A stretch of 64,000 nt of DNA from Alphaproteobacteria bacterium (GTDB lineage: Bacteria; Pseudomonadota; Alphaproteobacteria; GCA-2731375), in the NCBI GenBank assembly GCA_016776605.1, contig JADHTB010000016.1, forward strand, positions 1 to 64,000, in the 5' to 3' direction. This document shows positions 1 through 64,000 of this stretch, in pieces. Positions within the stretch are counted from its first letter, which is position 1. Each line of letters starts with the position of its first letter. The translations under genes and the position numbers were made by a program. Under the pieces are notes generated by a model. It was not told where the DNA came from and made no database searches. It was given only the letters and a program-made list of their open reading frames with translations.

Positions 1-452
1 TTGACCACCCGGCCGCCGGATTTAAACGCCGTCCCCCGGCCCGAGATACCCTCGACGCCCAGGAAATGATCCCGCGCGGCGCCCGCCTTGATGCGGCGGG
101 GACCGGCCAGATTGGCAGCCAGAACGCCGCCGATGGTCTGCTCGTTCAGGCTTTGATACAGATCGCCGAAATCGGGTGGTTCAAAGGCCAATTGCTGGCG
201 CTGTTGCGCCAACATGGCCTGAATTTGTCCCAGCGGCGTGGCGGCACCGGCGCGCAGCACCAGTTCCTCGGGTTCATACAGGCTGACACCATTCAGGGCG
301 GACAGATCAAGGCGATAGTCCGCCGCGACGGGCCGGCCCAGCCCGACCTTGCTGCCGCCGCCCACCAGCTCTACGGTTCGCGCCTCGGCGGCGGCCCAGG
401 CCAGCGCCTCACCCAGTTGACCGGCGTCCTCCGGTTTCAGGTTTTGTACCAT
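1..452 (-). CDS. glcE: Glycolate oxidase FAD-binding subunit GlcE (partial, cut by window edge)
   Basis: The 5' 150 codons are present and the 3' part lies beyond the window. GlcE is the second FAD-binding subunit of glycolate oxidase (GlcDEF), which oxidises glycolate to glyoxylate. The visible residues show the VAO-type FAD-binding N-terminus, with a GGGSKVGLG loop and the segment TIGGVLAANLAGPRRIKAGA, typical of GlcE. The start ATG shares one base with the TGA stop of the upstream glcD (TGATG), which implies translational coupling in a glcDE operon. GlcF would be expected next, outside the window. Confidence 0.88.
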   Translation of the reverse strand, partial: MVQNLKPEDAGQLGEALAWAAAEARTVELVGGGSKVGLGRPVAADYRLDLSALNGVSLYEPEELVLRAGAATPLGQIQAMLAQQRQQLAFEPPDFGDLYQSLNEQTIGGVLAANLAGPRRIKAGAARDHFLGVEGISGRGTAFKSGGRVV

Positions 453-1954
453 CAGAAACGGGGGATCTCGGGGAACGGCAGTTGCCCCCTATGCACATGC
501 ATCTGCCCCAATTCGGCACAGCGGTGCAGGATGGGAAAGACCTTGCCTGGATTGAGGCGGCCATTGGGGTCAAAGGCGCATTTCACCCGCTGCTGTTGCG
601 CCAGATCTTCCTCCGTGAAGGCCTCGGTCATCAGATCACGCTTTTCCACGCCCACCCCATGTTCGCCTGTCAGCACCCCGCCAACTTCGACACAAAGCCG
701 CAGAATATCGGCGCCGAACTGCTCCGCCGCCTCCAATTCGCCGGCGTTGGCATCGTACAGGATCAATGGATGCAGATTGCCGTCGCCGGCATGGAAAACG
801 TTGGCCACACGCAGGCCATAATGCTCGCTCAAGGCGCTCATGCGGGTTAGCACCTCGGGCAGGCGGTTGCGCGGAATGGTGCCGTCCATACACAGATAAT
901 CGGGGCTGATCCGGCCGATGGCGGGAAAGGCGGCCTTGCGCCCGGCCCAGAATGCCGTCCGCTCGGCCTCGTTTTCCGAAGCGCGGAGCGAGGTGGAGCC
1001 GCAACCCTGGGCGATATCGCCCACCCTTTCAATCAGGTAATCCACTTCCGGGGCGGGGCCGTCCAATTCGACAATCAACAAGGCTTCCGCCTCCAGGGGA
1101 TAGCCGGCCTGGCAGAACTCCTCCGCCGCATGGATGGCGGCCTTGTCCATCATTTCCATGCCGCCCGGAATGATCCCCGCGCCGATGACCTGCGCCACGC
1201 AGGACCCGGCCGCCTCGCTGGAGGGAAATCCGATCAGCACCGCGCGGGCGGTCTCGGGCTTCTTCAGAATGCGCACGGTCACTTCCGTGATCACGCCCAA
1301 CAGGCCTTCCGAACCGGTCAGCAGCCCCAGCAGGTCATAGCCGCCGCTATCAAGATGCTTGCCGCCCAGGCGGATCACCTCGCCCGACAGCAGCACCATT
1401 TCCAGGCCCAGCAGATTGTTCGTGGTAACGCCATATTTCAGGCAATGCACGCCGCCGGCATTCTCGGCGACGTTGCCGCCGATGGAACAGGCGATCTGGC
1501 TGGATGGATCCGGCGCGTAATAAAATCCGGCGGCCTCGACGGCCTGGCTGATGCCCAAATTCGTGACGCCGGGCTGGACCCGGACGGCCCTGTTCTCGTA
1601 GTCGATCTCCAGCACCCGATTAAATTTGCCCAGGCCCAGGATAATACCATCGGCCAGGGGCAGGGCCCCGCCGGAAAGCGAGGTGCCGGCGCCGCGCGGC
1701 ACAATCTTGACGCCCCAGGCGTCGCACAGACGCATGACCAGCGAGACCTGATCCACGGTATTCGGCAGCACCACGCACATGGGCGTCTGGCGGTAGGCGG
1801 TCAGGCCGTCGGATTCATAGACGCGCAGTGCCACATCGTCGGCGATCACGCCCTCGCCCGGTACGATTTCGCGCAAGGCGGCGACAAGCCCCGGCCGTTG
1901 CGCCAGAACGTTGGCATCGGGTTCGGGCATGCGCATGATTTCATCTCCGACCAA
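452..1954 (-). CDS. glcD: Glycolate oxidase subunit GlcD (FAD-linked oxidase)
   Basis: A 500-residue FAD-linked oxidase close to the usual GlcD length. The N-terminal FAD-binding domain has PRGAGTSLSGG, PDPSSQ and GGNVAENAGG. The C-terminal FAD-oxidase domain has HAGDGNLHP, GEHGVG and the ending FDPNGRLNPGKVFP. These motifs separate GlcD from plain D-lactate dehydrogenases, although the families overlap and D-2-hydroxyacid substrates other than glycolate are possible. It overlaps glcE by one base. The start could be the first ATG or the MRMPEP methionine seven residues in. Confidence 0.9.
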   Translation of the reverse strand: MVGDEIMRMPEPDANVLAQRPGLVAALREIVPGEGVIADDVALRVYESDGLTAYRQTPMCVVLPNTVDQVSLVMRLCDAWGVKIVPRGAGTSLSGGALPLADGIILGLGKFNRVLEIDYENRAVRVQPGVTNLGISQAVEAAGFYYAPDPSSQIACSIGGNVAENAGGVHCLKYGVTTNNLLGLEMVLLSGEVIRLGGKHLDSGGYDLLGLLTGSEGLLGVITEVTVRILKKPETARAVLIGFPSSEAAGSCVAQVIGAGIIPGGMEMMDKAAIHAAEEFCQAGYPLEAEALLIVELDGPAPEVDYLIERVGDIAQGCGSTSLRASENEAERTAFWAGRKAAFPAIGRISPDYLCMDGTIPRNRLPEVLTRMSALSEHYGLRVANVFHAGDGNLHPLILYDANAGELEAAEQFGADILRLCVEVGGVLTGEHGVGVEKRDLMTEAFTEEDLAQQQRVKCAFDPNGRLNPGKVFPILHRCAELGQMHVHRGQLPFPEIPRF

Positions 1955-2049
1955 AGGGAATGACCAGTAATAGCAAATGTTTGGTCGAGAAAGAATGTAA
2001 AATGAAAAACCGTGCCTGCAAGGCGCAGCATCAATGTTCAGCCTAAGGC

Positions 2050-2093
2050 GTTAGCAACAAGGGGGGTTAGCAACAAGAGGAGTTGGCAACAAG
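2050..2093. repeat. 16-bp tandem repeat, 2.75 units
   Basis: Units GTTAGCAACAAGGGGG (2050-2065) and GTTAGCAACAAGAGGA (2066-2081) are followed by a partial GTTGGCAACAAG (2082-2093). They lie between the 5' end of glcD and the 3' end of rpmJ, where no gene is visible. The function is unknown; replication slippage is the simplest origin. Confidence 0.8.
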
Positions 2094-2122
2094 ACCCGCG
2101 GAGGTCTGTTGGCAGCGTGATG

Positions 2123-2248
2123 CTAGCCCTGGCGCGCCTTGAAGCGGGGGTTGGTCTTGTTGATCACATAGACCCGCCCTTTGCGGCGAACGACCCGGCA
2201 ATCACGATGGCGCTTTTTAGCCGACCTTAAAGAATTTAGAACTTTCAT
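2123..2248 (-). CDS. rpmJ: 50S ribosomal protein L36 (41-residue, low-cysteine form)
   Basis: A 41-residue basic protein starting [16 protein letters not shown] and ending [11 protein letters not shown], which is the alphaproteobacterial L36 pattern. Only one cysteine remains, so the zinc-ribbon ligands of the classical L36 are missing; this is the zinc-independent (C-) type. It is a structural component of the large ribosomal subunit. The longer reading frame running upstream is rejected because the ATG at 2248 has an AGGTGA ribosome site and matches the family N-terminus exactly. Confidence 0.93.
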
Positions 2249-2403
2249 TTCATCACCTGCTCGCGGCCCCTCTTCGGGGCAAAAGGTTGGCGGAACATAC
2301 AGACGCCCCCCCGGCCTGTCAACGCCGCCGCGGATCAATCAGCAGACAATCATTGAGCGCTGATTTGCACTACGCCTTGGCTTAGGGCAGGGCCGAAAAT
2401 CCG

Positions 2404-3411
2404 CTAGTCCTTGATCTGCAAATCATCCTGATCGGCTGCATTGTAATTCGCATCATACCACCAAGAGATGTAATCGGCGTAAGTAATCGGCGGAAACAGC
2501 GGTGGATTATCCTTGTCGCAACAACTGGAAAGGCAGGTAATCAGGGTATCCAGATTGGGGCCCAAAAAATACGGTATGGCATACCGCGCCTGATCGTCAG
2601 GCGGCACCACTCTGTGCGGCGTCGATTTAAAGCGCCCGTTGGTCCAGCGGTGCAGCATGTCGCCGGTATTCACCACGAACGAGCCTGGCACGTAAGGCAC
2701 ATCCCACCATTCCCCTGACACCCCTTTGACTTGCAGACCGGGCACCCCTGATTGCGCCAAAAAGGTCATGAAGTTGGCATCCGTGTGCGGTGCGATGCCG
2801 TACTGATCGGGCTGTCTATCCGCGCGGGGGTAATGGGACAGGCGAAACGAAAACTGGCTCTCGGCAAAGGCGGCATCAAAGGTATCGGGGGCCAAATCCA
2901 GGGCCAGGGCCACGGCGGGCAGCAACCGCCGGCCCAGGGCATCGACGGCCTCGGTATAGGCCAGGATTGCCTCGCGAAAACCCGGCAGATCCGCCGGCCA
3001 TTCGTTTGGCCCGGCAAACCGCCGCCCGGCCAGGGCCAGCGGGTCGTCCGGCGCCCTTTCCCGCTTGATGAAAAAAGCCTCGTTCATATCCGGCAAAGCA
3101 TCCTCGCTGGCCCGCGAGGTACTTACATTGTAGCGGCCCATGGCCATGTAGCCGTTGTTGTGGGCGTTCATCAACACCGCCTGCTTGGCCGCCATGCTCT
3201 GGTCGTGGAAGCGTTTGGCCTGGACAAAGGTTTGCTCAATCAACGCTTGCGGCACGCCATGATTGACGATCATGAGGAAGCCCGTGTCCTCCAGCGCCTG
3301 GCGCAAGGCCGGGGCGATTTCCCGTGCGCCCGACAGGCCGCCATGGGCAATCGGCGCCAGATCGATCAGCGGTATGGCGCTATCTGAAAGCTGACCAGAA
3401 GACATAAGCAT
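2404..3411 (-). CDS. Isopenicillin N synthase-like 2-oxoglutarate/Fe(II) dioxygenase
   Basis: A 335-residue non-haem iron dioxygenase with an N-terminal DIOX_N domain (IPLIDLAPI... FLMIVNHGVP) and a C-terminal 2OG-Fe(II) domain. The iron ligands are visible as HTDANF (His and Asp) and the distal His of STPHRVVPP. RYAIPYF occupies the place of the usual oxoglutarate-binding Arg. The substrate is unknown; such enzymes act on small acids, amines and xenobiotics. The start at 3411 is chosen because AGGA lies eight bases upstream; the longer frame has no ribosome site. It has its own promoter in the 80-bp gap after the cyclase gene. Confidence 0.85.
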   Translation of the reverse strand: MLMSSGQLSDSAIPLIDLAPIAHGGLSGAREIAPALRQALEDTGFLMIVNHGVPQALIEQTFVQAKRFHDQSMAAKQAVLMNAHNNGYMAMGRYNVSTSRASEDALPDMNEAFFIKRERAPDDPLALAGRRFAGPNEWPADLPGFREAILAYTEAVDALGRRLLPAVALALDLAPDTFDAAFAESQFSFRLSHYPRADRQPDQYGIAPHTDANFMTFLAQSGVPGLQVKGVSGEWWDVPYVPGSFVVNTGDMLHRWTNGRFKSTPHRVVPPDDQARYAIPYFLGPNLDTLITCLSSCCDKDNPPLFPPITYADYISWWYDANYNAADQDDLQIKD

Positions 3412-3460
3412 GGGCGTTTCCTTTGTCTGGGCCATAGCCGGATTGATCGCGGTCAGCTTT

Positions 3461-3488
3461 ATCATACTGATGACGTTGATTACGTCAA
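3461..3488 (-). promoter_or_regulatory. Sigma70-like promoter with overlapping palindromic operator (dioxygenase gene)
   Basis: On the minus strand TTGACG (3483-3488) and TATGAT (3461-3466) are separated by 16 bp, 40-50 bp upstream of the dioxygenase start. The palindrome TGACGT-5-ACGTCA (3471-3487) covers the -35 element and the spacer, which is the position of a repressor operator. The regulator is not identifiable. Confidence 0.55.
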
Positions 3489-3490
3489 TT

Positions 3491-6400
3491 TCAAGAGGGC
3501 TTGATCGAAGCAAGCATGGCATCAATGGCCGGCAGGGCAGTCAACTTACCCATTTGTTTCGCCCGGTCCTGTATTTGGCGCAGGTCATCGACGGTGGTTT
3601 GGTCATATTGACCGCGCCCAATCGCTGCCAGCAACCGTCCCCTGGAAATAACGAAATCGCATACGGGTATGGGCTCCGGCGCCCAATATGCCTCCATGGC
3701 AGCCGCGTAACGATCCGCCTCGTCCCAGCCACCTCGGCGCAGGGATGCTTCTATGGCATACTCGTAAAAATCCAGATAGTTGTGACTAACCGCACCCGCG
3801 CGCAACAAACACTCCCCTTCCGCCAGCGCTTGGCCGGCGCATTCGGCATCATCGGTCAGCAAGGCCAAAATGCCCAGACAGGTTGGTCCCATGAAGGCCA
3901 TGCCTGCCTCCCGTGCCAAGGCGATTGCCGACCTAATCTCCAGTTCCGCCTCGGCGCGGCGCCCCTGCACCAACAGCGCGCGGGCCAGAAGCCCTTTCGC
4001 ATCACAGGAAAACAACTTGGCGCCGATATGTTGGCTGGCTTCGAACATCTCCACAGCCAAGCTTTCCGCACGGACGCCGTCACCCGCCTCGATATCAAAT
4101 TGCGCTGCGACGCCCTTGGCAACCGCGAAGGCACGTTGATCGCCGATCGCGAGAGACATATTTATGGCCGCGGCAACATCTCTGGACCCGGCCTCGGGCT
4201 TGGCAAGATACAGGTTGATGACGCCCCGCATGATCAGGTTAGAGGCCTCGATTGCCGCCAAGCCGTGGCGACCGGCAACCTCTATACAACGGTCAAAAAA
4301 CTTATATGCGGTCTGCATTCGCCCATCCATGTACCAGGCGTCACCAAGACCGCTCAACGCCCGTGCCTCAGCCTCTGGCGAAACCGCCTGCTTGGCATAT
4401 TCCAGCGCTTGACCGTGTTCCGACAGGCAGCGTTCAAAATCCCCCATGGAAAAATAGATGCCACCCCGCAAGTAGTGAATGCGTGCCAGGGCCTCCCTGC
4501 TGTCCAACCTCTGCGCCACTACCTCGGCACGCTCCAGCGCAGCCAAGCCTTCATCGCGGCGATCAATGATGCGCAGGCCCTCGGCCAAGCCAGTATTGAC
4601 GCGGCAAATTTGCCTGTCGGTAGTAGCTGCGACCTGGGCCAGTCGAAAAGCTGAAATTGATCGTTCCGTCTGCCCCAACTCGCGCAGCAAATCGCCCTGG
4701 AAACAGGTTAGATTGAAATGAACCTCCGCCGGGCAATCCAGTTCCAGCGCCCGGTCAACTAGCCGCAAGGCAACGTCGTTGCGAAAGGCGTCATGTTGCC
4801 GCTGCGCCGCAGTGAGATAGGCCGCCGCCGCGCCAGGAACTTTACCCGCATCCAGATGCGCGGCATGTAAGGAAGGATCAAATTCCTTGAAATAACCGGC
4901 GGCGCGTATGTGCAGTTCAACCCTTTGGTCTGACAGCAAGGATCCGTAAACCCCATCGCGGATTAGGGCATGGGCAAAGTAATAGTCGTTGCCAGCCGGT
5001 CGGATCAGTGCCTGCGCCAACAATATATCCGGCCGGTAATCATCGTAACGCAACAGCACCGCTAGAGCGGCGCCAGAAAATCTCTGGCCCAGGACCGACG
5101 CCGCCTGCAGGGCCGCTTTGTCCCTGGGTGGCAGCGCATCCAGCCGCGCCTGTATTATGCCCTGCAAGGTTCCCGGCACCTCGCCGCCCTGCAATTCGTC
5201 CGCATTGCGCAGCAATTGTTCCAGGAACAACGGGTTGCCCCCGGCCCGTTCGATACAAGTGTCAACCAGGACTTGGTCCAGGCCGGCAAAGGTGCGCGCC
5301 AAATCCAAAGCTTCGGATTTTTCCATAGCGCCCAGGTCAATGGAGCTCACCGGCGTCCCATCAGCATCGGCGCGCCAGTTCGCGTCCAGGGGATCGGCGG
5401 CAAGCCGGGTCGTCAACACCAGGATAGCGCGGCAATCCCCAACCACCTTTGCCAGCAGCGCCACACGGCTTAGGACGACCGGGTCGGCCCAATGTAGATC
5501 CTCTATCTTCAACAATAACGGTGTCTGTTGACTCAACGAACGCACCAGCGCGGTAACGGTCTCTCGCTTACCCTTGTTGCGGGTGTCGTTGTCCATGGCA
5601 TCGTAAAGGCCTCGCAAGGCAGGGGGCTGCTCCAAATCCAGCAAATCGTTCAGATAGACCCGCTGATCCGGCGGCAAAAGGCCTGCGGACACGGCGTCGT
5701 TTGCGGCTTTCGTCCGCTCTGCCTTGCCGCCACCCGGACTGATCTCCAGCAAGCTGCGCACAAACGAACTCACGGCATCCTGGCCCTTCCCAATACCAAA
5801 ATCCAGGACCAAACCCGTATGACAGCGAAAGCCCTGTTCGGACGCCACGCGTTCGAATTCTGCCAACAGCCGGGTTTTGCCAATCCCCGCCTCGCCGCGC
5901 ACCACAAGGGTTTCGCCCACGTCATGGCTCAGACAATGGCGCACCGCCCCTTCAAAGCGGTGGAGCTCCCGCTGACGGCCGACAAAAGGGTGCAGTGCTC
6001 CAGCGTGGGGTTTCCGCAGCCCGCGCAGACGCCAAACCGTCACGGGTTCCAGCAAACCTGCGATCGGCCGCTCCCCCAGGCAGTCCCCTTCGAATTGCTC
6101 ACCCAGGGAACGTTGCACCGATGCCGATACCAATGTCTCTCCAGCCTGGGCCAAATCTGTCAACCGCGCGGCCAAGTTCACGCTGTCGCCGGTTATCGTA
6201 TATTCCGCATAGGCCGCGCTGCCAGTAGTGGAGGCCACCACCTGGCCAGCAGCAACGCCGATGTGGACCTCTATCGGCGGCTCTAGACCCAAGACCCCCT
6301 CGTGAATATCGCCGGCGGCACGCATGGCCCGCTCCGGGTCGTTGGTGTGGGCAACGGGCGCGCCAAACACCGCCATGACGGCGTCACCGATATGCTTATC

Positions 6401-6784
6401 CACCATGCCGCCATATCGCCGCACAATGGCATCAACGACGGCAAAAAAGCCGTTCAATCTGGCATGGGTCTGTTCCGCGTCCAAGCCGCTCGACATAGCT
6501 GTAAACCCAGAGATATCGGCGAACAGGACCGTAACCTGGCGCCGGGAGGCGTCCGGGCTACGCGCCGTCTGGTCGCCAACGCCCCGGGTTTCACCGGCCA
6601 ACGTTGCAATCGATGCAATCGCCGATAGGAATTTCTTGCGCGGACCCATGGGCAGGCCCAACTCTTTCAGATCACCCTCGTCAAGCAAGCGCGCTGCATC
6701 GAAGTCAATTTCGTTTTCGGCGAATACCTCAAGATATTTCTCAAGGCCAAGTTTCGCCAACCACTCCGACATTTTAGGCGCCAT
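3491..6784 (-). CDS. SAM domain - class III adenylate cyclase - AAA ATPase - TPR protein
   Basis: A 1097-residue multidomain signalling protein. Residues 5-60 form a SAM domain (SEWLAKLGLEKYLEVFAENE). Residues 82-210 form a class III cyclase with metal aspartates D90 (FADISGF) and D134 (GDAVMAVF). K130 and D200 are the pair expected for ATP rather than GTP, and the catalytic NLAAR follows at 203-207. A STAND/AAA-type ATPase then has FVGRQREL, Walker A GEAGIGKT (297-304) and Walker B LLLKIEDLHWAD. The C-terminal half is helical TPR-like repeats. A likely role is cAMP production gated by a TPR-sensed partner. A ribosome site (GAGG) precedes MAPKMSEW. No transmembrane segment is seen. Confidence 0.88.
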   Translation of the reverse strand: MAPKMSEWLAKLGLEKYLEVFAENEIDFDAARLLDEGDLKELGLPMGPRKKFLSAIASIATLAGETRGVGDQTARSPDASRRQVTVLFADISGFTAMSSGLDAEQTHARLNGFFAVVDAIVRRYGGMVDKHIGDAVMAVFGAPVAHTNDPERAMRAAGDIHEGVLGLEPPIEVHIGVAAGQVVASTTGSAAYAEYTITGDSVNLAARLTDLAQAGETLVSASVQRSLGEQFEGDCLGERPIAGLLEPVTVWRLRGLRKPHAGALHPFVGRQRELHRFEGAVRHCLSHDVGETLVVRGEAGIGKTRLLAEFERVASEQGFRCHTGLVLDFGIGKGQDAVSSFVRSLLEISPGGGKAERTKAANDAVSAGLLPPDQRVYLNDLLDLEQPPALRGLYDAMDNDTRNKGKRETVTALVRSLSQQTPLLLKIEDLHWADPVVLSRVALLAKVVGDCRAILVLTTRLAADPLDANWRADADGTPVSSIDLGAMEKSEALDLARTFAGLDQVLVDTCIERAGGNPLFLEQLLRNADELQGGEVPGTLQGIIQARLDALPPRDKAALQAASVLGQRFSGAALAVLLRYDDYRPDILLAQALIRPAGNDYYFAHALIRDGVYGSLLSDQRVELHIRAAGYFKEFDPSLHAAHLDAGKVPGAAAAYLTAAQRQHDAFRNDVALRLVDRALELDCPAEVHFNLTCFQGDLLRELGQTERSISAFRLAQVAATTDRQICRVNTGLAEGLRIIDRRDEGLAALERAEVVAQRLDSREALARIHYLRGGIYFSMGDFERCLSEHGQALEYAKQAVSPEAEARALSGLGDAWYMDGRMQTAYKFFDRCIEVAGRHGLAAIEASNLIMRGVINLYLAKPEAGSRDVAAAINMSLAIGDQRAFAVAKGVAAQFDIEAGDGVRAESLAVEMFEASQHIGAKLFSCDAKGLLARALLVQGRRAEAELEIRSAIALAREAGMAFMGPTCLGILALLTDDAECAGQALAEGECLLRAGAVSHNYLDFYEYAIEASLRRGGWDEADRYAAAMEAYWAPEPIPVCDFVISRGRLLAAIGRGQYDQTTVDDLRQIQDRAKQMGKLTALPAIDAMLASIKPS

Positions 6785-6837
6785 GACAAATACCTCAACC
6801 GAACTGAGATAAGATTAGCAAGTTCTCGTGGCGATTG

Positions 6838-8928
6838 TCAGGGCAGTTCGATGACGATGTTGCCGAAGTCATCCTGTCTGGCTTTGGCGCCCGGCGGGAC
6901 CAGGCAGGTGGCGTCATATTCCTCGATGATCAAGGGGCCGACGCGCCCCTCCGCCAAATCAGCGCGGCCCAGCACGGCCGCCTCCAGCCATCCCAGGTCG
7001 GGGCCGAAGTAGGCTTGCCGCAGACTGTTTTCCGCCGCCGCACGCACGTCCATCCCTTTCAGGCGATCCGGCACGGGTGGGTGATCGGGAATGGCGCGGC
7101 CGATCAATTGCGCATTGACCAACATGACCGGCTCCTCCGGCCCGGCGCGGTGACCATAGGTGCGTTCATGCTCCTGGCCAAAGCGTTCCTCCAACAATGC
7201 GACCTTTTCGGGATTAAAGTCGCCATCGGGCGCCGGCACCGTAAGTTCGAAGATCTGGCCCTTGTAATGCATGTTGGCGGTGCGGCGGATTTCCACCTGC
7301 TCCGGGCGGAACCCATCGGCGGCAAGTTGCGCCCGCGCCTCCTGCTCCAGTTTGCCCCAGATTTCATTCAAGGCCCCCGGTTCAGCATCGCGCAGCACCT
7401 GCATCATGGAGCGGGAATAGTGATGCTCCACATCCGCATAAAGCAGCCCAAAGGACGAAAACAGGCCCGGAAACGGCGGCACCACGATACGCCGCATATT
7501 CAGCGCCTTGGCCATGCCGGCGGCAAACAACGGGCCGTTGCCGCCGAACGCGAACAGGGCATAATCCCGTGGGTCCCGGCCCCGTTCGCTGGATATCGCC
7601 CGAATGGCCCGGATCATGTTCGAGATGACAATTTGATGGGCGCCGTAGGCCGCATGGGCCAATTCCAGATCCAGCGGCCCGGCAATGCTTTCCTGGAATA
7701 CCTCGTGACTTTTTTTCGCCTGCAATTCCAGCTCGCCGCCGACCAAAAACTTTGGGTTCAAATAGCCCAGAATGACATTCGCATCGGTCACCGTGGGATC
7801 AACCCCACCCTGGCCATAGCACACGGGACCAGGCACGGCGCCGGCGCTTTGCGGCCCGATCTGCATGGAGCCGCCGGCGTCAATCCAGACCACGGAACCG
7901 CCGCCCGCGCCGACCTCGGCCAGATCAATGGCCGGAACCTTCAAGTGATAACCGGCCCCAGACGTCAACCGCGAGCCGATCATGATGCCGCCGCCCACCT
8001 GGTAGTCCAGACTGCGGGTGAATTCACCATTCTCGACCAACGAGGCCTTGGCGGTGGTGCCGCCCATATCGAAGGTAATGACATCGGGCAGATCCAGCTT
8101 GCGGGCCAGGGCCTGGGCCCCGACCACGCCGCCAGCCGGCCCGGATTCGATGATATTGGCGGGTTTTCGTTCAGCCACCCCGGCATTGATCAAGCCGCCG
8201 TTGGATTGCATCAAAAGCAGGGGCGCGTTGATCTCGGCGGCCTTCAGCCGGGCACTCAGCTGTTGCAGATAATGGCTGACGATGGGCATCACATAGGCGT
8301 TGATCACCGTGGTGGAGGTGCGCTGATACTCCGATATTTCGGGCAGCACGTCGGCGCTGATGCAATGCAGCAGATCCGGCGCCAGACGCTCTATCACCGC
8401 CTTGATGGCGCGTTCATGTTCGTCATTGGCATAGGAGTTGATCAGGCAGACGGCGATGGTTTCCACCTGTTCGGCCAGCAGGCGTTTCACCACCCGCTCG
8501 ACCTCGTCCAGGTCCAGCGCGGTTTCGATCTCGCCCCGATGGTTGATCCGCTCGTTCACGTCCAGGCGCAGATAGCGTTCGACCAGGGGCGGCGGCTTTT
8601 CCCAATGCAGATCATACAGCCGGGGCATACGCAGGGTGCGGATTTCCAGCACATCGCGAAAGCCTTTGGTGGTGATCAAACCGGTCCTGGCGCCCTTGTG
8701 TTCAAGTATGGCGTTGGAGGCAACCGTGGTGCCGTGCAGCACTTCGTCGATCTGATCGGCGGTCAATCCGGCCGCTTCGAAGATGCTGGACAGCCCGTCC
8801 GCGATGGCGACCTCGTACTCACCCACGGTCGAGGACACCTTTTTCGTATACAGGGTGCCGTCCTCGCCCAACAGCACCAGGTCCGTAAATGTCCCGCCAA
8901 TGTCGGCGCCAACTCTGAAATTTGCCAT
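6838..8928 (-). CDS. hyuA: Hydantoinase/oxoprolinase family subunit A (HyuA-like)
   Basis: A 696-residue protein starting MANFRVGADIGGTFTDLVLL, the phosphate-binding loop of the ASKHA-fold HyuA family. A second phosphate motif, TFDMGGTTAKASLVENGE, is also present. The family covers ATP-dependent hydantoinases, 5-oxoprolinase and the large subunits of acetone/acetophenone carboxylases. It acts with HyuB, whose stop is six bases upstream of this start, so the two form an operon. The substrate (cyclic imide, lactam or ketone) cannot be told from sequence. Confidence 0.88.
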   Translation of the reverse strand: MANFRVGADIGGTFTDLVLLGEDGTLYTKKVSSTVGEYEVAIADGLSSIFEAAGLTADQIDEVLHGTTVASNAILEHKGARTGLITTKGFRDVLEIRTLRMPRLYDLHWEKPPPLVERYLRLDVNERINHRGEIETALDLDEVERVVKRLLAEQVETIAVCLINSYANDEHERAIKAVIERLAPDLLHCISADVLPEISEYQRTSTTVINAYVMPIVSHYLQQLSARLKAAEINAPLLLMQSNGGLINAGVAERKPANIIESGPAGGVVGAQALARKLDLPDVITFDMGGTTAKASLVENGEFTRSLDYQVGGGIMIGSRLTSGAGYHLKVPAIDLAEVGAGGGSVVWIDAGGSMQIGPQSAGAVPGPVCYGQGGVDPTVTDANVILGYLNPKFLVGGELELQAKKSHEVFQESIAGPLDLELAHAAYGAHQIVISNMIRAIRAISSERGRDPRDYALFAFGGNGPLFAAGMAKALNMRRIVVPPFPGLFSSFGLLYADVEHHYSRSMMQVLRDAEPGALNEIWGKLEQEARAQLAADGFRPEQVEIRRTANMHYKGQIFELTVPAPDGDFNPEKVALLEERFGQEHERTYGHRAGPEEPVMLVNAQLIGRAIPDHPPVPDRLKGMDVRAAAENSLRQAYFGPDLGWLEAAVLGRADLAEGRVGPLIIEEYDATCLVPPGAKARQDDFGNIVIELP

Positions 8929-8934
8929 TTTTTA

Positions 8935-10728
8935 CTATCCCTCCGCCGCATCAACCAGCGGCGGCTCCTGCCACATGACTTTCGCCGGCACGGCGGGCCG
9001 GCGGCGTCGCAACGCCGCCCTCTGGGCCTCGGTCGCCGCCATATCGACCGTCCAACGGGCGGTATCGACAACAACGCCATAATCGGCAAAGGCTGCCGCC
9101 GGGCTGACCAGTTCGTTGCGCACATCGGTCAGGACTTTATTCACATCGCGCGCCAGCGGATCACCCCAGCCGCCGCCACCCGCCAACTCGTGGCGAAACA
9201 CCGTGTCGTAGCCGATATTCATGGTGATTTTGGACTCCAACGACCGGTTCTCGGTCTCGGGATTAAGGCTGTTGGCCGAGGGCTTGCCCGGATAGCCGCC
9301 GTATAGGCCGTAGGGCCGAAATTCGCGGCGATCGGACCGCACCTGCAGGACAGCTTCCCGCTCTAGAAAGCGATAGTCACGGCGAAACGGCGCGCCGCCC
9401 CGGAATTCGCCTGGCCCGGCCCGGTCCGGAACAAATTCATAGGATAAAATCTGCATGGGCTGTTCGGTTTCGATGACTTCGACCGATTGCGATGCCATGT
9501 TGGCGAACATGTTGGAATTACCTTGCAGGCCGTCCGCCCAGGGCCGTCCGCCATGGGTGCCACAGGAAAAATCTACATAGATATAAGGCTTGCGGTCGTC
9601 ATCATAACCGCCGATGGAGACGCCGGTGTTGCCGCCATCGGAAGCGGCACAGACCCGGTCCGGCAGCATCATGGCCAAGGCGCCGAACATGCAATCCCCC
9701 ATGCGGAAACCGGTCAGGCCACGGGCGGCACAGGCCGCAGGCAGCACCATATTGGTAATGCTGGCGTGCGGCGCGATAACCTTGATAACCCGAAAGACGC
9801 CTTCATTACTGGGGATATTCAGGGGCAGCACACAGCGGATCGCGCCCACCGAATGGGCCACGGTAAAGGACAGGGTACTGTTGATCGCCCCTTTGACCTG
9901 GGGTGCGCTGCCGGTCCAGTCCACGGTCATGCTATCGCCGGATTTGGTGATCGTGACGAACAGGCGGATCGGCTTGCCCAGGTCGATGCCGTCATCATCG
10001 ATCCAGTCTTCAAAGCTCCATTCGCCATCGGGCAGTTCAGAGACGGCGGCGCGGGTCAGGCGTTCGGCATAGTCGATCACCTCCTGCATATAAACCGCCA
10101 CCTTGTCGACGCCATAGCGCGCCAGCAATTCGGCGAACTGTGTTTCGGCAATATGACAGGCCGCCAGTTGCGCCCGCAGATCGCCTAGAACCTGTATGGG
10201 AATGCGTACGTTTTTCTCGATCAGGGACCACATTGTCTCGTTGCGCTTGCCCCGATCAAACAGTTTGAGGGGCGGAATGCGCAGGCCTTCCTGATAGATC
10301 TCGGTTGAATCAGAGGCGTTGGAGCCCGGCACCCTACCGCCGACGTCCGAGTGATGGCTGATCGTCGCGGCAAAGCCGATCCGCCGCTCGCCAACAAACA
10401 ACGGCTGGAAAATAAAGATATCCGGCAGATGCATGCCGCCATCAAAGGGATCGTTCAGGATGAACATATCGCCGGGATTTATATCGCCCGCAAAGCGTTC
10501 CACCACCACCGCCAGAGCCGCCGGAATCGACCCCAGATGCCCCGGCAGGGTCAAACCCTGGGCAACGATCTTGCCGTTCTCGTCGGCCAGCGCGGTGGAG
10601 AAATCCATATTGTCGCGCAGCACGCCCGAATAAGTCGTCCGGCAGATCGTCACCGCCATTTCATCGGCGATGGCAAAGATGGCGTTCTTGAACAATTCAA
10701 ACTCGATGGGATCAGCGATTTTAGCCAT
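8935..10728 (-). CDS. hyuB: Hydantoinase/oxoprolinase family subunit B (HyuB-like)
   Basis: A 597-residue HyuB-type protein; DPIEFELFKNAIFAIADEMA at the N-terminus and LPGHLGSIPAAL and NDPFDGGMHLPD further on are family hallmarks. It is the partner subunit of HyuA in ring-opening or carboxylating ATPases. The ATG at 10728 is preferred because the family begins near MAKIADPIEFE and AGGA lies upstream. It is the first gene of the hyuBA operon, divergent from a binding-protein gene across a 156-bp spacer with C-rich tandem repeats. Confidence 0.87.
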   Translation of the reverse strand: MAKIADPIEFELFKNAIFAIADEMAVTICRTTYSGVLRDNMDFSTALADENGKIVAQGLTLPGHLGSIPAALAVVVERFAGDINPGDMFILNDPFDGGMHLPDIFIFQPLFVGERRIGFAATISHHSDVGGRVPGSNASDSTEIYQEGLRIPPLKLFDRGKRNETMWSLIEKNVRIPIQVLGDLRAQLAACHIAETQFAELLARYGVDKVAVYMQEVIDYAERLTRAAVSELPDGEWSFEDWIDDDGIDLGKPIRLFVTITKSGDSMTVDWTGSAPQVKGAINSTLSFTVAHSVGAIRCVLPLNIPSNEGVFRVIKVIAPHASITNMVLPAACAARGLTGFRMGDCMFGALAMMLPDRVCAASDGGNTGVSIGGYDDDRKPYIYVDFSCGTHGGRPWADGLQGNSNMFANMASQSVEVIETEQPMQILSYEFVPDRAGPGEFRGGAPFRRDYRFLEREAVLQVRSDRREFRPYGLYGGYPGKPSANSLNPETENRSLESKITMNIGYDTVFRHELAGGGGWGDPLARDVNKVLTDVRNELVSPAAAFADYGVVVDTARWTVDMAATEAQRAALRRRRPAVPAKVMWQEPPLVDAAEG

Positions 10729-10784
10729 GGGGTGGTTATTCCTTGCAGGTGGGCGCGCCAACTATGCCGGTCCCACGCCATTCC

Positions 10785-10841
10785 GTCCAGCCCCCGTCCG
10801 GCCCCTCATCCGGCCCCCCGTCCAGCCCCCCGTCCGGTCGG
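10785..10841. repeat. 12-bp C-rich degenerate tandem repeat, about five units
   Basis: Five near-12-bp units of the type RTCCRGCCCCCC occupy 10785-10795, 10796-10807, 10808-10819, 10820-10831 and 10832-10841. They lie in the spacer between the divergent hyuB and binding-protein genes. They could be slippage products or a repeated regulator site; no known operator is recognised. Confidence 0.7.
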
Positions 10842-10884
10842 CGCGCGCTGTTTGCAGTATCCAATGTATCTCGGCTAGGCTCGC

Positions 10885-11781
10885 ATGATGAACAAAGCAA
10901 TCATTCTGTACGAGAACATGCGCACGGTGGTTTACGTGCCGTTTTATCTGGCCATTGTGCGGGGCGACTGGGCGGCGGCGGGCATTGATGTCTCGGTCCA
11001 GACCTCGTCCAGCACCTCGGAAACCGCCCAGGGCCTGATCGATGGCCGGGCCGATGTCTCGTGGGGCGGGCCCATGCGGGTGATGTTGCATCATGACCGC
11101 GACCGGGATTGCCCCCTGGTCTGTTTTGCCCAGGTGGTGGCGCGGGACCCCTCGATCCTGGTGGGGCGCACGGCCAACGAACGCTTTCGCTTCGATGACC
11201 TGGTTGGCAAACGGGTCGGCGCCATGACTGATGTGCCGACGCCCTGGATGACGTTGCAGGATGATCTGGGCCGGGCCGGCGTCGATCTCGGCGACATCAA
11301 TTGGGTGATGGACCAGAGCATGCCGGAAAACGCCGCCGCCCTGCGGGCCGGCGAGTTGGACGTGGTGCAGATATTCGAACCCCACGCGGATGCTCTGGTG
11401 CAGGCCGGCGCGGGCCATATCTGGCACCGCTGTACCCAGCGCGGCGATAGCTGCTGGACCTCGTTCTACACCACGCAAGCGTTTACAAAAGAACAGCCCG
11501 AGACCTGCCGGGCCCTGGTGCGGGGCATTGAGCGGGCGCTGGAGGTGCTGCACACCGAGTCCCCGGCCAACATCGCGAAAGCCGTGGCGGCCTATTTCCC
11601 CGATCTTGCCACCGATGCCCTGGCCCGGATGATCGAAGGCTACCGCGCTTCCGGCCTGTGGGCCCGGAGCACCGAACTGCCGGTGGAAGCCTTTGTCCGC
11701 CTGAAAGCCGCGATGATCTCTGGCGGCCTGATCAGCTACGACGCGCCCTATGACCGCCTTGTGACGAGCTTCCCTGAATAG
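10885..11781 (+). CDS. THI5/NMT1-like substrate-binding protein without signal peptide
   Basis: A 298-residue type II periplasmic-binding-protein fold of the SsuA/THI5 group (FYLAIVRGDWAAAGIDV, GRADVSWGGPMRV, GELDVVQIFEP). Family members bind taurine, nitrate, thiamine precursors or phthalate for ABC uptake. There is no N-terminal signal sequence and no permease or ATPase gene beside it, so export and an ABC role are doubtful; a cytoplasmic sensor or enzyme role is possible. It is divergent from hyuBA, and the aldehyde dehydrogenase gene begins 90 bases downstream. Either of the two adjacent start methionines could be used. Confidence 0.75.
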   Translation: MMNKAIILYENMRTVVYVPFYLAIVRGDWAAAGIDVSVQTSSSTSETAQGLIDGRADVSWGGPMRVMLHHDRDRDCPLVCFAQVVARDPSILVGRTANERFRFDDLVGKRVGAMTDVPTPWMTLQDDLGRAGVDLGDINWVMDQSMPENAAALRAGELDVVQIFEPHADALVQAGAGHIWHRCTQRGDSCWTSFYTTQAFTKEQPETCRALVRGIERALEVLHTESPANIAKAVAAYFPDLATDALARMIEGYRASGLWARSTELPVEAFVRLKAAMISGGLISYDAPYDRLVTSFPE

Positions 11782-11870
11782 TGCGGGGATACGGCAAGAT
11801 GTCTGGACCCGCGCGTCCAGCCGCGCTATGCCAACATCATCAGGGATCACAACGTCGAACGAGGTTTAGC

Positions 11871-13298
11871 ATGTACATCAACGGTAATTGGGCCCACGCG
11901 GCCGCTGACGCGGAATTTGAAATTCTTAATCCCGCCACGGGCGCTGTCATCAAATCCCTGCCCGATGGCGGACAGGAAGCGGCGCGGGCGGCGATAGACG
12001 CGGCGGCGGCGGCATTTCCCGCCTGGCGCGCCACCACGCCGTACCAGCGGGCCGAATTTCTGATGCGGGCCCATGCCCTGATGCTGGAACGCCAGGAAGA
12101 CCTGGCCCGCGTGCTGACGGCGGAACAGGGCAAACCCCTGCGCGCGGCCATGATGGAAGTGAAATACGCCGCCGATTTTCTGAGTTGGTTCGCGGAAGAG
12201 GGCAAACGGGTCTATGGCGAGATCATCCCCTCGGCCCGCGCCGACCAGCGTTTCTATGTGCTGCACCAGCCCGTGGGCGTGGTGGCCGCGATCACGCCAT
12301 GGAACTATCCCATTTCGATGATCACGCGCAAGCTGGGACCGGCCCTGGCGGCGGGCTGCACGGTGGTTCTGAAACCGGCGGAGGCGACGCCGCTGACGGC
12401 GGTCGAAACCTTCAGGATATTCGAGGATGCGGGCTTGCCCCCCGGCGTGGTCAATCTGGTGACGGGCGCCGACCCCAAACCCATTGGCGAGGAATTCGTC
12501 AATAACCCCAAGGTGGCCAAATTGACCTTCACCGGCTCCACCGCCGTGGGCAAGATGCTGGCCGGCAAGGCGGCGGGCAATATGAAGCGGGTGTCGTGTG
12601 AACTGGGCGGCCATGCGCCGTTCATCGTTCTGGCCGACGCCAATCCTGAACACGCCGCCAAGGGCCTGCAATTGGTGAAATTCCTGAACACCGGTCAGGC
12701 CTGCATCAGCCCGAACCGGATTTTCGTCCACCGCGATATTCTGGATGGCTTCCTGGAAACCCTGACCGGCCGGGTTGCCGCCATGAAGGCGGGCAACGGC
12801 ATGGAAAAAGGCGTCACCATCGGCCCCCTGGTCAATGAGGCGGCGGTGGCCAAGGTGGAAAATCAGGTCCGCGACGCGGTCGCCAAGGGCGCCCAGGTGC
12901 TGTGCGGCGGCGAGAGACTGACGATGGGCGATCTCGGCAAAGGCCATTTCTTTGCCCCGACGGTGTTGACCAATGTCAGCCCGGAGATGCTGATCTATCG
13001 GGAAGAAACCTTTGGCCCGGTGGCCGCCGTGGTGCCGTTCGATGACGACGACGATATCCTGGCCATGGCGAATGATACCAACTATGGCCTGGCGGCCTAT
13101 ATCTATAGCCAGAATTTGACCAAGGTGATGCACCTGTTCGAAGGCTTGGAGTTCGGCATCATCGGCGTCAACGACATCAACCCCGCCTCCGCCGCCGCGC
13201 CATTCGGCGGCATGAAGGATAGCGGCCTGGGCCGGGAAGGCAGCCGGGAAGGCATTCACGAGTACCTGGAAACCAAGGTCGGCGGCTTCAGTATTTAA
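11871..13298 (+). CDS. NAD(P)-dependent aldehyde dehydrogenase (succinate-semialdehyde dehydrogenase-like)
   Basis: A 475-residue class-I-type aldehyde dehydrogenase. Visible are PWNYP (N169-like site), FTGSTAVGK (cofactor loop), ELGGHAPFIV with the general-base Glu, NTGQACISPNR with the catalytic Cys, and EETFGPVAAV near the C-terminus. It oxidises an aldehyde to its acid; the closest group appears to be the GabD/glutarate-semialdehyde enzymes. The start at 11871 follows a GAGG site; the 90 bases upstream in frame look non-coding. It probably forms an operon with the monooxygenase and cupin that follow. Confidence 0.9.
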   Translation: MYINGNWAHAAADAEFEILNPATGAVIKSLPDGGQEAARAAIDAAAAAFPAWRATTPYQRAEFLMRAHALMLERQEDLARVLTAEQGKPLRAAMMEVKYAADFLSWFAEEGKRVYGEIIPSARADQRFYVLHQPVGVVAAITPWNYPISMITRKLGPALAAGCTVVLKPAEATPLTAVETFRIFEDAGLPPGVVNLVTGADPKPIGEEFVNNPKVAKLTFTGSTAVGKMLAGKAAGNMKRVSCELGGHAPFIVLADANPEHAAKGLQLVKFLNTGQACISPNRIFVHRDILDGFLETLTGRVAAMKAGNGMEKGVTIGPLVNEAAVAKVENQVRDAVAKGAQVLCGGERLTMGDLGKGHFFAPTVLTNVSPEMLIYREETFGPVAAVVPFDDDDDILAMANDTNYGLAAYIYSQNLTKVMHLFEGLEFGIIGVNDINPASAAAPFGGMKDSGLGREGSREGIHEYLETKVGGFSI

Positions 13299-13332
13299 AC
13301 TTGCTTCGATATTCCGGAAAGATGACAGGGCC

Positions 13333-14811
13333 ATGATCAAGACCGGAGAACAGCACAGCCGTTCCCTGCAGGATGGGCGGCAGGTCTATCTGGATGGCGG
13401 TATCGTGGATGATGTCACCACGCACCCGGCCTTCCGCAACATCGTCGCCTCGGTCGGGCGGCTTTATGACTTCCAAAGCCGGCCTGAAAATCGGGACTTG
13501 ATGACATTCGCCGTCCCTGAAGGCGGCGGCTGCGCCAACCGGATCTGGCAGTTGCCCCATTCCTACGAGGAATTGGTGACCCGGCGCCGGGCCCTGGTGG
13601 CCTGGACCGAGTTGCATGGCGGCTTTCTGGGACGGGCCCCGGATCATGTCGCCTCGTGCATCGCGGGCATGTACATGGGGCGCGAGGTGTTCGCGGCCTA
13701 CGACAAGGAACGTGCCGGCGCGCTGGCTGATTATTACCGCCATGCCCGGGACAACGAACTTTACCTGACCTACGTCATCATCAATCCCCAGGCCGACCGC
13801 TCCAAACCGGCCCATGAACAACAGGGTGAATTCCTGACCGCCGGGGTGGTTGACAAGGATGCCGAGGGCATCACCGTACACGGCGCCAAGATGCTGGCCA
13901 CCGGAGGCATCATGGCGAACGAAGTCTTCGTCACCTGCATCCAGCCGCTACAGCCCGGCGATGAAAAATACGCCCTGTCCTTCGTCGTGCCGATGAATGC
14001 CAAGGGTCTGAAAATTCTGTCGCGCAAATCCTATGAAGCCCAGGCGCCCAGTGAGTTCGACAATCCCCTGTCCCATCGGTTTGACGAAAATGACGCGGTG
14101 CTGTTTTTCGACAACGTCAAGGTGTCCTGGGAACGGATCTTCATCGATCAGAATGTAGAGATGTGCCAAAAGCAGTTCCACGCCACCCCGGCCCATGTCT
14201 ACCAGAACTATCAGGCCCAGGTGCGCCTGATGGTGAAGATGAAATTCCTGATGGGCCTGGCCCACAAGATCACCGAAACCAACGGCACCACCCAGTTTCC
14301 CCAGGTCCGCGAAACCCTGGGCCAACTGGCCGCGCAAGGCGCCATGGTCGACGGCATGGTCCACGCCATGGAGGTCAAGGGCAGAACCCATGGCGACTAT
14401 TTCGTGCCGGACCGGCACATGCTGTATGCGGCCCAGGTCCTGACCCAGCAGCTTTACCCACAGGTGATGACGACCTTGCGGGATTTGGCCGGTGGCGGGA
14501 TGATCATGCTGCCGTCATCGGTGGCAGATTTCGCCAACCCTGAAATTCGCGGCCTGATTGGCGCCACACAGCAATCCCCGGCGCTGGGATCCGAGGACCG
14601 GGTAAAATTCTTCAAGCTGGCCTGGGATGCGGTGGGATCTGAATTCGGCTCGCGCCACACGCAATATGAAATGTTCTTTTCGGGCGCCACATTCGTGACC
14701 AAAAACCACAGCTATCGCACCTATGACTGGGACCACGGCAAGGGCCTTGTGGATCTCATTCTGGATGGCTATAGCCTGAATGACGAACTTGACGGCGAAC
14801 TCGACTGCTAA
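13333..14811 (+). CDS. 4-hydroxyphenylacetate 3-hydroxylase (HpaB) family flavin-dependent oxygenase
   Basis: A 492-residue protein of the HpaB/TftD/PvcC family, usual length about 480-520. The N-terminal segment SLQDGRQVYLDGGIVDDVTT and the central HAGFLGR-like SHGGFLGRAPDHV region are typical. FMFSGATF-like EMFFSGATFVTK closes the C-terminus. These enzymes use free reduced FAD to hydroxylate phenols; the partner flavin reductase is not next door. The gene lies 34 bp after the aldehyde dehydrogenase and 29 bp before the cupin, so co-transcription is likely. The substrate is unknown. Confidence 0.87.
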   Translation: MIKTGEQHSRSLQDGRQVYLDGGIVDDVTTHPAFRNIVASVGRLYDFQSRPENRDLMTFAVPEGGGCANRIWQLPHSYEELVTRRRALVAWTELHGGFLGRAPDHVASCIAGMYMGREVFAAYDKERAGALADYYRHARDNELYLTYVIINPQADRSKPAHEQQGEFLTAGVVDKDAEGITVHGAKMLATGGIMANEVFVTCIQPLQPGDEKYALSFVVPMNAKGLKILSRKSYEAQAPSEFDNPLSHRFDENDAVLFFDNVKVSWERIFIDQNVEMCQKQFHATPAHVYQNYQAQVRLMVKMKFLMGLAHKITETNGTTQFPQVRETLGQLAAQGAMVDGMVHAMEVKGRTHGDYFVPDRHMLYAAQVLTQQLYPQVMTTLRDLAGGGMIMLPSSVADFANPEIRGLIGATQQSPALGSEDRVKFFKLAWDAVGSEFGSRHTQYEMFFSGATFVTKNHSYRTYDWDHGKGLVDLILDGYSLNDELDGELDC

Positions 14812-14840
14812 CCGGGCGCCAATAGCGAAGGAAAATAGAC

Positions 14841-15221
14841 ATGGCGGTGACCAAGGCACACAAAGAATTTTTCCCGGTTGATTTCGGGGACGGCTGGGAA
14901 GTCCCGGCGGGATACCCGGACGGGATCCAGCAAAAGATTTTAGCCGGTTCGCTGGATGAAGAGAATAATCGCGGCAGCCGGACCCGCCTGCTGCGCTTTC
15001 AGCCCGGCGTCTATACTACCGAACCCTTTGTCCATGAACATTGGGAGGAGGTCTATCTGGTCTCCGGCGATCTGACGGTCGGCAATGACGCCAACGGCAT
15101 GGGCGGCGAAGCTTTCGCGGCCAACACCTATGCCTGCCGCCCGCCCGGCGCGCCCCACGGCCCATTCAAATCAGAAAATGGCTGCGTGCTGTTCGAGATT
15201 CACTATTACGACCCCGCCTAG
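14841..15221 (+). CDS. Cupin domain protein (ChrR / dihydroxyacetophenone dioxygenase-like)
   Basis: A 126-residue single-domain cupin. The metal motif HEHWEEVYLVSG (HxHxxE) and the later PPGAPHGPF give the usual three His and one Glu. Such proteins are metal-dependent dioxygenases, isomerases or sensors. It ends the aldehyde dehydrogenase-monooxygenase operon. Its TAG stop is the first triplet of the large palindromic repeat that follows. Confidence 0.8.
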   Translation: MAVTKAHKEFFPVDFGDGWEVPAGYPDGIQQKILAGSLDEENNRGSRTRLLRFQPGVYTTEPFVHEHWEEVYLVSGDLTVGNDANGMGGEAFAANTYACRPPGAPHGPFKSENGCVLFEIHYYDPA

Positions 15222-15483
15222 AGCATTTCCGGGATATTCTGAACCATTTGACCGCTCACCAAGGCCCCGTGGGTAGGCGCGGTTTGCAGGTCGATGTGGC
15301 GCATCGTCCAAGAACCGCAACGCAGCCACGGGGCCTTGGTGAGCGGCCTTCGGTGGCGCCCCTAAGCCATTCTGGTGCGTTGCGCCGCTTGCCCGATGCG
15401 CCACATCACGCTGCGCAACGCGCCTACCCGAATGGCTTAGGGGCACCATCAAATGGACCAGAATATCCCGGAAATGCTCTAGG
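15217..15483. repeat. Complete palindromic repeat element, copy A (263 bp plus flanks)
   Basis: A long imperfect palindrome with 25-bp perfect inverted ends (15217-15241 and 15459-15483), bounded by TAGAGC and GCTCTA. Inside, a 19-bp perfect hairpin stem (15254-15272 with 15326-15344) is followed by a second hairpin (stems about 15356-15375 and 15427-15445). The 36-base segments 15271-15306 and 15394-15429 are near-complementary, so the whole element can fold on itself. It codes for nothing and sits between convergent genes. The TA ends resemble a non-autonomous element using TA targets. Confidence 0.88.
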
Positions 15484-15511
15484 TCTGTTTCGATTTCATC
15501 GAAATAGACCT
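15481..15511. terminator. Hairpin with 14-bp stem between convergent genes
   Basis: AGGTCTGTTTCGAT (15481-15494) and ATCGAAATAGACCT (15498-15511) pair around a 3-base loop with one mismatch. It abuts the large repeat and the end of the nitrile hydratase activator gene, whose TAG stop (15510-15512) is formed by the hairpin edge. There is no strong T-run, so a termination role is plausible but unproven. Confidence 0.5.
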
Positions 15512-15881
15512 ACCCCTCTGACGGCAGAACAATGGGCTGCCCATGGGGCGTGGCAAGGGTGGCGCGCTCCCAGGCGTCCTTGCGGCGGATCAGATCATCC
15601 CCTGTTAACAGGCCTTTTTCGGCGACCAGGGTTTCCAGCGCCTTGAGCCAGTGCAGATAATAGGTATCCCCCCGATCCGGGTCACCGTCGGCCTGGGCGG
15701 CGGTTATGACCTGGCTCAACCGTTCGGCCCATTCGGGCCAGGTGAAATGGCCCTGTTCATGCAGCGACAGGGTCATGGCAAATGCCTGGGCCTGCCAGGG
15801 CTCGGCAAACACCGGGCCGTCTTCGTCGCGGGGCATGGAGGGTAGTTCCGCCGCCGTCGGCAGGTTTTGTTCCGATGACAT
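15510..15881 (-). CDS. Nitrile hydratase accessory (activator) protein
   Basis: A 123-residue protein resembling the N-terminal half of nitrile hydratase beta subunits. PVFAEPWQAQAFAMTLSLHE and FTWPEWAERLSQVI are typical of the small activators that deliver cobalt to the alpha subunit. It is the last gene of the nitrile hydratase operon and starts one base after the beta-subunit stop. The family is usually 90-150 residues. Confidence 0.83.
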   Translation of the reverse strand: MSSEQNLPTAAELPSMPRDEDGPVFAEPWQAQAFAMTLSLHEQGHFTWPEWAERLSQVITAAQADGDPDRGDTYYLHWLKALETLVAEKGLLTGDDLIRRKDAWERATLATPHGQPIVLPSEG

Positions 15882-15882
15882 C

Positions 15883-16548
15883 TCAACTCACCTCCAGATA
15901 ATCGTCCCACATATCCACATAGACCTTGTCGGCGGCGGCGGCATCCGGGCCCCAGATTTCCCGTGCGGAAAATTGAACGCTGTAGAGATGCTGCGGTTTT
16001 TTACCGGCAAACACCGCGTTGGTATCGGGGAAGATAAAGACGCCATGGTCCCGGTCGATCACGCCAGCCTTGCCGCGTACATAGCGCGGCAGCCTGGTGT
16101 GCCCCTTGGGGTGGATATTGCGGGCCCGCACCTTGTCGCCTGCCTTGAATTGCGCCTCGACCGCCATATCAACCCGCGCCGAGCGGGCCTGGCGCTGCCG
16201 GGCAAAAATTTCTTCGACGCTCAAGGCCTGGCCCTGGCCTTGTTTTTCCACCTTTCGCTGTTCCGGTGGGGTGTCCAGTTCGGCTCTGGTCACCATGTCG
16301 TGGGCAATCAGGATATTTTCCGTACGGTATAGCCAACGCTGATAGTAGATGGATTGCAGATAGAGGGCCGGGTCCAGCTGTTCCATGGTGTAACGGCCGG
16401 CATCAATGTTCCATTTCCCCAGCGCGCCCAAGGCGCTGTTCAAGGCCCACACCCGGCCTTCCCAGGGGGCGTGAAAGACAGGCTCGTCCTGTTCGATGGG
16501 GATTGGGCCGAAGCCGTCCATGCCGCCCATATCATGAATGCCGTCCAT
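15883..16548 (-). CDS. nthB: Nitrile hydratase beta subunit
   Basis: A 221-residue beta subunit; MDGIHDMGGMDGFGPI is the canonical N-terminus, PVFHAPWEGRVWAL follows, and the SH3-like C-terminal domain has GDKVRARNIHPKGHTRLPRYVRGK. With the alpha subunit it hydrates nitriles to amides. The start follows a strong GGGGGAGG site inside the end of the alpha gene, and four bases separate the two genes. Thiocyanate hydrolase is a related alternative but normally has three subunits. Confidence 0.92.
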   Translation of the reverse strand: MDGIHDMGGMDGFGPIPIEQDEPVFHAPWEGRVWALNSALGALGKWNIDAGRYTMEQLDPALYLQSIYYQRWLYRTENILIAHDMVTRAELDTPPEQRKVEKQGQGQALSVEEIFARQRQARSARVDMAVEAQFKAGDKVRARNIHPKGHTRLPRYVRGKAGVIDRDHGVFIFPDTNAVFAGKKPQHLYSVQFSAREIWGPDAAAADKVYVDMWDDYLEVS

Positions 16549-16552
16549 GCGC

Positions 16553-17152
16553 TTATGCCTCCCCCAGCCGGTCGGTGCCGATCATCGAATTGCGCGTAAC
16601 CAGTTCGGCCAGCGCGTCCTCGGTCATGTCCGCCGTTCCCGCTGGGCGTTCGGGCAGGACCAGATAACGAACCTCGGCGGTGCTGTCCCAGACCCGCACC
16701 TCCACGTCATCGGCAATGTCCTGGCCGAATTCCAACAGGACCCCACGTGGATCCTTGACCGCGCGGGAGCGGTAGGGAAAGGATTTATACCAGGCCGGCG
16801 GCAGGCCCAACACGGCCCACGGATAACAGGAACACAGGGTACAGACGGTAAGATTATGGACCTTCGCGGTATTCTCCAGCACCACGATATCGGCCCCTTG
16901 GGTGGAGGTGTAGCCTAGGGAATCAATAGCGGCGGTGCCATCACGCAACAGCCACTGCTTAAAATCAGCATCGACCCAGGCCCGCGCCACCACCCTGGCC
17001 CCGTTGCGCGGCCCGACCTTGTTTTCATAGGTATCGACGATGGCGTCCAGTGCCGCGGGGTCCACCAGGCCCTTGTCCACCAGCAGGGATTCCAAGGCGC
17101 GGACCCGAAGCTCGGAATCCGACAGATGGGAATGATCGGGATGATCTGTCAT
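16553..17152 (-). CDS. nthA: Nitrile hydratase alpha subunit, cobalt type
   Basis: A 199-residue alpha subunit. The metal-binding claw is VCTLCSC (Cys104, Cys107, Cys109); Thr at the second position is the mark of the cobalt (non-iron) class, and two of the cysteines are oxidised in known enzymes. [17 protein letters not shown] and [15 protein letters not shown] are standard alpha-subunit segments. It is the first structural gene of nthA-nthB-activator and lies 12 bases after a DUF3126 gene. No amidase gene is present in the window to use the product amide. Confidence 0.93.
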
Positions 17153-17164
17153 GACGGCGGCCCG

Positions 17165-17383
17165 CTAGGCCACGGGGGGCAGGTCTTCTTCAAGGATCGA
17201 AATGCTAAGGGCATAGGATACCTCACCCTCGTCCTCATCCCGGTGCAGCACGCCGATGAACTCGCCGGCGATGGAAACTTCCACGGGCGCGCCGGGGCGC
17301 ATGGGCGGGCTGATGATTATACGCTCGTTGGCGAAGGTTCTACGCAAGTAGCTTTGCACTCTGGCAATCTCGTTCGCGGTCAT
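17165..17383 (-). CDS. DUF3126 family protein
   Basis: A 72-residue protein, MTANEIARVQSYLRRTFAN..., matching the small alphaproteobacterial DUF3126 family of unknown function. The start at 17383 follows a GGAGG site; the longer frame upstream is not supported. It precedes nthA by 12 bases on the same strand, so it may be carried in the nitrile hydratase operon, although the family is normally a core gene unrelated to nitriles. Confidence 0.82.
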   Translation of the reverse strand: MTANEIARVQSYLRRTFANERIIISPPMRPGAPVEVSIAGEFIGVLHRDEDEGEVSYALSISILEEDLPPVA

Positions 17384-17489
17384 CCAATGCCTCCATTTTT
17401 GTGTTAACGCTGTATACCAGCGATTGGGTGCGAAAGCACCTGTGCCATGCTCTAATAAATTTGGCAATCACGAACAAAGGATTTTGAAC

Positions 17490-18323
17490 ATGTCGGAGTT
17501 GCAAGGAAAAGTCGCCGTCATCACGGGCGGCGCCAGTGGCATCGGGGAAAGCACCGCGCGTCTTTTCGTGGCGATGGGCGCCAAGGTCGTGATCGCTGAT
17601 ATGCAGGTCGAACGCGGTACGGCGCTAGCCGGGGAATTGGGGCCGGCGGCACTGTTCCAGCAGGTTGAGGTGCGCCAGGAAGCGGAGGTCAAGGCGGCCG
17701 TCGATGTTGCCGTCAGCACCTGGGGCCGCCTGGATTGCATGTTCAACAACGCCGGCTTTGGCGGCGTTCTGGGCCCCATAGAGAGCATCCCGGTAGACCA
17801 ATTTGATATGACCATGGACGTCCTGGTGCGCGGGGTCTTTCTGGGAATGAAACATGCCGTGCCCATCATGAAGCAACAAGGTTCGGGCAGCATCATCAAT
17901 ACCGGCAGCATCGCCGGGGTTACCGCCGGGCGCGGCCCGATTATCTATTCGGCGGCAAAGGCGGCGGTGGTGCATCTGTCCAAGGTAACGGCCATGGAGT
18001 TGGGGGAACATTCCATCCGGGTCAACTGCCTTTGCCCCGGCTACATCGCGACGCCGTTGTCGGCCAACACCGTGGGCCGGCCCGATGCGTTGATCGAAAA
18101 GAAACATGACAGCTATGCGGTGCGCCAACCGATCCCCAGGGCCGGACTGCCGGACGATATCGCCCAGATGGCGCTGTTTCTTGCCTCCGACCGCTCCACT
18201 TTCGTCACCGGCCAGGCCCTGGTGGTGGACGGGGGTGCCGCCACCGGCGTGATGTGGTCCGACCAAAAGGATGTTTACAAGACCTACTACCCCATCAAGG
18301 TCTATAATCCTGACATTACCTGA
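17490..18323 (+). CDS. Short-chain dehydrogenase/reductase (SDR) family oxidoreductase
   Basis: A 277-residue classical SDR. The NAD(P) loop is TGGASGIG, the NNAG motif is present, and the catalytic residues are the Ser of NTGSIAG and the Tyr and Lys of YSAAK. The C-terminal tail (VMWSDQKDVYKTYYPIKVYN) is longer than in most SDRs. It begins the SDR-AspDH-LLM operon and is divergent from DUF3126-nthAB. The substrate is unknown. Confidence 0.88.
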   Translation: MSELQGKVAVITGGASGIGESTARLFVAMGAKVVIADMQVERGTALAGELGPAALFQQVEVRQEAEVKAAVDVAVSTWGRLDCMFNNAGFGGVLGPIESIPVDQFDMTMDVLVRGVFLGMKHAVPIMKQQGSGSIINTGSIAGVTAGRGPIIYSAAKAAVVHLSKVTAMELGEHSIRVNCLCPGYIATPLSANTVGRPDALIEKKHDSYAVRQPIPRAGLPDDIAQMALFLASDRSTFVTGQALVVDGGAATGVMWSDQKDVYKTYYPIKVYNPDIT

Positions 18324-18339
18324 CTTACGGGACGTGAAT

Positions 18340-19164
18340 ATGGTCGAATTGACGGTTGGCATCGGCGGCTTTGGCGCGATTGGCGCTACCGTGGCGAGGG
18401 CCTTGGACGCAGGCGCCCTGAAAGGCGGCATACCGGGCATTCGGCTGGTGGCGGTTTCCGCCCGTAACCATGACGGCGCGCGGGCGCGCATGACCGGCAT
18501 GGCGAACCCGCCGCCCGTCGTCGGCCTGGCGGACCTGGCCAGCCTGGCTGACGTGGTGGTGGAATGTGCCCCGGCGGCGGTGTTTGCCGAAGTGGCCGTG
18601 GCGGCTGTGGAGGCGGGAAAGATATTTATTCCCCTCAGCTGCGGGGCGCTGTTACAGCATTTCCAATTGGTGGCGCGGGCAGCGGAAACAGGCGCCCGGA
18701 TCATCGTTCCGACCGGCGCCCTGCTGGGCCTTGATGCGGTTCGGGCGGCGGCCGAAGGGAGCATCCATTCGGTCCATATGATGACGCGCAAGCCGCCAAA
18801 CGGTCTGGCCGGCGCACCGCATCTGATCGAAAACGGCATCAACATCGAAAATCTCAGGGCGCCCAAATTGGTGTTCGAGGGCACGGCGCGAGACGCGGCC
18901 AAGGCCTTCCCGGCCAACGTCAACGTCGCCGCCGCCCTTAGCTTGGCCGGCAATGGACCCGATAACACAACCATTGAAATCTGGGCCGACCCCGGCGTCA
19001 GCCGCAATACCCACACCATCAAGCTGGATTCCGATGCCACCCGCTTTGAGATGACCATCGAAGGCATCCCATCGCCTGAAAACCCCGCGACCGGCCTGCT
19101 GACGCCGTTGAGTGTCCTGGCAACCCTGCGCGGACTGGTCAGCCCCCTGAAAGTAGGTACGTAA
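18340..19164 (+). CDS. Aspartate dehydrogenase-like NAD(P)-binding protein (NadX family)
   Basis: A 274-residue protein with an N-terminal Rossmann motif (GIGGFGAIGATVARAL) and the DUF108 C-terminal domain (NVNVAAALSLAGNGPDNTTIEIWADPGVSRNTH). This is the aspartate dehydrogenase family, which interconverts aspartate and iminoaspartate/oxaloacetate. No nadA or nadC is nearby, so a catabolic role on another amino acid or amine is as likely as NAD synthesis. Its stop overlaps the start of the LLM gene (TAATG). Confidence 0.82.
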   Translation: MVELTVGIGGFGAIGATVARALDAGALKGGIPGIRLVAVSARNHDGARARMTGMANPPPVVGLADLASLADVVVECAPAAVFAEVAVAAVEAGKIFIPLSCGALLQHFQLVARAAETGARIIVPTGALLGLDAVRAAAEGSIHSVHMMTRKPPNGLAGAPHLIENGINIENLRAPKLVFEGTARDAAKAFPANVNVAAALSLAGNGPDNTTIEIWADPGVSRNTHTIKLDSDATRFEMTIEGIPSPENPATGLLTPLSVLATLRGLVSPLKVGT

Positions 19165-20159
19165 TGACACGCCTGGGCATTGCCGTCTCCGGCGGCCCCA
19201 ATCCATCGGAAATTGTCGATCTCGTCACGCTGGCGGAATCGCTTGGCTATGAATCCGCCTGGGTGGCGGAAGGGCACGGGGGCGATCAATTCTCTGTTCT
19301 GACCGGTTGCGCCATGCGGACGTCGAGCATCCAGTTGGGTACCGCCATCTCCAGCGTCTATGTGCGCTCTATCCCGACCATCGCCATGGCCGCGGCCACG
19401 GTGGACGATTTGTCGAACGGGCGGTTTATCCTCGGCCTCGGCTCCTCCCACAAGGTTCAAGTGGTGCCCGAACATGGCGTTGAATATGCCAAACCCATTA
19501 CCCGCCTGCGCGAGAGCGTGGAGATCATCCGTATGCTGTTACAGACCGGGCAGGCCCAGTTTGATGGCGAAACGTTGAAAATTGAGAATTTTGATCTGTG
19601 GTTCACGCCCCGCCGTCCGGACATCCCCATCTACGCCGCGGCCGTATTTCCCAAAATGATGGCGGTCTGCGGTGAAATTGCCGATGGCATTATTCTGACC
19701 CGCAGCACCTTGAAGACGGGCGCCGAGGTTAAGGCGCGCCTGGCCGAGGGCGCCAAGATTGCGGGCCGCGATCCCAGTAGCATTGCCATCACCTCGCTGT
19801 TACCCACTGCCGTGGCGGATAACCGCCAGGACGCCCTGGCCGTGATGCGGCCGGGTCTGGCCTTCTATGCCGGCTTCTTTCCCCGCTATAATCAATTGAT
19901 CGCGGCGCATGGCTTCGCCGAGGAAGCCGCCGCCATCGCCACGGCATGGGCCAAGGGTGACCGTGCCGGCGCGGAACGCTTGGTCAGCGACGCCATGATC
20001 GATGCCACATCTATTGTTGGTACGCCGGAGCAATGCCGTGAACGGCTGGAGGCTTATCGCCAATCGGGCATTGATCTACCGATCATCAGCCCCTTCGCCC
20101 GCGGCGCCAACGCCAAGGCCACTTTCGAAGCCGCCATCAGAGCCTGCGCGCCTACCTAG
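19164..20159 (+). CDS. LLM-class F420/flavin-dependent oxidoreductase
   Basis: A 331-residue bacterial-luciferase-like TIM barrel, of the type called methylene-tetrahydromethanopterin reductase-like. RLGIAVSGG..., FILGLGSSHKVQVVPEHG and TPEQCRERLEAYRQSGID are family segments. Such enzymes are FMN monooxygenases or F420 enzymes. It shares the base A of TAATG with the upstream gene and is surely co-expressed. The TAG stop is the first triplet of a palindromic repeat. Confidence 0.86.
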   Translation: MTRLGIAVSGGPNPSEIVDLVTLAESLGYESAWVAEGHGGDQFSVLTGCAMRTSSIQLGTAISSVYVRSIPTIAMAAATVDDLSNGRFILGLGSSHKVQVVPEHGVEYAKPITRLRESVEIIRMLLQTGQAQFDGETLKIENFDLWFTPRRPDIPIYAAAVFPKMMAVCGEIADGIILTRSTLKTGAEVKARLAEGAKIAGRDPSSIAITSLLPTAVADNRQDALAVMRPGLAFYAGFFPRYNQLIAAHGFAEEAAAIATAWAKGDRAGAERLVSDAMIDATSIVGTPEQCRERLEAYRQSGIDLPIISPFARGANAKATFEAAIRACAPT

Positions 20160-20256
20160 AGCATTTGAAAAAATGCGCCCGGACTCTTAAAAATAGAGCG
20201 ATTGAACCAATCACTTAAGTCGCGATAGCAACCCTAATTAATTAAATATTGCTCTA
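20157..20256. repeat. Composite two-hairpin palindromic repeat (TAGAGC family), degenerate copy
   Basis: It begins TAGAGCATTTG and ends TTGCTCTA. A small hairpin (AGAGCATTT with AAATGC) is followed by CGGACTCTTAAAAATAGAGC and a decayed version of the 60-bp hairpin module seen at 20652-20713. Similar composites lie at 28886-28987 and 50445-50547. Its first triplet is the stop codon of the LLM gene. Confidence 0.8.
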
Positions 20257-20342
20257 ATAGTAGCGATATTGTGATCGGATGAACTGTAAAAATACCCCAT
20301 AATTAGCATCCGATGGATTTTTTTAACATGGAGGGCGAATAG

Positions 20343-20654
20343 ATGATCAAGGTCAGTGTGCTTTACGCAAACGAAAGCGGTAAGAGTTTCGATATGGATT
20401 ATTATTGCAACAGCCACATTCCAATGGTGTTAGAGAAAGTGGGCGCGGCCTGTAGCAAAGCAGAGGTGGATCAAGGCCTGGCCGGCGGCGCGCCTGACGC
20501 GCCCGCTGCGTATATCGCCATGGGCCATCTATATTTTGATTCCGTGGAAAGCTTTCAAACTGCCTTTGGCCCTCATGCCGAGGCTATCATGGCGGATGTC
20601 CCCAATTACACGGATATCCAGCCAAACATTCAAATCAGCGAAGTGAAAAGTTAG
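20343..20654 (+). CDS. EthD domain-containing protein
   Basis: A 103-residue dimeric alpha/beta-barrel protein of the EthD family (MIKVSVLYANESGKSFDMDY, HIPMVLEKVG, FGPHAEAIMADVPNYTDIQP). The family occurs beside cytochrome P450 and monooxygenase systems, where its exact role is unknown; many members handle reactive intermediates. GGAGG lies seven bases before the start. It may act with the upstream oxidoreductases, though it has its own leader of about 180 bp. Its stop is formed by the following repeat. Confidence 0.82.
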   Translation: MIKVSVLYANESGKSFDMDYYCNSHIPMVLEKVGAACSKAEVDQGLAGGAPDAPAAYIAMGHLYFDSVESFQTAFGPHAEAIMADVPNYTDIQPNIQISEVKS

Positions 20655-20713
20655 AGCAATTCCGAGTTATTGAGAATCGCGAAGCGATTCTAAGTGATCG
20701 GAAAATTGCTCTA
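20652..20713. repeat. Short palindromic repeat (62 bp) supplying both stop codons of convergent genes
   Basis: A hairpin with ends TAGAGCAATT and AATTGCTCTA and an inner stem GAATCGC-GAA-GCGATTC. The first triplet is the stop of the EthD gene (20652-20654); read on the other strand, the last triplet is the stop of the lipoprotein gene (20711-20713). It could act as a bidirectional terminator. Confidence 0.85.
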
Positions 20714-21910
20714 GCGGATATAGATATGCACTTCGTTGCTAACGGCGGTCCCGGACGAGGACGCGGATAGCGAGATACGGCTGGCGGGCAGGCCCATGTC
20801 CATCAGGGCCTTCAGCACACCGTTGGTGTGCTTTTTGATGGTTGATTGCGCCATGGCTTGTTCCGAGGCGCTGCCCCGGTTCGGCGTGACAGCCACCAGA
20901 TCGAAGTTTGCCTCCGGCCGCACTTGCATGGTCTTTGACACGGCGGTGTACAGCGCCTGCTGGTAGGGCACATCGGGCCGGTCAAAGCGGATCACCACCA
21001 AGGGCTGGCGGCCACCGGCCATAAAGCCCCGGCGCGGTGTGCTCGAGGTCGAAAAAGTCGTCGGTTGCGCACCGGCGCTAAACGCCCGGGCCATCAGGCT
21101 GCTGCCGTGCAATTCACCGTTCTTGATAGACGAGGACAGGGTGGTCAGATTGCTGCGCTCTCCCGCCACATAGGACGTCTGCCGGGCCACGTCCTCATTG
21201 ATCTCGCTCAACAGCCGGTCAATCAGGACCACGGCGCGATTGGTTTCGTCCTCCAGCAACGCCAGTTGCCGGTGATCCTCATCAATGGCGCCGGTCAGGC
21301 CATAGGCGGCGCGGGCGGATTCCAAGACATAGGCCGCCAGTGAAGAATTAGACGCGATCTGATTGGCCAGGCTGTTCATGGTCGCGATATCGCCGCTGAT
21401 CCGGTCCAACTCCGCCTGGGCGGCGTTCCATTGGTTGACCAGTATGGGATTGCCCGGCGTGGTGCCCAGTTGCAGCCGCGCGCCGATAGCGGCCACGGTG
21501 CCATGATAACGTTGAGCATTATTGGTCGTCATCTGCCGGATCTGCTGCAATTGTCCGTTTTGCTGGCCAAGCTGACCTTTCAGACGCTGCAATTCACCGC
21601 GCAATTGGCCAACCTTTTGCCCGACCAGAGTGCCGGTGGGCTGTGCGCTGTATGCCATGTTTGGCGACGGCGCCGCGGCCATAGCGGGCAATGGCGGCGC
21701 GCTAAAGGTGGGTTGGCGGTTTTGTTCGGCCCGCGAGGGCGGAATGTTGACCGTTTGAGATGTTTTGCCCGCCGGCTCGTCACCCGTCAAAGACGGCCAC
21801 AACGAATCGGCGTCAAAAGAACACCCTGAAAGCAAGATTGCCGCCCCTAGGACAGCACCTGTCGACCTGCGCAAATTCACTCTCCCTGACAGGCGAACCC
21901 AAAAAACCAT
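20711..21910 (-). CDS. Conserved lipoprotein with coiled-coil and OmpA-like-fold tail
   Basis: A 399-residue protein with a lipoprotein signal (lipobox LLSGC at residues 26-30). A Pro/Ala-rich linker is followed by a coiled coil rich in Gln and Leu (GQKVGQLRGELQRLKGQLGQ onward, roughly 95-135). The C-terminal domain of about 90 residues (LVVIRFDRPDVPYQQALY... SNEVHIYIR) resembles a periplasmic OmpA-type fold. The role is unknown; an envelope scaffold is likely. A TTG at 21872-21874, seven bases after AGGGAG, would give a more classical 18-residue signal, so the true start may be there. Confidence 0.72.
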   Translation of the reverse strand: MVFWVRLSGRVNLRRSTGAVLGAAILLSGCSFDADSLWPSLTGDEPAGKTSQTVNIPPSRAEQNRQPTFSAPPLPAMAAAPSPNMAYSAQPTGTLVGQKVGQLRGELQRLKGQLGQQNGQLQQIRQMTTNNAQRYHGTVAAIGARLQLGTTPGNPILVNQWNAAQAELDRISGDIATMNSLANQIASNSSLAAYVLESARAAYGLTGAIDEDHRQLALLEDETNRAVVLIDRLLSEINEDVARQTSYVAGERSNLTTLSSSIKNGELHGSSLMARAFSAGAQPTTFSTSSTPRRGFMAGGRQPLVVIRFDRPDVPYQQALYTAVSKTMQVRPEANFDLVAVTPNRGSASEQAMAQSTIKKHTNGVLKALMDMGLPASRISLSASSSGTAVSNEVHIYIR

Positions 21911-22135
21911 TTAGCCTGAGGTCCTTAATACCCTGGCCACGCCGGTGACCGTTTAGTCAGTCAATTTTATTCATAGTCGATTCGTCTACAAGGATACAGG
22001 CAATTCCGCATTATTTATGCAAAAAACTGCAACCCCGCCGTATCGCATAGAAACAACCGACCCTGAATACCGTATTTTACCGGCTGATCCTTTACAATTA
22101 GTGAGCGCGGCGGAGATTAACCAATGCCCGGAGAC
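21911..22135. other. Non-coding AT-rich spacer upstream of the lipoprotein gene
   Basis: 225 bases without a supported gene, lower in GC than the surroundings. It should carry the promoter of the lipoprotein gene, but I see no clear -35/-10 pair. The palindromic repeat copy B follows. Confidence 0.5.
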
Positions 22136-22310
22136 TAGAGCCGTTCCGGGTTATTCTGAACTATTTGACCGCTCACCAGGGCCCCGTGGGTAGGCCGGTT
22201 TGCAGGCCGGGTGCATCGTCCAGGAACCGCAACGCAGCCATGGGTCTTGGTGAGCGGCCTTCGGTGGCGCCCCTAAGCCATTCGGGTGCGTTGCGCCGCT
22301 TGCCCGATGT
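22136..22310. repeat. Palindromic repeat element, truncated copy B
   Basis: About 175 bp matching the left two thirds of copy A, from TAGAGC through the first hairpin and the GGCCTTCGGTGGCGCCCC linker to GCTTGCCCGATGT. Similarity stops there, in the loop of the second hairpin. Copy C breaks off at the same place. It lies between the lipoprotein gene and tRNA-Arg. Confidence 0.83.
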
Positions 22311-22385
22311 TAGACAAGTAATGTCCGCGCATCACCTTGCGAATGCCCGGTAAAAGAAAAATGCCGTCGCCTGACCGCATGGCGC

Positions 22386-22414
22386 TTGCCTTCGCCTCGC
22401 CTTTTAGTTAGGTA
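22386..22414 (+). promoter_or_regulatory. Possible sigma70 promoter for tRNA-Arg
   Basis: TTGCCT (22386-22391) and TAGGTA (22409-22414) are 17 bp apart and end 40 bases before the tRNA. The -10 match is weak. Confidence 0.3.
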
Positions 22415-22453
22415 AGCCAATCCGCTTCCCCCGCCTTGCGGCCTAGCGGTTCA

Positions 22454-22530
22454 GTGCCCGTAGCTCAACTGGATAGAGCGTCTGACTACGAATCAGGAGG
22501 TTGGGAGTTCGAATCTCTCCGGGCGCACCA
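22454..22530 (+). tRNA. tRNA-Arg (anticodon ACG)
   Basis: A 77-nt cloverleaf including an encoded CCA. The acceptor stem GTGCCCG pairs with CGGGCGC (one G-U). The D arm is TAGCTCAACTGGATAGAGC. The anticodon stem CTGAC/ATCAG flanks ACG at 22488-22490. The T arm has GTTCGAATC. A34 would be deaminated to inosine by TadA, letting it read CGU, CGC and CGA. Confidence 0.96.
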
Positions 22531-22691
22531 TTACCCATTGAAATCACCCCCTACCTCCCCTGCGGCCTGAACTCAAACCGCTGGCCTATCGATAAACGAC
22601 CTGCACTTCAAAGCGGATGCCGGAAGCATCGTTTTGGTTTTCCTGGAAGGTATGAAAACGTTCCAGCTGGAGCTGGAGACGTGTCTGCGCC

Positions 22692-22714
22692 GCTAAAAAA
22701 CGCGGCCACCGCTA
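22692..22714 (-). terminator. Weak terminator-like hairpin after dnaJ
   Basis: On the minus strand GCGG-TGG-CCGC is followed by GTTTTTT, overlapping and just past the dnaJ stop. The stem is only four pairs, so this is tentative. Confidence 0.3.
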
Positions 22715-23839
22715 TTCGGTGATGTCGTTCCACAATTCCTTGGCTTTTTGGAAAAAGCCCTCGCTTTCAGGGCTGGTGCCGCCCTCGCCCAACGAAGCCT
22801 CGAATTGCCGCAGCAGTTCGGTCTGCTCTTTCGATAGATTGACCGGGGTTTCAACCATCGCCTGAACATACATATCGCCCTGTCCCCGGCCACGCATTTC
22901 CGGCATGCCCTTGCCGCGCAGACGGAACTGCCGGCCGGTCTGTGTGCCTTCAGGCAGGGACACCGCGACCCGGCCGCCGTCCAGGGTCGGCACGTCGATA
23001 TTACCGCCCAGGGCCGCCGTGGTCATGGCAATGGGAACCCGGCAATAGATATTGCCGCCATCGCGCTGAAAGACTTCATGGGGCAATAGGGACAGAAAAA
23101 TATAAAGATCACCCGGCGGGCCGCCGCGCAACCCGGCCTCGCCCTCGCCGGTCAGGCGGATGCGGGTGCCATCCTCCACCCCTTTAGGAACATTGACCGA
23201 AAGGGTTTTATTTTTTTCGACCCGGCCGGCGCCCGAACATTTCTTGCAGGGATGGGAAATCACCCTGCCGACGCCGCCGCAATTGGGGCAGGCCCGCTCT
23301 ATGGTGAAAAAGCCCGACTGGGCCCGCACCTTGCCATGGCCCTGACAGGTGGCGCAGGTGCTGGGCTGGGAGCCGGCTTCCGCCCCCGAGCCCTCGCAAC
23401 CATCGCAGGCGGAGGTGGTGGGAATGGTGATCGTGGCCGCCTTGCCGCTAAAGGCCTCCTCAAGCGAAATTTCCATGTTATAGCGCAGGTCGGCGCCACG
23501 GTTGCCACCGCCGCGCCGCTGTCTGCCGCCACCCATAAATTCGCCGAACAGATCATCAAACACATCGGCGAAGGAGGTGCCAAAGCCGCCTTCAAAACCG
23601 CCGCCGCCGCCGTTCTGAAACGCCGCGTGGCCAAAGCGGTCATAGGCATCGCGCTTTTCCTCGTTCGAGAGGATGTCGTAGGCTACGGAGATTTCCTTGA
23701 ATTTCGTTTCCGCCTCGGCATCGCCCGGATTGCGGTCCGGGTGGTATTGCATGGCCAATTTGCGATAGGCCTTTTTCAACTCCGGCTGGCTGGCTTGGCG
23801 GTCAACCCCAAGCAATTCGTACAAATCCTGCTCGGTCAC
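22712..23839 (-). CDS. dnaJ: Chaperone DnaJ (Hsp40)
   Basis: A 375-residue class I J-protein. It has the J domain with HPD (YHPDRNPGD), a Gly/Phe-rich linker ([11 protein letters not shown]) and four CxxCxGxG zinc motifs ([32 protein letters not shown]). The substrate-binding C-terminal domains end the protein. It stimulates DnaK ATPase and delivers unfolded clients. Translation starts at GTG after a GGGGA site. It lies downstream of dnaK in the same direction with a 123-bp spacer containing two hairpins. Confidence 0.96.
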
Positions 23840-23862
23840 GTCTTCAGTCCCCTAACCCGTAA

Positions 23863-23922
23863 GATGCCCGATGGCATCCAAGCAAGCATAGCGAAGCGCG
23901 GCCCCATTGCTGGAGCCGCGCC
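23863..23922 (-). promoter_or_regulatory. Two stem-loops in the dnaK-dnaJ intergenic RNA
   Basis: One hairpin has a 10-bp stem (23897-23906 with 23913-23922, one G-U) and a 6-base loop. The second has a 6-bp stem, GATGCC/GGCATC (23863-23878). They lie between dnaK and dnaJ without a T-run. They could be attenuators or processing sites that keep DnaJ below DnaK. Confidence 0.5.
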
Positions 23923-23962
23923 TGTTCATTACGAAACCACGCTGACACCACGCTCACCTATA

Positions 23963-25897
23963 TCAGGCAGACGTGCTTTTCTTGTCATCGTCGTCGACCT
24001 CTTCGAAGTCCGCATCGACGACATCATCGCCGCCCGCGGCGGCCGCGTCATCAGAGGCCTCCGGGTCGCCGCCCTCGGCTTCCTGCTGCGCCTTATAGGC
24101 CATTTCGCCCAGCTTCATCGAGGCTTGCATCAAAGTCTCGCTGTTGGCTTTGATAGCTTCTAAATCGCTGCCTTCCAGGGCCGTGCGCAGGTCGGCCACG
24201 GCTGCTTCGATGCCGGTTTTTTCTTCCTCGGGCACCTGGTCGCCCAGGTCAACAAGGCTTTTTTCGGTCGCATGGATCAGGGCATCGGCCTGGTTTCTTG
24301 CTTCGGCCTCTTCCCGCCGCTTTTGGTCTTCCTCGGCATGCGCCTCGGCGTCCTGCACCATCGTCTCGACCTCTGTGTCGGACAAACCGCCAGATGCCTG
24401 GATGCGGATCTGCTGTTCCTTGCCGGTCGCCTTGTCCTTGGCCGAGACATTCACGATGCCATTGGCATCAATGTCGAAGGTCACTTCGATCTGCGGCACG
24501 CCACGCGGTGCGGCCGGCAGACCGACCAGATCAAACTGGCCCAGCAGTTTGTTGTCCGCAGCCATTTCACGCTCGCCCTGGAAGACCCTGATGGTCACGG
24601 CCGACTGGCCGTCTTCGGCGGTTGAGAAAGTCTGGCTTTTCTTGGTCGGGATCGTCGTATTGCGCTCGATCAATTTAGAGAACACACCGCCCAGGGTTTC
24701 GATACCCAGTGACAGCGGCGTGACATCCAGCAGCAGGACATCCTTGACATCGCCTTGCAGGACGCCGGCCTGGATCGCCGCGCCCAGCGCCACCACTTCG
24801 TCCGGATTAACACCCTTGTGTGGCTCGCGCCCAAAAAACGTCTTAACCGATTCAATGACCTTGGGCATCCGGGTCATGCCGCCGACCAGTACCACTTCGT
24901 CGATTTCACCGGCGCTCATGGACGCATCTTTCAACGCGGCCTTCAAGGGAGGCAGGGTGCGCTGGATCAGGTCATCCACCAGGGCTTCCAATTTGGCCCG
25001 GGTCAATTTCAGGGTCAGATGCTTCGGCCCGCTTTGATCAGCCGTGATGAAGGGCAGGTTGACTTCCGTCTGCACCGTCGAGGACAGCTCAATTTTGGCT
25101 TTTTCCGCTGCCTCTTTCAGGCGTTGCAGGGCCAGTTTGTCCGACCGCAGGTCAATGCCGCTCTCTTTTTTGAATTCAGAGGCCAGATAATCGACGATCA
25201 CCAGATCGAAGTCCTCGCCGCCAAGGAAGGTATCGCCGTTGGTCGACTTGACCTCAAATACCCCATCACCGATTTCCAGGATCGAGATATCGAAGGTGCC
25301 GCCGCCCAGATCATACACAGCGATGGTTTTGCCGTCGCCTTGCTTGTCCAGGCCATAGGCCAATGCCGCCGCGGTCGGCTCGTTAATAATGCGCAAGACT
25401 TCCAGGCCGGCGATCTTGCCCGCATCCTTGGTCGCCTGACGTTGGGAATCGTTGAAATAAGCGGGCACCGTGATCACCGCTTGATCAACGGTCTCGCCCA
25501 AATAGGCCTCTGCCGTTTCCTTCATTTTTTTCAGGACATAGGCGCTGACCTGACTGGGGGCGTATTTCTGGCCCTGCACGGTAACCCAGGCATCGCCATT
25601 GTCGGCCTTGATAATCTCGAACGGCACGGTCTTGCGCATTTCCGTGACCGCTTCGCCGTCAAAGCTGCGGCCGATAAGACGCTTAATGGCAAATAGGGTG
25701 CCGTCGGGGTTGGTGACCGCCTGCCGTTTCGCGGGCTGGCCCACCAGCATCTCGCCGTCATCACCCTCGGTGAAAGCCACGATGGACGGTGTGGTCCGGG
25801 TGCCTTCTGCATTTTCGATAACCTTGCCGTCACCGCCCTCCATCAATGCGATGCAAGAGTTGGTGGTGCCAAGATCAATACCAATTACCTTACCCAT
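23963..25897 (-). CDS. dnaK: Chaperone DnaK (Hsp70)
   Basis: A 644-residue Hsp70. The N-terminal ATPase starts [15 protein letters not shown], with phosphate motifs [15 protein letters not shown] and [12 protein letters not shown]. The substrate-binding domain and the acidic C-terminal tail ([16 protein letters not shown]) are complete. It folds and refolds proteins with DnaJ and GrpE. The ATG at 25897 fits the family N-terminus; GGAGG lies ten bases upstream. Heat-shock control is suggested by a sigma32-like promoter upstream. Confidence 0.97.
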
Positions 25898-26017
25898 AGC
25901 TAACAAACCTCCGTTGGCAGATCAATGGGCAGCCCCTTAAGCACCGCCTGGATCCCCAGTTGTCAATGATTCCGCCGCGATGACTAGCCGCGATGACTAG
26001 TTGCGTCGCGTATGCGA

Positions 26018-26050
26018 GGTATATAGGTCCGAGATAATCGGTGTGCAACC
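26018..26050 (-). promoter_or_regulatory. Sigma32-like (heat-shock) promoter of dnaK
   Basis: On the minus strand GTTGCAC (-35) and CCTATATACC (-10) are separated by the spacing used in alphaproteobacterial RpoH promoters (CTTG, then CYTATNT). It lies about 120 bp before the dnaK ATG, giving a leader of about 110 nt. TTGCAC-17-TATATA would also be readable by sigma70. Confidence 0.55.
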
Positions 26051-26152
26051 TTGGAAACACCGGAAATACGAACAGAAATTCGCATTTGTTGATGAAATTT
26101 GACAGCATAGTTACGAATTGGCGCTGTTTGCGCCGCATTTCTAAGGCAATCA

Positions 26153-27007
26153 ATGATTATATCGGCCTCATATCGTACTGATATACCAGCGTTTTATGCC
26201 GATTGGTTCGCCCAACGGCTGGCCGCGGGGCATGTGATCGTCGCCAATCCCTATGGCGGCAAACCCTATCGGGTCCCCTTATCCGGCGCCGAGGTGGACG
26301 GCTTTGTTTTCTGGACCCGGAACATGGAACCGTTTCGCGAAAACCTGGCCAGCCTGACGGCCCAGGGCACGCCTTTTATGGTGCAATACACCGCAACGGG
26401 CTATCCCCGGCCGCTGGAACCATCAGTGACCACGGCCGCGCAAGCCATTGCCACCATCACCAGCCTGGCCAGGCAATATGGCGGGCGGGCCGTTGTCTGG
26501 CGCTATGATCCCATAGTCTATACGGATTTGACCGATGCCGGCTTTCACCGGAACAACTTCGCGCAACTGGCCCGCGCCCTGAGGGGCGCCGTGGATGAAG
26601 TCTGCGTCTCGTTCGCGCAAATCTATCGTAAAAGCCGACGCAACCTTGATCTGGCCGCGGAACAACATGGCTTTACCTGGCGGGATCCCGATTGGTCGGA
26701 AAAGCAGGCCTTGTTGGACGATTTGCAGGTCATCGCCACTGATCAGCGCATGCGCCTGACCGTCTGCAGCCAGCCGGACGCCAGGGGCATCGCGGCCCAA
26801 TGCATTGATGCGGCACGGCTTTCGGATCTGGCCGGAAGGGACATCAGTGCCCGGCAAAAGGGCAACCGGCCGGGTTGTCTATGTGCCGAAAGCCGTGATA
26901 TCGGCGCCTATGACACCTGTCCCCACGGCTGTATCTATTGTTATGCCGTCCGTGATCGGGACAAGGCCCTGGCCAACTATCGCCGTCAAAAAACCGACTT
27001 ACGGTAG
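26153..27007 (+). CDS. DUF1848 family protein (radical-SAM-like cysteine cluster)
   Basis: A 284-residue protein of family DUF1848: MIISASYRTDIPAFYADWF, NPYGGKPYRVPL, DGFVFWTRNMEPF and VWRYDPIVYT are characteristic. The C-terminus has a cysteine-rich segment, CLCAESRDIGAYDTCPHGC followed by IYCYA, suggestive of an iron-sulfur cluster. The family is annotated as radical-SAM-related, but no reaction is known. It is divergent from dnaK and convergent with gshB. Confidence 0.83.
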   Translation: MIISASYRTDIPAFYADWFAQRLAAGHVIVANPYGGKPYRVPLSGAEVDGFVFWTRNMEPFRENLASLTAQGTPFMVQYTATGYPRPLEPSVTTAAQAIATITSLARQYGGRAVVWRYDPIVYTDLTDAGFHRNNFAQLARALRGAVDEVCVSFAQIYRKSRRNLDLAAEQHGFTWRDPDWSEKQALLDDLQVIATDQRMRLTVCSQPDARGIAAQCIDAARLSDLAGRDISARQKGNRPGCLCAESRDIGAYDTCPHGCIYCYAVRDRDKALANYRRQKTDLR

Positions 27008-27189
27008 CTATATGCCGGCGCCGCATTTGGCACACAAATCGGGCCCGAAGCCTCTTTTTTTTCAAACGGGTTGAAGCAGAGACCAAGGGTGAATTGACGT
27101 TTGAGCTGTTCCCAGGCGGGACGATGGGGGACTCCGTTCCCCTTCGTACGATCTTCAAGGGTTGCGGATAGCTGATTACGAATAGCTGT

Positions 27190-28128
27190 TTAACGGCGGC
27201 GTTCAATGGCATCCCAGATCAGGCCGGAAAGATCGCTGCCGTCAAACCGGCTGCATTCCTGGATACCCGTGGGCGAGGTGACGTTGATTTCCGTCAAATA
27301 GTCACCAATCACGTCAATGCCGACGAAAATCATGCCCTGTTCCTTCAGAACCGGCCCGATGGTGCGGCAGATCTCTAAATCCCGCACGGTCAATTCGCTT
27401 TTCAGCGGCGTGCCGCCCACGTGCATGTTCGAGCGTGCCTCGCCCGCCGCCGGCACCCGGTTGATAGCGCCCACCGCTTCGCCATCGACCAGGATGATCC
27501 GCTTGTCGCCAAGGCGCACCGCCGGTAGATAGCCTTGCGCGATGATGGGTTCGCGGGAGCGTTCGGTAAACATTTCGATCAGCGCCGTGAGGTTTTCGTC
27601 ACCCGGTTGAATATGGAACACTCCGGCGCCGCCATTGCCGAACAGCGGCTTGATGATGATATCCCGATGCTCCTCGCGAAAGGCCTTGATCTCATCACCA
27701 TTGGCGGTGATCAGGGTGGGTGGCATCAATTCGGGGAAATGAGTGACGAACAGTTTTTCGGGTGCATTGCGCACACTGGCGGGATCGTTCACCACCAGGG
27801 TCTTGGGATGGATATGTTCCAGCACATGGGTGGCGGTGATATAGGCCATATCAAAGGGCGGATCCTGACGCATCAGGATCACGTCCATGTCGGCCAGTTC
27901 CAATTCCTCAAGCGGGCCCAGGCTGGCGTGATCGCCGATCTCGCGCCGCACTTCCAAGGTCCGGCCCCAGGCCACGACCCGGCCCGTTTTCAGGCTCAAA
28001 TCCTTGACCAGATAGTGATACAGGCGGTGCCCACGGCGTTGCGCTTCCTCGGCCAGGGCAAACGTGCTGTCCGCATTTATGTCGATGGGCTCGATCGCAT
28101 CCATCTGTATGGCCACGGCAAGGCTCAT
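27190..28128 (-). CDS. gshB: Glutathione synthase
   Basis: A 312-residue ATP-grasp ligase joining gamma-glutamylcysteine and glycine. The pre-ATP-grasp domain ([37 protein letters not shown]) and the ATP-grasp motifs ([26 protein letters not shown]) are intact. It is the last gene of the rsmI-yraN-BON-gshB series commonly found in alphaproteobacteria. The length matches the family. Confidence 0.95.
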
Positions 28129-28236
28129 GGCGGCTCCCCTATGTTGTCGTTGTCTGCTGTTTACGGTGTCTGCTGATTACGGTGTGTGCTGTTTACGATG
28201 CGCCATCCACGCTGCGGCGCCCACATTAAGCGCCGC

Positions 28237-28842
28237 TTATGGATTTCGCTTCGGATCGTCTTTCAATATCACATGGCTAACGACCTTGGAGACACCGCGG
28301 ATATTACGGGCGTGGCCGGTAGCGCGGTCCAGTTCCGCCTGCGATTGCGCGATACCGAACAGGTAGACCACGCTATTCAAGGTGTCGATGGAATAATTGA
28401 TCGCCGCAATTTCGCTGTCGCCCAGTAATTTGACCTTCAATTGGGTAGTGATCCAGACATCCTTGGCATAATCGCGGAGCGAGCTTTGATCGCTGATTTT
28501 AAGCTCGTTCAGAACCTCGCGCACACCCTCGGCCTGCCATGCCATGCGGGCAACTTCGACCCGGTCCTCGGGCTGATGCACATTTCCGGTCAGCAGAACC
28601 CGGCCTTCCACCACCTCCACGTCAACGCTGACGAACAAGGTCTCGGAACGTTGCAGCAGGCGATGATTGATTTCCGCCAGAATGGCGGTATCTTTCACCG
28701 CTTGACCGACCGAGCGTTCCTGCACCGCCGCCAAGCCGACCGTGGCGCCGCCGCCGATCACGGCCGAGGCGCAACCGCCCAGACCACCCGCCAGAGCGGC
28801 CAAGGTTACACCGAGGCAAAATTTCCTGGCCCACGCTGTCAT
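28237..28842 (-). CDS. BON-domain outer-membrane lipoprotein (DolP-like)
   Basis: A 201-residue lipoprotein. The signal MTAWARKFCLGVTLAALAGG ends in lipobox LGGC. Two BON domains follow (roughly 45-115 and 120-195), with VEVVEGRVLLTGNVHQPEDR in the first and VVYLFGIAQSQAELDRATGHA in the second. Such proteins bind phospholipid at the outer membrane and maintain envelope integrity. The start at 28842 is chosen over 28884 because GAGG lies seven bases before it and the signal peptide then has normal length. Confidence 0.85.
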   Translation of the reverse strand: MTAWARKFCLGVTLAALAGGLGGCASAVIGGGATVGLAAVQERSVGQAVKDTAILAEINHRLLQRSETLFVSVDVEVVEGRVLLTGNVHQPEDRVEVARMAWQAEGVREVLNELKISDQSSLRDYAKDVWITTQLKVKLLGDSEIAAINYSIDTLNSVVYLFGIAQSQAELDRATGHARNIRGVSKVVSHVILKDDPKRNP

Positions 28843-28885
28843 CACCACACCTCTTCCCATTTCTCTAAATCCGCCAATTCCCACC

Positions 28886-28987
28886 AGAGCACATTCAAAG
28901 AAAATGCGCTCGGACTCTTAAATATAGAGCAATTGAACCAATCACTTAGAATCGCTTCGCGATTCTCATTAATTCGGAATTGCTCTA
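28886..28987. repeat. Composite two-hairpin palindromic repeat
   Basis: It has a small hairpin (AGAGCACATTC/GAAAATGCGCT-like), the linker CGGACTCTTAAATATAGAGC and the 60-bp hairpin with AGAATCGCTTCGCGATTCT. It ends AATTGCTCTA. It lies in the leader of the BON lipoprotein gene, downstream of yraN. Confidence 0.85.
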
Positions 28988-29001
28988 TCTGCCGCAGCAT
29001 A

Positions 29002-29400
29002 TCAGGGCCGCCACGCATCTTTTATATGTTTTGGCAGGTGATGGGGTAGCACCACTATTACATCAAACCGAATGTCTAAATCCGCAAGCCCCAGATGCCG
29101 CGCCACGAAAGCCTGCGCCGCGCGGGCAATCCGCCGCTGCTGCCGCGCCGTCACAGCCGCCAAGGCAGAGGCCATATCGTGCCGCCGCTTTACCTCGATC
29201 ACCGCCAAAAATTGACCACGCCGGGCCACTATATCCAATTCGCCAACGCCTGCACGATAATCCCGGGCCAAAATGCGATACCCCTTCAGGCGCAATAACG
29301 CCGCGGCGATCATCTCAGCCCTGCGGCCGGCACGATACGCACGCCGGCGTGGCTTTCGCGCCGCTTCCCTAGAGCACATTCGAACCCCTGCCATGGCCAA
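29002..29400 (-). CDS. yraN: YraN family protein (UPF0102, endonuclease-like fold)
   Basis: A 132-residue protein with the restriction-endonuclease-like core of UPF0102: AYRAGRRAEMIAAALLRLKGY, ARDYRAGVGELDIVARRG and LAVIEVKRR give the E-D-ExK pattern. The physiological role is unknown. It follows rsmI by two bases. The first few codons (MAMAGVRMCSREAA) overlap a fragment of the TAGAGC repeat on the other strand, so the N-terminus may have been altered or the start lies further in. Confidence 0.88.
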   Translation of the reverse strand: MAMAGVRMCSREAARKPRRRAYRAGRRAEMIAAALLRLKGYRILARDYRAGVGELDIVARRGQFLAVIEVKRRHDMASALAAVTARQQRRIARAAQAFVARHLGLADLDIRFDVIVVLPHHLPKHIKDAWRP

Positions 29401-29402
29401 GT

Positions 29403-30284
29403 CTATTCATCCTCCGCGCGTGAGAGCAAGTCATCTGCCACGCCGGTGCGCAAGACCAAGGCCCGATTGTACAGGGCCCGACGGGGCAGGCTCGTGCGTT
29501 CGGCCACGGCAGCCGCGGCATCCTTGACACTGCTCTGATCGAGGGCCGTCAGCAACATGGCATCGATTTCCGCCTCGTCCAAGGTCACTGCCCGGCTATC
29601 AGGGGGGGCCACCAGTACGACGATTTCACCCTTTGGCGGTCCCTCGGTTTGATAATGCCTGGCCAGATCGGGCAGGCTGCCGTGACGGGCCTCTTCAAAT
29701 TTTTTGGTCAATTCGCGGAGCACGGCAGCTTCACGCGGCCCCAATTCAGCCGTCATGTCGGTCAACGATGCCGCGAGACGCGTGGCCGATTCGAAAAAAA
29801 CCAGGGTTGCGGGCACCGATGCCAGCTCTCCCAGGGCCCGGCGGCGGGCAGCGCTTTTCGCGGGCAGGAAGCCGGCGAAGAGAAACTTGTCGGTCGGCAA
29901 ACCCGCGCTGGCCAGAGCCGCCAAAGGGGCCGACGCGCCCGGCAGCGCGGTCACCGCCACGCCGGCCTGGCGCGCCTCGTTGACCAGGCGATAGCCGGGA
30001 TCCGAGATCAAGGGCGTGCCCGCGTCACTGACAAGCGCCACAATTTCGCCTTTTATCAAGCGTTCCATAAGACGCGGACGGATGCGGGCGGCATTATGAT
30101 CGTGATAGGCCAGGGTCGGGCGGTCAATATCATGGATGATAAACAATTTACGGGTTACCCGGGTGTCCTCGCAGGCGATGATATCGGCAGCCCGCAACAG
30201 GTCCAGCGCCCGCAAGGTGATATCGCGGGCATTGCCGATGGGGGTCGCGACCACGTAGAGACCTGGCGCGAAGGAGGTGGGCAC
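29403..30284 (-). CDS. rsmI: 16S rRNA (cytidine-1402-2'-O)-methyltransferase RsmI
   Basis: A 293-residue SAM-dependent methyltransferase of the TP-methylase fold. YVVATPIGNARDITLRAL, CEDTRVTRKLF, GTPLISDPGYRLV and ALPGASAPLAALASAGLP are diagnostic. It modifies C1402 of 16S rRNA in the ribosomal P site. The GTG at 30284, eight bases after GAGGGG, is chosen; the longer frame would overlap the divergent lppC gene and adds an unconserved Ser/Thr-rich leader. Confidence 0.93.
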   Translation of the reverse strand: MPTSFAPGLYVVATPIGNARDITLRALDLLRAADIIACEDTRVTRKLFIIHDIDRPTLAYHDHNAARIRPRLMERLIKGEIVALVSDAGTPLISDPGYRLVNEARQAGVAVTALPGASAPLAALASAGLPTDKFLFAGFLPAKSAARRRALGELASVPATLVFFESATRLAASLTDMTAELGPREAAVLRELTKKFEEARHGSLPDLARHYQTEGPPKGEIVVLVAPPDSRAVTLDEAEIDAMLLTALDQSSVKDAAAAVAERTSLPRRALYNRALVLRTGVADDLLSRAEDE

Positions 30285-30343
30285 GGCTTTACCCCTCGTG
30301 GCCGGCGCAGTAGATTGATTGTCGCCGCCGGAAGTTTGAGTAG

Positions 30344-31831
30344 ATGCTCGCACGCAATTTAGAGAGGACGAAGCGCTTGCCCCCTGCGCCGATCCGTCAT
30401 TGGCCTTTCCGTCATTGGCCTTCCCGCCCGGCTTTTGCCTTGGTCGCATGCCTGCTGATCCCTATCCTGCTGCCGGGCTGCGCACAAACGTCGCTCTTCA
30501 CATCCGGCAGTGTGCCAGTAGTGACCCCAAAGGCAGAAGCGAAAAAGCCAACCGGAGAAAAACAAACCGCCGCCATACCGGCCCGGCCGCACAGCGCCCC
30601 GGCTCCCGTCGTGCGCGCGGCACCGGTACCGCAGGATGTAATAGTGCGCTCCGCGCCGGCCTTGCGGCCGCCGTCCGGCATCGAAGGCCAACCAACCCGC
30701 ATCGGACTGTTGCTGCCCTTGAGCGGCCCCGATAACGCCGCTGGCTTGGGCCATGCCATGTTGAACGCGGCGATGCTGGCGTTATTCGATATCGGCGGCA
30801 AACGGCTATTGCTGATGCCCAGAGATACGGGTGGCACCCAGGAAGGGGCCAGCCGCGCGGCCGCGGAACTGGTTGGCGAAGGGGCGGAAATTATCCTCGG
30901 CCCCCTATTCAACACCTCTGTCCAGGCGACCGCCGCCATCGCCCGCGCCAGCGGCCTGCCAATGATCGCCTTTTCATCCGATCGGCGGGTGGCGGGCAAC
31001 GGCGTCTATCTGTTGAGCTTCACCCCATACCAGGAAGTTGATACGGTAATCGGCTTCGCCGCCTCGCGTGGATTGAAACGATTCGCCGTCCTGGCGCCGG
31101 ACGACCCCTATGGGCTGGCCGTGCTGGAGGCCGCACGTGAAGCAGTCCTACGCCATGGCGCGGAACTGGCCCAGGCGGAATTCTATGCCCCCGACGGCAA
31201 GGACTTGGATGAATCGGTAAAACGTCTAGCCCATTATTACGCCCGCCGGCAGGCCCTGCTGGCGCGGCGCAAGGAGTTGGAAAATAGCGAAGAACAAACC
31301 GCCAAGCTGATGCAGGAAGCGTTGGCGAAACAAGACACCCTGGGCGATCTGGACTATGACGCGGTTCTGCTGCCCGAGGGCGGTGAATTGCTTAAATCCT
31401 TGGCCCCGCTGCTGCCTTACTATGACATTGATACGGTCGAAATACGCATGCTGGGCACTGGCCGCTGGGACGATCCCAAGGTCCGATTGGAACCGGCCCT
31501 GTTGGGCGGTTGGTTCGCAGGCGCCGACCGGACGGCCGCGGCGGCTTTTCGCAGCCATTATAAGGCCGCCTTCGGCCACGGCCCGCCGCGCCTGGCCTCG
31601 CTGGCCTATGACGCCATGGCCTTGGCCGCCATCCTGGCGCAGGAAGCGGGGGGGCCGGATTTCTCTGCCCGGGCCATTACCGACCCCGATGGCTTTGTCG
31701 GCAGTGATGGCATCTTCCGATTTGGCCCCGATGGCGTGGCCGAACGGGGCATGGCGATCCTGGAAATAGGGCGGGACGGCTTCCGCGTACAGCGCAAAGC
31801 GCCCACCACGTTCGAGGCGCTGACAAATTAG
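30344..31831 (+). CDS. LppC/LpoA-type penicillin-binding protein activator lipoprotein
   Basis: A 495-residue lipoprotein with lipobox LLPGC and a periplasmic type I binding-protein fold (RIGLLLPLSGPDNAAGLGHA, GPLFNTSVQATAAIA, RFAVLAPDDPYGLAVLEAA). Family members activate peptidoglycan synthases from the outer membrane, although this was shown in gammaproteobacteria. It is divergent from rsmI, a conserved arrangement. A TTG at 30377, after AGAGAGGA, is an alternative start with a better ribosome site. Confidence 0.85.
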   Translation: MLARNLERTKRLPPAPIRHWPFRHWPSRPAFALVACLLIPILLPGCAQTSLFTSGSVPVVTPKAEAKKPTGEKQTAAIPARPHSAPAPVVRAAPVPQDVIVRSAPALRPPSGIEGQPTRIGLLLPLSGPDNAAGLGHAMLNAAMLALFDIGGKRLLLMPRDTGGTQEGASRAAAELVGEGAEIILGPLFNTSVQATAAIARASGLPMIAFSSDRRVAGNGVYLLSFTPYQEVDTVIGFAASRGLKRFAVLAPDDPYGLAVLEAAREAVLRHGAELAQAEFYAPDGKDLDESVKRLAHYYARRQALLARRKELENSEEQTAKLMQEALAKQDTLGDLDYDAVLLPEGGELLKSLAPLLPYYDIDTVEIRMLGTGRWDDPKVRLEPALLGGWFAGADRTAAAAFRSHYKAAFGHGPPRLASLAYDAMALAAILAQEAGGPDFSARAITDPDGFVGSDGIFRFGPDGVAERGMAILEIGRDGFRVQRKAPTTFEALTN

Positions 31832-31857
31832 TGGAAGCCAGGCAAAATGAATAGGTT

Positions 31858-32793
31858 TTGATCTTGTTGGTCCGCCCTGTGATTTCCTATAGCAGCCTAG
31901 GCGCCAGAGTTGAGAGGCTGTTGCTTTGCCTGGCTGGAGTCTTTTTGCGGCGATATGCGTATCGTGGCATTGGAACAATCAGCCGTTATTTTGGTAGAGG
32001 CTTATTCAACCCAAATAATAGTGTCGTGACACCTCTGTTTACGCGTTCGCGATTTTGCATTCATTTGGGTGATTACTATTGGTCACGTGCTTTATTTTCT
32101 GATTTTGATTACGAGCCAGAAGTGGCGCGTGTGCTGGCCGCTTATTTACATCCTGATTGTGTTTTCCTCGATCTTGGTGCGAACATTGGCTATTGGAGCA
32201 TATACGCGTCAGAGAAGATTTTAGACCCAAACAGAATTTTGGCGGTCGAGGCTGGTGGCCGTACTTTTGCCCGGCTGCGCAACAATGCCGCCATCAATCA
32301 CGACGCCTTCAGCATCATCCAAGCCGCTGTCACAGAACAAGCTGGGCAGTCCGTGTCATTTGTCACAGAAGGCGGACATGCCGCGGCCCGGATCGCCGGC
32401 GCGCCTGAAAAATTCGTCGGGCGCCAGGCCCTCGAAACGGTTGAAACTACGAATATTGATACTTTGATTAACAGGCTGCATTTGGCGGATACTGATCGGA
32501 TCGTGATCAAACTCGATGTCGAAGGAGCGGAAGTGGCAGCTTTGAAGGGCGCTGCGGACACCCTTCGGAGACGGGATCTGATTTTGATATATGAGGATCA
32601 TGGTTCCGATCCTGAATGCACAGTGAGCCGGTTTCTGATCGAAGAACTGGGTTTTCACGTATATATCGTCGCGGGTCATGGGCCTGCCAAAAAGGCCTCG
32701 CTTGAAGACATTTCCGCTTTAAAAACAAACCCCGTTACCGGCTACAATTTCATTGCCACGCTAGGCGATGCGATCCGTTTGGATAGCGATTGA
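31858..32793 (+). CDS. FkbM family methyltransferase
   Basis: A 311-residue SAM-dependent O-methyltransferase. Motif I is VFLDLGANIGYWSIYA and the later IVIKLDVEGAEVAAL matches the FkbM acidic motif. Such enzymes methylate sugars, lipids or polyketides. Base composition is clearly lower in GC than in lppC before it, which suggests transfer. The start is TTG with no good ribosome site, so the first residues are uncertain. Confidence 0.83.
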   Translation: MILLVRPVISYSSLGARVERLLLCLAGVFLRRYAYRGIGTISRYFGRGLFNPNNSVVTPLFTRSRFCIHLGDYYWSRALFSDFDYEPEVARVLAAYLHPDCVFLDLGANIGYWSIYASEKILDPNRILAVEAGGRTFARLRNNAAINHDAFSIIQAAVTEQAGQSVSFVTEGGHAAARIAGAPEKFVGRQALETVETTNIDTLINRLHLADTDRIVIKLDVEGAEVAALKGAADTLRRRDLILIYEDHGSDPECTVSRFLIEELGFHVYIVAGHGPAKKASLEDISALKTNPVTGYNFIATLGDAIRLDSD

Positions 32794-32845
32794 GGTACGA
32801 GACTATCTTTTATGGTTATGAACCGATAGCTGGACGGTAATAGTT

Positions 32846-33026
32846 TAGAGCGGTTCCGGGCTATTCTGAACCATTTGACCGCTCACCAAGGCCCCGTGGA
32901 TAGGCGTGGTTTGCAGGTCGATGTGGTGCATCGTCCAAGAACCGCAACGCAGCCACGAGGCATTGGTGAGCGGCCTTCGGTGGCGCTCCCAAGCCATTCG
33001 GGTGCGTTGCGCCGCTTGCCCGATGT
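32846..33026. repeat. Palindromic repeat element, truncated copy C
   Basis: About 180 bp matching copy A from TAGAGCGGTTCCGGG to TTGCCCGATGT, with scattered substitutions (for example GATAGGCGTGG for GGTAGGCGCGG). It ends at the same base as copy B. It lies between the convergent FkbM and GT-C genes. Confidence 0.83.
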
Positions 33027-33077
33027 ACCATTTACAATTCCGGCGTCACAGGTTCCACATCGCGGCGTCATGCGGCG

Positions 33078-34919
33078 TCATATGGCGGCGCTGGGACCCG
33101 AACCCCGCGTCAGCCTTTCCCGGGGTTTCGCTTTCGCTTCCGGAAGAAATAGGAATACAAACAATGCCGCGACATGAGACATATGCCGGGGCTGGTATTG
33201 CAGCCCGGCGACCAGGGCAATTTGCGCCAATATCATTACCGCGACAGGATCAAATTGAATTCCCATTCTAGCCACGCGCCACAATCCCAAAATAGCGACA
33301 ATCAACAGGTAGATTTTGGCGCCCTGCATAAGATAATACCTGAGCCGAGGGTCCTTCGCTTCCCAAACATAGAAGCCGCCCTTGAAGATTTGGAAAGCAT
33401 TGCGGTAGACCTTTCGGGCGAAAGCAACCGGGTGTGTAAGCACATCATCCATGAAGGCCTGGCGCAGCAATGCATTGCCCTCCAGGCTCCACGGGTATCG
33501 AATGCCTCGATCCTGGGTAAACTTGACCGCCACGTCATCCAGATGCTTGCGCTGCCAAATATTTCCCGGCAGTTGACCAAGGGAAATATACATCACGCCG
33601 CCCGCATTTGAGCCGCCAACTTGAAATTTTCCGTTGTGAACGAAGTGAAACAAACTCCATGGCAAAACAAGAAGAAATCCCATCAAAACAGCAAAAGGTT
33701 TACGCTGTTTAAATGCCACGTAAGTCGCATAGATCATGAAAAATATTAACGCTTCGGCGCGGAAATTGTACGCCAGGGCCAATGATAAAAGCGCTAAAAT
33801 ATATCTATTCTTATAATGGCAAATCACGGAAAACAGCAGCAGGAAGGCCATGATCGCATCAGGCCATTTCGCAGACAATAGCATTGCATAGTAAAATTGG
33901 CCGAACAACAACGAAAATACTATTGCTGGAGATAGAATTCGCCTTTGTATTATTACAATATCATAGACAAGAAAAGATGATAAAATGAACAATATGTACT
34001 GCACGACAATGATATTATCGGCGGATCCGCTAATTAATTTTACAATAGCTACAAGTATTGGATACCCCCATATAGGGTATGTTGCGGGACCTTCGAATTC
34101 TGGATGTATATACTGTCCTATATTCAAAATACTGTCGGTCAAAGTAACGTATCTATTTGTCCAAATATTCCGCTCGACAGCATGCTCTAGATTGAGCCAA
34201 AAAATAATACTGAAACCAATTAATAGCACACCATAGACTACGGTCGAAATTGCCCAGTATTTATACGAAACTTGAAATGTAAAAATATGTTCAAATTTCC
34301 GATACAGTTTCGTTATATATTCTCCTTCGTTTTTTGTGATGCGAGCAGCATATACGATAAGGAAAATAGATACCTCTATGCAAAAAACAGTCCCTATTAA
34401 AAGAATAAATATCGCTGAGTAATACTGTTTCCTGCCATGAAAGAATAAGAACCATGCCAGTAAGAAGGCTAATATCGCGCCACCCCACCTGAACGACATC
34501 ACGACAGATAAAAATAACACGGTAAGAAAAAAAATAGCGGCAACAATTTTACCATAGCGGGTAAAATCCAATTTTCGGCAGTATAAAAAAACCGACGTCG
34601 CAAAAAATAGCAAAAACTGAAGAACAAATATTCCGTTGGGCGACCCGCTTACCCACTCTACCGCGGACAATAAATGCGGGTAGCCCCAATTCGTGAAAAT
34701 TGCCGGTCCCGCAAGTTCGGCCAGCAAACCGTCCAAGAGGCGATAGTAGCTATCGATCAGAGGTATATTTTCCGCAAACCATGGTCGGAGATCTAAGGAA
34801 TAGCCCGAATTGAGCCAAAATACGGCACCGCAGAAGGCCGGCAGGAGATAAACGGCAGCGGAATAAGCCGCCCATCGCCGCGAAAGAACGCGCATTTTAG
34901 AATACATTTCCTGAATCAC
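33078..34919 (-). CDS. GT-C-like polytopic membrane protein with internal duplication
   Basis: A 613-residue membrane protein with about 12 hydrophobic segments, resembling lipid-linked-sugar glycosyltransferases of the GT39/ArnT type; the enzymatic activity is unproven. Residues 18-192 and 222-402 are copies of each other at a near-constant offset of 206-207: FWLN (34/240), D56-S57/D262-S263, GPA (71/277), WGYP (78/284), SGS (91/297), AFLL (151/358) and a Glu (182/389). The C-terminal third is single. The gene is AT-rich compared with its neighbours. The GTG start is uncertain; MRVLSRRW is an alternative. Confidence 0.72.
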   Translation of the reverse strand: MIQEMYSKMRVLSRRWAAYSAAVYLLPAFCGAVFWLNSGYSLDLRPWFAENIPLIDSYYRLLDGLLAELAGPAIFTNWGYPHLLSAVEWVSGSPNGIFVLQFLLFFATSVFLYCRKLDFTRYGKIVAAIFFLTVLFLSVVMSFRWGGAILAFLLAWFLFFHGRKQYYSAIFILLIGTVFCIEVSIFLIVYAARITKNEGEYITKLYRKFEHIFTFQVSYKYWAISTVVYGVLLIGFSIIFWLNLEHAVERNIWTNRYVTLTDSILNIGQYIHPEFEGPATYPIWGYPILVAIVKLISGSADNIIVVQYILFILSSFLVYDIVIIQRRILSPAIVFSLLFGQFYYAMLLSAKWPDAIMAFLLLFSVICHYKNRYILALLSLALAYNFRAEALIFFMIYATYVAFKQRKPFAVLMGFLLVLPWSLFHFVHNGKFQVGGSNAGGVMYISLGQLPGNIWQRKHLDDVAVKFTQDRGIRYPWSLEGNALLRQAFMDDVLTHPVAFARKVYRNAFQIFKGGFYVWEAKDPRLRYYLMQGAKIYLLIVAILGLWRVARMGIQFDPVAVMILAQIALVAGLQYQPRHMSHVAALFVFLFLPEAKAKPRERLTRGSGPSAAI

Positions 34920-35216
34920 GAATTTCCGGTTTTCCCGTCTCGACCGCTATCGCCGTTGCAGTTCCGTTTCAATTCCCGCCCCACCGAGCAGGTCACGCGG
35001 TCAAAATCAAGGCGAACGGACGATTTACAGAGCCCTTCCGGGCGCAAGTCAGCGATGCCTTGTCTTTCCTCATACCTCGGATAGCCGTATCCTGACACCG
35101 CAATACCTCCGGTGGATTGATCTGCAGGCGCTATATTAGCACCGGGAGGTCTTGCACTTCATCCTTGAATCCACCAACCGGGATGCAAGACTCCTTAGCG
35201 AAAAGAGCCAACCGAG
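34920..35216. other. Spacer without a supported gene
   Basis: About 300 bases between the divergent GT-C gene and the DUF429-like gene. A 60-codon minus-strand frame (34916-35098) overlaps the GT-C start as GTGA but has no recognisable similarity or composition signal. Promoters for both genes should lie here; none is clear. Confidence 0.4.
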
Positions 35217-36122
35217 ATGACCCGCAACATCTTCAATGCCTATCTGATCGTCGATTGGAGCGCCAATGCCACGCCCAAGCGGGGTGCCGACAGCATCTGG
35301 TATTGCCTGATACAACGGCACGGGCGCGGCCTGCGCCGGGGGCGTTTGTGTAATCCCGCGACCCGCCGGCAGGCACGTGACGAGATCGCGGATATTCTGA
35401 AAAACCTGACAGCGGACGGCCAACGGGTCCTGGCGGGGTTTGATTTTCCCAACGGCTATCCGGCCGGTTTTGCCCGTGCCGCCGGCTTTGCCGGTCCGCC
35501 GTGGCGCGCGGTCTGGGATGGCCTGGATGCCCTGATCCAAGATGGCGCGGACAACGCCAACAACCGCTTTGCAGTCGCGGCTGTCTTGAACCAGCGCATT
35601 TCCGGTGGGCCGTTCCCATTCTGGGGCTGCCCCAGCCACCGGCAAAATGCGGCCCTGTCGGCGCGCAAAACCCACGCCTATGACGAAATAATGCCGGAAC
35701 GCCGCCGCTGCGAAGCTTGGCTGCCGCGCAGCCAACCCTGTTGGAAGCTATACACCACCGGTTCCGTCGGCAGCCAATCCCTGGTTGGCATTCCCGTATT
35801 GAAGGCCCTGCGCGACGATCCGGAATTAGCCCCGAAAACGCTGGTCTGGCCCTTTGAAACCGGCTTGGCGTCACCGGACCCGGGGCAGCCATGGCAAGTC
35901 GTCCTGGCTGAGGTTTATCCCTCGATCCTCAAGATCAAGGCGAAAACAGGGGAGATCAAGGATGCGGTTCAGGTCGAAACCATTGCCCGTTATCTGGCCC
36001 GCCGCGATGGCCGTGGCGAACTGGCCGGCGATCTGGCCGGCCCCGATAGCCTGAGCCGGATGGAGCGCGCCCTGATTGGGGACGAGGAAGGCTGGATCCT
36101 GGGGGCCGGCACCTTTGCCTGA
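35217..36122 (+). CDS. Uncharacterised protein, DUF429/RNase H-fold-like
   Basis: A 301-residue soluble protein. The opening AYLIVDWSANATPKRGADSIW and VLAGFDFPNGYPAGFARAAG suggest the RNase H-like fold of the DUF429 group, with Asp in the first strand and DFP in the third. A late conserved-looking VYPSI and DAVQVETIARYLARRDG follow. I do not know a function; similar proteins have been labelled cobalamin or molybdopterin related without proof. It overlaps the following transporter, so the two are likely coupled. Confidence 0.6.
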   Translation: MTRNIFNAYLIVDWSANATPKRGADSIWYCLIQRHGRGLRRGRLCNPATRRQARDEIADILKNLTADGQRVLAGFDFPNGYPAGFARAAGFAGPPWRAVWDGLDALIQDGADNANNRFAVAAVLNQRISGGPFPFWGCPSHRQNAALSARKTHAYDEIMPERRRCEAWLPRSQPCWKLYTTGSVGSQSLVGIPVLKALRDDPELAPKTLVWPFETGLASPDPGQPWQVVLAEVYPSILKIKAKTGEIKDAVQVETIARYLARRDGRGELAGDLAGPDSLSRMERALIGDEEGWILGAGTFA

Positions 36123-37014
36123 CGGACACCGCCAGTCGCCTGAAGCGCGCCGCCGACGCCGCGGCACCGCCCTGGCGGTGATCGCGGCGGTCGGCCTTGG
36201 CCTGGCCGTGGCGCTTTCCCGCTATGCCTATGAGGGGGGCAGCAACGGCATCACCGTGGCCACGACGCGGGCCTGCCTGATGGCCATTGGCCTGCCCTTG
36301 TTTTGCTGGTTCAGCGGGCGCTCGTTGGCCCTGCCCTGGCGGGCCTGGGGCCATTGCGCCGGGCTGGGTGCTCTGACCGCCATGATGTTTTACGGGCACG
36401 TGGGCGCGGTCGAATTCATCTCGGTCGGGCTGGCGGTGCTGTTGTTCTTCACCTATCCGCCGATGATTGCGGTGCTGAATATCCTGGTGGTGCGCGAACG
36501 GGTTACCCTCCCCAACATGATCGCCATCGGCGCCGCGTTTCTAGGCCTGGCCCTGATGTTGGGGGTATCCCTGGATATGGTCGATCTTCGCGGCGTTGCC
36601 CTGGCCCTGGGCGCGGGCATGGCGGCGGCCTGGAATGCGGTCTGGCTGGTCCGGCGCATGCAGCATTTGGACGCCATGGTCGTTACCACCCACATGGCCC
36701 TGGTCGCCGCCGCTGTTTTATTGGCGCTGTGTCTGGGGTTTGGCGGCATTGCCTGGCCGCGGACCGGCCCCGGCTGGGGCGGCCTGATCGCCGTGGTACT
36801 GTTACAGGCCAATTCGGTGCCGATCTATTTTCTGGCCTTAAGCTATATTGGCGCCCTGAAATCAGCCATGCTGACCAATGCCCAGCCGCTGGTCTCTATC
36901 ACCGCGGCCTATCTGCTGTTCGGCGAAACCATGACCCCGGTGCAATTGCTGGGCGGCGCCATGGTCCTGGGCGGCATCGGGATCATGCAATATTTCGGGC
37001 AGCGGAGAACTTAA
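36115..37014 (+). CDS. EamA family (drug/metabolite) transporter
   Basis: A 10-helix inner-membrane carrier of about 299 residues built from two EamA repeats. FYGHVGAVEFISVGLAVLLFF closes the first half and YFLALSYIGALKSAMLTNAQ with FGETMTPVQLLGG the second. It probably exports a metabolite. The start is placed at the TTG overlapping the stop of the upstream gene; the reading frame continues upstream to 36076, so the exact start is uncertain. Confidence 0.83.
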   Translation: MPDGHRQSPEARRRRRGTALAVIAAVGLGLAVALSRYAYEGGSNGITVATTRACLMAIGLPLFCWFSGRSLALPWRAWGHCAGLGALTAMMFYGHVGAVEFISVGLAVLLFFTYPPMIAVLNILVVRERVTLPNMIAIGAAFLGLALMLGVSLDMVDLRGVALALGAGMAAAWNAVWLVRRMQHLDAMVVTTHMALVAAAVLLALCLGFGGIAWPRTGPGWGGLIAVVLLQANSVPIYFLALSYIGALKSAMLTNAQPLVSITAAYLLFGETMTPVQLLGGAMVLGGIGIMQYFGQRRT

Positions 37015-37043
37015 CGGCGGTCCATCAACGGCGGTCCATCCCG

Positions 37044-37277
37044 TTACGCGCCACGATCGGCGATGCGGCGTTGGGCCAGTTCGGCCATGAGGGCATGCTG
37101 CTGGTCGGCGCTCATGGCCTGCCAACCGGCGATTTCACCGACCGTGCGATAACAGCCCAGACAGAATTTGGTTTCTGTGTGCAGGATACAAACCCCGGCG
37201 CAGGGCGAGACCACGCGTTGCCTGGTTTTCGACGCTTCAGAAGGCGCTGTCACGGGCCGCTCCAAAATAATTTCCAC
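37044..37277 (-). CDS. DUF1289 domain-containing protein
   Basis: A 77-residue protein with the DUF1289 cysteine pattern SPCAGVCILHTETKFCLGC followed by YRTVGEIAGW. The four cysteines suggest a metal or Fe-S site. The family is small, proteobacterial and of unknown function. It is convergent with the EamA gene. Confidence 0.87.
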   Translation of the reverse strand: MEIILERPVTAPSEASKTRQRVVSPCAGVCILHTETKFCLGCYRTVGEIAGWQAMSADQQHALMAELAQRRIADRGA

Positions 37278-37421
37278 TAGCTGCGTGCAAATAATCTACA
37301 AGGCAAATGCCGGCCTGCGCAAATGCTCTTGAAGGTTCCTGGCGAAGCGCCTATTTAACGGGCCTGAATCACCCGAAAATTGCACACCAGATAATTTCTT
37401 GGCGAAAGAGGTAAAGCGTCT

Positions 37422-38396
37422 ATGGATTGGATGATAGAGGTCGAGGGTCTGGTTAAAACCTTTGGCCACCTGACGGCCGTGAACGGCGTCAGCTTCAATG
37501 TACCCAAGGGTGAGGTGTTAGGGTTTTTGGGCCCCAACGGGGCCGGCAAGTCCACCACCATGAAGATGATTACCGGCTTTATGACGCCGACCGCGGGCTC
37601 GGTCCGGGTGGCGGGTTATGACGTGGATGATCAGCCCATCGCCGCCAAGGCGCGGATCGGCTATCTGCCGGAAGGCGCCCCAGCCTACCCCGATATGACG
37701 CCGATCAGCTTTTTGAATTTTGTCGCCGACGTGCGCGGGCTGGATACGGCCACCCGCCGGCGGCGCCTGGACTATGTCATCGCCAATGTGCATTTGGAAG
37801 CGGTCCTGGAGCAGCCCATTGAAACCCTGTCCAAGGGCTTTAAACGGCGGGTCGGTCTGGCCCAGGCGATCCTGCATGATCCACCCGTCTTGATCCTGGA
37901 CGAGCCGACCGACGGCCTGGACCCGAACCAAAAACATGAGGTGCGAAGCCTGATCGCCGACATGGCGAAAGAAAAGGCCATCATTATCTCGACGCATATT
38001 CTGGAAGAGGTCGATGCGGTCTGTACCCGGGCCATGATCATCGCCGAGGGCGGGATCGTCGCCGACGGCACGCCGGCGGAGTTGGAGCGCCAATCACCCT
38101 TCCACAACGCGGTGCTGATCGATTGCCAGGACGACGGCGTGGCCGAAGCCCTGTTTGCCCTGGCCAACGTATCCCAGGTTGAAGAAATTCAAGGCGGGCG
38201 TTACCGGGCCTATCCGAAACACGGCGAAACCATCGTGGCGGAGGTTGCCGATTTGGTCAAACAACGGAACTGGTCAACCTCGCGCCTATCGGTGGAGTCA
38301 CCCCGCCTGGACGACGTATTTCGTAAAATCACCGGTGTCGGAACCGGAACCGACCGGAGCGAAAACCGGGGCGAAAATCCGGAGGGAGCCGCATAA
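37422..38396 (+). CDS. Gld-like ABC transporter ATP-binding protein
   Basis: A 324-residue ABC ATPase. Walker A GPNGAGKSTT, signature LSKGFKRRVGLAQAI, Walker B VLILDEPTDGLD and the switch His (IISTHILEE) are all intact. A C-terminal domain of about 90 residues is typical of the GldA/NatA group. It powers the permease encoded next, whose ATG overlaps this gene's last base. It is the first gene of a four-gene operon. Confidence 0.92.
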   Translation: MDWMIEVEGLVKTFGHLTAVNGVSFNVPKGEVLGFLGPNGAGKSTTMKMITGFMTPTAGSVRVAGYDVDDQPIAAKARIGYLPEGAPAYPDMTPISFLNFVADVRGLDTATRRRRLDYVIANVHLEAVLEQPIETLSKGFKRRVGLAQAILHDPPVLILDEPTDGLDPNQKHEVRSLIADMAKEKAIIISTHILEEVDAVCTRAMIIAEGGIVADGTPAELERQSPFHNAVLIDCQDDGVAEALFALANVSQVEEIQGGRYRAYPKHGETIVAEVADLVKQRNWSTSRLSVESPRLDDVFRKITGVGTGTDRSENRGENPEGAA

Positions 38397-39130
38397 TGTC
38401 TGCTACCTGGGCCGTCTTTCGGCGTGAGTTAAAGGGGTATTTCAACACCCCGTTAGCTTATATCTTCATCGTCATATTTCTGTTTCTGACCGGCATTTTC
38501 GCCTTCTATATGGGCAGCTTCTTCCTTCGCGGGCAGGCGGACTTAAAACCGTTCTTCAACTTCCATCCCTGGCTATATCTGTTTCTGGTGCCGGCCATCG
38601 CCATGCGCCTATGGGCCGAAGAGCGCAAATCCGGCTCTATCGAGCTATTGCTGACCCTGCCGCTTTCCGTATGGTCCGCGGTGGTGGGTAAATTCCTCGC
38701 GGCCTGGGTGTTCATTGGCATCGCCTTGAGCCTGACCTTTCCCATGTGGTTGACGGTCAGCTATCTGGGCCAGCCGGACCATGGCGTGATCATCGCCTCG
38801 TATCTGGGCAGCATGTTGATGGCGGGGGGCTATCTGGCCATCGGCGCCTGTATTTCAGCGGCCACCAAGAACCAGGTTATCGCCTTTGTTATTTCAGTAG
38901 TGGTGTGCTTCTTGTTTACGGTTTCCGGCGCGCCGATCGTGCTGGACTTTTTCGCCGTCTGGGCGCCACAGGCACTGCTGGACGCGGTCGCCTCGTTCAG
39001 CTTCCTGACCCACTTCAACGCAATTCAGAACGGCGTCATCGATCTGCGCGATCTGATTTACTTCATCTCGTTGATCCTGTTTTGGCTATTCGCCAATCTG
39101 ATCATCGTCGATCTGAAAAAAGCTAATTGA
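38396..39130 (+). CDS. Gld-like ABC-2 permease
   Basis: A 244-residue membrane protein with six predicted helices. The motif LWAEERKSGSIELLLTLPLS between helices 2 and 3 is characteristic of GldF-type ABC-2 permeases. It pairs with the upstream ATPase and the GldG-like protein downstream. The cargo in alphaproteobacteria is unknown; the operon is not tied to gliding here. Confidence 0.9.
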   Translation: MSATWAVFRRELKGYFNTPLAYIFIVIFLFLTGIFAFYMGSFFLRGQADLKPFFNFHPWLYLFLVPAIAMRLWAEERKSGSIELLLTLPLSVWSAVVGKFLAAWVFIGIALSLTFPMWLTVSYLGQPDHGVIIASYLGSMLMAGGYLAIGACISAATKNQVIAFVISVVVCFLFTVSGAPIVLDFFAVWAPQALLDAVASFSFLTHFNAIQNGVIDLRDLIYFISLILFWLFANLIIVDLKKAN

Positions 39131-39143
39131 GGGGGATAGGCGC

Positions 39144-41042
39144 ATGAACCGTTCAACAACCGCCGTGTTTGCCCTGGTTTTGGCTGGCATCCTGTATCTC
39201 AGCATCAACGTATTCTCGTCCAATACCCTGCGTTCAATCCACCTGGATCTGACCGAAGAGGGCTTATACACACTAAGCCCGGGCTCCAAGCGCATCCTAA
39301 CTGAAATACCGGAACCTATTCATCTGCGTTTCTATTTCTCGGAAAAGCTGTCCAACCAGCTGCCCAACATCAAATCCTATGGCCTGCGGGTCCGGGAATT
39401 GCTGGAGCAATATGTCAATCTGTCCCAAGGCAAAATCCGCCTGGAGATCATCGACCCCGAACCTTTTACCGAGGACGAGGATGAAGCCGTCCGCCTTGGT
39501 CTACAGGCCGTGCCCCTTGGCACGGGGGACAGCCTGTATTTCGGTCTGATCGCCACCAATACCATCGATGACCGCCAGACCGTGCCGTTTTTCAGCCGCG
39601 AAAAAGAAGCTTTCCTGGAATACGATCTGACCCGGATGCTGTTTAACCTGAGTGATCCGAAGAAGCCGATCGTCGGCCTGATCAGCGGATTGCAGATGAA
39701 CGCGGACGCCTCCCCCATGCTGCGTTTCAGCGGCGGGCCACAGCCTTGGGCCATCATCGGCGCCATCCGCGATGCCTTTGATCTGCGGACACTGGATCCA
39801 CAGCAAGGGGTGATCCCCAAGGATGTGGACGTCTTGATGATCGCCCACCCTCTGGGCCTGAACGAGGCGGCGCTTTATGCCATTGACCAATTCGTCTTGG
39901 GCGGCGGCCGGGTCTTGGTCTTTGTCGATCCCTTTTCCGAGGCGACCGCGCATACGCGAAAACAGCAGGGGCAGCGGGCGTTGGAGCTGGCCAGTTCAAA
40001 TCTTGAAAAACTGTTGAATACCTGGGGCGTATCGGTTCCTACCGATCACGTCATCGGGGATTTCGAAGCGGCCCAACAGGTCAACGCTGGCGAGGGCGGC
40101 CGCACCCGCGTTGTCCGCTATCTTGTTTGGCTGCAAATGGGCCCCGGAAGCCTGAACGCGGAAGACGTGGTCACCGCTAATCTTGGCCCGATGATATTGG
40201 CCAACGCGGGCAGCATCAAAGTGTTGCCCAAGTCCGGAGTCACCGTCAGCCCCCTGATCTCCACCTCCACCCAGGCCATGCGGATGGAAACTAATCTGGT
40301 CCGCTTTGGCCCGGACCCCAGCCGGCTGTTGGGACTATTCAAAGCAGATGGCATCCGCCACATCCTCGCGGCCCGGCTGAGCGGCAATGTCAAATCAGCC
40401 TTCCCCGATGGCCCGCCACAGAGCCCAGACAAGGCTGCGGGCAAGGCTCTGCCTCACCTGAAGGAAAGCGGCAATCCCATCAGCGTCATCGTTTTAGCCG
40501 ATAGCGATCTGCTGCATGACCAATTCTGGCTACGCCGGCAAAACTTAATGGGCCAGGATATCATCGTGCCAATCTCGGCCAACGCCGACTTCGTGATCAA
40601 CGCCCTGGATAATCTGTCAGGCTCGTCCGATCTCATCGGGCTGCGCAGCCGGGGCAAATCCACCCGCCCGTTCGACGTGGTGGAAACCATGCGCCGGACG
40701 GCCGAGCAAAAGTTCCTGTCCGAAGAGCGCAAGCTGAAGGAGAGCCTGGAAAAAAGCAAAAGCCGCATTGCCGAGCTTGAATCCCGGGCCCCAGCCGGTG
40801 GCGGCAACCTGTTGACGGCGGAACAGCAGGCCGAAATTCAATCGGTCCGCGCCCAGGTCCTGCAAACCCGGAAGCAGCTACGCGATGTCCAGCATAATTT
40901 AAACCGGGATATCGATAATCTGGAGTCGCGGTTGAAATTCGCCAATGTGGGCCTGATGCCCCTGGCGGTAGCGGTGATCGCGGCCATCCTTGCCCTGTTC
41001 CGATTGCGGCGGCGGCGGCGCGCGGGCGCGGCGCGAAGCTGA
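39144..41042 (+). CDS. GldG family ABC auxiliary protein
   Basis: A 632-residue membrane-anchored protein. An N-terminal helix (residues 6-28) leads to a large extracytoplasmic domain of the ABC auxiliary type (LSPGSKRILTEIPEPIHLRFYF, RVRELLEQYVNLSQGKIRLEIIDPEPF). A coiled coil at about 520-600 and a C-terminal helix (LMPLAVAVIAAILALF) complete it. It likely works as the periplasmic partner of the two ABC genes just before it. Confidence 0.88.
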   Translation: MNRSTTAVFALVLAGILYLSINVFSSNTLRSIHLDLTEEGLYTLSPGSKRILTEIPEPIHLRFYFSEKLSNQLPNIKSYGLRVRELLEQYVNLSQGKIRLEIIDPEPFTEDEDEAVRLGLQAVPLGTGDSLYFGLIATNTIDDRQTVPFFSREKEAFLEYDLTRMLFNLSDPKKPIVGLISGLQMNADASPMLRFSGGPQPWAIIGAIRDAFDLRTLDPQQGVIPKDVDVLMIAHPLGLNEAALYAIDQFVLGGGRVLVFVDPFSEATAHTRKQQGQRALELASSNLEKLLNTWGVSVPTDHVIGDFEAAQQVNAGEGGRTRVVRYLVWLQMGPGSLNAEDVVTANLGPMILANAGSIKVLPKSGVTVSPLISTSTQAMRMETNLVRFGPDPSRLLGLFKADGIRHILAARLSGNVKSAFPDGPPQSPDKAAGKALPHLKESGNPISVIVLADSDLLHDQFWLRRQNLMGQDIIVPISANADFVINALDNLSGSSDLIGLRSRGKSTRPFDVVETMRRTAEQKFLSEERKLKESLEKSKSRIAELESRAPAGGGNLLTAEQQAEIQSVRAQVLQTRKQLRDVQHNLNRDIDNLESRLKFANVGLMPLAVAVIAAILALFRLRRRRRAGAARS

Positions 41043-41057
41043 CGGGAAGAAAATAAC

Positions 41058-42149
41058 ATGAAAACAAAGCCTTTTATCCTGCTCGCATCCGTCACCGCAT
41101 TGTCCGTGGTGGCGGCCATCTGGTCCAGCGTGGAGCGCAGCCGCGCCACCGCATCCGCCGCGCCGCCGGGCGGCCTGTTTCCAAATTTGATTACACAGGT
41201 CAACAACATCGCACGCATCAATGTGCACACGCCAAAGCTGGCCTTTACCATTCTTCGCGGCGAAGGGGATAACTGGCGGGTCAAGGAACGGGATGGCTAT
41301 CCGGTAAAATTCGAGACCATTAAACAGGCCGTCGTCGGCATCGCCAGCATACGGCTGCTGGAGGCCAAAACCGCCAAACCCGCATTGCATGACCGGCTAT
41401 TCCTGAAGGCGCCGCAGGACGGTGGGCGCGGCACCACCATCGCCCTTGCGGATGGCAAGGGCGAAGCTATCGCCGCCGTCGTCATCGGCAAGACCAAGGT
41501 CAACCCCACCCAAAATGAAGACGGTATCCACTATGTCCGGCGCCTGGACGGGGCGCAGAGTTATCTAGCCTCGGGCCGAATTGAGGTCTGGGAGACCATC
41601 GACCGCTGGCTGGACGACGCCATGCCGACCATCGCCCGCCAACGGGTGCGCGCCGCGACCACAATTCAGCCGGACGGCGCCCGCGCCGGGGTGTCCCGGA
41701 CGGATCCCGACAGCCGCGATTTTAAAGTTGCCAACATCCCCCCCGGCATGAAGCAGTTGCAAGAGACAGCCGGCAATGCCCTGGGTTCGGCCCTTGGTTT
41801 TCTGACCTTTAAAGACGTGCGCCGCGGCGACAAGGCGGACTTCGACGGCGCCAATCGCGCCGAATTCAACACCTTTGACGGCATCACCCTGACAGTGTCC
41901 GTGAGCAAGCGCGAGGACGGCTATTGGGTGCGCCTATCGGCAGCCTTCGATGCCGCCGATATCAAGCTGGACGGCCTGACGAAAGAGCAAAAGACCGCCA
42001 TGAAAAGCGTTGATGAGGCCAAGCAGGAGGTCGCGATGATCAATAAACGTTTCGCCCCATGGGCCTATAAATTCCCCGACTACAAGGCAAAAGACTTTCT
42101 GACCGAGGCCAGTGCCCTGCTGGTTGAAGACAAAGACGCCAAAAAATAA
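41058..42149 (+). CDS. DUF4340 domain-containing membrane-anchored protein
   Basis: A 363-residue protein with an N-terminal anchor (PFILLASVTALSVVAAIWSS) and an extracytoplasmic DUF4340 region (LAFTILRGEGDNWRVKERDGYPV and KTKVNPTQNEDGIHYVRRLDG). DUF4340 genes regularly follow gldG-like genes, so it is probably the fourth component of the transporter. The function is unknown. Confidence 0.85.
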   Translation: MKTKPFILLASVTALSVVAAIWSSVERSRATASAAPPGGLFPNLITQVNNIARINVHTPKLAFTILRGEGDNWRVKERDGYPVKFETIKQAVVGIASIRLLEAKTAKPALHDRLFLKAPQDGGRGTTIALADGKGEAIAAVVIGKTKVNPTQNEDGIHYVRRLDGAQSYLASGRIEVWETIDRWLDDAMPTIARQRVRAATTIQPDGARAGVSRTDPDSRDFKVANIPPGMKQLQETAGNALGSALGFLTFKDVRRGDKADFDGANRAEFNTFDGITLTVSVSKREDGYWVRLSAAFDAADIKLDGLTKEQKTAMKSVDEAKQEVAMINKRFAPWAYKFPDYKAKDFLTEASALLVEDKDAKK

Positions 42150-42162
42150 TGGAGCATTCCAA

Positions 42163-44034
42163 ATGAGCGAGGAAACACTTTCCTTCCAGACCGAGGTGGC
42201 GCGGCTTTTACGCCTGATGGTCAATTCGGTGTATTCCGACAAGGAAGTCTTTTTGCGGGAATTGATCTCCAATGCCTCCGATGCCTGCGACAAGGCGCGT
42301 TACCTGTCCATTACCGAACCGGCAATCCTGGGCGACGACCCTGACTTCAAGGTGCATATCAAGGTTGATACGGTGGCGCGGACCCTGTCCCTGTCCGACA
42401 ACGGCATCGGCATGGACCGCGATACTCTGATCAGCGATTTAGGCACCATTGCGCGCTCTGGCACATCTGCCTTCATGGAAAACCTCAGTGGCGACGCCAC
42501 CAAGGACATGCAGATGATCGGCCAATTCGGTGTCGGCTTCTACTCCGTCTTCATGGTCGCCGATAAAGTTGAAGTGACCTCGCGGCGGGTCGGTGACGAT
42601 GCGGCCTGGATCTGGACGTCCGACGGGCTGGGCGAATTCACCATAGCCGAGGCCGAACGCGCCGGCCGGGGCACCACCATAGTGATCCACCTGAAGGAGG
42701 GTGAGGATGAATGGCTGGAAGCCAATAAACTACAAGGCGTCGTGAAGAAATATTCCGATCACATCGCGCTGCCGATCCTGCTGTCCATCGACGAAGCAGA
42801 GGAAACCGCGGCGAACGCTGCCTCCGCCATCTGGAGCCGGCCAAAATCCGAGATCACGGACGAACAATATACAGAATTCTATCACCACGTCGGCCACGCC
42901 ATGGACGATCCCTGGCTGACCATCCACTACAAGGCCGAGGGCAAAATTGAATATACCGGCCTGCTGTTCGTGCCGACGCGCCGCCCCTTTGATCTGTTTG
43001 ATCCGGCCCGGCGCCACGCGGTTAAACTTTATGTGCGGCGGGTCTTTATCACCGACGAGGCGGAAGGCCTGATCCCTTCCTATCTGCGTTTTCTGCGCGG
43101 CATCGTGGACAGCGAGGACCTGCCGCTGAACATCAGCCGCGAGATGCTGCAGACCTCTCCCGTGATGCGCCATATGAACCAGGCGGTCACCCGGCGCGTT
43201 TTGACCGAGTTGGGCAAGAAAGCCGACAAGGAGCCGAAGGCGTACGCAGAGTTCTGGGAAAATTTCGGTTCCGTCCTGAAGGAAGGCCTGTACGAGGATC
43301 AGGAGCGGCAGACCGAATTACTGGAACTGGTGCGCTTCCGTTCCACTGCCGGCGATGATCTGGTCAGTCTGAAAGACTATGTCGGGCGCATGCAGAAAGG
43401 CCAGGAGGCGATTTACTACATCACCGGCGATGATCTGCAGACCCTGGAAAACAGCCCCCATCTGGAAGGCTTCCGGGCCCGGGGTGTTGAGGTTTTACTG
43501 CTATCCGACCCGGTGGACGATTTCTGGCTCTCCGCGGTCTTTGAATACGATAGCCATGCCCTGACCTCTGCTACCCGAGGCGCCATGGATTTATCGAGCC
43601 TGGGCGAAGAGCCGGCCAAGGACGAGGCCGAGGAGGCCGAGCCCATCGGCGACTCTGAACTGGCCACCCTGATCGCGCTGGTCAAACAGACCTTGGGGGA
43701 AGCGGTCAAGGATGTGCGCGCCACCGGTCGCCTGACCGATAGCGCGGTCTGTCTGGTCGCCGATGACGGCGATATGGATATGCGCCTGGAACGGATGTTG
43801 AAGGCGCACAATCAACTCAACACGGATTCCGTCCGAATTCTGGAAATCAATCCCAAGCACGCCCTGATAAAGAACATGGCCAGCGCGGCCACCAAGGGCG
43901 GCGCGGCGGACGATATGGCCGATCTGGCCCACCTGCTGCTGGATCAGGCCCGCATTATCGAAGGCGAAGCCCTGCCCGACCCGGCGGCATTCTCCCGTCG
44001 CATGGCAACGGTGATGGCCAAAGCTACGGGCTGA
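42163..44034 (+). CDS. htpG: Chaperone HtpG (Hsp90)
   Basis: A 623-residue Hsp90. MSEETLSFQTEVARLLRLMV, YSDKEVFLRELISNASDACD (ATP-site Glu and Asn), DNGIGMDRDTLISDLGTIA and QFGVGFYSVFMVAD are the standard N-terminal motifs. The middle-domain catalytic Arg lies in NISREMLQ. It remodels client proteins with DnaK. The ATG at 42163 follows GGAG by nine bases. It lies 13 bases after the DUF4340 gene, so it may be read through from the ABC operon. Confidence 0.95.
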   Translation: MSEETLSFQTEVARLLRLMVNSVYSDKEVFLRELISNASDACDKARYLSITEPAILGDDPDFKVHIKVDTVARTLSLSDNGIGMDRDTLISDLGTIARSGTSAFMENLSGDATKDMQMIGQFGVGFYSVFMVADKVEVTSRRVGDDAAWIWTSDGLGEFTIAEAERAGRGTTIVIHLKEGEDEWLEANKLQGVVKKYSDHIALPILLSIDEAEETAANAASAIWSRPKSEITDEQYTEFYHHVGHAMDDPWLTIHYKAEGKIEYTGLLFVPTRRPFDLFDPARRHAVKLYVRRVFITDEAEGLIPSYLRFLRGIVDSEDLPLNISREMLQTSPVMRHMNQAVTRRVLTELGKKADKEPKAYAEFWENFGSVLKEGLYEDQERQTELLELVRFRSTAGDDLVSLKDYVGRMQKGQEAIYYITGDDLQTLENSPHLEGFRARGVEVLLLSDPVDDFWLSAVFEYDSHALTSATRGAMDLSSLGEEPAKDEAEEAEPIGDSELATLIALVKQTLGEAVKDVRATGRLTDSAVCLVADDGDMDMRLERMLKAHNQLNTDSVRILEINPKHALIKNMASAATKGGAADDMADLAHLLLDQARIIEGEALPDPAAFSRRMATVMAKATG

Positions 44035-44101
44035 CAAGTTTGGGGCGGCATGCCAAAGTTGTCACTTGAGATAGGTTGCAACACACATCGGGAGGCATCT
44101 G

Positions 44102-45796
44102 ATGCGAAAGCTGACGCAAAGCTATAACCATGGGGCCAGTTCGGTGCCGTTGATTGGCGAAACCATCGGCACCTATTTCGATGCCGCCGTTGAACGCTGG
44201 GGCGAAAAAGACGCCTTGATCGTGCGCCACCAAAATCTGCGTTGGACCTATGCCCAGTTGAAGGAAGCGGTCGATGATTTTGCCGCCGGCCTGCTGGCCT
44301 TGGGCCTGGCGCCGGGTGAGCGCATCGGGATCTGGTCCCAGAACAATGCCGAATGGGCCATCAGCCAGTTCGCCACCGCCAAGGCCGGCCTGATCCTGGT
44401 CAACATCAACCCGGCCTATCGCCTGACCGAGCTGGAATATGCCCTGAACAAGGTGGCGTGCAAGGCGCTGATTATCTCGCCCAGCTTCAAGACCTCCGAC
44501 TATGTCGCCATGGTCCGCAGCCTGGCGCCGGAGATCGACAGCGCTGAACCGGGACAACTGCAGGCGGAGAAGCTACCGCACCTGCGAACCGTCATTCGCA
44601 TGGGCGAAGCGGCCACCCCCGGCATGTACAATTTCGACGCGGTCGCCGCGCTGGCCGGGGAAAGTCACCACCAGCAACTGGCAGCCCTCGCCGGCGAGTT
44701 GCAATTCGACGACGCCATCAATGTTCAATTCACCTCGGGCACCACCGGCTTTCCCAAGGGCGCGACCCTGACCCACCACAACATCCTCAACAACGGCTAT
44801 TTCGTGGGTGAGGCGATCAAGATGACCGACGCGGACCGCCTGTGCATTCCCGTGCCTTTGTATCACTGCTTTGGCATGGTGATGGGCAACCTGGCCTGCC
44901 TGACCCATGGCGCCGCAATGGTCTATCCCGGCGAAGGCTTTGATCCAACGGAAGTCTTGCAGGCGATCCAGGACGAAGGCTGCACCGCGCTGTACGGCGT
45001 GCCGACCATGTTCATTGCCGCCCTGGACCATGCTGATTTCGACAGCTTTGATCTTGCCACCCTGCGCACGGGCATCATGGCCGGCTCTCCCTGTCCCACC
45101 GAAGTGATGAAGCAGGTGATCGAGAAGATGCACATGACAGAGGTCACCATCGCCTATGGCATGACGGAAACCTCGCCGGTCAGCTTCCAGGCGGCGGTGG
45201 ACGATACCATGGAGCGCAAGGTGGGCACCGTGGGACGCTCCTTGCCGCACGTGGAATCCAAGATCATCGATGCGGATGGGCGCATCGTCGCGCCGGGCGA
45301 GACCGGCGAGATTCTGACCCGTGGTTATAACGTCATGCTGGGTTATTGGGACGACGCGGCGCGTACGGCGGAGGCGATCGATGCCGCCGGCTGGATGCAC
45401 ACGGGTGATCTGGGCACCATGGACGAATATGGCTATGGCAACGTGGTCGGGCGCATCAAGGACATGGTGATCCGGGGTGGCGAAAACGTCTATCCCCGCG
45501 AGATCGAGGAATATCTGTACCGCCACGACAAGATCCAGGACGTTCAGGTGGTGGGTATACCCGACCCGAAATTCGGCGAGGAATTATGCGCCTGGATCGT
45601 CCTGCGCGACGGTGAAACGGCGGAGGAAGAAGAAATCAAGGCATTCTGCCGCGGCCAGATCGCCCACTATAAAGTGCCGCGCTATATCAAATTCGTCGAC
45701 GCATTCCCCATGACCGTGACCGGCAAGGTGCAAAAATTCGTTATGCGTGAAACCATGATCGAAGAACTGAACCTGGCGGAAGCCAAGACGGCCTAG
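44102..45796 (+). CDS. AMP-binding acyl-CoA synthetase (FadD-like)
   Basis: A 564-residue ANL-superfamily ligase activating a fatty or short acyl acid to its CoA ester via an acyl-adenylate. The P-loop-like motif is [20 protein letters not shown]5 is [13 protein letters not shown], and A8 [21 protein letters not shown]-like sequence is present. The C-terminal Lys sits in [18 protein letters not shown] precedes the start. The stop is provided by a fragment of the TAGAGC repeat. Confidence 0.9.
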
Positions 45797-45811
45797 AGCA
45801 ATTCCGGGCCG
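45794..45811. repeat. Fragment of the TAGAGC repeat
   Basis: TAGAGCAATTCCGGGCCG matches one end of the palindromic repeats and supplies the stop of the acyl-CoA synthetase gene. No second arm follows. Confidence 0.6.
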
Positions 45812-45814
45812 ACA

Positions 45815-46612
45815 TCAATGAACGGCGGGCGCGGCCATGGCTGCGACGGCATTGGCGACGATATAGCCCCCCAATATAAGCAGCGAAACAAAGAACAGGC
45901 GGCGGAATAATTGCTCTGACAGCCGTTGCCGAATGCGCTGGCCAAGCGCCATGCCGATGACCGCCGGCAGTAACGCCACGGCGGACATTGTTCCAAGTTC
46001 CATGTTCAGAAGATTATTTCCCTGCAAGGCGACGGCAAGAGCCAGTGTTGATGCGGTAAACAATATTCCCATTGCCTGGATCAATTGGTCGCGCGAAAGC
46101 CCGATGGCTTGCAGGAACAGGACGCCCGGCACGACGAAGGAGCCGGTCATGCCCGCCAACACGCCATTGACGATGCCAAGCAATGGGCCGACCCATACCT
46201 CCTGTCCCAGGGTAATCGCGAGGCGTACCCCGGCCAGACTGATCAGCGCATAGGCAACCAGAAGTCCGCCAAGAAGCGCGGAGAGCAATGACAGATCAAC
46301 CCGTGTCAGCGCCAGAGCGCCGAGCCAGACCGTGGCCGTGGCCATCAACAGAAATGGCCAAAGTCGTCGCAAAATAGCCCTACCTTCGCCGCCAACCATG
46401 GCCTGCCAGAGGTTGGTGATGAACGAGGGCACCAGCAACAGGGCCATGGCGCTTGGCAAATCGGTCGCGACCGTCAAGAGCGCGAGACTGACCGTTGGCA
46501 GACCAAGGCCAATGACACCCTTGACGGTACCGGCAATCAGGAAGGTGCCAAAAATCGTGCCTATTATGAGGGGATCGAACAACGCATCACGCCAACAAGG
46601 CGTGGCAGGCAT
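45815..46612 (-). CDS. Sulfite exporter TauE/SafE family permease
   Basis: A 265-residue protein with about eight membrane helices. GTVKGVIGLGLPTVSLALL and LLGIVNGVLAGMTGSFVVPGVLFLQAIGLS are the paired TauE/SafE repeats. It moves an organic or sulfur-containing anion across the inner membrane; the substrate is unknown. The first ATG overlaps the transketolase gene by 26 bases; a TTG at 46582, just past that gene's stop, is an alternative. Confidence 0.88.
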   Translation of the reverse strand: MPATPCWRDALFDPLIIGTIFGTFLIAGTVKGVIGLGLPTVSLALLTVATDLPSAMALLLVPSFITNLWQAMVGGEGRAILRRLWPFLLMATATVWLGALALTRVDLSLLSALLGGLLVAYALISLAGVRLAITLGQEVWVGPLLGIVNGVLAGMTGSFVVPGVLFLQAIGLSRDQLIQAMGILFTASTLALAVALQGNNLLNMELGTMSAVALLPAVIGMALGQRIRQRLSEQLFRRLFFVSLLILGGYIVANAVAAMAAPAVH

Positions 46613-47555
46613 CCGTGATGGCCTGTTGGCTTAAACCATAATGCGCCCGCACCTTGGCCGTGGGGCCGACGATGGCGAATTCGTCGGGCATGCCGATCAT
46701 CCGCATCCGGGTAGGCTGTTCCTGGGCCAATAGTTCCGCCACGGCCCCGCCCAGGCCGCCGGAGGTGCGGTGTTCTTCCGCCGTCACAATGGCGCCGGTT
46801 TCCGCCGCCGCCGCCAATACCGCGTCCCGGTCCAGGGGTTTGATCGTGTGCATGTTCAGCACCCGGACACCGATGCCCGTTCCGGCCAGGGCATCCGCGG
46901 CGGCAATGGCCGGCGCGACCAGACAACCACAGGCGATCACCGTGACATCCCCGCCCGGCCGCATCAGATCAGCCCGGCCAATGCGGAAGCCATCGCCCGC
47001 GATATCGGTCACGGGGGGCTCCTCGAACTTGCCGCCCAGGCGGATATAGCAGGGGCCATCCAATTGTTCCGTCTGCAAGGCCGCGTGCCAGGTCTGCCGG
47101 GCATCCGCCGGTACGATCACCGTCATATTGGGCATGTTGCGCATGATGGCGAGGTCTTCCACCGCATGATGGGTGCCCCCGGCCATGGCCAGGACGATGC
47201 CGCCGCAGGCGGCGCCAATAACCACGCGCTGGTTGGCATAGGCGACATCGTTGCGCAATTGCTCCAACGAACGCGTGGTGATGAAAGGCGCATAGCCGCA
47301 CAGGATCGGCCGCATGCCGGTGGTGGCCAGACCGGCGGCGATGCCCATGGCGTTCTGTTCGGCGATGCCGGCTTCGATCAAACGGTCGGGGCTGGCTTCG
47401 AGAAAACCGCGCAGGCCGAACAGGTCGATGGTATCGGCGGAGATCGCCACCACCTTGTCGTCCCGGCGGGCAAGTTCGCCCACGGCCAGGCCAAAGGCCA
47501 GGCGTGATTGTTTTTCGGCCAGGCGTTCCCATTCGGGATGTTGGGCATCGTTCAT
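46587..47555 (-). CDS. Transketolase-like C-terminal subunit
   Basis: A 322-residue protein holding the pyrimidine-binding and C-terminal transketolase domains: LIEAGIAEQNAMGIAAGLA, TRSLEQLRNDVAYANQRVVI, GGTHHAVEDLAIMRNMPNM and TAEEHRTSGGLGGAVAELL. The Glu of AEQN would activate thiamine diphosphate bound by the partner subunit. The start ATG overlaps the N-subunit stop as ATGA. Split transketolases of this kind often serve special sugar or apiose/DHA pathways. Confidence 0.9.
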   Translation of the reverse strand: MNDAQHPEWERLAEKQSRLAFGLAVGELARRDDKVVAISADTIDLFGLRGFLEASPDRLIEAGIAEQNAMGIAAGLATTGMRPILCGYAPFITTRSLEQLRNDVAYANQRVVIGAACGGIVLAMAGGTHHAVEDLAIMRNMPNMTVIVPADARQTWHAALQTEQLDGPCYIRLGGKFEEPPVTDIAGDGFRIGRADLMRPGGDVTVIACGCLVAPAIAAADALAGTGIGVRVLNMHTIKPLDRDAVLAAAAETGAIVTAEEHRTSGGLGGAVAELLAQEQPTRMRMIGMPDEFAIVGPTAKVRAHYGLSQQAITDACHALLA

Positions 47556-48385
47556 TCCGGATCCCCCAACTGCTCCAAGGCCCGGCTCAGAACCTCGTCG
47601 GTGACCGCATTGTTGTGCCAAAGATAGCTATCCTCGGCAAAGCTGACGCCCTTGCCCTTGACCGTATGGGCAATAATCATCGACGGCTTGTCAGGGGCCA
47701 ATGGCAGGGCGTCCAGGGCCTCGACAATAGCGCCCATGTCGTGGCCGTCGATTTCCCGCACCACCCAGCCAAAGGCGGTCCATTTTTGCGCCAAGGGTTC
47801 CAGATCCAGCATCTCGCCGAGACGGCCGCTTTGCTGAATTTTATTGTAGTCCAGGATCGCCGTCAGATTGGACAGACCCAGGTGGGCCGCGGCCATTGCG
47901 CCCTCCCAATTGGAACCTTCGTGCAATTCGCCATCGCCCAGCATGACGCAGGTGCGGAAATCCATGCCCTGCATCCGGGCGCCCAGGGCCATGCCCAGGC
48001 CCACGGACAGACCGTGCCCCAGGCCCCCCGTGCTCATCTCCACGCCGGGCATCTTAATATCGGGATGCATGCCAAAGGACGATTGATAGGCGTAGAACTG
48101 GTCCAGCACGCCGTCGTCAATAAACCCGGCGCGCGCGAGGGTGGCGCCCAATGCCGCATTGGCATGGCCCTTGGAAAGCACAAAGCGGTCGCGGCCGAGC
48201 CAATCCGGTTCGTCGGGCCGCAGGCGCAGGTGGTGAAAATACAGCGCCGCCAGTAAATCCGCCGCCGACGACGACCCGCCCATATGGCCGGATCCCGCGC
48301 CGTGCAGCGCACGCCATACATTGCGCCGTATATGCAGGGCGTCGGTCTGCAGGCCCTGGATTTTGGCCTCGAAGTTACTTGTCAT
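47552..48385 (-). CDS. Transketolase-like N-terminal (thiamine diphosphate) subunit
   Basis: A 277-residue protein with SGHMGGSSSAADLLAALYF, FVLSKGHANAALGATLA and the ThDP/Mg motif GDGELHEGSNWEGAMAAAHL (GDG...N). It forms a holoenzyme with the next gene. Together the two match a full transketolase cut at the domain boundary. It lies about 80 bases downstream of a phytanoyl-CoA dioxygenase-like gene on the same strand. Confidence 0.9.
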   Translation of the reverse strand: MTSNFEAKIQGLQTDALHIRRNVWRALHGAGSGHMGGSSSAADLLAALYFHHLRLRPDEPDWLGRDRFVLSKGHANAALGATLARAGFIDDGVLDQFYAYQSSFGMHPDIKMPGVEMSTGGLGHGLSVGLGMALGARMQGMDFRTCVMLGDGELHEGSNWEGAMAAAHLGLSNLTAILDYNKIQQSGRLGEMLDLEPLAQKWTAFGWVVREIDGHDMGAIVEALDALPLAPDKPSMIIAHTVKGKGVSFAEDSYLWHNNAVTDEVLSRALEQLGDPE

Positions 48386-48466
48386 CAGCGGTGTTCTCCC
48401 GCTCCAAGGGGTTTCTTCGGATCATCGCGAACCGGGCCGAGAGGCGAGCAAAATAGCAACAACAGG

Positions 48467-49327
48467 CTATGAAGCCTGGGAGGCCTGGGAGGCCTGGTTC
48501 ATGATCACCTCGACCTGATCGTCGGGCACATAGATATAAGAGCCGGGGCGGAACGCGTATCCCAGATCCCCCAGCAGGCGCCGTTGCCTCGGTGTGCAGC
48601 GGTCCACGACCTCGGATGAAACGGCGAAATCGTAGGGCCGGACGAACATCTGGCAATAATTATACAGCAATGTTTTCCGCGCCCGTCCCGACATGTTTGG
48701 CCCCGGACCATGCCACAGGGAATGGGAAAACAATATGCAATCCCCCGCCTTGCCCATCAGCGGCACCGCGCCCGGTGTCTCTGGCGTCACCAGCGGTTCG
48801 TCCAGTTCCGGAAAGGGCCGCATATGGCTACCGGGAAAGACCGTGAAATTGGCGCTATTGGGCTCCGTCACATCGGTCAAAAGATACAGCGCCTTCATGG
48901 CCAGGGGCCGGCTGGTTTCCGTCACCCGGACCCGGCGCAGACCCTCGCCGCCATCGGTATGGGTATAACCGGGGAAATCCGGGGTCGAAGCCCGCACGAT
49001 GGCCTGGGACATGGAGAACGCCAGGTAGGGCCCCATGATATCAACCACCAGATCAAAGACCTCCGGCCTGTCGATCAGATCGGTGAAAGCATCGTGGTAG
49101 GAGAGGATATCGCGGCGATCCATGAAGCTTTCCGTATCCATATTGCCATGCTCTACCCAGCCGTAATGGCCGCGCGGCAGGTTGGTCGGCTCCCAGCCCG
49201 GCTTGGCCCGAATATTATCCACCTCGGCGCAGAAAAGGGCGACTTCATCCGCATCGAATACGCCTTCCAGGTGGATATAACCGTCAATCTCCCAACGGCG
49301 GCGCTGTTCCTTGCTGAGTGTTTGCAC
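48467..49327 (-). CDS. Phytanoyl-CoA dioxygenase (PhyH) family protein
   Basis: A 286-residue Fe(II)/2-oxoglutarate oxygenase. GYIHLEGVFDADEVALFCAEV starts the PhyH fold. HTDGGEG gives the His and Asp ligands, and the distal His is in SHSLWHGPGPNMSGRARKTL with the oxoglutarate Arg nearby. The substrate is unknown. The last residues are QASQASQAS, coded by a 9-bp tandem repeat. Confidence 0.84.
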   Translation of the reverse strand: MQTLSKEQRRRWEIDGYIHLEGVFDADEVALFCAEVDNIRAKPGWEPTNLPRGHYGWVEHGNMDTESFMDRRDILSYHDAFTDLIDRPEVFDLVVDIMGPYLAFSMSQAIVRASTPDFPGYTHTDGGEGLRRVRVTETSRPLAMKALYLLTDVTEPNSANFTVFPGSHMRPFPELDEPLVTPETPGAVPLMGKAGDCILFSHSLWHGPGPNMSGRARKTLLYNYCQMFVRPYDFAVSSEVVDRCTPRQRRLLGDLGYAFRPGSYIYVPDDQVEVIMNQASQASQAS

Positions 49328-49514
49328 GGCTGTGTATCCTCCAAAAAAAGCTGATCGCGCCGCTCAAACGGCATCCCGTAACGTATGGTCCCAAATTGCC
49401 GTGACGAATACAACCATGTTCGCACCCCGCGACGGCGGCACGAAGGTTGGCTTTCGCCGTTGAAATCTGACACTTTGTCCATCACCGGAATAGAACGGAA
49501 CAGGAGGATACCCG

Positions 49515-50312
49515 TTGCCCACCAAAGATATGTCGAGCTGGAACACTGCGATTTCCGAGGTCATCAGCACCGAAGTTGAGGAGGAAATCATGGTTCGCGG
49601 CCAGCCGTTGAGCCAGCTGATCGGTAAGGTTTCGTTCGCCGAGATGATGTTCCTGATGTTGACGGGCAGCCTGCCCAGTCCGGCGCAGGCGCGGGTTCTG
49701 GATGCGCTGTTAGTGGCCTCCATGGAACACGGCATTGCGCCACCGTCCATGATCAGCCGTTGCTTTGCCTCCTATGGCACGTCGATCCAGGCGGCGGTGG
49801 CCGGCGGTGTCCTGGCCTTTGGCGACCGCATGGGGGGCCTGGGCGAACAGCTGGCCCAGACGATGGTCGCGCAGCTGGCGGCGCATGACCCAGGCAACAG
49901 CGAGATCGACACAGAGACTTTGGACGCGATCGCCGCCCGCATTGTCGACGACGCGCAAAACAAGGGCGAGCGGGTACCTGGTTATGGCATTCCCCTACAT
50001 GGCGCTGATCCACGGGCGCCGGGGGTCCTGGCGGTGGCGCGGGCGGAAGGGACCCATGGCAACTATTGCCGCCTGGGACTGGCAATCGAGGCGGCCCTGG
50101 CGGCCCGGCGCGGCGGCAAAAAGGTGCCCATGAACCTGGACGGGGTCAGCGCCGTGGTGATCCTGGACCTGGGGTTTTCCTGGCAAAGCACGCGTTTGTT
50201 TCTGTTGACCGCACGCTCGGTCTCCATGGGCGCACATTTTTTGGAAGAACAGGAACAAGACAGCACTTGGCGCCATATCCCCGCCAGCCAAATCAGCTAT
50301 GATCGCGAATAA
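49515..50312 (+). CDS. Citrate synthase-like / citryl-CoA lyase family protein
   Basis: A 265-residue protein, much shorter than citrate synthase (about 430). It keeps the small-domain catalytic elements: MEHGIAPPS (His), GYGIPLHGADPRAP (second His and Arg) and NLDGVSAVVILDLGF (Asp). The length and pattern suit the stand-alone citryl-CoA lyase type group rather than GltA. The start is TTG, seven bases after GGAGG. It is divergent from the phytanoyl-CoA dioxygenase gene. Confidence 0.8.
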   Translation: MPTKDMSSWNTAISEVISTEVEEEIMVRGQPLSQLIGKVSFAEMMFLMLTGSLPSPAQARVLDALLVASMEHGIAPPSMISRCFASYGTSIQAAVAGGVLAFGDRMGGLGEQLAQTMVAQLAAHDPGNSEIDTETLDAIAARIVDDAQNKGERVPGYGIPLHGADPRAPGVLAVARAEGTHGNYCRLGLAIEAALAARRGGKKVPMNLDGVSAVVILDLGFSWQSTRLFLLTARSVSMGAHFLEEQEQDSTWRHIPASQISYDRE

Positions 50313-50332
50313 CATTTTCAATGTTGTCTAAA

Positions 50333-50413
50333 CCACCCGCTCCCCCTTCCCGTCCACCCACAGGGTATCATTGATGGGTGCCAAACGCGTTTTTGGGAAG
50401 GGGGAGCGGGTGG
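50333..50413. repeat. Large inverted repeat with 19-bp perfect stem
   Basis: Segments 50333-50351 and 50395-50413 are perfect reverse complements around a 43-base loop, itself carrying CACCCA/TGGGTG. It follows the citrate synthase-like gene by 20 bases. It may act as a terminator or belong to another intergenic palindrome family; the sequence is unrelated to the TAGAGC repeats. Confidence 0.75.
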
Positions 50414-50444
50414 CGCGGCGATTTAACGAATGTTAAGTACGCGC

Positions 50445-50547
50445 TAGAGCATTTTCATTCTGAAAATGCTCAGATCTTTAGAATTAGAGCAATTTTTCCA
50501 ATCACTTAGAATCGCTTCGCGATTCTCATTAATTCGGAATTGCTCTA
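50445..50547. repeat. Composite two-hairpin palindromic repeat
   Basis: A small hairpin, AGAGCATTTTC-5-GAAAATGCTC, is joined to the 60-bp module (AGAGCAATTT to AATTGCTCTA with AGAATCGCTTCGCGATTCT). It ends 25 bases before the start codon of the next gene, so it forms its 5' leader. Confidence 0.87.
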
Positions 50548-50572
50548 ACAGCACTCACACAGGAGATTACCA

Positions 50573-50923
50573 ATGCCTTTCAAAGCGAAATACGCCTTTA
50601 TCGTCAGCATGGATGTAGACGCCGAGACGGAAGATCTGTTCAACGAAGTCTATGATGAGGAGCATATTCCAGCCCTATTGAAGGTACCTGGCGTAGTCGC
50701 CGTATCCCGCCTGAAGACCGTGCCCGCAACACTTAGCATGGGCGGTCAGGAGCACGCCGTTACGGGCGAAGGCCTGCCGCACTATATCGCCATTTATGAA
50801 GTCGATAGCCCGGAGGTCATCAACAGCGCAGCCTGGGCCCAGGCCGTGGAAGAGGGCCGCTGGGGCGGGCAGGTGCGCCCCCACACCTCCAACCGCTCGC
50901 ACGTGCTGCGCAAACTGATCTAG
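50573..50923 (+). CDS. Small dimeric alpha/beta-barrel-like protein (EthD/DUF4286-like)
   Basis: A 116-residue protein. KYAFIVSMDVDAETEDLFNE, YDEEHIPALLKVPGVVAVSR and HYIAIYEVDSPEVINSAAWA look like the DUF4286/EthD ferredoxin-like fold. The function is unknown; such proteins may bind or transform small hydrophobic compounds. AGGAG lies ten bases before the ATG. The leader is a palindromic repeat. Confidence 0.7.
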   Translation: MPFKAKYAFIVSMDVDAETEDLFNEVYDEEHIPALLKVPGVVAVSRLKTVPATLSMGGQEHAVTGEGLPHYIAIYEVDSPEVINSAAWAQAVEEGRWGGQVRPHTSNRSHVLRKLI

Positions 50924-51097
50924 GCCGGCTGCCGGAAAAGCCGGTGGCCCGGCATTCTCCACCTATTCGGCAAGGGTCTACGCGTTAGCGCCATCTCTGC
51001 CGATGGTGGGGAAAGACGTGCCTCGACAAAAAATGACCTGAGCCATGCGTCCAATTTTGCCTTTAGCGCAATTTTATTAAGGAAAAATACACTAACT

Positions 51098-51116
51098 AAT
51101 AACAATACTCATTATC
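51098..51116. promoter_or_regulatory. Fur-box-like palindromic site
   Basis: AATAACAATACTCATTATC agrees with the 19-bp enterobacterial Fur consensus at 15 of 19 positions and lies 15 bp before the diguanylate cyclase start, in an AT-rich leader. Chance in AT-rich DNA cannot be excluded. Confidence 0.3.
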
Positions 51117-51130
51117 AATAATGGAATCTG

Positions 51131-52858
51131 ATGGGTATGGAACAACTGCGCCAACATATCGCCGAACAGCCAATCGAGGCGGCTGAAATCCACAGCTCCC
51201 GGTCCGGGGATGCGGCTGTTCAAGAGCGTTTGCAGGATTTTGCCGCCTCCATGGAGGGGTGGTTCTGGGAAACCGATGCCGAACTGCGCTTTACCTATTT
51301 CTCCCCCAGTGTCTTTGATATTACCGGGGTTCGGGCGGAATGGCACTATGGCAAGACCCGTGGGGACCTTGGCATTCCAGAGTCCGTGACGACGGAAGCA
51401 TGGACCGCACATCTACAATGTTTGCAGCGGCGCGAGCCGTTTACCGGATTTGTTTTTCAGCGGCGCGGTCCGGATGGCGTCAAATGGATGCGGACAAGTG
51501 GCATTCCGGTATTCGACGGCCAGGGTCAATTTCAAGGCTATCGCGGCACCGCCTCGGTTATCACGGCGGAGGTGGAGGCCCGGCACCGCAACGAAAGCCT
51601 GATTAGCGCGATTGAGAATTTGGGCGAAATGTTCGCCCTCTGGGGGCCCGATGACCGTCTGGTTGTCTGTAACCGACGATTTCGAGAGCTCAACGCGAAA
51701 ATTCCCGCTGGCCATGAGCCGGGAATACTATTCGAAGAGCATCTCCGCATGGCCGTGGCCGCCGGGCTGTTTCCAGACTCAACTGGCCGGGAAGAAGCCT
51801 GTATTCAGGACCGCCTGCAACGGCACCAAAACCCTGGTGCGCCGTTCGAAATGCAGCGCCAGGACGGCCGCTGGATTTTGTTGACGGAACAGCGTCTGCC
51901 CGATGGTTCCATCGCCACGACCTCCAGCGATATCAGCAAGAACAAACGCGCGGAACAGGCCATGACGGAACAGAACGATATTCTGGATACCGCCCTGTCC
52001 ACCATTCCCGACGGTCTTCAGGTCCTGGACAAGGATCTGAACCTGGTGGCATGGAATGACCGCCTGTTTCAGCTTTTGAACCTGGATCAAGCCAGCATCC
52101 TATCGGCCGAAAATCCTGGCGAGGCGTTGCGCCATGCATTGGCCCAACTGCAGGAGAACGGTTCGATCGATATTCAGGCCAGCATCGATGCCCAGATCGC
52201 CACGGCGCATAATGCAGAGCCTTTCCAGCATGAACAAAAATTGCCGGACGGAAAATGGATTGAATACCGCGTCCGGCCCACCGCCGGCGGCGGCTATTTG
52301 ACGGTTTATCGCGATATTGACGAAAGCAAACAGCTGTATGAACGCCTGGAACTATTGGCCTCTACCGATGCCTTGACCAAAGTTGCCAATCGCCGCAGCT
52401 TTCTGGATACCGCTGAGACCGAATTCGCCCGCGCCAAACGTTATGACAGAGATTTCTCGTTCCTGATGATCGACGTGGATCATTTCAAAGCGGCCAATGA
52501 CGAACACGGCCACGCCGCCGGCGACGACGTCCTGCGGCAACTGGCAACGGCCTGCGCTAGAACCTTGCGGGAATCTGACATTCTAGGCCGTATCGGTGGC
52601 GAGGAATTCGCGGCTCTGTTGCCCGAAACAGGGGCCAAAACCGCCCATCTGGTGGCGGAACGGTTGCGCCAGGCCGTGGCCAGCCTGATCATCAAAACAA
52701 AGACCGGTCCGTTGTCCATAACCGTCAGCGTCGGCATCACCACCACCTCTCAGTCCACAGACAGCGTTGAGGCAATCATGGCAGAGGCCGATGACGCTCT
52801 CTATCAAGCCAAAAACCAGGGCCGCAACAGGGTCGTGCAATTCAACGCCCCCATTTAA
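51131..52858 (+). CDS. PAS-GGDEF diguanylate cyclase
   Basis: A 575-residue cytoplasmic protein. Three PAS regions (about residues 40-150, 155-270 and 285-395) lead to a GGDEF domain at about 405-570. The active site is GRIGGEEFAALLPETG, and RESD five residues before it forms the inhibitory c-di-GMP site. It should make c-di-GMP. There is no EAL domain or membrane helix. A Fur-like site in the leader suggests a possible iron link. Confidence 0.9.
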   Translation: MGMEQLRQHIAEQPIEAAEIHSSRSGDAAVQERLQDFAASMEGWFWETDAELRFTYFSPSVFDITGVRAEWHYGKTRGDLGIPESVTTEAWTAHLQCLQRREPFTGFVFQRRGPDGVKWMRTSGIPVFDGQGQFQGYRGTASVITAEVEARHRNESLISAIENLGEMFALWGPDDRLVVCNRRFRELNAKIPAGHEPGILFEEHLRMAVAAGLFPDSTGREEACIQDRLQRHQNPGAPFEMQRQDGRWILLTEQRLPDGSIATTSSDISKNKRAEQAMTEQNDILDTALSTIPDGLQVLDKDLNLVAWNDRLFQLLNLDQASILSAENPGEALRHALAQLQENGSIDIQASIDAQIATAHNAEPFQHEQKLPDGKWIEYRVRPTAGGGYLTVYRDIDESKQLYERLELLASTDALTKVANRRSFLDTAETEFARAKRYDRDFSFLMIDVDHFKAANDEHGHAAGDDVLRQLATACARTLRESDILGRIGGEEFAALLPETGAKTAHLVAERLRQAVASLIIKTKTGPLSITVSVGITTTSQSTDSVEAIMAEADDALYQAKNQGRNRVVQFNAPI

Positions 52859-52930
52859 ACGGCACATGAGTAATGTTTTGAACTGTTCGCCGTCGATCAG
52901 CATGCGGTGGATTTCTGAACAGGCGAGAAG

Positions 52931-54253
52931 CTACACCTTGATCCTGGTCCAGCTGCGGCGGCGCCACAGGACAACGAACACAACTGCCTGCAACGTTCGA
53001 TAGGCCAATTGGGTCGCCCACACAGCCAACATGCCAAAGCCCAGATAAGGCCCGGCCAGCCAGGCCAGGGGCAAACCCACCAACCACTGACTACCCACCG
53101 CTACCACCATCACCTGACGGGCCGCGCCGGCGCCTAGAAGCGCATGCAGCAGGACCAGCCCGATGCCGTCAATGGCAATAGTTGCCCCCATCAGACGCAG
53201 CGGGGCCCGGGCCACGGCAATCACCTCCGCCTCGTGGATAAAGCCGGCAAGAACCAAATCCGGCACCACAAGCGCGGGCAGCCCCAAAACCCCGAGGCTC
53301 ACCACCGCGACTTTGACGACATCCCAGGCCCACCGCGAGGCCTCGTCCGGGTCGTTACGCCCCAGCCCCTCGCCAACCAGGGTCAGCGCCGCCATGCCCA
53401 AGCCGACAGCCGGCAGGATGGCAACCAGGGCCAGGTTGATCAATACGTTGCTGGCGGCGACCTCTGCCGTACCCATTCTTCCGACGATCCAGAAAAAGGC
53501 GGTAAATCCGGAGGCGAATAGAAACTCCTGAACCGCGGCGGGAACTCCCAGGCGCAACATCGTAAGCATGGTGTCCCGGTGCGGAATACGGCTGAGAAAA
53601 CCGCTTTTACGCGCATTCTTCCAGGCCAGGACAAAGTAAATGGCGGTGCCCAGGAACAGAGAAATCGTCGTGCCCAGGCCGGCCCCTTCGGTCCCCAGTT
53701 CAGGAAATCCGAACTTGCCAAAAATCAAAACATAGCTGATCGCCGCGTTCGCCACCTGAATGAACAACAAGGTATATAGATAGCGGCGGCTTTGACTGAC
53801 CCCGGCCCAGTAGCCGCGAAAGGCGAAGTTCATGCCGGTGGCGACGACACCCAACAAACGCGCATCGAAATAGGGCAGCCCGGCCTCGACCACGCCTGGG
53901 TCATCGTTGATCAGGGTCAACAGGGTCGATGAAAAAACCAGGACGACGATGGTGACCGGCAATCCAATTAACAAGGCCAGGATCAGCCCCCCGGTCAACG
54001 GCACCGCCGCCTCGTCGGCGCGCCCCTCGCCGATGCGCCGGGCCGACATGGCCTGGACACCAGAAGACAGCCCCATCACCAGAGCCGTCGCCATGAAAGC
54101 GGCAAAGCTGGCCGTCCCCACACCAGCCAGCGCGTCCCGGCCCAGGAAGCCGACCATCGCGGTATCGACCAGATTGAGGACGGTTTGCGACATCATGCCG
54201 CCGACGATGGGCAAGGCCAGTTGGCCGATCCGGTTGAGGCGCCAACGTTCCAT
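52931..54253 (-). CDS. MATE family efflux transporter
   Basis: A 440-residue, 12-helix exporter. MSQTVLNLVDTAMVGFLGRDALAGVG near the N-terminus is a typical MATE helix 1-2 region, and GVPAAVQEFLFASGFTAFFWIVGRMGTAEVAASN starts the second six-helix bundle. It exports cationic drugs or metabolites in exchange for H+ or Na+. It ends 72 bases from the convergent diguanylate cyclase gene. Confidence 0.9.
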   Translation of the reverse strand: MERWRLNRIGQLALPIVGGMMSQTVLNLVDTAMVGFLGRDALAGVGTASFAAFMATALVMGLSSGVQAMSARRIGEGRADEAAVPLTGGLILALLIGLPVTIVVLVFSSTLLTLINDDPGVVEAGLPYFDARLLGVVATGMNFAFRGYWAGVSQSRRYLYTLLFIQVANAAISYVLIFGKFGFPELGTEGAGLGTTISLFLGTAIYFVLAWKNARKSGFLSRIPHRDTMLTMLRLGVPAAVQEFLFASGFTAFFWIVGRMGTAEVAASNVLINLALVAILPAVGLGMAALTLVGEGLGRNDPDEASRWAWDVVKVAVVSLGVLGLPALVVPDLVLAGFIHEAEVIAVARAPLRLMGATIAIDGIGLVLLHALLGAGAARQVMVVAVGSQWLVGLPLAWLAGPYLGFGMLAVWATQLAYRTLQAVVFVVLWRRRSWTRIKV

Positions 54254-54391
54254 GGTTTCGCCTTAAGAACCATCCATTGAAATTCGAGGGACGGCCAAAC
54301 CATAATCTTCGCGGCAGCACGGAAGAACCGATTATCGTCCAGAAGCTCCCATATGGACGATTTGCCGCACGATGGCCCGTCGCGATTTCTC

Positions 54392-54444
54392 TAGACAATT
54401 TTCGATATTCATCGAATCGCCTAGCCAATCTCGGAATTGCTCTA
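54392..54444. repeat. Degenerate short TAGAGC palindromic repeat
   Basis: On the minus strand it starts TAGAGCAATTCCGAG and ends AATTGTCTA. The first triplet is the stop codon of the SDR gene. The middle is more diverged than in the copy at 20652-20713. Confidence 0.7.
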
Positions 54445-55221
54445 GTGGGCGACGTAGCCGCCGTCCACCGTCATCGCGGTTCCGTTGACAAAAGACGCCG
54501 CATCCGAGCAAAGCCAGACAGCGGCCTCGGATATTTCCTCAGGCACGCCCAGGCGCCCGACCGGATGGTCGGCCATGATCTGCGCCTTGCGCTCCGGGTG
54601 GCGCTCAAGAATACCTTCCACCAACGGGGTGACGATATAGCCGGGACAAACCGCGTTCACCCGAATACCGGATGCGGCATAGGCGAGCGCCGCGTTTTTC
54701 GTTATTCCGATAACGCCATGCTTGCTGGCCGTATAGGCAACCGGATTGGAGGCACTGGAGATTAATCCCATGACCGAGGCGGTATTCACGATGGCACCGC
54801 CGCCACCATGAGCCTGGCTCTGGGCCAGCATCTGCTTGATCTCGTATTTCATGCAGAGCCAGACGCCTTTCAGGTTGATGCCGATGACACGGTCCCACAG
54901 CTCTTCGGAATAATCGATCAGGGGCACGATGTCGCCGGCGATACCCGCATTATTAAAAGCGAAATCCAACCGGCCGTATGCGGCAACCGTTTGTTCCACC
55001 ATCGCCGCCACTTCCTCTGCCTGACTGACATCGGTACGAACGCAGATGGCCTCGCCGCCAATCTGATCGATCATCGCCTTGGTCGCCTCGCTGCCGTCCA
55101 CGTCCACATCGGCAATGACGACCTTGGCGCCTTCACTGGCGAATTTCAGGGCGGCGGCGCGTCCAATGCCCGAACCGGCACCGGTCACCAGTCCCGCGCG
55201 GCCGGCAAAATCCTCACCCAT
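54442..55221 (-). CDS. SDR family oxidoreductase
   Basis: A 259-residue classical SDR. TGAGSGIG, NNAGIAGD, Ser in NTASVMGL and YTASK are intact, and DVDVDGSE after strand 2 suggests NAD. The start at 55221 follows GGGGAGG by nine bases. It ends the aminotransferase-SDR pair, 24 bases after the aminotransferase stop, so the two may act on the same amino-alcohol or keto compound. The TAG stop is the edge of a repeat. Confidence 0.88.
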   Translation of the reverse strand: MGEDFAGRAGLVTGAGSGIGRAAALKFASEGAKVVIADVDVDGSEATKAMIDQIGGEAICVRTDVSQAEEVAAMVEQTVAAYGRLDFAFNNAGIAGDIVPLIDYSEELWDRVIGINLKGVWLCMKYEIKQMLAQSQAHGGGGAIVNTASVMGLISSASNPVAYTASKHGVIGITKNAALAYAASGIRVNAVCPGYIVTPLVEGILERHPERKAQIMADHPVGRLGVPEEISEAAVWLCSDAASFVNGTAMTVDGGYVAH

Positions 55222-55245
55222 GGTATTTTCCCTCCCCAAATTTGG

Positions 55246-56631
55246 CTAAAGACGCGGCAGGTTTTCCTCCGCCGCCAACATGGTCACCGCCTGCTCGAAC
55301 GCCGCAACCGTGTGGTTCAGATCGTCGTCATCGTGGGTGGCGGAAATGACGCCGCCGCCCGAGCCGCTGAAATCGACGCCAGCAATCAGCAATGCCAGAC
55401 GCAACTTGTTCAGCAGGGCCGGCGGCTTGGCCTTGAGATCCTGGTAAGGCATGGCCAGGGGGTCGAAATTTTGCGGATCGATGGTCAATCCGGCGCCATT
55501 CATGAAGATGAAAAAGTTTGCCTGCTGGCCATAGGCGGCCCAGGCAACCCCGGCGCGGGCAAAGCCCTCGTTCAACCTTGGCCGCAACGCGTCGCCAAAG
55601 GCCGCGGCACGGGCGCAGGCGTCGCTGTCGGCAATGATTTCCAGGGTTTTGGTCCCCGCCGCCGCCGACATGGGATTGGCGTTAAAGGTACCGGGATGAT
55701 GGATTTTTTCGAAATTTCGATCCGCCGCCGCCTTGAAGTCCAAATGATCCAGTATGTCCGCCCGCCCGGCGACCGCACCACCGGGCAGTCCGCCGGCCAG
55801 GATTTTGGCCAAGGTCGTCAAATCCGGGATCACATCCAATAAACCCTGGGCACCGCCGGGATGAACACGGAAGCCGGTGACGACTTCGTCCATGATCAAT
55901 AAAACACCATGCTGTTCGGTCAGCGCGCGTAGCTGGCTAACGAAATCGGGCGCCAGGGGTATCATGCCGCCGCCGCCGCCGGTTGGTTCCAGGATGACGG
56001 CCGCAATTTCCGAATCGTGCGCCAAAGCTTCGGCAACGCCATCGATATCGTTGGGGTCCAACAGCACCACCTGGGCCGCCACTTCCGGCAACACACCCGG
56101 CGTCGGGGTGCCGTCGTAATGATTGGCGACGCCAAAGGCCATATGATCATGCCAGCCGTGGAAATGGGTGCGGAAGCGGGCAATCTTGTTCTTGCCCGTG
56201 AAGGCCCGCGCCAGACGCATGGCCAGCAGGGTTGCCTCGGTGCCGGATGAGGTAAAGCGGATCCGCTCGGCCGATGGCATCAGGTTCTGCACGGCCTCGG
56301 CCCAGGCGACCTCGAAACGATGGGAGGAGCCGAAATGCGTGCCGGCCGCCAGGGCCTCTTGGATGCAGACCTCTACCTCTGCGTTGCGATGCCCCAGCAT
56401 CAGCGCCCCGTGACCGCCGAAATAATCCACATAAACGTTGCCGTCGGCGTCCCATTTCCGTGCCCCCAGGGCCTTGTCCACATAGATGCCATAGGGTGTG
56501 GTGTGGCGGGAATCGTGGCTAATGGCCGAGGGAAAAAACTTCCCGGCCCGCTCGGCCAAGGCCTGGCTGGATGGCGTTCGGCTGACATATTGGTTCACGA
56601 TGGGGGAATTGCTCAACATAGCATCACTCAT
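55246..56631 (-). CDS. Class III PLP-dependent aminotransferase (GSA aminomutase-like)
   Basis: A 461-residue fold-type I enzyme. GDGNVYVDYFGGHGALMLGH-like sequence, FTSSGTEATLLAMRLARAFTG, HGWHDHMAFG, ILIMDEVVTGFRVHPGG and the PLP-lysine region LAKILAGGLPGGAVAG are clear. The pattern is closest to glutamate-1-semialdehyde aminomutase but lacks proof; as alphaproteobacteria make haem by the C4 route, it is more likely a catabolic transaminase or mutase. The start at MSDAML is chosen; the upstream frame is poorly coding. Confidence 0.86.
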   Translation of the reverse strand: MSDAMLSNSPIVNQYVSRTPSSQALAERAGKFFPSAISHDSRHTTPYGIYVDKALGARKWDADGNVYVDYFGGHGALMLGHRNAEVEVCIQEALAAGTHFGSSHRFEVAWAEAVQNLMPSAERIRFTSSGTEATLLAMRLARAFTGKNKIARFRTHFHGWHDHMAFGVANHYDGTPTPGVLPEVAAQVVLLDPNDIDGVAEALAHDSEIAAVILEPTGGGGGMIPLAPDFVSQLRALTEQHGVLLIMDEVVTGFRVHPGGAQGLLDVIPDLTTLAKILAGGLPGGAVAGRADILDHLDFKAAADRNFEKIHHPGTFNANPMSAAAGTKTLEIIADSDACARAAAFGDALRPRLNEGFARAGVAWAAYGQQANFFIFMNGAGLTIDPQNFDPLAMPYQDLKAKPPALLNKLRLALLIAGVDFSGSGGGVISATHDDDDLNHTVAAFEQAVTMLAAEENLPRL

Positions 56632-56752
56632 ATGGTTGTTCGTTTCAGGGCTGTTCGATCCAGGGCCGATGTTAGCACTACCGTCACGGCCAAGTCTTCC
56701 AGGCATGGAAATAAATAACCTGCGGCCGGCTGGCAACAGATGGCCAATCTCT

Positions 56753-56820
56753 GACAGACGTTGGACCCAGATAAACGTTGGGGCCCGATAGGCGTTGAGC
56801 CTTGATAGACGTCAAGACCA
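56753..56820. repeat. 17-bp degenerate tandem repeat, four units
   Basis: Four adjacent 17-bp units (56753-56769, 56770-56786, 56787-56803, 56804-56820) share GATARACGTTGRGCCC. They lie upstream of the small membrane protein gene and on the other side of the aminotransferase promoter region. They could be repeated regulator sites or slippage products. Confidence 0.7.
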
Positions 56821-56849
56821 TCGCAACTTCCCGTGTTAGACTTGCGGTC

Positions 56850-57032
56850 ATGGAAATCATCCTATTCACAGTAGCGGCAATCGTCCTCTATATCGGGTCC
56901 GACCGTGCCCTGAACTATGTCGAGTTGCGCCGGGGCGCGAGGTTCGAACATCGCAGCCTGATATTCTTCACCATTCTGGTGGTTTTGGCCCTGGTTAGCT
57001 TCAATTTGATCCAGCGCCTGGCGGGCGTCTAG
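56850..57032 (+). CDS. Small two-helix membrane protein
   Basis: A 60-residue protein with two hydrophobic segments (IILFTVAAIVLYIGSDRAL and SLIFFTILVVLALVSFNLI) joined by a basic loop, NYVELRRGARFEHR. The function is not known. The start at the ATG of MEIILF is chosen because the upstream frame is unlikely to be coding. The gene is followed 30 bases later by the desaturase gene. Confidence 0.65.
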   Translation: MEIILFTVAAIVLYIGSDRALNYVELRRGARFEHRSLIFFTILVVLALVSFNLIQRLAGV

Positions 57033-57062
57033 CGCGGTATTTTTACCCCGATCGCCAACCCC

Positions 57063-58070
57063 ATGGTAAACTGGGCCATGGACGATGTTGCCAAACTGGG
57101 CGAAGAGTTCCGCGATGACAGCCGTGGCCGGCGGGCTTTGCCGGCGGCGCTGATCAAAGAGTTATCACGCCAGAACGACGCCAAGGCTTGGGCCTCGGTT
57201 GTCTCTCTGCTGGCCGTCATCGCCGCTTGCGTCGCGGCCGCGCTGATTTGGTGGACGCCCTGGGTGGTGGTGCCCGCCATACTGATCATCGCCTCGCGGC
57301 AGCAGGCCTGTTTCGTACTGGCCCACGATGCGGCCCATTACCGGCTGTTTCAGAGCCGCGGCCTGAACGATCTGGTTGGCCGCGCCCTGGCCGCGCCGGT
57401 GGGTATTTCCATGCGCACCTATCGGGTGGTGCACCGCCTGCACCACAATCATCTGTATCAGCCGCAAGACCCCGACATCCCCCTGCACGGCGGTTATCCC
57501 CGAGGGCGGCGTTACCTGGTCCGGAAACTGTTGGTTGATCTGACTGGCCGCACGGCGCCCAAGACCTTCGCGTATTTCCTGGGCGCCCCGGCGATCAACG
57601 ACGAGGCGCCAGGGGCCAATCAGCCGCTGCATGACACCACGCCGGCATTGCGGCAGGCCGCGCGGCGGGACCGCCGTCTGGTAATCGCCTTTCATATAGG
57701 CGCGCCGTTGCTGGCGGTGCTTGGCGGCTATGGTCTGGCCTATCTGGTTTTGTGGATTTTACCCTTGTGCACCGTGCTACAGGCGCTATTGCGGCTGCGG
57801 GCCATCTGCGAGCATGGCGCTGTCAGGGATGAACAATCGCCCCTGCTGGCGGCGCGGACCAATCTGGGGCCGGCCTGGCTGCTGTGGTACCTTTTTCCCT
57901 ACCAGGTGAACTATCACATTGAACATCATCTTTACCCCGCCATACCCCATTACAATCTACCCGCCTGTCATCGGGAGTTGCAGCAACGCGGCCTGCTGGA
58001 CAACGCCGAGGTACGCAACATATTCACCACCGCCCGCATGGTCAGTGTCGACCCGCTGCCCGCAGGCTAG
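57063..58070 (+). CDS. Fatty acid desaturase family protein
   Basis: A 335-residue membrane di-iron enzyme. The three His boxes are HDAAH, HRLHHNH and NYHIEHH, placed between hydrophobic segments in the usual order. It introduces a double bond into, or hydroxylates, lipid acyl chains or related compounds; carotenoid hydroxylase-like or aldehyde substrates are also possible. The start may be MDDVAKL five codons in. Confidence 0.87.
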   Translation: MVNWAMDDVAKLGEEFRDDSRGRRALPAALIKELSRQNDAKAWASVVSLLAVIAACVAAALIWWTPWVVVPAILIIASRQQACFVLAHDAAHYRLFQSRGLNDLVGRALAAPVGISMRTYRVVHRLHHNHLYQPQDPDIPLHGGYPRGRRYLVRKLLVDLTGRTAPKTFAYFLGAPAINDEAPGANQPLHDTTPALRQAARRDRRLVIAFHIGAPLLAVLGGYGLAYLVLWILPLCTVLQALLRLRAICEHGAVRDEQSPLLAARTNLGPAWLLWYLFPYQVNYHIEHHLYPAIPHYNLPACHRELQQRGLLDNAEVRNIFTTARMVSVDPLPAG

Positions 58071-58099
58071 CCCCACATCGCGCTGACGAGGAGAGAATA

Positions 58100-58894
58100 A
58101 TGGCGAAGATGATCGTGAAGCAGATAATTTTGGCCGGCATCATGGCGGCCTTTACCGTATCGTCGGTCCTGGCCGCCGGGGTCAAAAACAGTATTCACGT
58201 GAGGCATGGAAAGCTCGTGGTTTGGAGTTATTCCGGCACTGAAGGACCCAGCAATTGGGCCGAATTATCCGAACGCTACAGCCTGTGCAAGGCCGGCTAT
58301 ATGCAATCCCCAATTAATATTGGCGATAGCCAGCAATCCGGTTTGGCACCCTTTACGGCCGATTACCGGGCAACCCCTTTGCGGATCATCAACAATGGCC
58401 ACACCATTGAGGCCGAGTATACCCCTGGCAGCAACCTGACCCAGGGCTCCATGAAATACGAATTGCTACAATTCCACTTTCACAGCCCCAGCGAAAACAT
58501 GCTGAACGGCAAACAATTCGATATGGAGATTCACTTTGTCCATAAGGATCAGGCCGGCCATCTTAGCGTGTTGGCCGTATTCGTTGAAAAAGGCGCCGCC
58601 AACCCGGCCATAGGGAAAATCTGGCGCTATTTGCCGCAACAGGCCAATAGCGCGGCGGACCCCGAGGGCGTTATGTTCAACGGTAGCGATTTGCTGCCGG
58701 CGAACCGCCGCTATTACCACTTTGTCGGCTCCCTGACCACGCCACCGTGTAGTGAAGGGGTGCAATGGCATGTCCTAAAACAGCCGATCACCGCCTCGTC
58801 CGAACAGATCGACGCCTTCCTGCGGGTGATCGGTCCAAATAATCGCCCGGTACAGAAGTTCAACAATCGTCTGTTAATAGATTCCCAAAAATGA
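58100..58894 (+). CDS. Alpha-type carbonic anhydrase, periplasmic
   Basis: A 264-residue protein with a signal peptide (residues 1-26, ending SSVLAA). QSPINI, LLQFHFHSPSEN and MEIHFVHKD supply the zinc histidines H126, H128 and H145, and LTTPPCSEGVQWHVLKQPI is the alpha-CA C-terminal motif. It interconverts CO2 and bicarbonate in the periplasm. The conserved SEH position reads SEN. AGGAGAG precedes the ATG. Confidence 0.92.
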   Translation: MAKMIVKQIILAGIMAAFTVSSVLAAGVKNSIHVRHGKLVVWSYSGTEGPSNWAELSERYSLCKAGYMQSPINIGDSQQSGLAPFTADYRATPLRIINNGHTIEAEYTPGSNLTQGSMKYELLQFHFHSPSENMLNGKQFDMEIHFVHKDQAGHLSVLAVFVEKGAANPAIGKIWRYLPQQANSAADPEGVMFNGSDLLPANRRYYHFVGSLTTPPCSEGVQWHVLKQPITASSEQIDAFLRVIGPNNRPVQKFNNRLLIDSQK

Positions 58895-58904
58895 ACCAGA
58901 GCAT

Positions 58905-58940
58905 TCCGGGCCGCTAGAGCAGATCCGGGATATTCTGTTC
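58905..58940. repeat. Edge fragments of the TAGAGC repeat at the kinase 3' end
   Basis: AGAGCATTCCGGGCC and TAGAGCAGATCCGGGATATTCTG-type sequence lie side by side. The second closely matches the left end of copy A and forms the last codons of the histidine kinase on the minus strand. Confidence 0.6.
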
Positions 58941-61900
58941 CAGGGCTTCGCTGACATATTGGGCCAGGGTGGACGGCGTGAAGGGTTTGGCTAACAGCCG
59001 CACATCGGGATTAAGGCGGCCCTGGCGAACGATGGCATCCTTGGCATAGCCGGACATGAACAACACTTTGAGCGTGGGGCGCTCGGCGACGGCCACGTCC
59101 GCCAATTGCCGCCCGTTCAAGCCGCCGGGCAGCATGATATCGGTTAGCAGTAAATCAATATTGGGATGAGCCGCCAGTAATTCCAAACCCACAAGCGCGT
59201 TTTCGGCGACCAATACCTGATAGCCCCGCTGCCGCAGGACGCGCGCCACCAGAGCACGGACCTGTTCCTCGTCCTCGACCAATAAGATGATCGCGTTGCC
59301 TTGGGGGCTCACGTTGCCCTTGGCTGTCACCAAATGGTCATCCGGGCGGATTTCCCCGCCAGCCGGCAGATAGGCCCGGAAGGTTGTTCCAGCCCCTTCC
59401 ACCGACTCGACCGTTATTTGGCCGTTCGACTGCTTGACGAAACCATAGACCATGCTCAAGCCAAGACCGGTACCCTTGCCCAGCTTCTTGGTGGTGAAAA
59501 ATGGATCGAATATGCGCAATTGATCTTCCGCCGATATACCATGCCCATGATCGGTCACGGCGATCATCACATAGGGGCGCTGCTTAACCGCCGACTGGCC
59601 GTCCGAAGGGTCATCGGCAAGGCTGACATTCCGGGTCTCGAAACAAAGGCGGCCACCTTCCGGCATGGCGTCACGGGCGTTGATCGCCAGATTCAAGATC
59701 GCCTGTTCAAGCTGCCCCGGATCGGCCATGCAGGTCGCAAGGTCCTCCGCCAATGCGAACTCGACAACGATTTCCTCCGCCAGACTACTGCGCAAGATAG
59801 GCAGCATATCGCCCAGCAGCGCATTCGCATCGACCACACCCACTTCCAGGGGCTGCAAACGCGCGAAGGCAAGCATGCGTTTGGTTAATTCCACGGCCTG
59901 ATCGATAGCGCGCATGATTGGCGCGGTCAGCTCCAAATGTTCATGGCCGGGACCAAGATCGTCTTCCAGAAGTACGAGATTGCCCATCATCACGGCGAGC
60001 AAGTTATTGAAATCGTGAGCCACGCCACCGGTCAACTGGCCAATGGCCTCCATTTTTTGGGCTTGGCGCAGTTGCGACTCGCTTTTCTTTAGTTCCGTCA
60101 TGTCTCGCAACGTCATGACGATGCTTCCATCGGGCAACTTGTTCTCGCTGATCAGCAGATCAAACATTCCGCGGCGCATCTCGAACGTACCGCCGGTTCC
60201 GCGGCGCCGGGCCAGCCTTTTTTCCAACCAACCTTCCGGATCATCGTCCGCCGCCGGTAAATCGCCATTGGCGATGATTTCACGCAAGGTATCTTCGAAA
60301 GTCTTGCCCGGGGCCAAATAATTCGCGCGGTTCGCCGACAGACGCCGGTATTGAGCATTACAAACGACAAACCTATCCTCTGTATCGAATAGAGCCACGC
60401 CCTCGGTGAGTTTTTCAATTGCCTCCAGGAACCGTTGGTTCGTCCGTTCCGCCTGACGCAGTCCGGTAATGTCCTTGCCGGTACCGAAATAGCCCTTGAA
60501 TTGTCCGCCATCGTCAAAGACCGGCACGCCGTTCGAAAGGATCCATCGTTCGCCCAACGGCGTGAAGCGGTGATGTAAAAAATCGCTGTAGGGCTCGTGC
60601 CGTTCCAGTTTCGCCAGATGCTCGCGCCATTCCGGTGTGTCCGTATCGGAAAAACCGATCTCCAGCCGGGTCTTGCCCAGGTGGCTTTCCACCGGCAAGC
60701 CAATGATTTTCTCGACCGAACTGGATATCTGGGTAAACCGTAAATTTTCATCCATCTCCCAGAACCAGTCCGATGTATTGTCGGCAAAATCGCGGAACCG
60801 CCGCTCGCTGACCCGCAATGCATCTTCGGTACGCATGCGCTTGGAAACATCCGAGCCAACGCCACGATAGCCAGTAAATTCGCCATTCTCGGCAAATATC
60901 GGAATGCCGCTGGAACTTAACCAGCGGTCTTCAGTGCCCTCGCCTTGCCGCAAATAGACAAAATCGCGAAACGGTTCGTGTCTTTCGAAGCCGGCCAAAT
61001 GCCCGCGCCATACCTCGCTGTCCGCATCGGCCCCAAGCAATTCTTTCGCGGTATGTCCCAGGTATATTTCGGTCGGTATGCCGACTGCCTGCTCAACGTT
61101 CGGCGACATATAGGTAAAACGCAGATCGGCATCCATTTCCCAAAACCAGTCACTGGATGATATTGCAAAATCCTGAAAGCGCTGCTCGCTATGGCGCAAG
61201 GCCAGCTCCGCCAATCTGGATGCTGTTACATCCGTGATAATTTCCGCGATACCGCCGCCATTGGTGCGCGAGCCGGTAACCCGCAGCCGTCTGTCATTGA
61301 CCGTTGGAATATCCCATGGTGCCGACAAATCATGGTGATATCCGATCCACTCATCCACGACTGCCGAGATTTCCCGCGCGGTAAGGTCATATTCCCTGTG
61401 CTTGATGTTGGCGCGGATAAGATCGGCATAATGCGTCCCGGGAACCAATAGGCCGGCCAATTCCGGCAACAATTCACGAATTCGTTGATTGCACGCCAGA
61501 ATGCGGTCCCCGGCGTCATAAATGACGAAGCCCTGGGAGATACTTTCAATGGCGTCAATTAATTGCGCCTGGCTTTCCTGCCGCGCCAACTCGGCATGTT
61601 GATGCTCTTGAATTTCGTTTTCCAGACGCTGGTTTACGGATTTCAAATCGACAGTGCGCGCCGCCACTTGAGCTTCCAGGGTCTCGAGATGGGTTTGTAA
61701 CCTGGTTTCCGCGCGGCTTTCCGCCGTTACATCCGTGACCAGGCAACTAACGCCGACGACATCGCCGCGTTCATTGCAGATCGGGCTGAAAATATTGCGA
61801 AACGATTTTATCGCGCCTGGCTCGCCCGCGACCTCCGTTGCCGTGGTGCCGCCGACAACAATTTCGCCGGTCGCCAGGACCTGACGCAACGCGGGTTCGA

Positions 61901-62099
61901 TCCGACGGGGCGCTTCCGGCAGGATTTCCCGCACGGCACGGCCCAAATGCGCCTCGGCCGGCTGACCGTTCAGGGCCGCCAATACCGGATTGATATAGCT
62001 ATATTGCAGTTCCACATCGAAGACGCAAAAGCCGACGGGAACCGTGGCAAATATTTGCGAAAGCTCGCGCAGTGGCCGCTCCAAGTCTCCTCCGTTCAA
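58914..62099 (-). CDS. Multi-PAS hybrid sensor histidine kinase with receiver domain
   Basis: About 1061 residues, cytoplasmic. At least five PAS regions precede the kinase; two (FQDFAISSSDWFWEMDADLR and FRDFADNTSDWFWEMDENLR) are near-identical. The HisKA phospho-site is GGVAHDFNNLLAVMMGN, the ATPase has N and G boxes (NLAINARDAMPEGG, GTGLGLSMVYGF), and a C-terminal receiver (ILLVEDEEQVRALVARVL, DLLLTDIMLPG) accepts phosphate on Asp. The TTG at 62099, seven bases after GGGGAG, is chosen because codons further upstream (to 62234) have rare AT-rich usage. The last residues EQNIPDLL and the stop come from a repeat edge. Confidence 0.85.
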   Translation of the reverse strand: MNGGDLERPLRELSQIFATVPVGFCVFDVELQYSYINPVLAALNGQPAEAHLGRAVREILPEAPRRIEPALRQVLATGEIVVGGTTATEVAGEPGAIKSFRNIFSPICNERGDVVGVSCLVTDVTAESRAETRLQTHLETLEAQVAARTVDLKSVNQRLENEIQEHQHAELARQESQAQLIDAIESISQGFVIYDAGDRILACNQRIRELLPELAGLLVPGTHYADLIRANIKHREYDLTAREISAVVDEWIGYHHDLSAPWDIPTVNDRRLRVTGSRTNGGGIAEIITDVTASRLAELALRHSEQRFQDFAISSSDWFWEMDADLRFTYMSPNVEQAVGIPTEIYLGHTAKELLGADADSEVWRGHLAGFERHEPFRDFVYLRQGEGTEDRWLSSSGIPIFAENGEFTGYRGVGSDVSKRMRTEDALRVSERRFRDFADNTSDWFWEMDENLRFTQISSSVEKIIGLPVESHLGKTRLEIGFSDTDTPEWREHLAKLERHEPYSDFLHHRFTPLGERWILSNGVPVFDDGGQFKGYFGTGKDITGLRQAERTNQRFLEAIEKLTEGVALFDTEDRFVVCNAQYRRLSANRANYLAPGKTFEDTLREIIANGDLPAADDDPEGWLEKRLARRRGTGGTFEMRRGMFDLLISENKLPDGSIVMTLRDMTELKKSESQLRQAQKMEAIGQLTGGVAHDFNNLLAVMMGNLVLLEDDLGPGHEHLELTAPIMRAIDQAVELTKRMLAFARLQPLEVGVVDANALLGDMLPILRSSLAEEIVVEFALAEDLATCMADPGQLEQAILNLAINARDAMPEGGRLCFETRNVSLADDPSDGQSAVKQRPYVMIAVTDHGHGISAEDQLRIFDPFFTTKKLGKGTGLGLSMVYGFVKQSNGQITVESVEGAGTTFRAYLPAGGEIRPDDHLVTAKGNVSPQGNAIILLVEDEEQVRALVARVLRQRGYQVLVAENALVGLELLAAHPNIDLLLTDIMLPGGLNGRQLADVAVAERPTLKVLFMSGYAKDAIVRQGRLNPDVRLLAKPFTPSTLAQYVSEALEQNIPDLL

Positions 62100-62345
62100 G
62101 CCATCTCTCCCCAGCACAAGGGTGACATTCGTGCCATACCTTACCCGTGGATTTAGAATTGTATTCACCCCGGCAGACGATCCTAGGTTATATCCGCATG
62201 CTAATAAAGCGGGCCCGGTGCTGGTATCCAACACAGGCTGGGTTCACGCCAGCCATGCGATACGGGCTTTGGCCGAAGCATCGTTTACGCCAGCCCGGCG
62301 CTAGCGTAAACTGCGGCAATTCACAGGAGCTTGTTCGTATCACCC

Positions 62346-62843
62346 ATGTCTATTCCAATCCCCTTTGACCAATATCGCGCAACCGTTCAACCAGAGTGGA
62401 TCGACCACAATGGCCACATGAACATGGGCTATTATATGGTGGTGTTTGATTTCGCGACCGATGAGTTCATGGATTTTGTCCATCTGACCCGGGCCCATCG
62501 CAAGGAACATCAGGTCACCACCTTCTCCCTGGAAGGGCATATCACCTATAACCGGGAAATCGGCGAGGGTGAGCCCCTGCGCTTTACCACCGAGCTGTTG
62601 GACTTCGATGAAAAGCGTTTTCACTATATCCATCATATGTATCACGCGACCGAGGGCTATCTGGCATCCACCAACGAATTGATGAGCCTGCATGTCTCGT
62701 TGGCGACGCGCCGGTCTGCCCCCATGGAACCGGCCATTCTGGACCGCCTGGCGGCAATCAAGGCCGCCCATGCCACCCTGCCGCCGAATCCTTATACCAG
62801 CCGGATGATCGGGCTGCGCGCCAAGGCAACAACGAATACCTAA
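62346..62843 (+). CDS. Acyl-CoA thioesterase (4HBT hotdog-fold)
   Basis: A 165-residue hotdog thioesterase. WIDHNGHMNMGYYMVVFDFATDEF carries the active-site Asp-His-Asn-Gly cluster of the 4-hydroxybenzoyl-CoA/betainyl-CoA thioesterase group. It hydrolyses an acyl-CoA. The ATG at 62346 is chosen; a TTG at 62331 is possible. It starts a likely operon with the SDR and the CMD-like gene. Confidence 0.82.
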   Translation: MSIPIPFDQYRATVQPEWIDHNGHMNMGYYMVVFDFATDEFMDFVHLTRAHRKEHQVTTFSLEGHITYNREIGEGEPLRFTTELLDFDEKRFHYIHHMYHATEGYLASTNELMSLHVSLATRRSAPMEPAILDRLAAIKAAHATLPPNPYTSRMIGLRAKATTNT

Positions 62844-62884
62844 CAGTGTCGAATAAAGGCACGCGTACAAAAATAGAGGACAGC

Positions 62885-63655
62885 ATGACAAATCCCATGA
62901 ACCTGACGGACCAGACTATTTTGATCACCGGCGCGGGTCAGGGCATCGGCCAGGCCACGGCGGAATTGGCGGTCGAATTGGGCGCCAAGGTGGCGCTGGT
63001 CGATCTGAACGGCGACGCGGTGCATCAGGTTGCCGATAGCCTGGGCGAAAATGCCAAGGCCTATGTGGGCAGCGTGGCGGAGCCGGGCTTCGTACAGGAC
63101 ATGGTAGCCGACGTGGTGCGCGACTTTGGCGCTATCCATGGCCTGATGAATAATGCCGGCATCGTGCGCGCGGCGATGATCCATAAAATGCCCGTGGAAA
63201 CCTGGCAACAAGTCATCGACGTCAATCTGACCGGCGTCTTCCTATGCCTGCAGGCCGTTGGCCGGCATCTAATGGAACGCGTTAAGGACGGCGACGAGGC
63301 ACCGGGTTCCATCGTCAATGTTTCCTCCATCGCGGGCCGGCGGGGCACCATAGGGCAGATCAACTATGGCGCCGCCAAATCCGGTGTCCTGGGCATCACC
63401 ATGAGTGCCGCCAGGGAATGGGGCCGCTTTTCCATTCGGGTCAATTCGGTTTGCTTTGGCCTGGTCGAGACGACCATGACCGAAACCGTTCGCGGCGAGA
63501 AGTTCCGCGATCAATATATGGCGCAAATTCCCATGGGGCGCTTTTCCGCACCGGGTGAAGTGGCCAAGCCGGTCTGTTTTCTGCTTTCCGATGGCGCCAG
63601 CTATATCACCGGACAGCATCTTAACATCGATGGCGGCGCCTGCATCGGGATGTAG
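62885..63655 (+). CDS. SDR family oxidoreductase
   Basis: A 256-residue classical SDR with TGAGQGIG, NNAGIV, Ser in NVSSIAGRRG and YGAAK. ITGQHLNIDGGACIGM at the end fits the FabG/3-hydroxyacyl reductase group. GAGGAC lies six bases before the ATG. It follows the thioesterase by 41 bases, which suggests a shared acyl-CoA or keto-acid pathway. Confidence 0.88.
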   Translation: MTNPMNLTDQTILITGAGQGIGQATAELAVELGAKVALVDLNGDAVHQVADSLGENAKAYVGSVAEPGFVQDMVADVVRDFGAIHGLMNNAGIVRAAMIHKMPVETWQQVIDVNLTGVFLCLQAVGRHLMERVKDGDEAPGSIVNVSSIAGRRGTIGQINYGAAKSGVLGITMSAAREWGRFSIRVNSVCFGLVETTMTETVRGEKFRDQYMAQIPMGRFSAPGEVAKPVCFLLSDGASYITGQHLNIDGGACIGM

Positions 63656-63740
63656 CCACGGACCGGTTACTGCGAAATTGATTGAGAGCCTACCAGGATT
63701 TATCCGCGCCACCCGGCCATAGCATTTAGGAAAAACAGAC

Positions 63741-64000
63741 ATGCCCCGCATTTCCCCGCTTGAACCCGCCGATATGAATGCCGAACAACGCAAGTTCCAT
63801 GACAACATCCTGGCCGGGCCCCGTGGCAGCATGGGGGGCCCATTCAAGGCTTGGATTCACAGCCCCGTATTTGCCGATCGAGCCCAACATGTCGGTGAAT
63901 ATTGCCGTTTCGACAGCGTCCTGGAAACCCGCCTGTCCGAGCTGGCCATTTTAATCACCGCCCGCCAGTGGACCGCACAGTTCGAATGGTACGCGCACGC
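63741..64000 (+). CDS. Carboxymuconolactone decarboxylase-like protein (partial)
   Basis: The first 86 codons are visible before the window ends. SPLEPADMNAEQRKFHDNI, GGPFKAWIHSPVFADRAQHV and RLSELAILITARQWTAQFEW match AhpD/CMD-family proteins. Members are gamma-carboxymuconolactone decarboxylases or peroxidase-like. The diagnostic CxxC or His residues lie beyond the window. It follows the SDR by 85 bases. Confidence 0.8.
   Translation, partial: MPRISPLEPADMNAEQRKFHDNILAGPRGSMGGPFKAWIHSPVFADRAQHVGEYCRFDSVLETRLSELAILITARQWTAQFEWYAH

Follow-up and report, generated by a model that had tools for sequence, protein, structure and literature searches.

Short repeats bounded by TAGAGC form the stop codons at about 5 to 6% of gene ends, or roughly one gene in twenty, in the sampled half of an alphaproteobacterial genome, and most orthologues of these genes stop at the identical codon. 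The explanation that we consider very probable is that the repeats are short non-autonomous mobile elements of the MITE type, which enter the genome at CTAR, duplicate its TA, and rebuild the stop codon into which they insert, such that stop codons serve as safe landing sites.

Repeat edges as gene ends

The window is the whole stretch of DNA that was analyzed, 64,000 nt of an Alphaproteobacteria bacterium (positions 1-64,000 of contig JADHTB010000016.1, assembly GCA_016776605.1), and it contains 31 matches to TAGAGC as compared to a mean of 11.1 after shuffling. The original prediction held that six of its genes end in a TAG that is the first triplet of TAGAGC, and that a seventh, a histidine kinase gene, stops at the far edge of a repeat; open reading frame coordinates and the underlying sequence agree with this in all seven genes. 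The genes and repeats concerned, in window coordinates, are as follows.

14841..15221, + strand: cupin-domain gene (PF12973), with the TAG of a repeat edge as its stop
15219..15481, + strand: second-family repeat of 263 nt, ends TAGAGC/GCTCTA; its first TAG is the cupin gene stop
19164..20159, + strand: luciferase-like monooxygenase (LLM) gene (PF00296), with its stop in a repeat edge
20157..20256, - strand: two-arm element of 100 nt belonging to the 103-nt family; its left-edge TAG is the monooxygenase stop, empty-site context CTAA
20343..20654, + strand: EthD-domain gene (PF07110), with its stop in an edge of the 20652-20713 repeat
20652..20713, + strand: single-arm palindromic copy of 62 nt, empty-site context TTAG
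20711..21910, - strand: gene labeled lipoprotein in the original prediction, without a Pfam match, with its stop in the other edge of 20652-20713
22136..22309, + strand: second-family copy in a spacer, left end alone intact
28885..28987, - strand: spacer copy of the 103-nt element, near-complete, with a decayed left end
32846..33030, + strand: second-family copy of 185 nt in a spacer, left end alone intact
44102..45796, + strand: acyl-CoA synthetase gene, with the TAG of TAGAGC as its stop
45794..45807, + strand: fragment from an end of the 103-nt element (TAGAGCAATTCCGG), located at the acyl-CoA synthetase stop
50445..50547, - strand: intact 103-nt element, identical to the consensus, in a spacer and off any stop; the reference copy
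54392..54444, - strand: degenerate 53-nt copy, an edge of which is the SDR gene stop
54442..55239, - strand: SDR gene, with the edge of the degenerate copy as its stop
58914..58938, - strand: second-family end fragment inside the 3' end of the histidine kinase gene
58914..62168, - strand: histidine kinase gene, which runs through this end fragment and stops at its far edge

Rfam detected tRNA and nothing else in the window. The repeat at 20652-20713 carries one stop codon per edge, for two convergent genes (the EthD and "lipoprotein" genes). In its final codons (GAACAGAATATCCCGGATCTGCTCTAG), the histidine kinase gene is similar to the right end of the second family, and the C-terminus that these codons specify (QNIPDLL) may be repeat-encoded. 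The homologues of this kinase that were found within the genus are distant. A histidine kinase homologue in the relative G001 (L293) also terminates in TAGAGCAATTTTCAATT, the edge of the same element type.

The copies have the TAGAGC edge in common but are members of different families. Those at 20157-20256 and 50445-50547 are two-arm elements of about 103 nt, the copy at 20652-20713 has a single arm, 15219-15481 is a different repeat of 263 nt, and 45794 is a short end fragment. The consensus of the 103-nt element, obtained from a profile of 49 copies, has two hairpin arms, of 63 nt and 27 nt in this order, separated by a linker; its ends are TA-GAGC and GCTC-TA, and its RNA folds into two hairpins plus the linker at -40.9 kcal/mol (z = -7.3). 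As is typical for a MITE, the element is short, has no coding capacity, and is bounded by terminal inverted repeats (TAGAGCA.../...TGCTCTA). Two GANTC sites are located at the tip of one arm (GAATC at 23 and GATTC at 35 of the consensus), and there are 1.8 GANTC sites per copy where 0.10 are expected. The second family (185-263 nt) has the TAGAGC end as the sole feature common with the 103-nt family, and 18 of its 48 ends are found at stops.

The genome-wide count was run on a sample of stretches totaling 2.40 Mb of the 4.60 Mb genome (52%), in which 2130 genes were called by a purpose-written hexamer-based caller, the calls being uncurated. This sample holds 273 matches to the element, including 99 distinct clean complete copies with TA at both ends. 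TAGAGC is the most common hexamer at stops, being found in 126 of the 2130 genes while the next most common hexamer reaches 36, a result in favor of the original prediction. Viewed from the stop codon, the trinucleotide AGC follows TAG stops 126 times, as opposed to 10.5 times on average for each of the other 63, an approximately 12-fold difference. Within the 103-nt element, the coincidence is confined to the outside: stops are found at 56 of 193 outer ends (26/80, 13/58, 12/27, and 5/28 by variant), as opposed to 1 of 94 inner TAGAGC feet (1/62 and 0/32 for the inner feet of the same element). Stop usage in the sample is TAG 785, TGA 767, and TAA 578. TAG as the most common stop is unusual for a bacterium; it still makes up 33% of stops without the TAGAGC cases, and is common among the orthologues too.

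Target sequence, TA duplication, and native stops

Complete copies have TA at both ends, and a single TA is present at several empty orthologous sites of relatives. When the flanks of a copy are joined with one TA, they align with the empty sites of relatives without any gap at C13:52163 and C2:103314, while at C2:265695 the sole gap is small and lies off the junction; an example of a gapless empty site with a single TA is GGTTATCTGGCGATAGACGATT in G007. These matches support the notion that insertion duplicates the TA. The target is narrower than the TA that had been proposed. TA itself stands, but TA in general does not, as the sites are CTAG or CTAA/TTAG (CTAR): there are 97 complete copies that do not lie inside genes, and their contexts are CTAG in 51, CTAA/TTAG in 36, ATAG in 8, and others in two. 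CTAG makes up 3.6% of the TA contexts in the spacer background (first sample). CTAA and CTAG are thus used, and TTAA is not, with 0 copies despite 942 permitted sites.

The distal TA is followed by A or G in the copies for which this had been noted at the outset, and in nearly all complete copies, indicating that an in-frame TA was part of TAG or TAA already before the insertion. Reconstruction of the earlier stop at 53 stop edges yields TAG in 43, TAA in 9, and another triplet in 1.

These properties suggest a simple mechanism. The element would enter CTAG or CTAA/TTAG at the central TA, which would be duplicated in the process. Where this TA opens a TAG or TAA stop, its left copy would be completed to an in-frame TAG by the G with which the element starts, such that insertion would retain TAG, convert TAA into TAG, and leave the protein unchanged. 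A TAG is present at each edge because the duplicated TA adjoins an element that starts with G on both strands. Since the element begins with GAGC on either strand, and stops of both strands can lie in CTAR, a single insertion can split the stop shared by convergent overlapping genes while both proteins remain intact; the copy at 20652-20713 is a case of a shared stop split in this manner. The original prediction, that an element which starts with G and targets TA would rebuild TAG within a stop codon and consequently be neutral there, is thus supported as to the rebuilding and too broad as to the bare TA, and selective neutrality would be the reason for survival of copies at stops, a point on which genomic counts cannot separate selection from insertion bias.

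Orthologous places were sought with the joined flanks of 30 stop-located copies (from the first 1.66 Mb) in four species of the genus; these relatives are approximately 80-90% identical, and most empty sites are consequently seen at the protein end and not base by base. The stop occupies the identical codon position in 83 of 92 gene-by-species comparisons, and 28 of the 30 stop sites have at least one orthologue that stops at the identical codon. The stops of these 83 orthologues are TAG in 47, TAA in 21, and TGA in 15, so that TAR accounts for 68 of 83 (82%), as compared to a genome-wide background of 64% TAR and 36% TGA. It had been proposed that the original stop was probably TAA or TAG, and that orthologues lacking TAR at the site would speak against this; the stop positions and the prevalence of TAR both bear the proposal out, as do several relatives that lack the insertion and have one TA in an empty site that aligns without a gap. 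In the window, the stop codon position is identical in all nine orthologues of the cupin gene and of the acyl-CoA synthetase gene (9/9 each), in 6/6 orthologues of the SDR gene, in the EthD orthologues of G001, G002, and G004, and in the "lipoprotein" orthologues of G001, G002, G004, and G007. The monooxygenase orthologue in G007 stops at the identical codon as well, as TAA.

The orthologues bear directly on a reading to which we assign very little probability, that the repeats entered coding sequences and supplied premature stops, the coincidence being a by-product of their in-frame TAG. Any in-frame entry of TAGAGC ends an open reading frame by construction, and at C2:32218 the C-terminus of the right-hand gene is indeed 10 aa shorter than in two relatives, a case among the 9 of 92 comparisons in which orthologues differ in length; a few other differences are small. 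However, identical stop codons in the other 83, and in 15 of 15 comparisons for the cupin and SDR genes, indicate that proteins were not shortened and that native stops were rebuilt, and the A or G after the distal TA places a TAR there beforehand. Truncation as the main explanation is ruled out by the orthologue stop positions.

In G002, the orthologue of the monooxygenase gene (L139) and that of the gene at C25:224445 (L118) have a short second-family end piece, TAGAGCATTTCCGGGCTA or its reverse complement, at the stop. Both stops correspond to sites of the 103-nt element in the genome under study, and the pieces are apparent independent insertions at the same stops.

Stop coincidence, chance, and tolerance by place

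Outside gene interiors, 46 of the 97 complete copies are located on a stop codon. Two null models were used, one in which any permitted TA is equally likely and one matched for the NTAN context. The plain TA null predicts 10.4 such copies (P = 9 × 10−20) and the NTAN-matched null 27.4 (P about 5 × 10−5), so that repeat edges are more frequent at stops than expected by chance under either, contrary to what had been named as grounds for abandoning the original prediction. The two-arm copies alone give a similar picture, with 41 of 90 at stops as compared to 26.2 expected (P = 0.0007). Seven copies lie on double stops, those of two convergent genes at once, where 1.4 are expected (P about 0.0005).

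The preference for CTAG and CTAA/TTAG by itself accounts for more than half of the stop coincidence. This raises the possibility, in our judgment a quite improbable one, that target arithmetic is sufficient: the element likes CTAG, CTAG is often a stop in a gene-dense genome, and neither selection nor neutrality is needed. The context-matched null, which already delivers 27 of the 46 matches, is what this reading would predict; the observed number nevertheless exceeds that null, and coding CTAG/CTAA sites, which outnumber stop sites by approximately 5:1, are almost without copies. Only 2 copies are located inside genes, whereas equal tolerance would predict roughly 100 there at CTAG and CTAA sites, and selection must therefore act.

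The ratio of observed to expected copies differs by place, being 1.50 for single stops, 1.59 for convergent spacers, 0.62-0.86 for tandem spacers, and 0.50 for divergent spacers. These ratios indicate that the excess is composed of target preference together with removal from coding and promoter-side DNA. Avoidance of promoter-side DNA accounts for most of the stop excess that remains after target preference, and single stops behave like any harmless 3' site, with no sign of a preference over those. In the rebuilding explanation, coding insertions would be removed by selection and promoter-side insertions depleted, and because stops hold a large share of CTAR sites, stop codons would act as safe landing sites. 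The excess at double stops is larger than tolerance alone predicts and, like the nine orthologue comparisons with a length difference, counts against this explanation.

That excess, and the one at convergent spacers, would be accommodated by selected placement, in which the hairpins are kept after stops as transcription terminators, as protectors of mRNA 3' ends, or as CcrM/GANTC-linked regulators, and enrichment reflects use and not harmlessness. The stability of the hairpins and the GANTC excess (1.8 per element versus 0.10) are consistent with such a role. Single stops are, however, no more favored than non-stop convergent spacers, either arm can face the stop (arm 1 in 27 copies, arm 2 in 18), the consensus has no U-tract after its hairpins, and copy number varies strongly among related species. 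Selected placement is thus unlikely, and harmless insertion at rebuilt stops is the reading we retain.

Known elements, the putative mover, and implications

By published description, the anatomy of the element appears closest to that of the Caulobacter CcrM-associated intergenic repeats, or CIR (Chen and Shapiro 2003, as reviewed in PMC2229807), with a length of approximately 100-110 bp, two inverted-repeat arms and a linker, TA termini, GANTC at the tip of one arm, near absence from genes, and an alphaproteobacterial host; the review draws no link between CIR edges and host stop codons. Bru-RS of Brucella, 103-105 nt palindromic intergenic repeats linked to IS711 (PMC2267715, PMC2266754), are by their description similar in length, palindromic structure, intergenic position, and alphaproteobacterial host, but the passages devoted to them likewise make no stop-codon link. 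In Streptococcus pneumoniae, the stop codons of 36 genes are located within BOX repeats, and comparison to orthologues gives no strong indication that these genes were truncated (PMC3049150). Organism and sequence differ in that case, and the relevant passage offers neither a target-rebuilding mechanism nor a null model for the coincidence.

No gene matching DDE_3, DDE_Tnp_1, or DUF4096 was found in the element's own genome. The 34 TAGAGC-bounded intervals of the sample hold ordinary-looking genes only, as judged by eye, with no evident transposase, and no autonomous element sharing these ends was found in the genome or among the genus loci examined, a further point against the proposed explanation. 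An IS630/Tc1 origin, suggested by the TA target alone, was rejected, the genome having no DDE_3 gene and the target being CTAR. Mobilization in the RAYT/REPIN manner was also rejected, since the element does not border the Y1_Tnp loci of the genome and since its target is constrained on either side. One of these loci (L262, G000:C43:45931-46254) is a RAYT-like Y1_Tnp gene flanked by its own hairpins (GGGGACACAATAC and GGGGACACAATACTTATA), and there are three further Y1_Tnp loci in the genome.

The repeats would instead be moved by a DDE transposase of the IS5/IS427 kind. Both IS711, which we take to be a member of the IS5 family, IS427 group, and IS870, presumably also of the IS427 group, are relevant here. 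IS711 duplicates TA at a YTAR target (PMC2266754), and 2-bp duplications are described for the IS427 group (PMC3281130), as with the TA duplication and the YTAR contexts found here (CTAG 51, CTAA/TTAG 36 of 97). IS711 used TTAA in its assay, in contrast to the element studied here, which never does. According to the title of Fournier et al. 1993, as cited in PMC6471742, IS870 requires CTAG to form the stop codon of its own open reading frame. In the relatives G002 (L215) and G007 (L218 and L220), IS427-like insertion sequences with TA-GGGYCTGT ends are present in CTAG or CTAA sites, and by their sequence these would likewise rebuild TAG stops. On the grounds of these sites and the group's TA duplication at YTAR, the IS427 group is the best candidate mover by behavior, although not by end sequence: the repeats have no transposase, and their GAGC ends do not match the TAGGGYCTGT of the relatives' elements beyond TAG.

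The 103-nt subfamily was found only in the genus of the window, and no match came from a plasmid collection or from named genomes scanned for the pattern. The TAGAGCAATTCCG end has 277 matches in this genome, 10 to 89 in relatives within the genus, and 70 in G015, which belongs to another family, an uneven distribution that may reflect recent amplification or transfer.

Mobile or repeated elements that supply stop codons have precedents in BOX and IS870. A quantified rule in which a CTAR target and an initial G rebuild a stop, supported by orthologues and a null model, had no precedent in the literature searched, which leaves out most subscription journals; stop codons receive no mention in a review of prokaryotic MITEs from 2024 (PMC10969869). 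A more speculative and rather doubtful extension is that the TA-G start common to the 103-nt family, its variant, the 263-nt family, and the relatives' IS427-like elements is an adaptation, in which ends that rebuild stops gain a large harmless niche, including shared convergent stops, thereby shaping which ends succeed and pushing host stop usage toward TAG.

The rebuilding explanation provides a simple, testable rule for the harmless accumulation of repeats, in which a stop is restored jointly by the target sequence and the base with which the element begins, and it explains why such repeats sit flush against genes. It also calls for caution, as mobile elements can determine both TAG usage and the annotation of gene ends where a genome is rich in repeats. 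The cases of shared stops show how overlapping convergent genes can become separated with neither protein altered.

Follow-up and report, generated by a model that had tools for sequence, protein, structure and literature searches.

Truncated copies of a palindromic, MITE-like repeat that end in the tip loop of its second hairpin

Copies A, B and C in the window

In the 64,000-nt stretch of alphaproteobacterial DNA analysed here (the window), three copies of one palindromic repeat, A, B and C, were compared; all of their features are given on the plus strand. Copy A (15218..15482) is a complete element of 265 bp, it reads C-TAGAGC...GCTCTA-G and contains two hairpins inside complementary ends. 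The first hairpin (H1) spans 15252..15346 (alignment columns 6-103), with its tip loop at 15297-15301 (consensus positions 80-84). The second hairpin (H2) spans 15353..15449 (alignment columns 112-214); its tip loop is five bases in length and located at 15399-15403 (consensus positions 182-186). The columns of H1, H2 and the H2 tip loop were converted by hand. As a single strand, intact copy A has a folding energy of -203.4 kcal/mol (z -17.2). The TAG of copy A itself (15219-15221) is the stop codon that terminates ORF 14841-15221. One copy elsewhere in the same draft genome (G000:C16:45435) also sits on a TAG stop codon, and TAG is present at the C16 target in the congener G007.

Copies B (22135..22310) and C (32845..33030) are right-truncated; each contains the left end, H1 and the 5' half of H2. 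In a gapped alignment of 181 columns, B is 91% identical to A and 90% identical to C, with E values of 1.2e-63 or lower, far above chance. Folded together with its flanks, copy B is unremarkable (z -1.66).

According to the original prediction, B and C break off at the same internal base, in the loop of the second hairpin. GCTTGCCCGATGT is exact at 22298-22310 in B and at 33014-33026 in C; at this site (15387-15399), copy A has one mismatch and reads GATGC. Compared to A, both B and C agree only up to GATG (consensus position 181). Compared to another full copy (G000:C8:14414-14453), C matches at 40 of 40 bases and the agreement extends to 33030 (GATGTACCA, position 186), the earliest end for C being after GATG (33025). 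The end of B stays at 22310 (position 182), one base past GATG, even when a full copy other than A is used. The two ends look equal against A because A carries GATGC; they are in fact 4 bases apart, on the two sides of the five-base H2 tip loop. The placement in the loop was thus borne out, whereas the identity of the two end points holds only against A; as a whole, the shared breakpoint was partly confirmed.

End points of truncated copies across genomes

Using a 267-nt query, we obtained 88 matches in the 4.6-Mb, 44-contig genome (G000). After removal of strand overlaps, these include 16 complete copies, of which two lie against contig ends, 6 copies that have internal deletions and retain both ends, and 11 partial copies at contig ends; true one-ended copies are also present. 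All 16 complete copies start with TAGAGC and end with GCTCTA in the alignment, forming terminal inverted repeats. By hand count, the base before the left TA is a pyrimidine (15 C, 1 T) and the base after the right TA is a purine (10 G, 6 A) in every one of them, which gives YTAR surroundings for 16/16 copies.

The terminus pattern, with up to 1 mismatch allowed, has 130 matches versus 0 for the reversed control; about 100 of the termini were examined, and the other ~30 only where they lay inside fetched DNA. Of those examined, many are solo ends beyond which the DNA is unique, some form end-to-end palindromes of 33-34 bp, and others are members of a ~105-bp family. The latter is a second palindromic repeat family with the common terminus TAGAGCAATTCCG; in the window it is located at 20650-20705, 28886-28992 and 50446-50552 and, in weaker form, at 20155-20261 (termini at 20652, 28987 and 50547), with further copies elsewhere in the genome.

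Some copies lack one hairpin and have recurring borders: in C31:26952 and C38:25599, positions 1-153 are joined to 229-265, and in C20:35669 positions 1-34 are joined to 137-264. Two others, G000:C14:74896-75058 and C32:85941-86103, are hybrids in which the H1 and H2 arms are recombined, as if by template switching. Thirteen draft contigs (C5, C7, C8, C11, C14, C15, C17, C18, C19, C28, C30, C39 and C41) begin or end inside or at the repeat, often at repeat positions 127 or 139. Since contigs break inside the repeat, assembly breaks mimic truncated copies. The end counts leave out the 11 contig-end partials of G000 and the contig-end copies of G002, G003, G007, G009, G010 and G011, the six internally deleted copies that retain both ends, two relatives whose ends are different (C43:28494 and C32:101511), C18:32726 (33 nt), C32:263273 (43 nt, fused to a different repeat), solo ends of less than ~33 nt, and seven copies that are composite or otherwise cut (L174, L185, L186, L193, L206, L289 and L309; the ends of L289 and L309 lie near 200).

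Eight left-intact truncations of at least 33 nt were counted in G000; they end near 33, 33, 38, 38, 39, 58, 182 and 186, the two ends at 33 (C35:12145 and C2:99858) being read by eye where BLAST extends to 39 and 37. Seven right-intact truncations keep ~37-67 nt; they were not part of the simulations below, and C12:36792, C2:271507 and C22:8724 among them are left/right hybrids. In other genomes, left-intact copies away from contig ends stop at 40, 63, 65, 73, 81, 106 and 184. The end at 184 belongs to a congener copy on C136 of G002 (L179) and was read by hand against full G002 copies, as GATGTCC followed by other sequence; the aligner stopped at 181. The end at 81 belongs to a copy on C52 of G011 (L188), it lies inside the H1 tip loop, with CTCTAG from the right end immediately after it. 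Three copies therefore end within the five-base H2 loop (B at 182, L179 at 184, C at 186) and one, L188, in the H1 loop. Among core-word matches in 47 uncut windows, all of which have H2 up to GATG, none was seen by eye to end in the loop.

The original prediction itself named scattered end points as evidence against it, and scattered is how the genomic copies plot. Such scatter is what ordinary decay by independent random deletions would give, with B and C ending close to each other by coincidence; in simulation, two random ends fall within 4 nt of each other 4% of the time. With uniform ends, some 5-nt window holds 2 of 8 ends in 72% of the runs and 3 of 15 in 38%. For ends in either tip loop, 2 of 8 gives P 0.05 and 4 of 15 gives P 0.004, the loops having been chosen after B and C were seen and the 4 of 15 including L188, whose last six bases are kept. 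The tip-loop excess is thus a suggestive lead and not significant as a cluster: the preferred cleavage at the hairpin loop that had been proposed receives a hint from the ends at 184 and 81 in other genomes, but not from the clustering. The loop-ended copy of another species, L179, also weighs against decay alone.

The similar end points of B and C had also been taken to suggest a distinct half-element, copied as such in its shortened state. If gaps at the cut end are disregarded, B and C have one non-consensus base in common, which is also found in 6/16 full copies; B differs alone in 14 columns and C in 7. They are 91.4% identical to each other, and each is 94% identical to a full copy. In the tree, B and C lie close together, with C14_96534 also nearby, at weak support (0.68-0.69), a placement that leaves their closeness neither proven nor excluded. 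Since B and C have no private shared bases, there is no sign of a moving half-element lineage, and on this comparison it was rejected; the matches in this genome include just two copies of this kind. With nothing but the similar end points in its favour, the lineage is largely refuted and highly improbable. B and C are separate copies, each without the 3' half of H2 and the right end.

The insertion site of copy B and the origin of the truncations

The flanks of copy B are found without the insert in the congeners G002, G007, G008, G010, G005 and G003. By hand reading, the site here is GGAGAC-TA-[GAGCC...GATGT]-TA-GACAAG, and that of G002 is GGAGCC-CG-GACAAG, of equal length; in the other five, the near flanks are less alike and there are spacer indels further out. 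Hand-read from this empty-site alignment, the left TA is at 22136..22137 and the right TA at 22311..22312, followed by GACAAG as in the relatives without B. TA is not seen at that spot in G002 or G007, and the target TA is deduced from the duplication itself. The empty-site comparison thus gives a TA target site duplication at copy B, one truncated copy only. Because B is bordered by a TA dinucleotide on each side and none of the flank is missing, the odd right end of B is the insertion boundary: either a half-copy was inserted, or the loss stopped exactly at that boundary. No microhomology was seen at the junction. No orthologous flank was found beside C in 10 congeners, and L179 has no empty site in 10 genomes.

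Nine truncated or solo copies were compared with G002 and G007 for their flanks. At C16:45435, both flanks are joined in G007 and the net difference of 37 nt is the length of the remnant, with no net flank loss; a 14-nt weakly similar stretch in the right flank limits the precision of this boundary to about two bases. In G002 the site is occupied by other DNA. In both relatives ~3.57 kb separates the flanks of C2:191757, for which a deletion in this genome is the simplest explanation. Homology to the relatives is lost at the element for C23:18739, C2:271553 and C35:40689; C31:105453 matches on the terminus side only and C22:8724 on one side, C4:10269 has no match in G002 or G007, and at the short solo end C1:270025 the relatives have intergenic DNA of other sequence rather than an empty site. 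Outside these nine, the flanks of L170 and L200 are not contiguous in the relatives searched. Since loss of flank or synteny is common among the other truncated copies, B stands out most clearly as an exception.

In its behaviour the repeat resembles a TA-targeting MITE. It has terminal inverted repeats and, at B, a target site duplication; duplication of a TA target, as in IS630/Tc1-mariner-type elements, is likewise seen at B. IS5/IS427-type elements have a YTAR target, the surroundings found at 16/16 complete copies. No transposase partner was recognised within 1.34 Mb of retrieved sequence, some of it overlapping; between matching ends lie two ORFs of at least 180 aa (L095 and L216), neither of them transposase-like by eye. 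Taken together, YTAR around the complete copies and the TA duplication at B make transposition of the repeat by a TA-targeting enzyme likely.

The explanation that we favour, tentatively, is that A, B and C are MITE-like copies, and that B and C each lost the right part from the H2 tip, B up to the transposase-cut edge. All three would be copies of a non-autonomous, transposase-less element that inserts at YTAR and duplicates TA. The loss would have started at the exposed H2 tip, where an extruded hairpin may have been cleaved or a polymerase may have left its template. In B it would have stopped at the right edge cut by the transposase, for example if refilling of an excision gap proceeded from the left, reached no further than the hairpin tip and was followed by joining to the right flank. 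A number of the other truncated copies look like plain deletions or rearrangements that extend beyond the element. At least one deletion from near a tip to near the edge has occurred, in L188 of G011. For C, the tip position is the sole evidence on mechanism.

Ordinary decay is a real possibility for the same copies, and chance is possible at B: its exact boundary would be luck, or a deletion would have kept the last right-end bases, which then eroded. The internal deletion of L188 that retains CTCTAG is close to the state of B, and the 3.57-kb separation at C2:191757 and the homology losses at C23:18739, C2:271553 and C35:40689 are of the kind that decay leaves behind. Decay has more difficulty with the retained flank of B and its end at the target TA, and with C16:45435, which is also without net flank loss. 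The original interpretation finds partial support; in favour of its claim that the truncations are not random decay, one solid observation can be cited, the coincidence of the cut end of B with the insertion boundary, which the sequence alone could not have revealed.

At B, a serious rival is that a half-copy was inserted directly by way of a substitute end. The true left end would have been paired with an internal substitute end, GATG(T) by TA, so that a half-element was inserted and TA duplicated. TA-[GAGCC...GATGT]-TA in an otherwise unchanged site is what such single-ended transposition would leave, and C has GATG-TA-CC at the same point. The ends of B and C would nevertheless be one base apart, or four if C extends to 33030; a search of 10 congeners gave no empty site for C, and most other truncated ends have no TA at the cut by eye. 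IS801 belongs to a different transposon class. One-ended transposition is documented for IS801, but the same work ascribes most genomic fragments to likely reorganization (PMC3189936). As an account of the truncations in general, we consider single-ended transposition unlikely.

The TA boundary of B means that a truncated copy can arise without flank damage, and since the flank is undamaged, the two processes of truncation and transposition may be coupled. As an observation, the shared breakpoint is modest; the wider family is of more interest.

The wider core family and its relation to known repeats

At least 96 stretches of GTDB genomes carry the core word GCGTTGCGCSGCTTGCCCGATG. The 80 matches listed are from Alphaproteobacteria, Hyphomicrobiales, Rhizobiaceae and Roseibium, some being labelled only Proteobacteria. 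One viral contig (L348, IMG/VR, 5692-5712) has the core word in a one-base-shorter form. The ends vary between copies (TAGAGC, ATACCAA, CTAGACC) and are, by eye, largely self-complementary within a copy.

To describe the fold, 24 cores were aligned: the window core, 21 loci and 2 typed cores. The 21 loci were picked by the exact word plus motifs at both core ends, columns that are conserved by construction; near-identical sequences (over 93%) and those failing the motif and length filter were excluded first, and L290 and L301 were then dropped from the 24 cores of that selection. Across the 24 cores, 94.1% of the cells pair and 44 of 64 pairs are changed on both sides (compensatory), mainly in helices 1-3 and 5 (35/44). 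The covariation score is 0.482, versus 0.167 in shuffles and at most 0.119 with the partners slid. Judged from this covariation, the predicted fold of the family is kept by compensatory change across genera while sequence and ends change.

Over pairs predicted from both strands, there are 89 G-U and 51 A-C cells; by hand sums, H1 has 65 versus 13 and H2 has 24 versus 38. The minus strand folds better in 15/24 sequences. Together, these counts and the strand folding give no decision on RNA versus DNA or on which strand carries the selected fold. In the window and seven loci, Rfam gave no repeat match at the gathering score, only tRNA; nine sub-threshold hits at copy A are to eight microRNA precursors and one norovirus 3'UTR. 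With a fold that appears maintained and no Rfam match in the copies scanned, this family of short mobile repeats is a good test case. One could imagine the double-hairpin core as a conserved folded module, RNA or ssDNA, that travels between different TA-inserting termini in Alphaproteobacteria, its H2 tip being usable as a substitute transposon end and so giving TA-bounded half-copies like B; we regard this as a long shot.

Judged from titles and abstract starts, no description of this element was found in the literature. By description, it may be likened to the palindromic, mosaic repeats of Rhizobiaceae known as RIME (Rhizobium-specific intergenic mosaic elements). RUP, BOX, MITEPsy1 and Bru-RS also appear similar in kind. 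Bru-RS of Brucella are palindromic alphaproteobacterial repeats of 103-105 bp that are able to fold (PMC2267715); palindromic nature, ability to fold and alphaproteobacterial host are the likeness, drawn from description only. MITEPsy1 of Pseudomonas syringae is small and without coding sequence, it targets CTAG or YTAA and is tentatively related to IS5; different from the repeat described here, at which TA is duplicated at B, it is 100 nt in length with a reported 4-nt duplication and other ends, the two being likened by description (PMC3189936). RUP and BOX of Streptococcus pneumoniae are small interspersed repeats with complementary ends, target duplications and predicted secondary structure, and on all four points our repeat is like them by description. 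The ends of RUP resemble those of IS630-Spn1, and BOX is modular, with lone modules found (PMC3049150). Set beside these two, which belong to another phylum, the modules here are two hairpins between TA-flanked ends, with a core that carries different ends in several genera.
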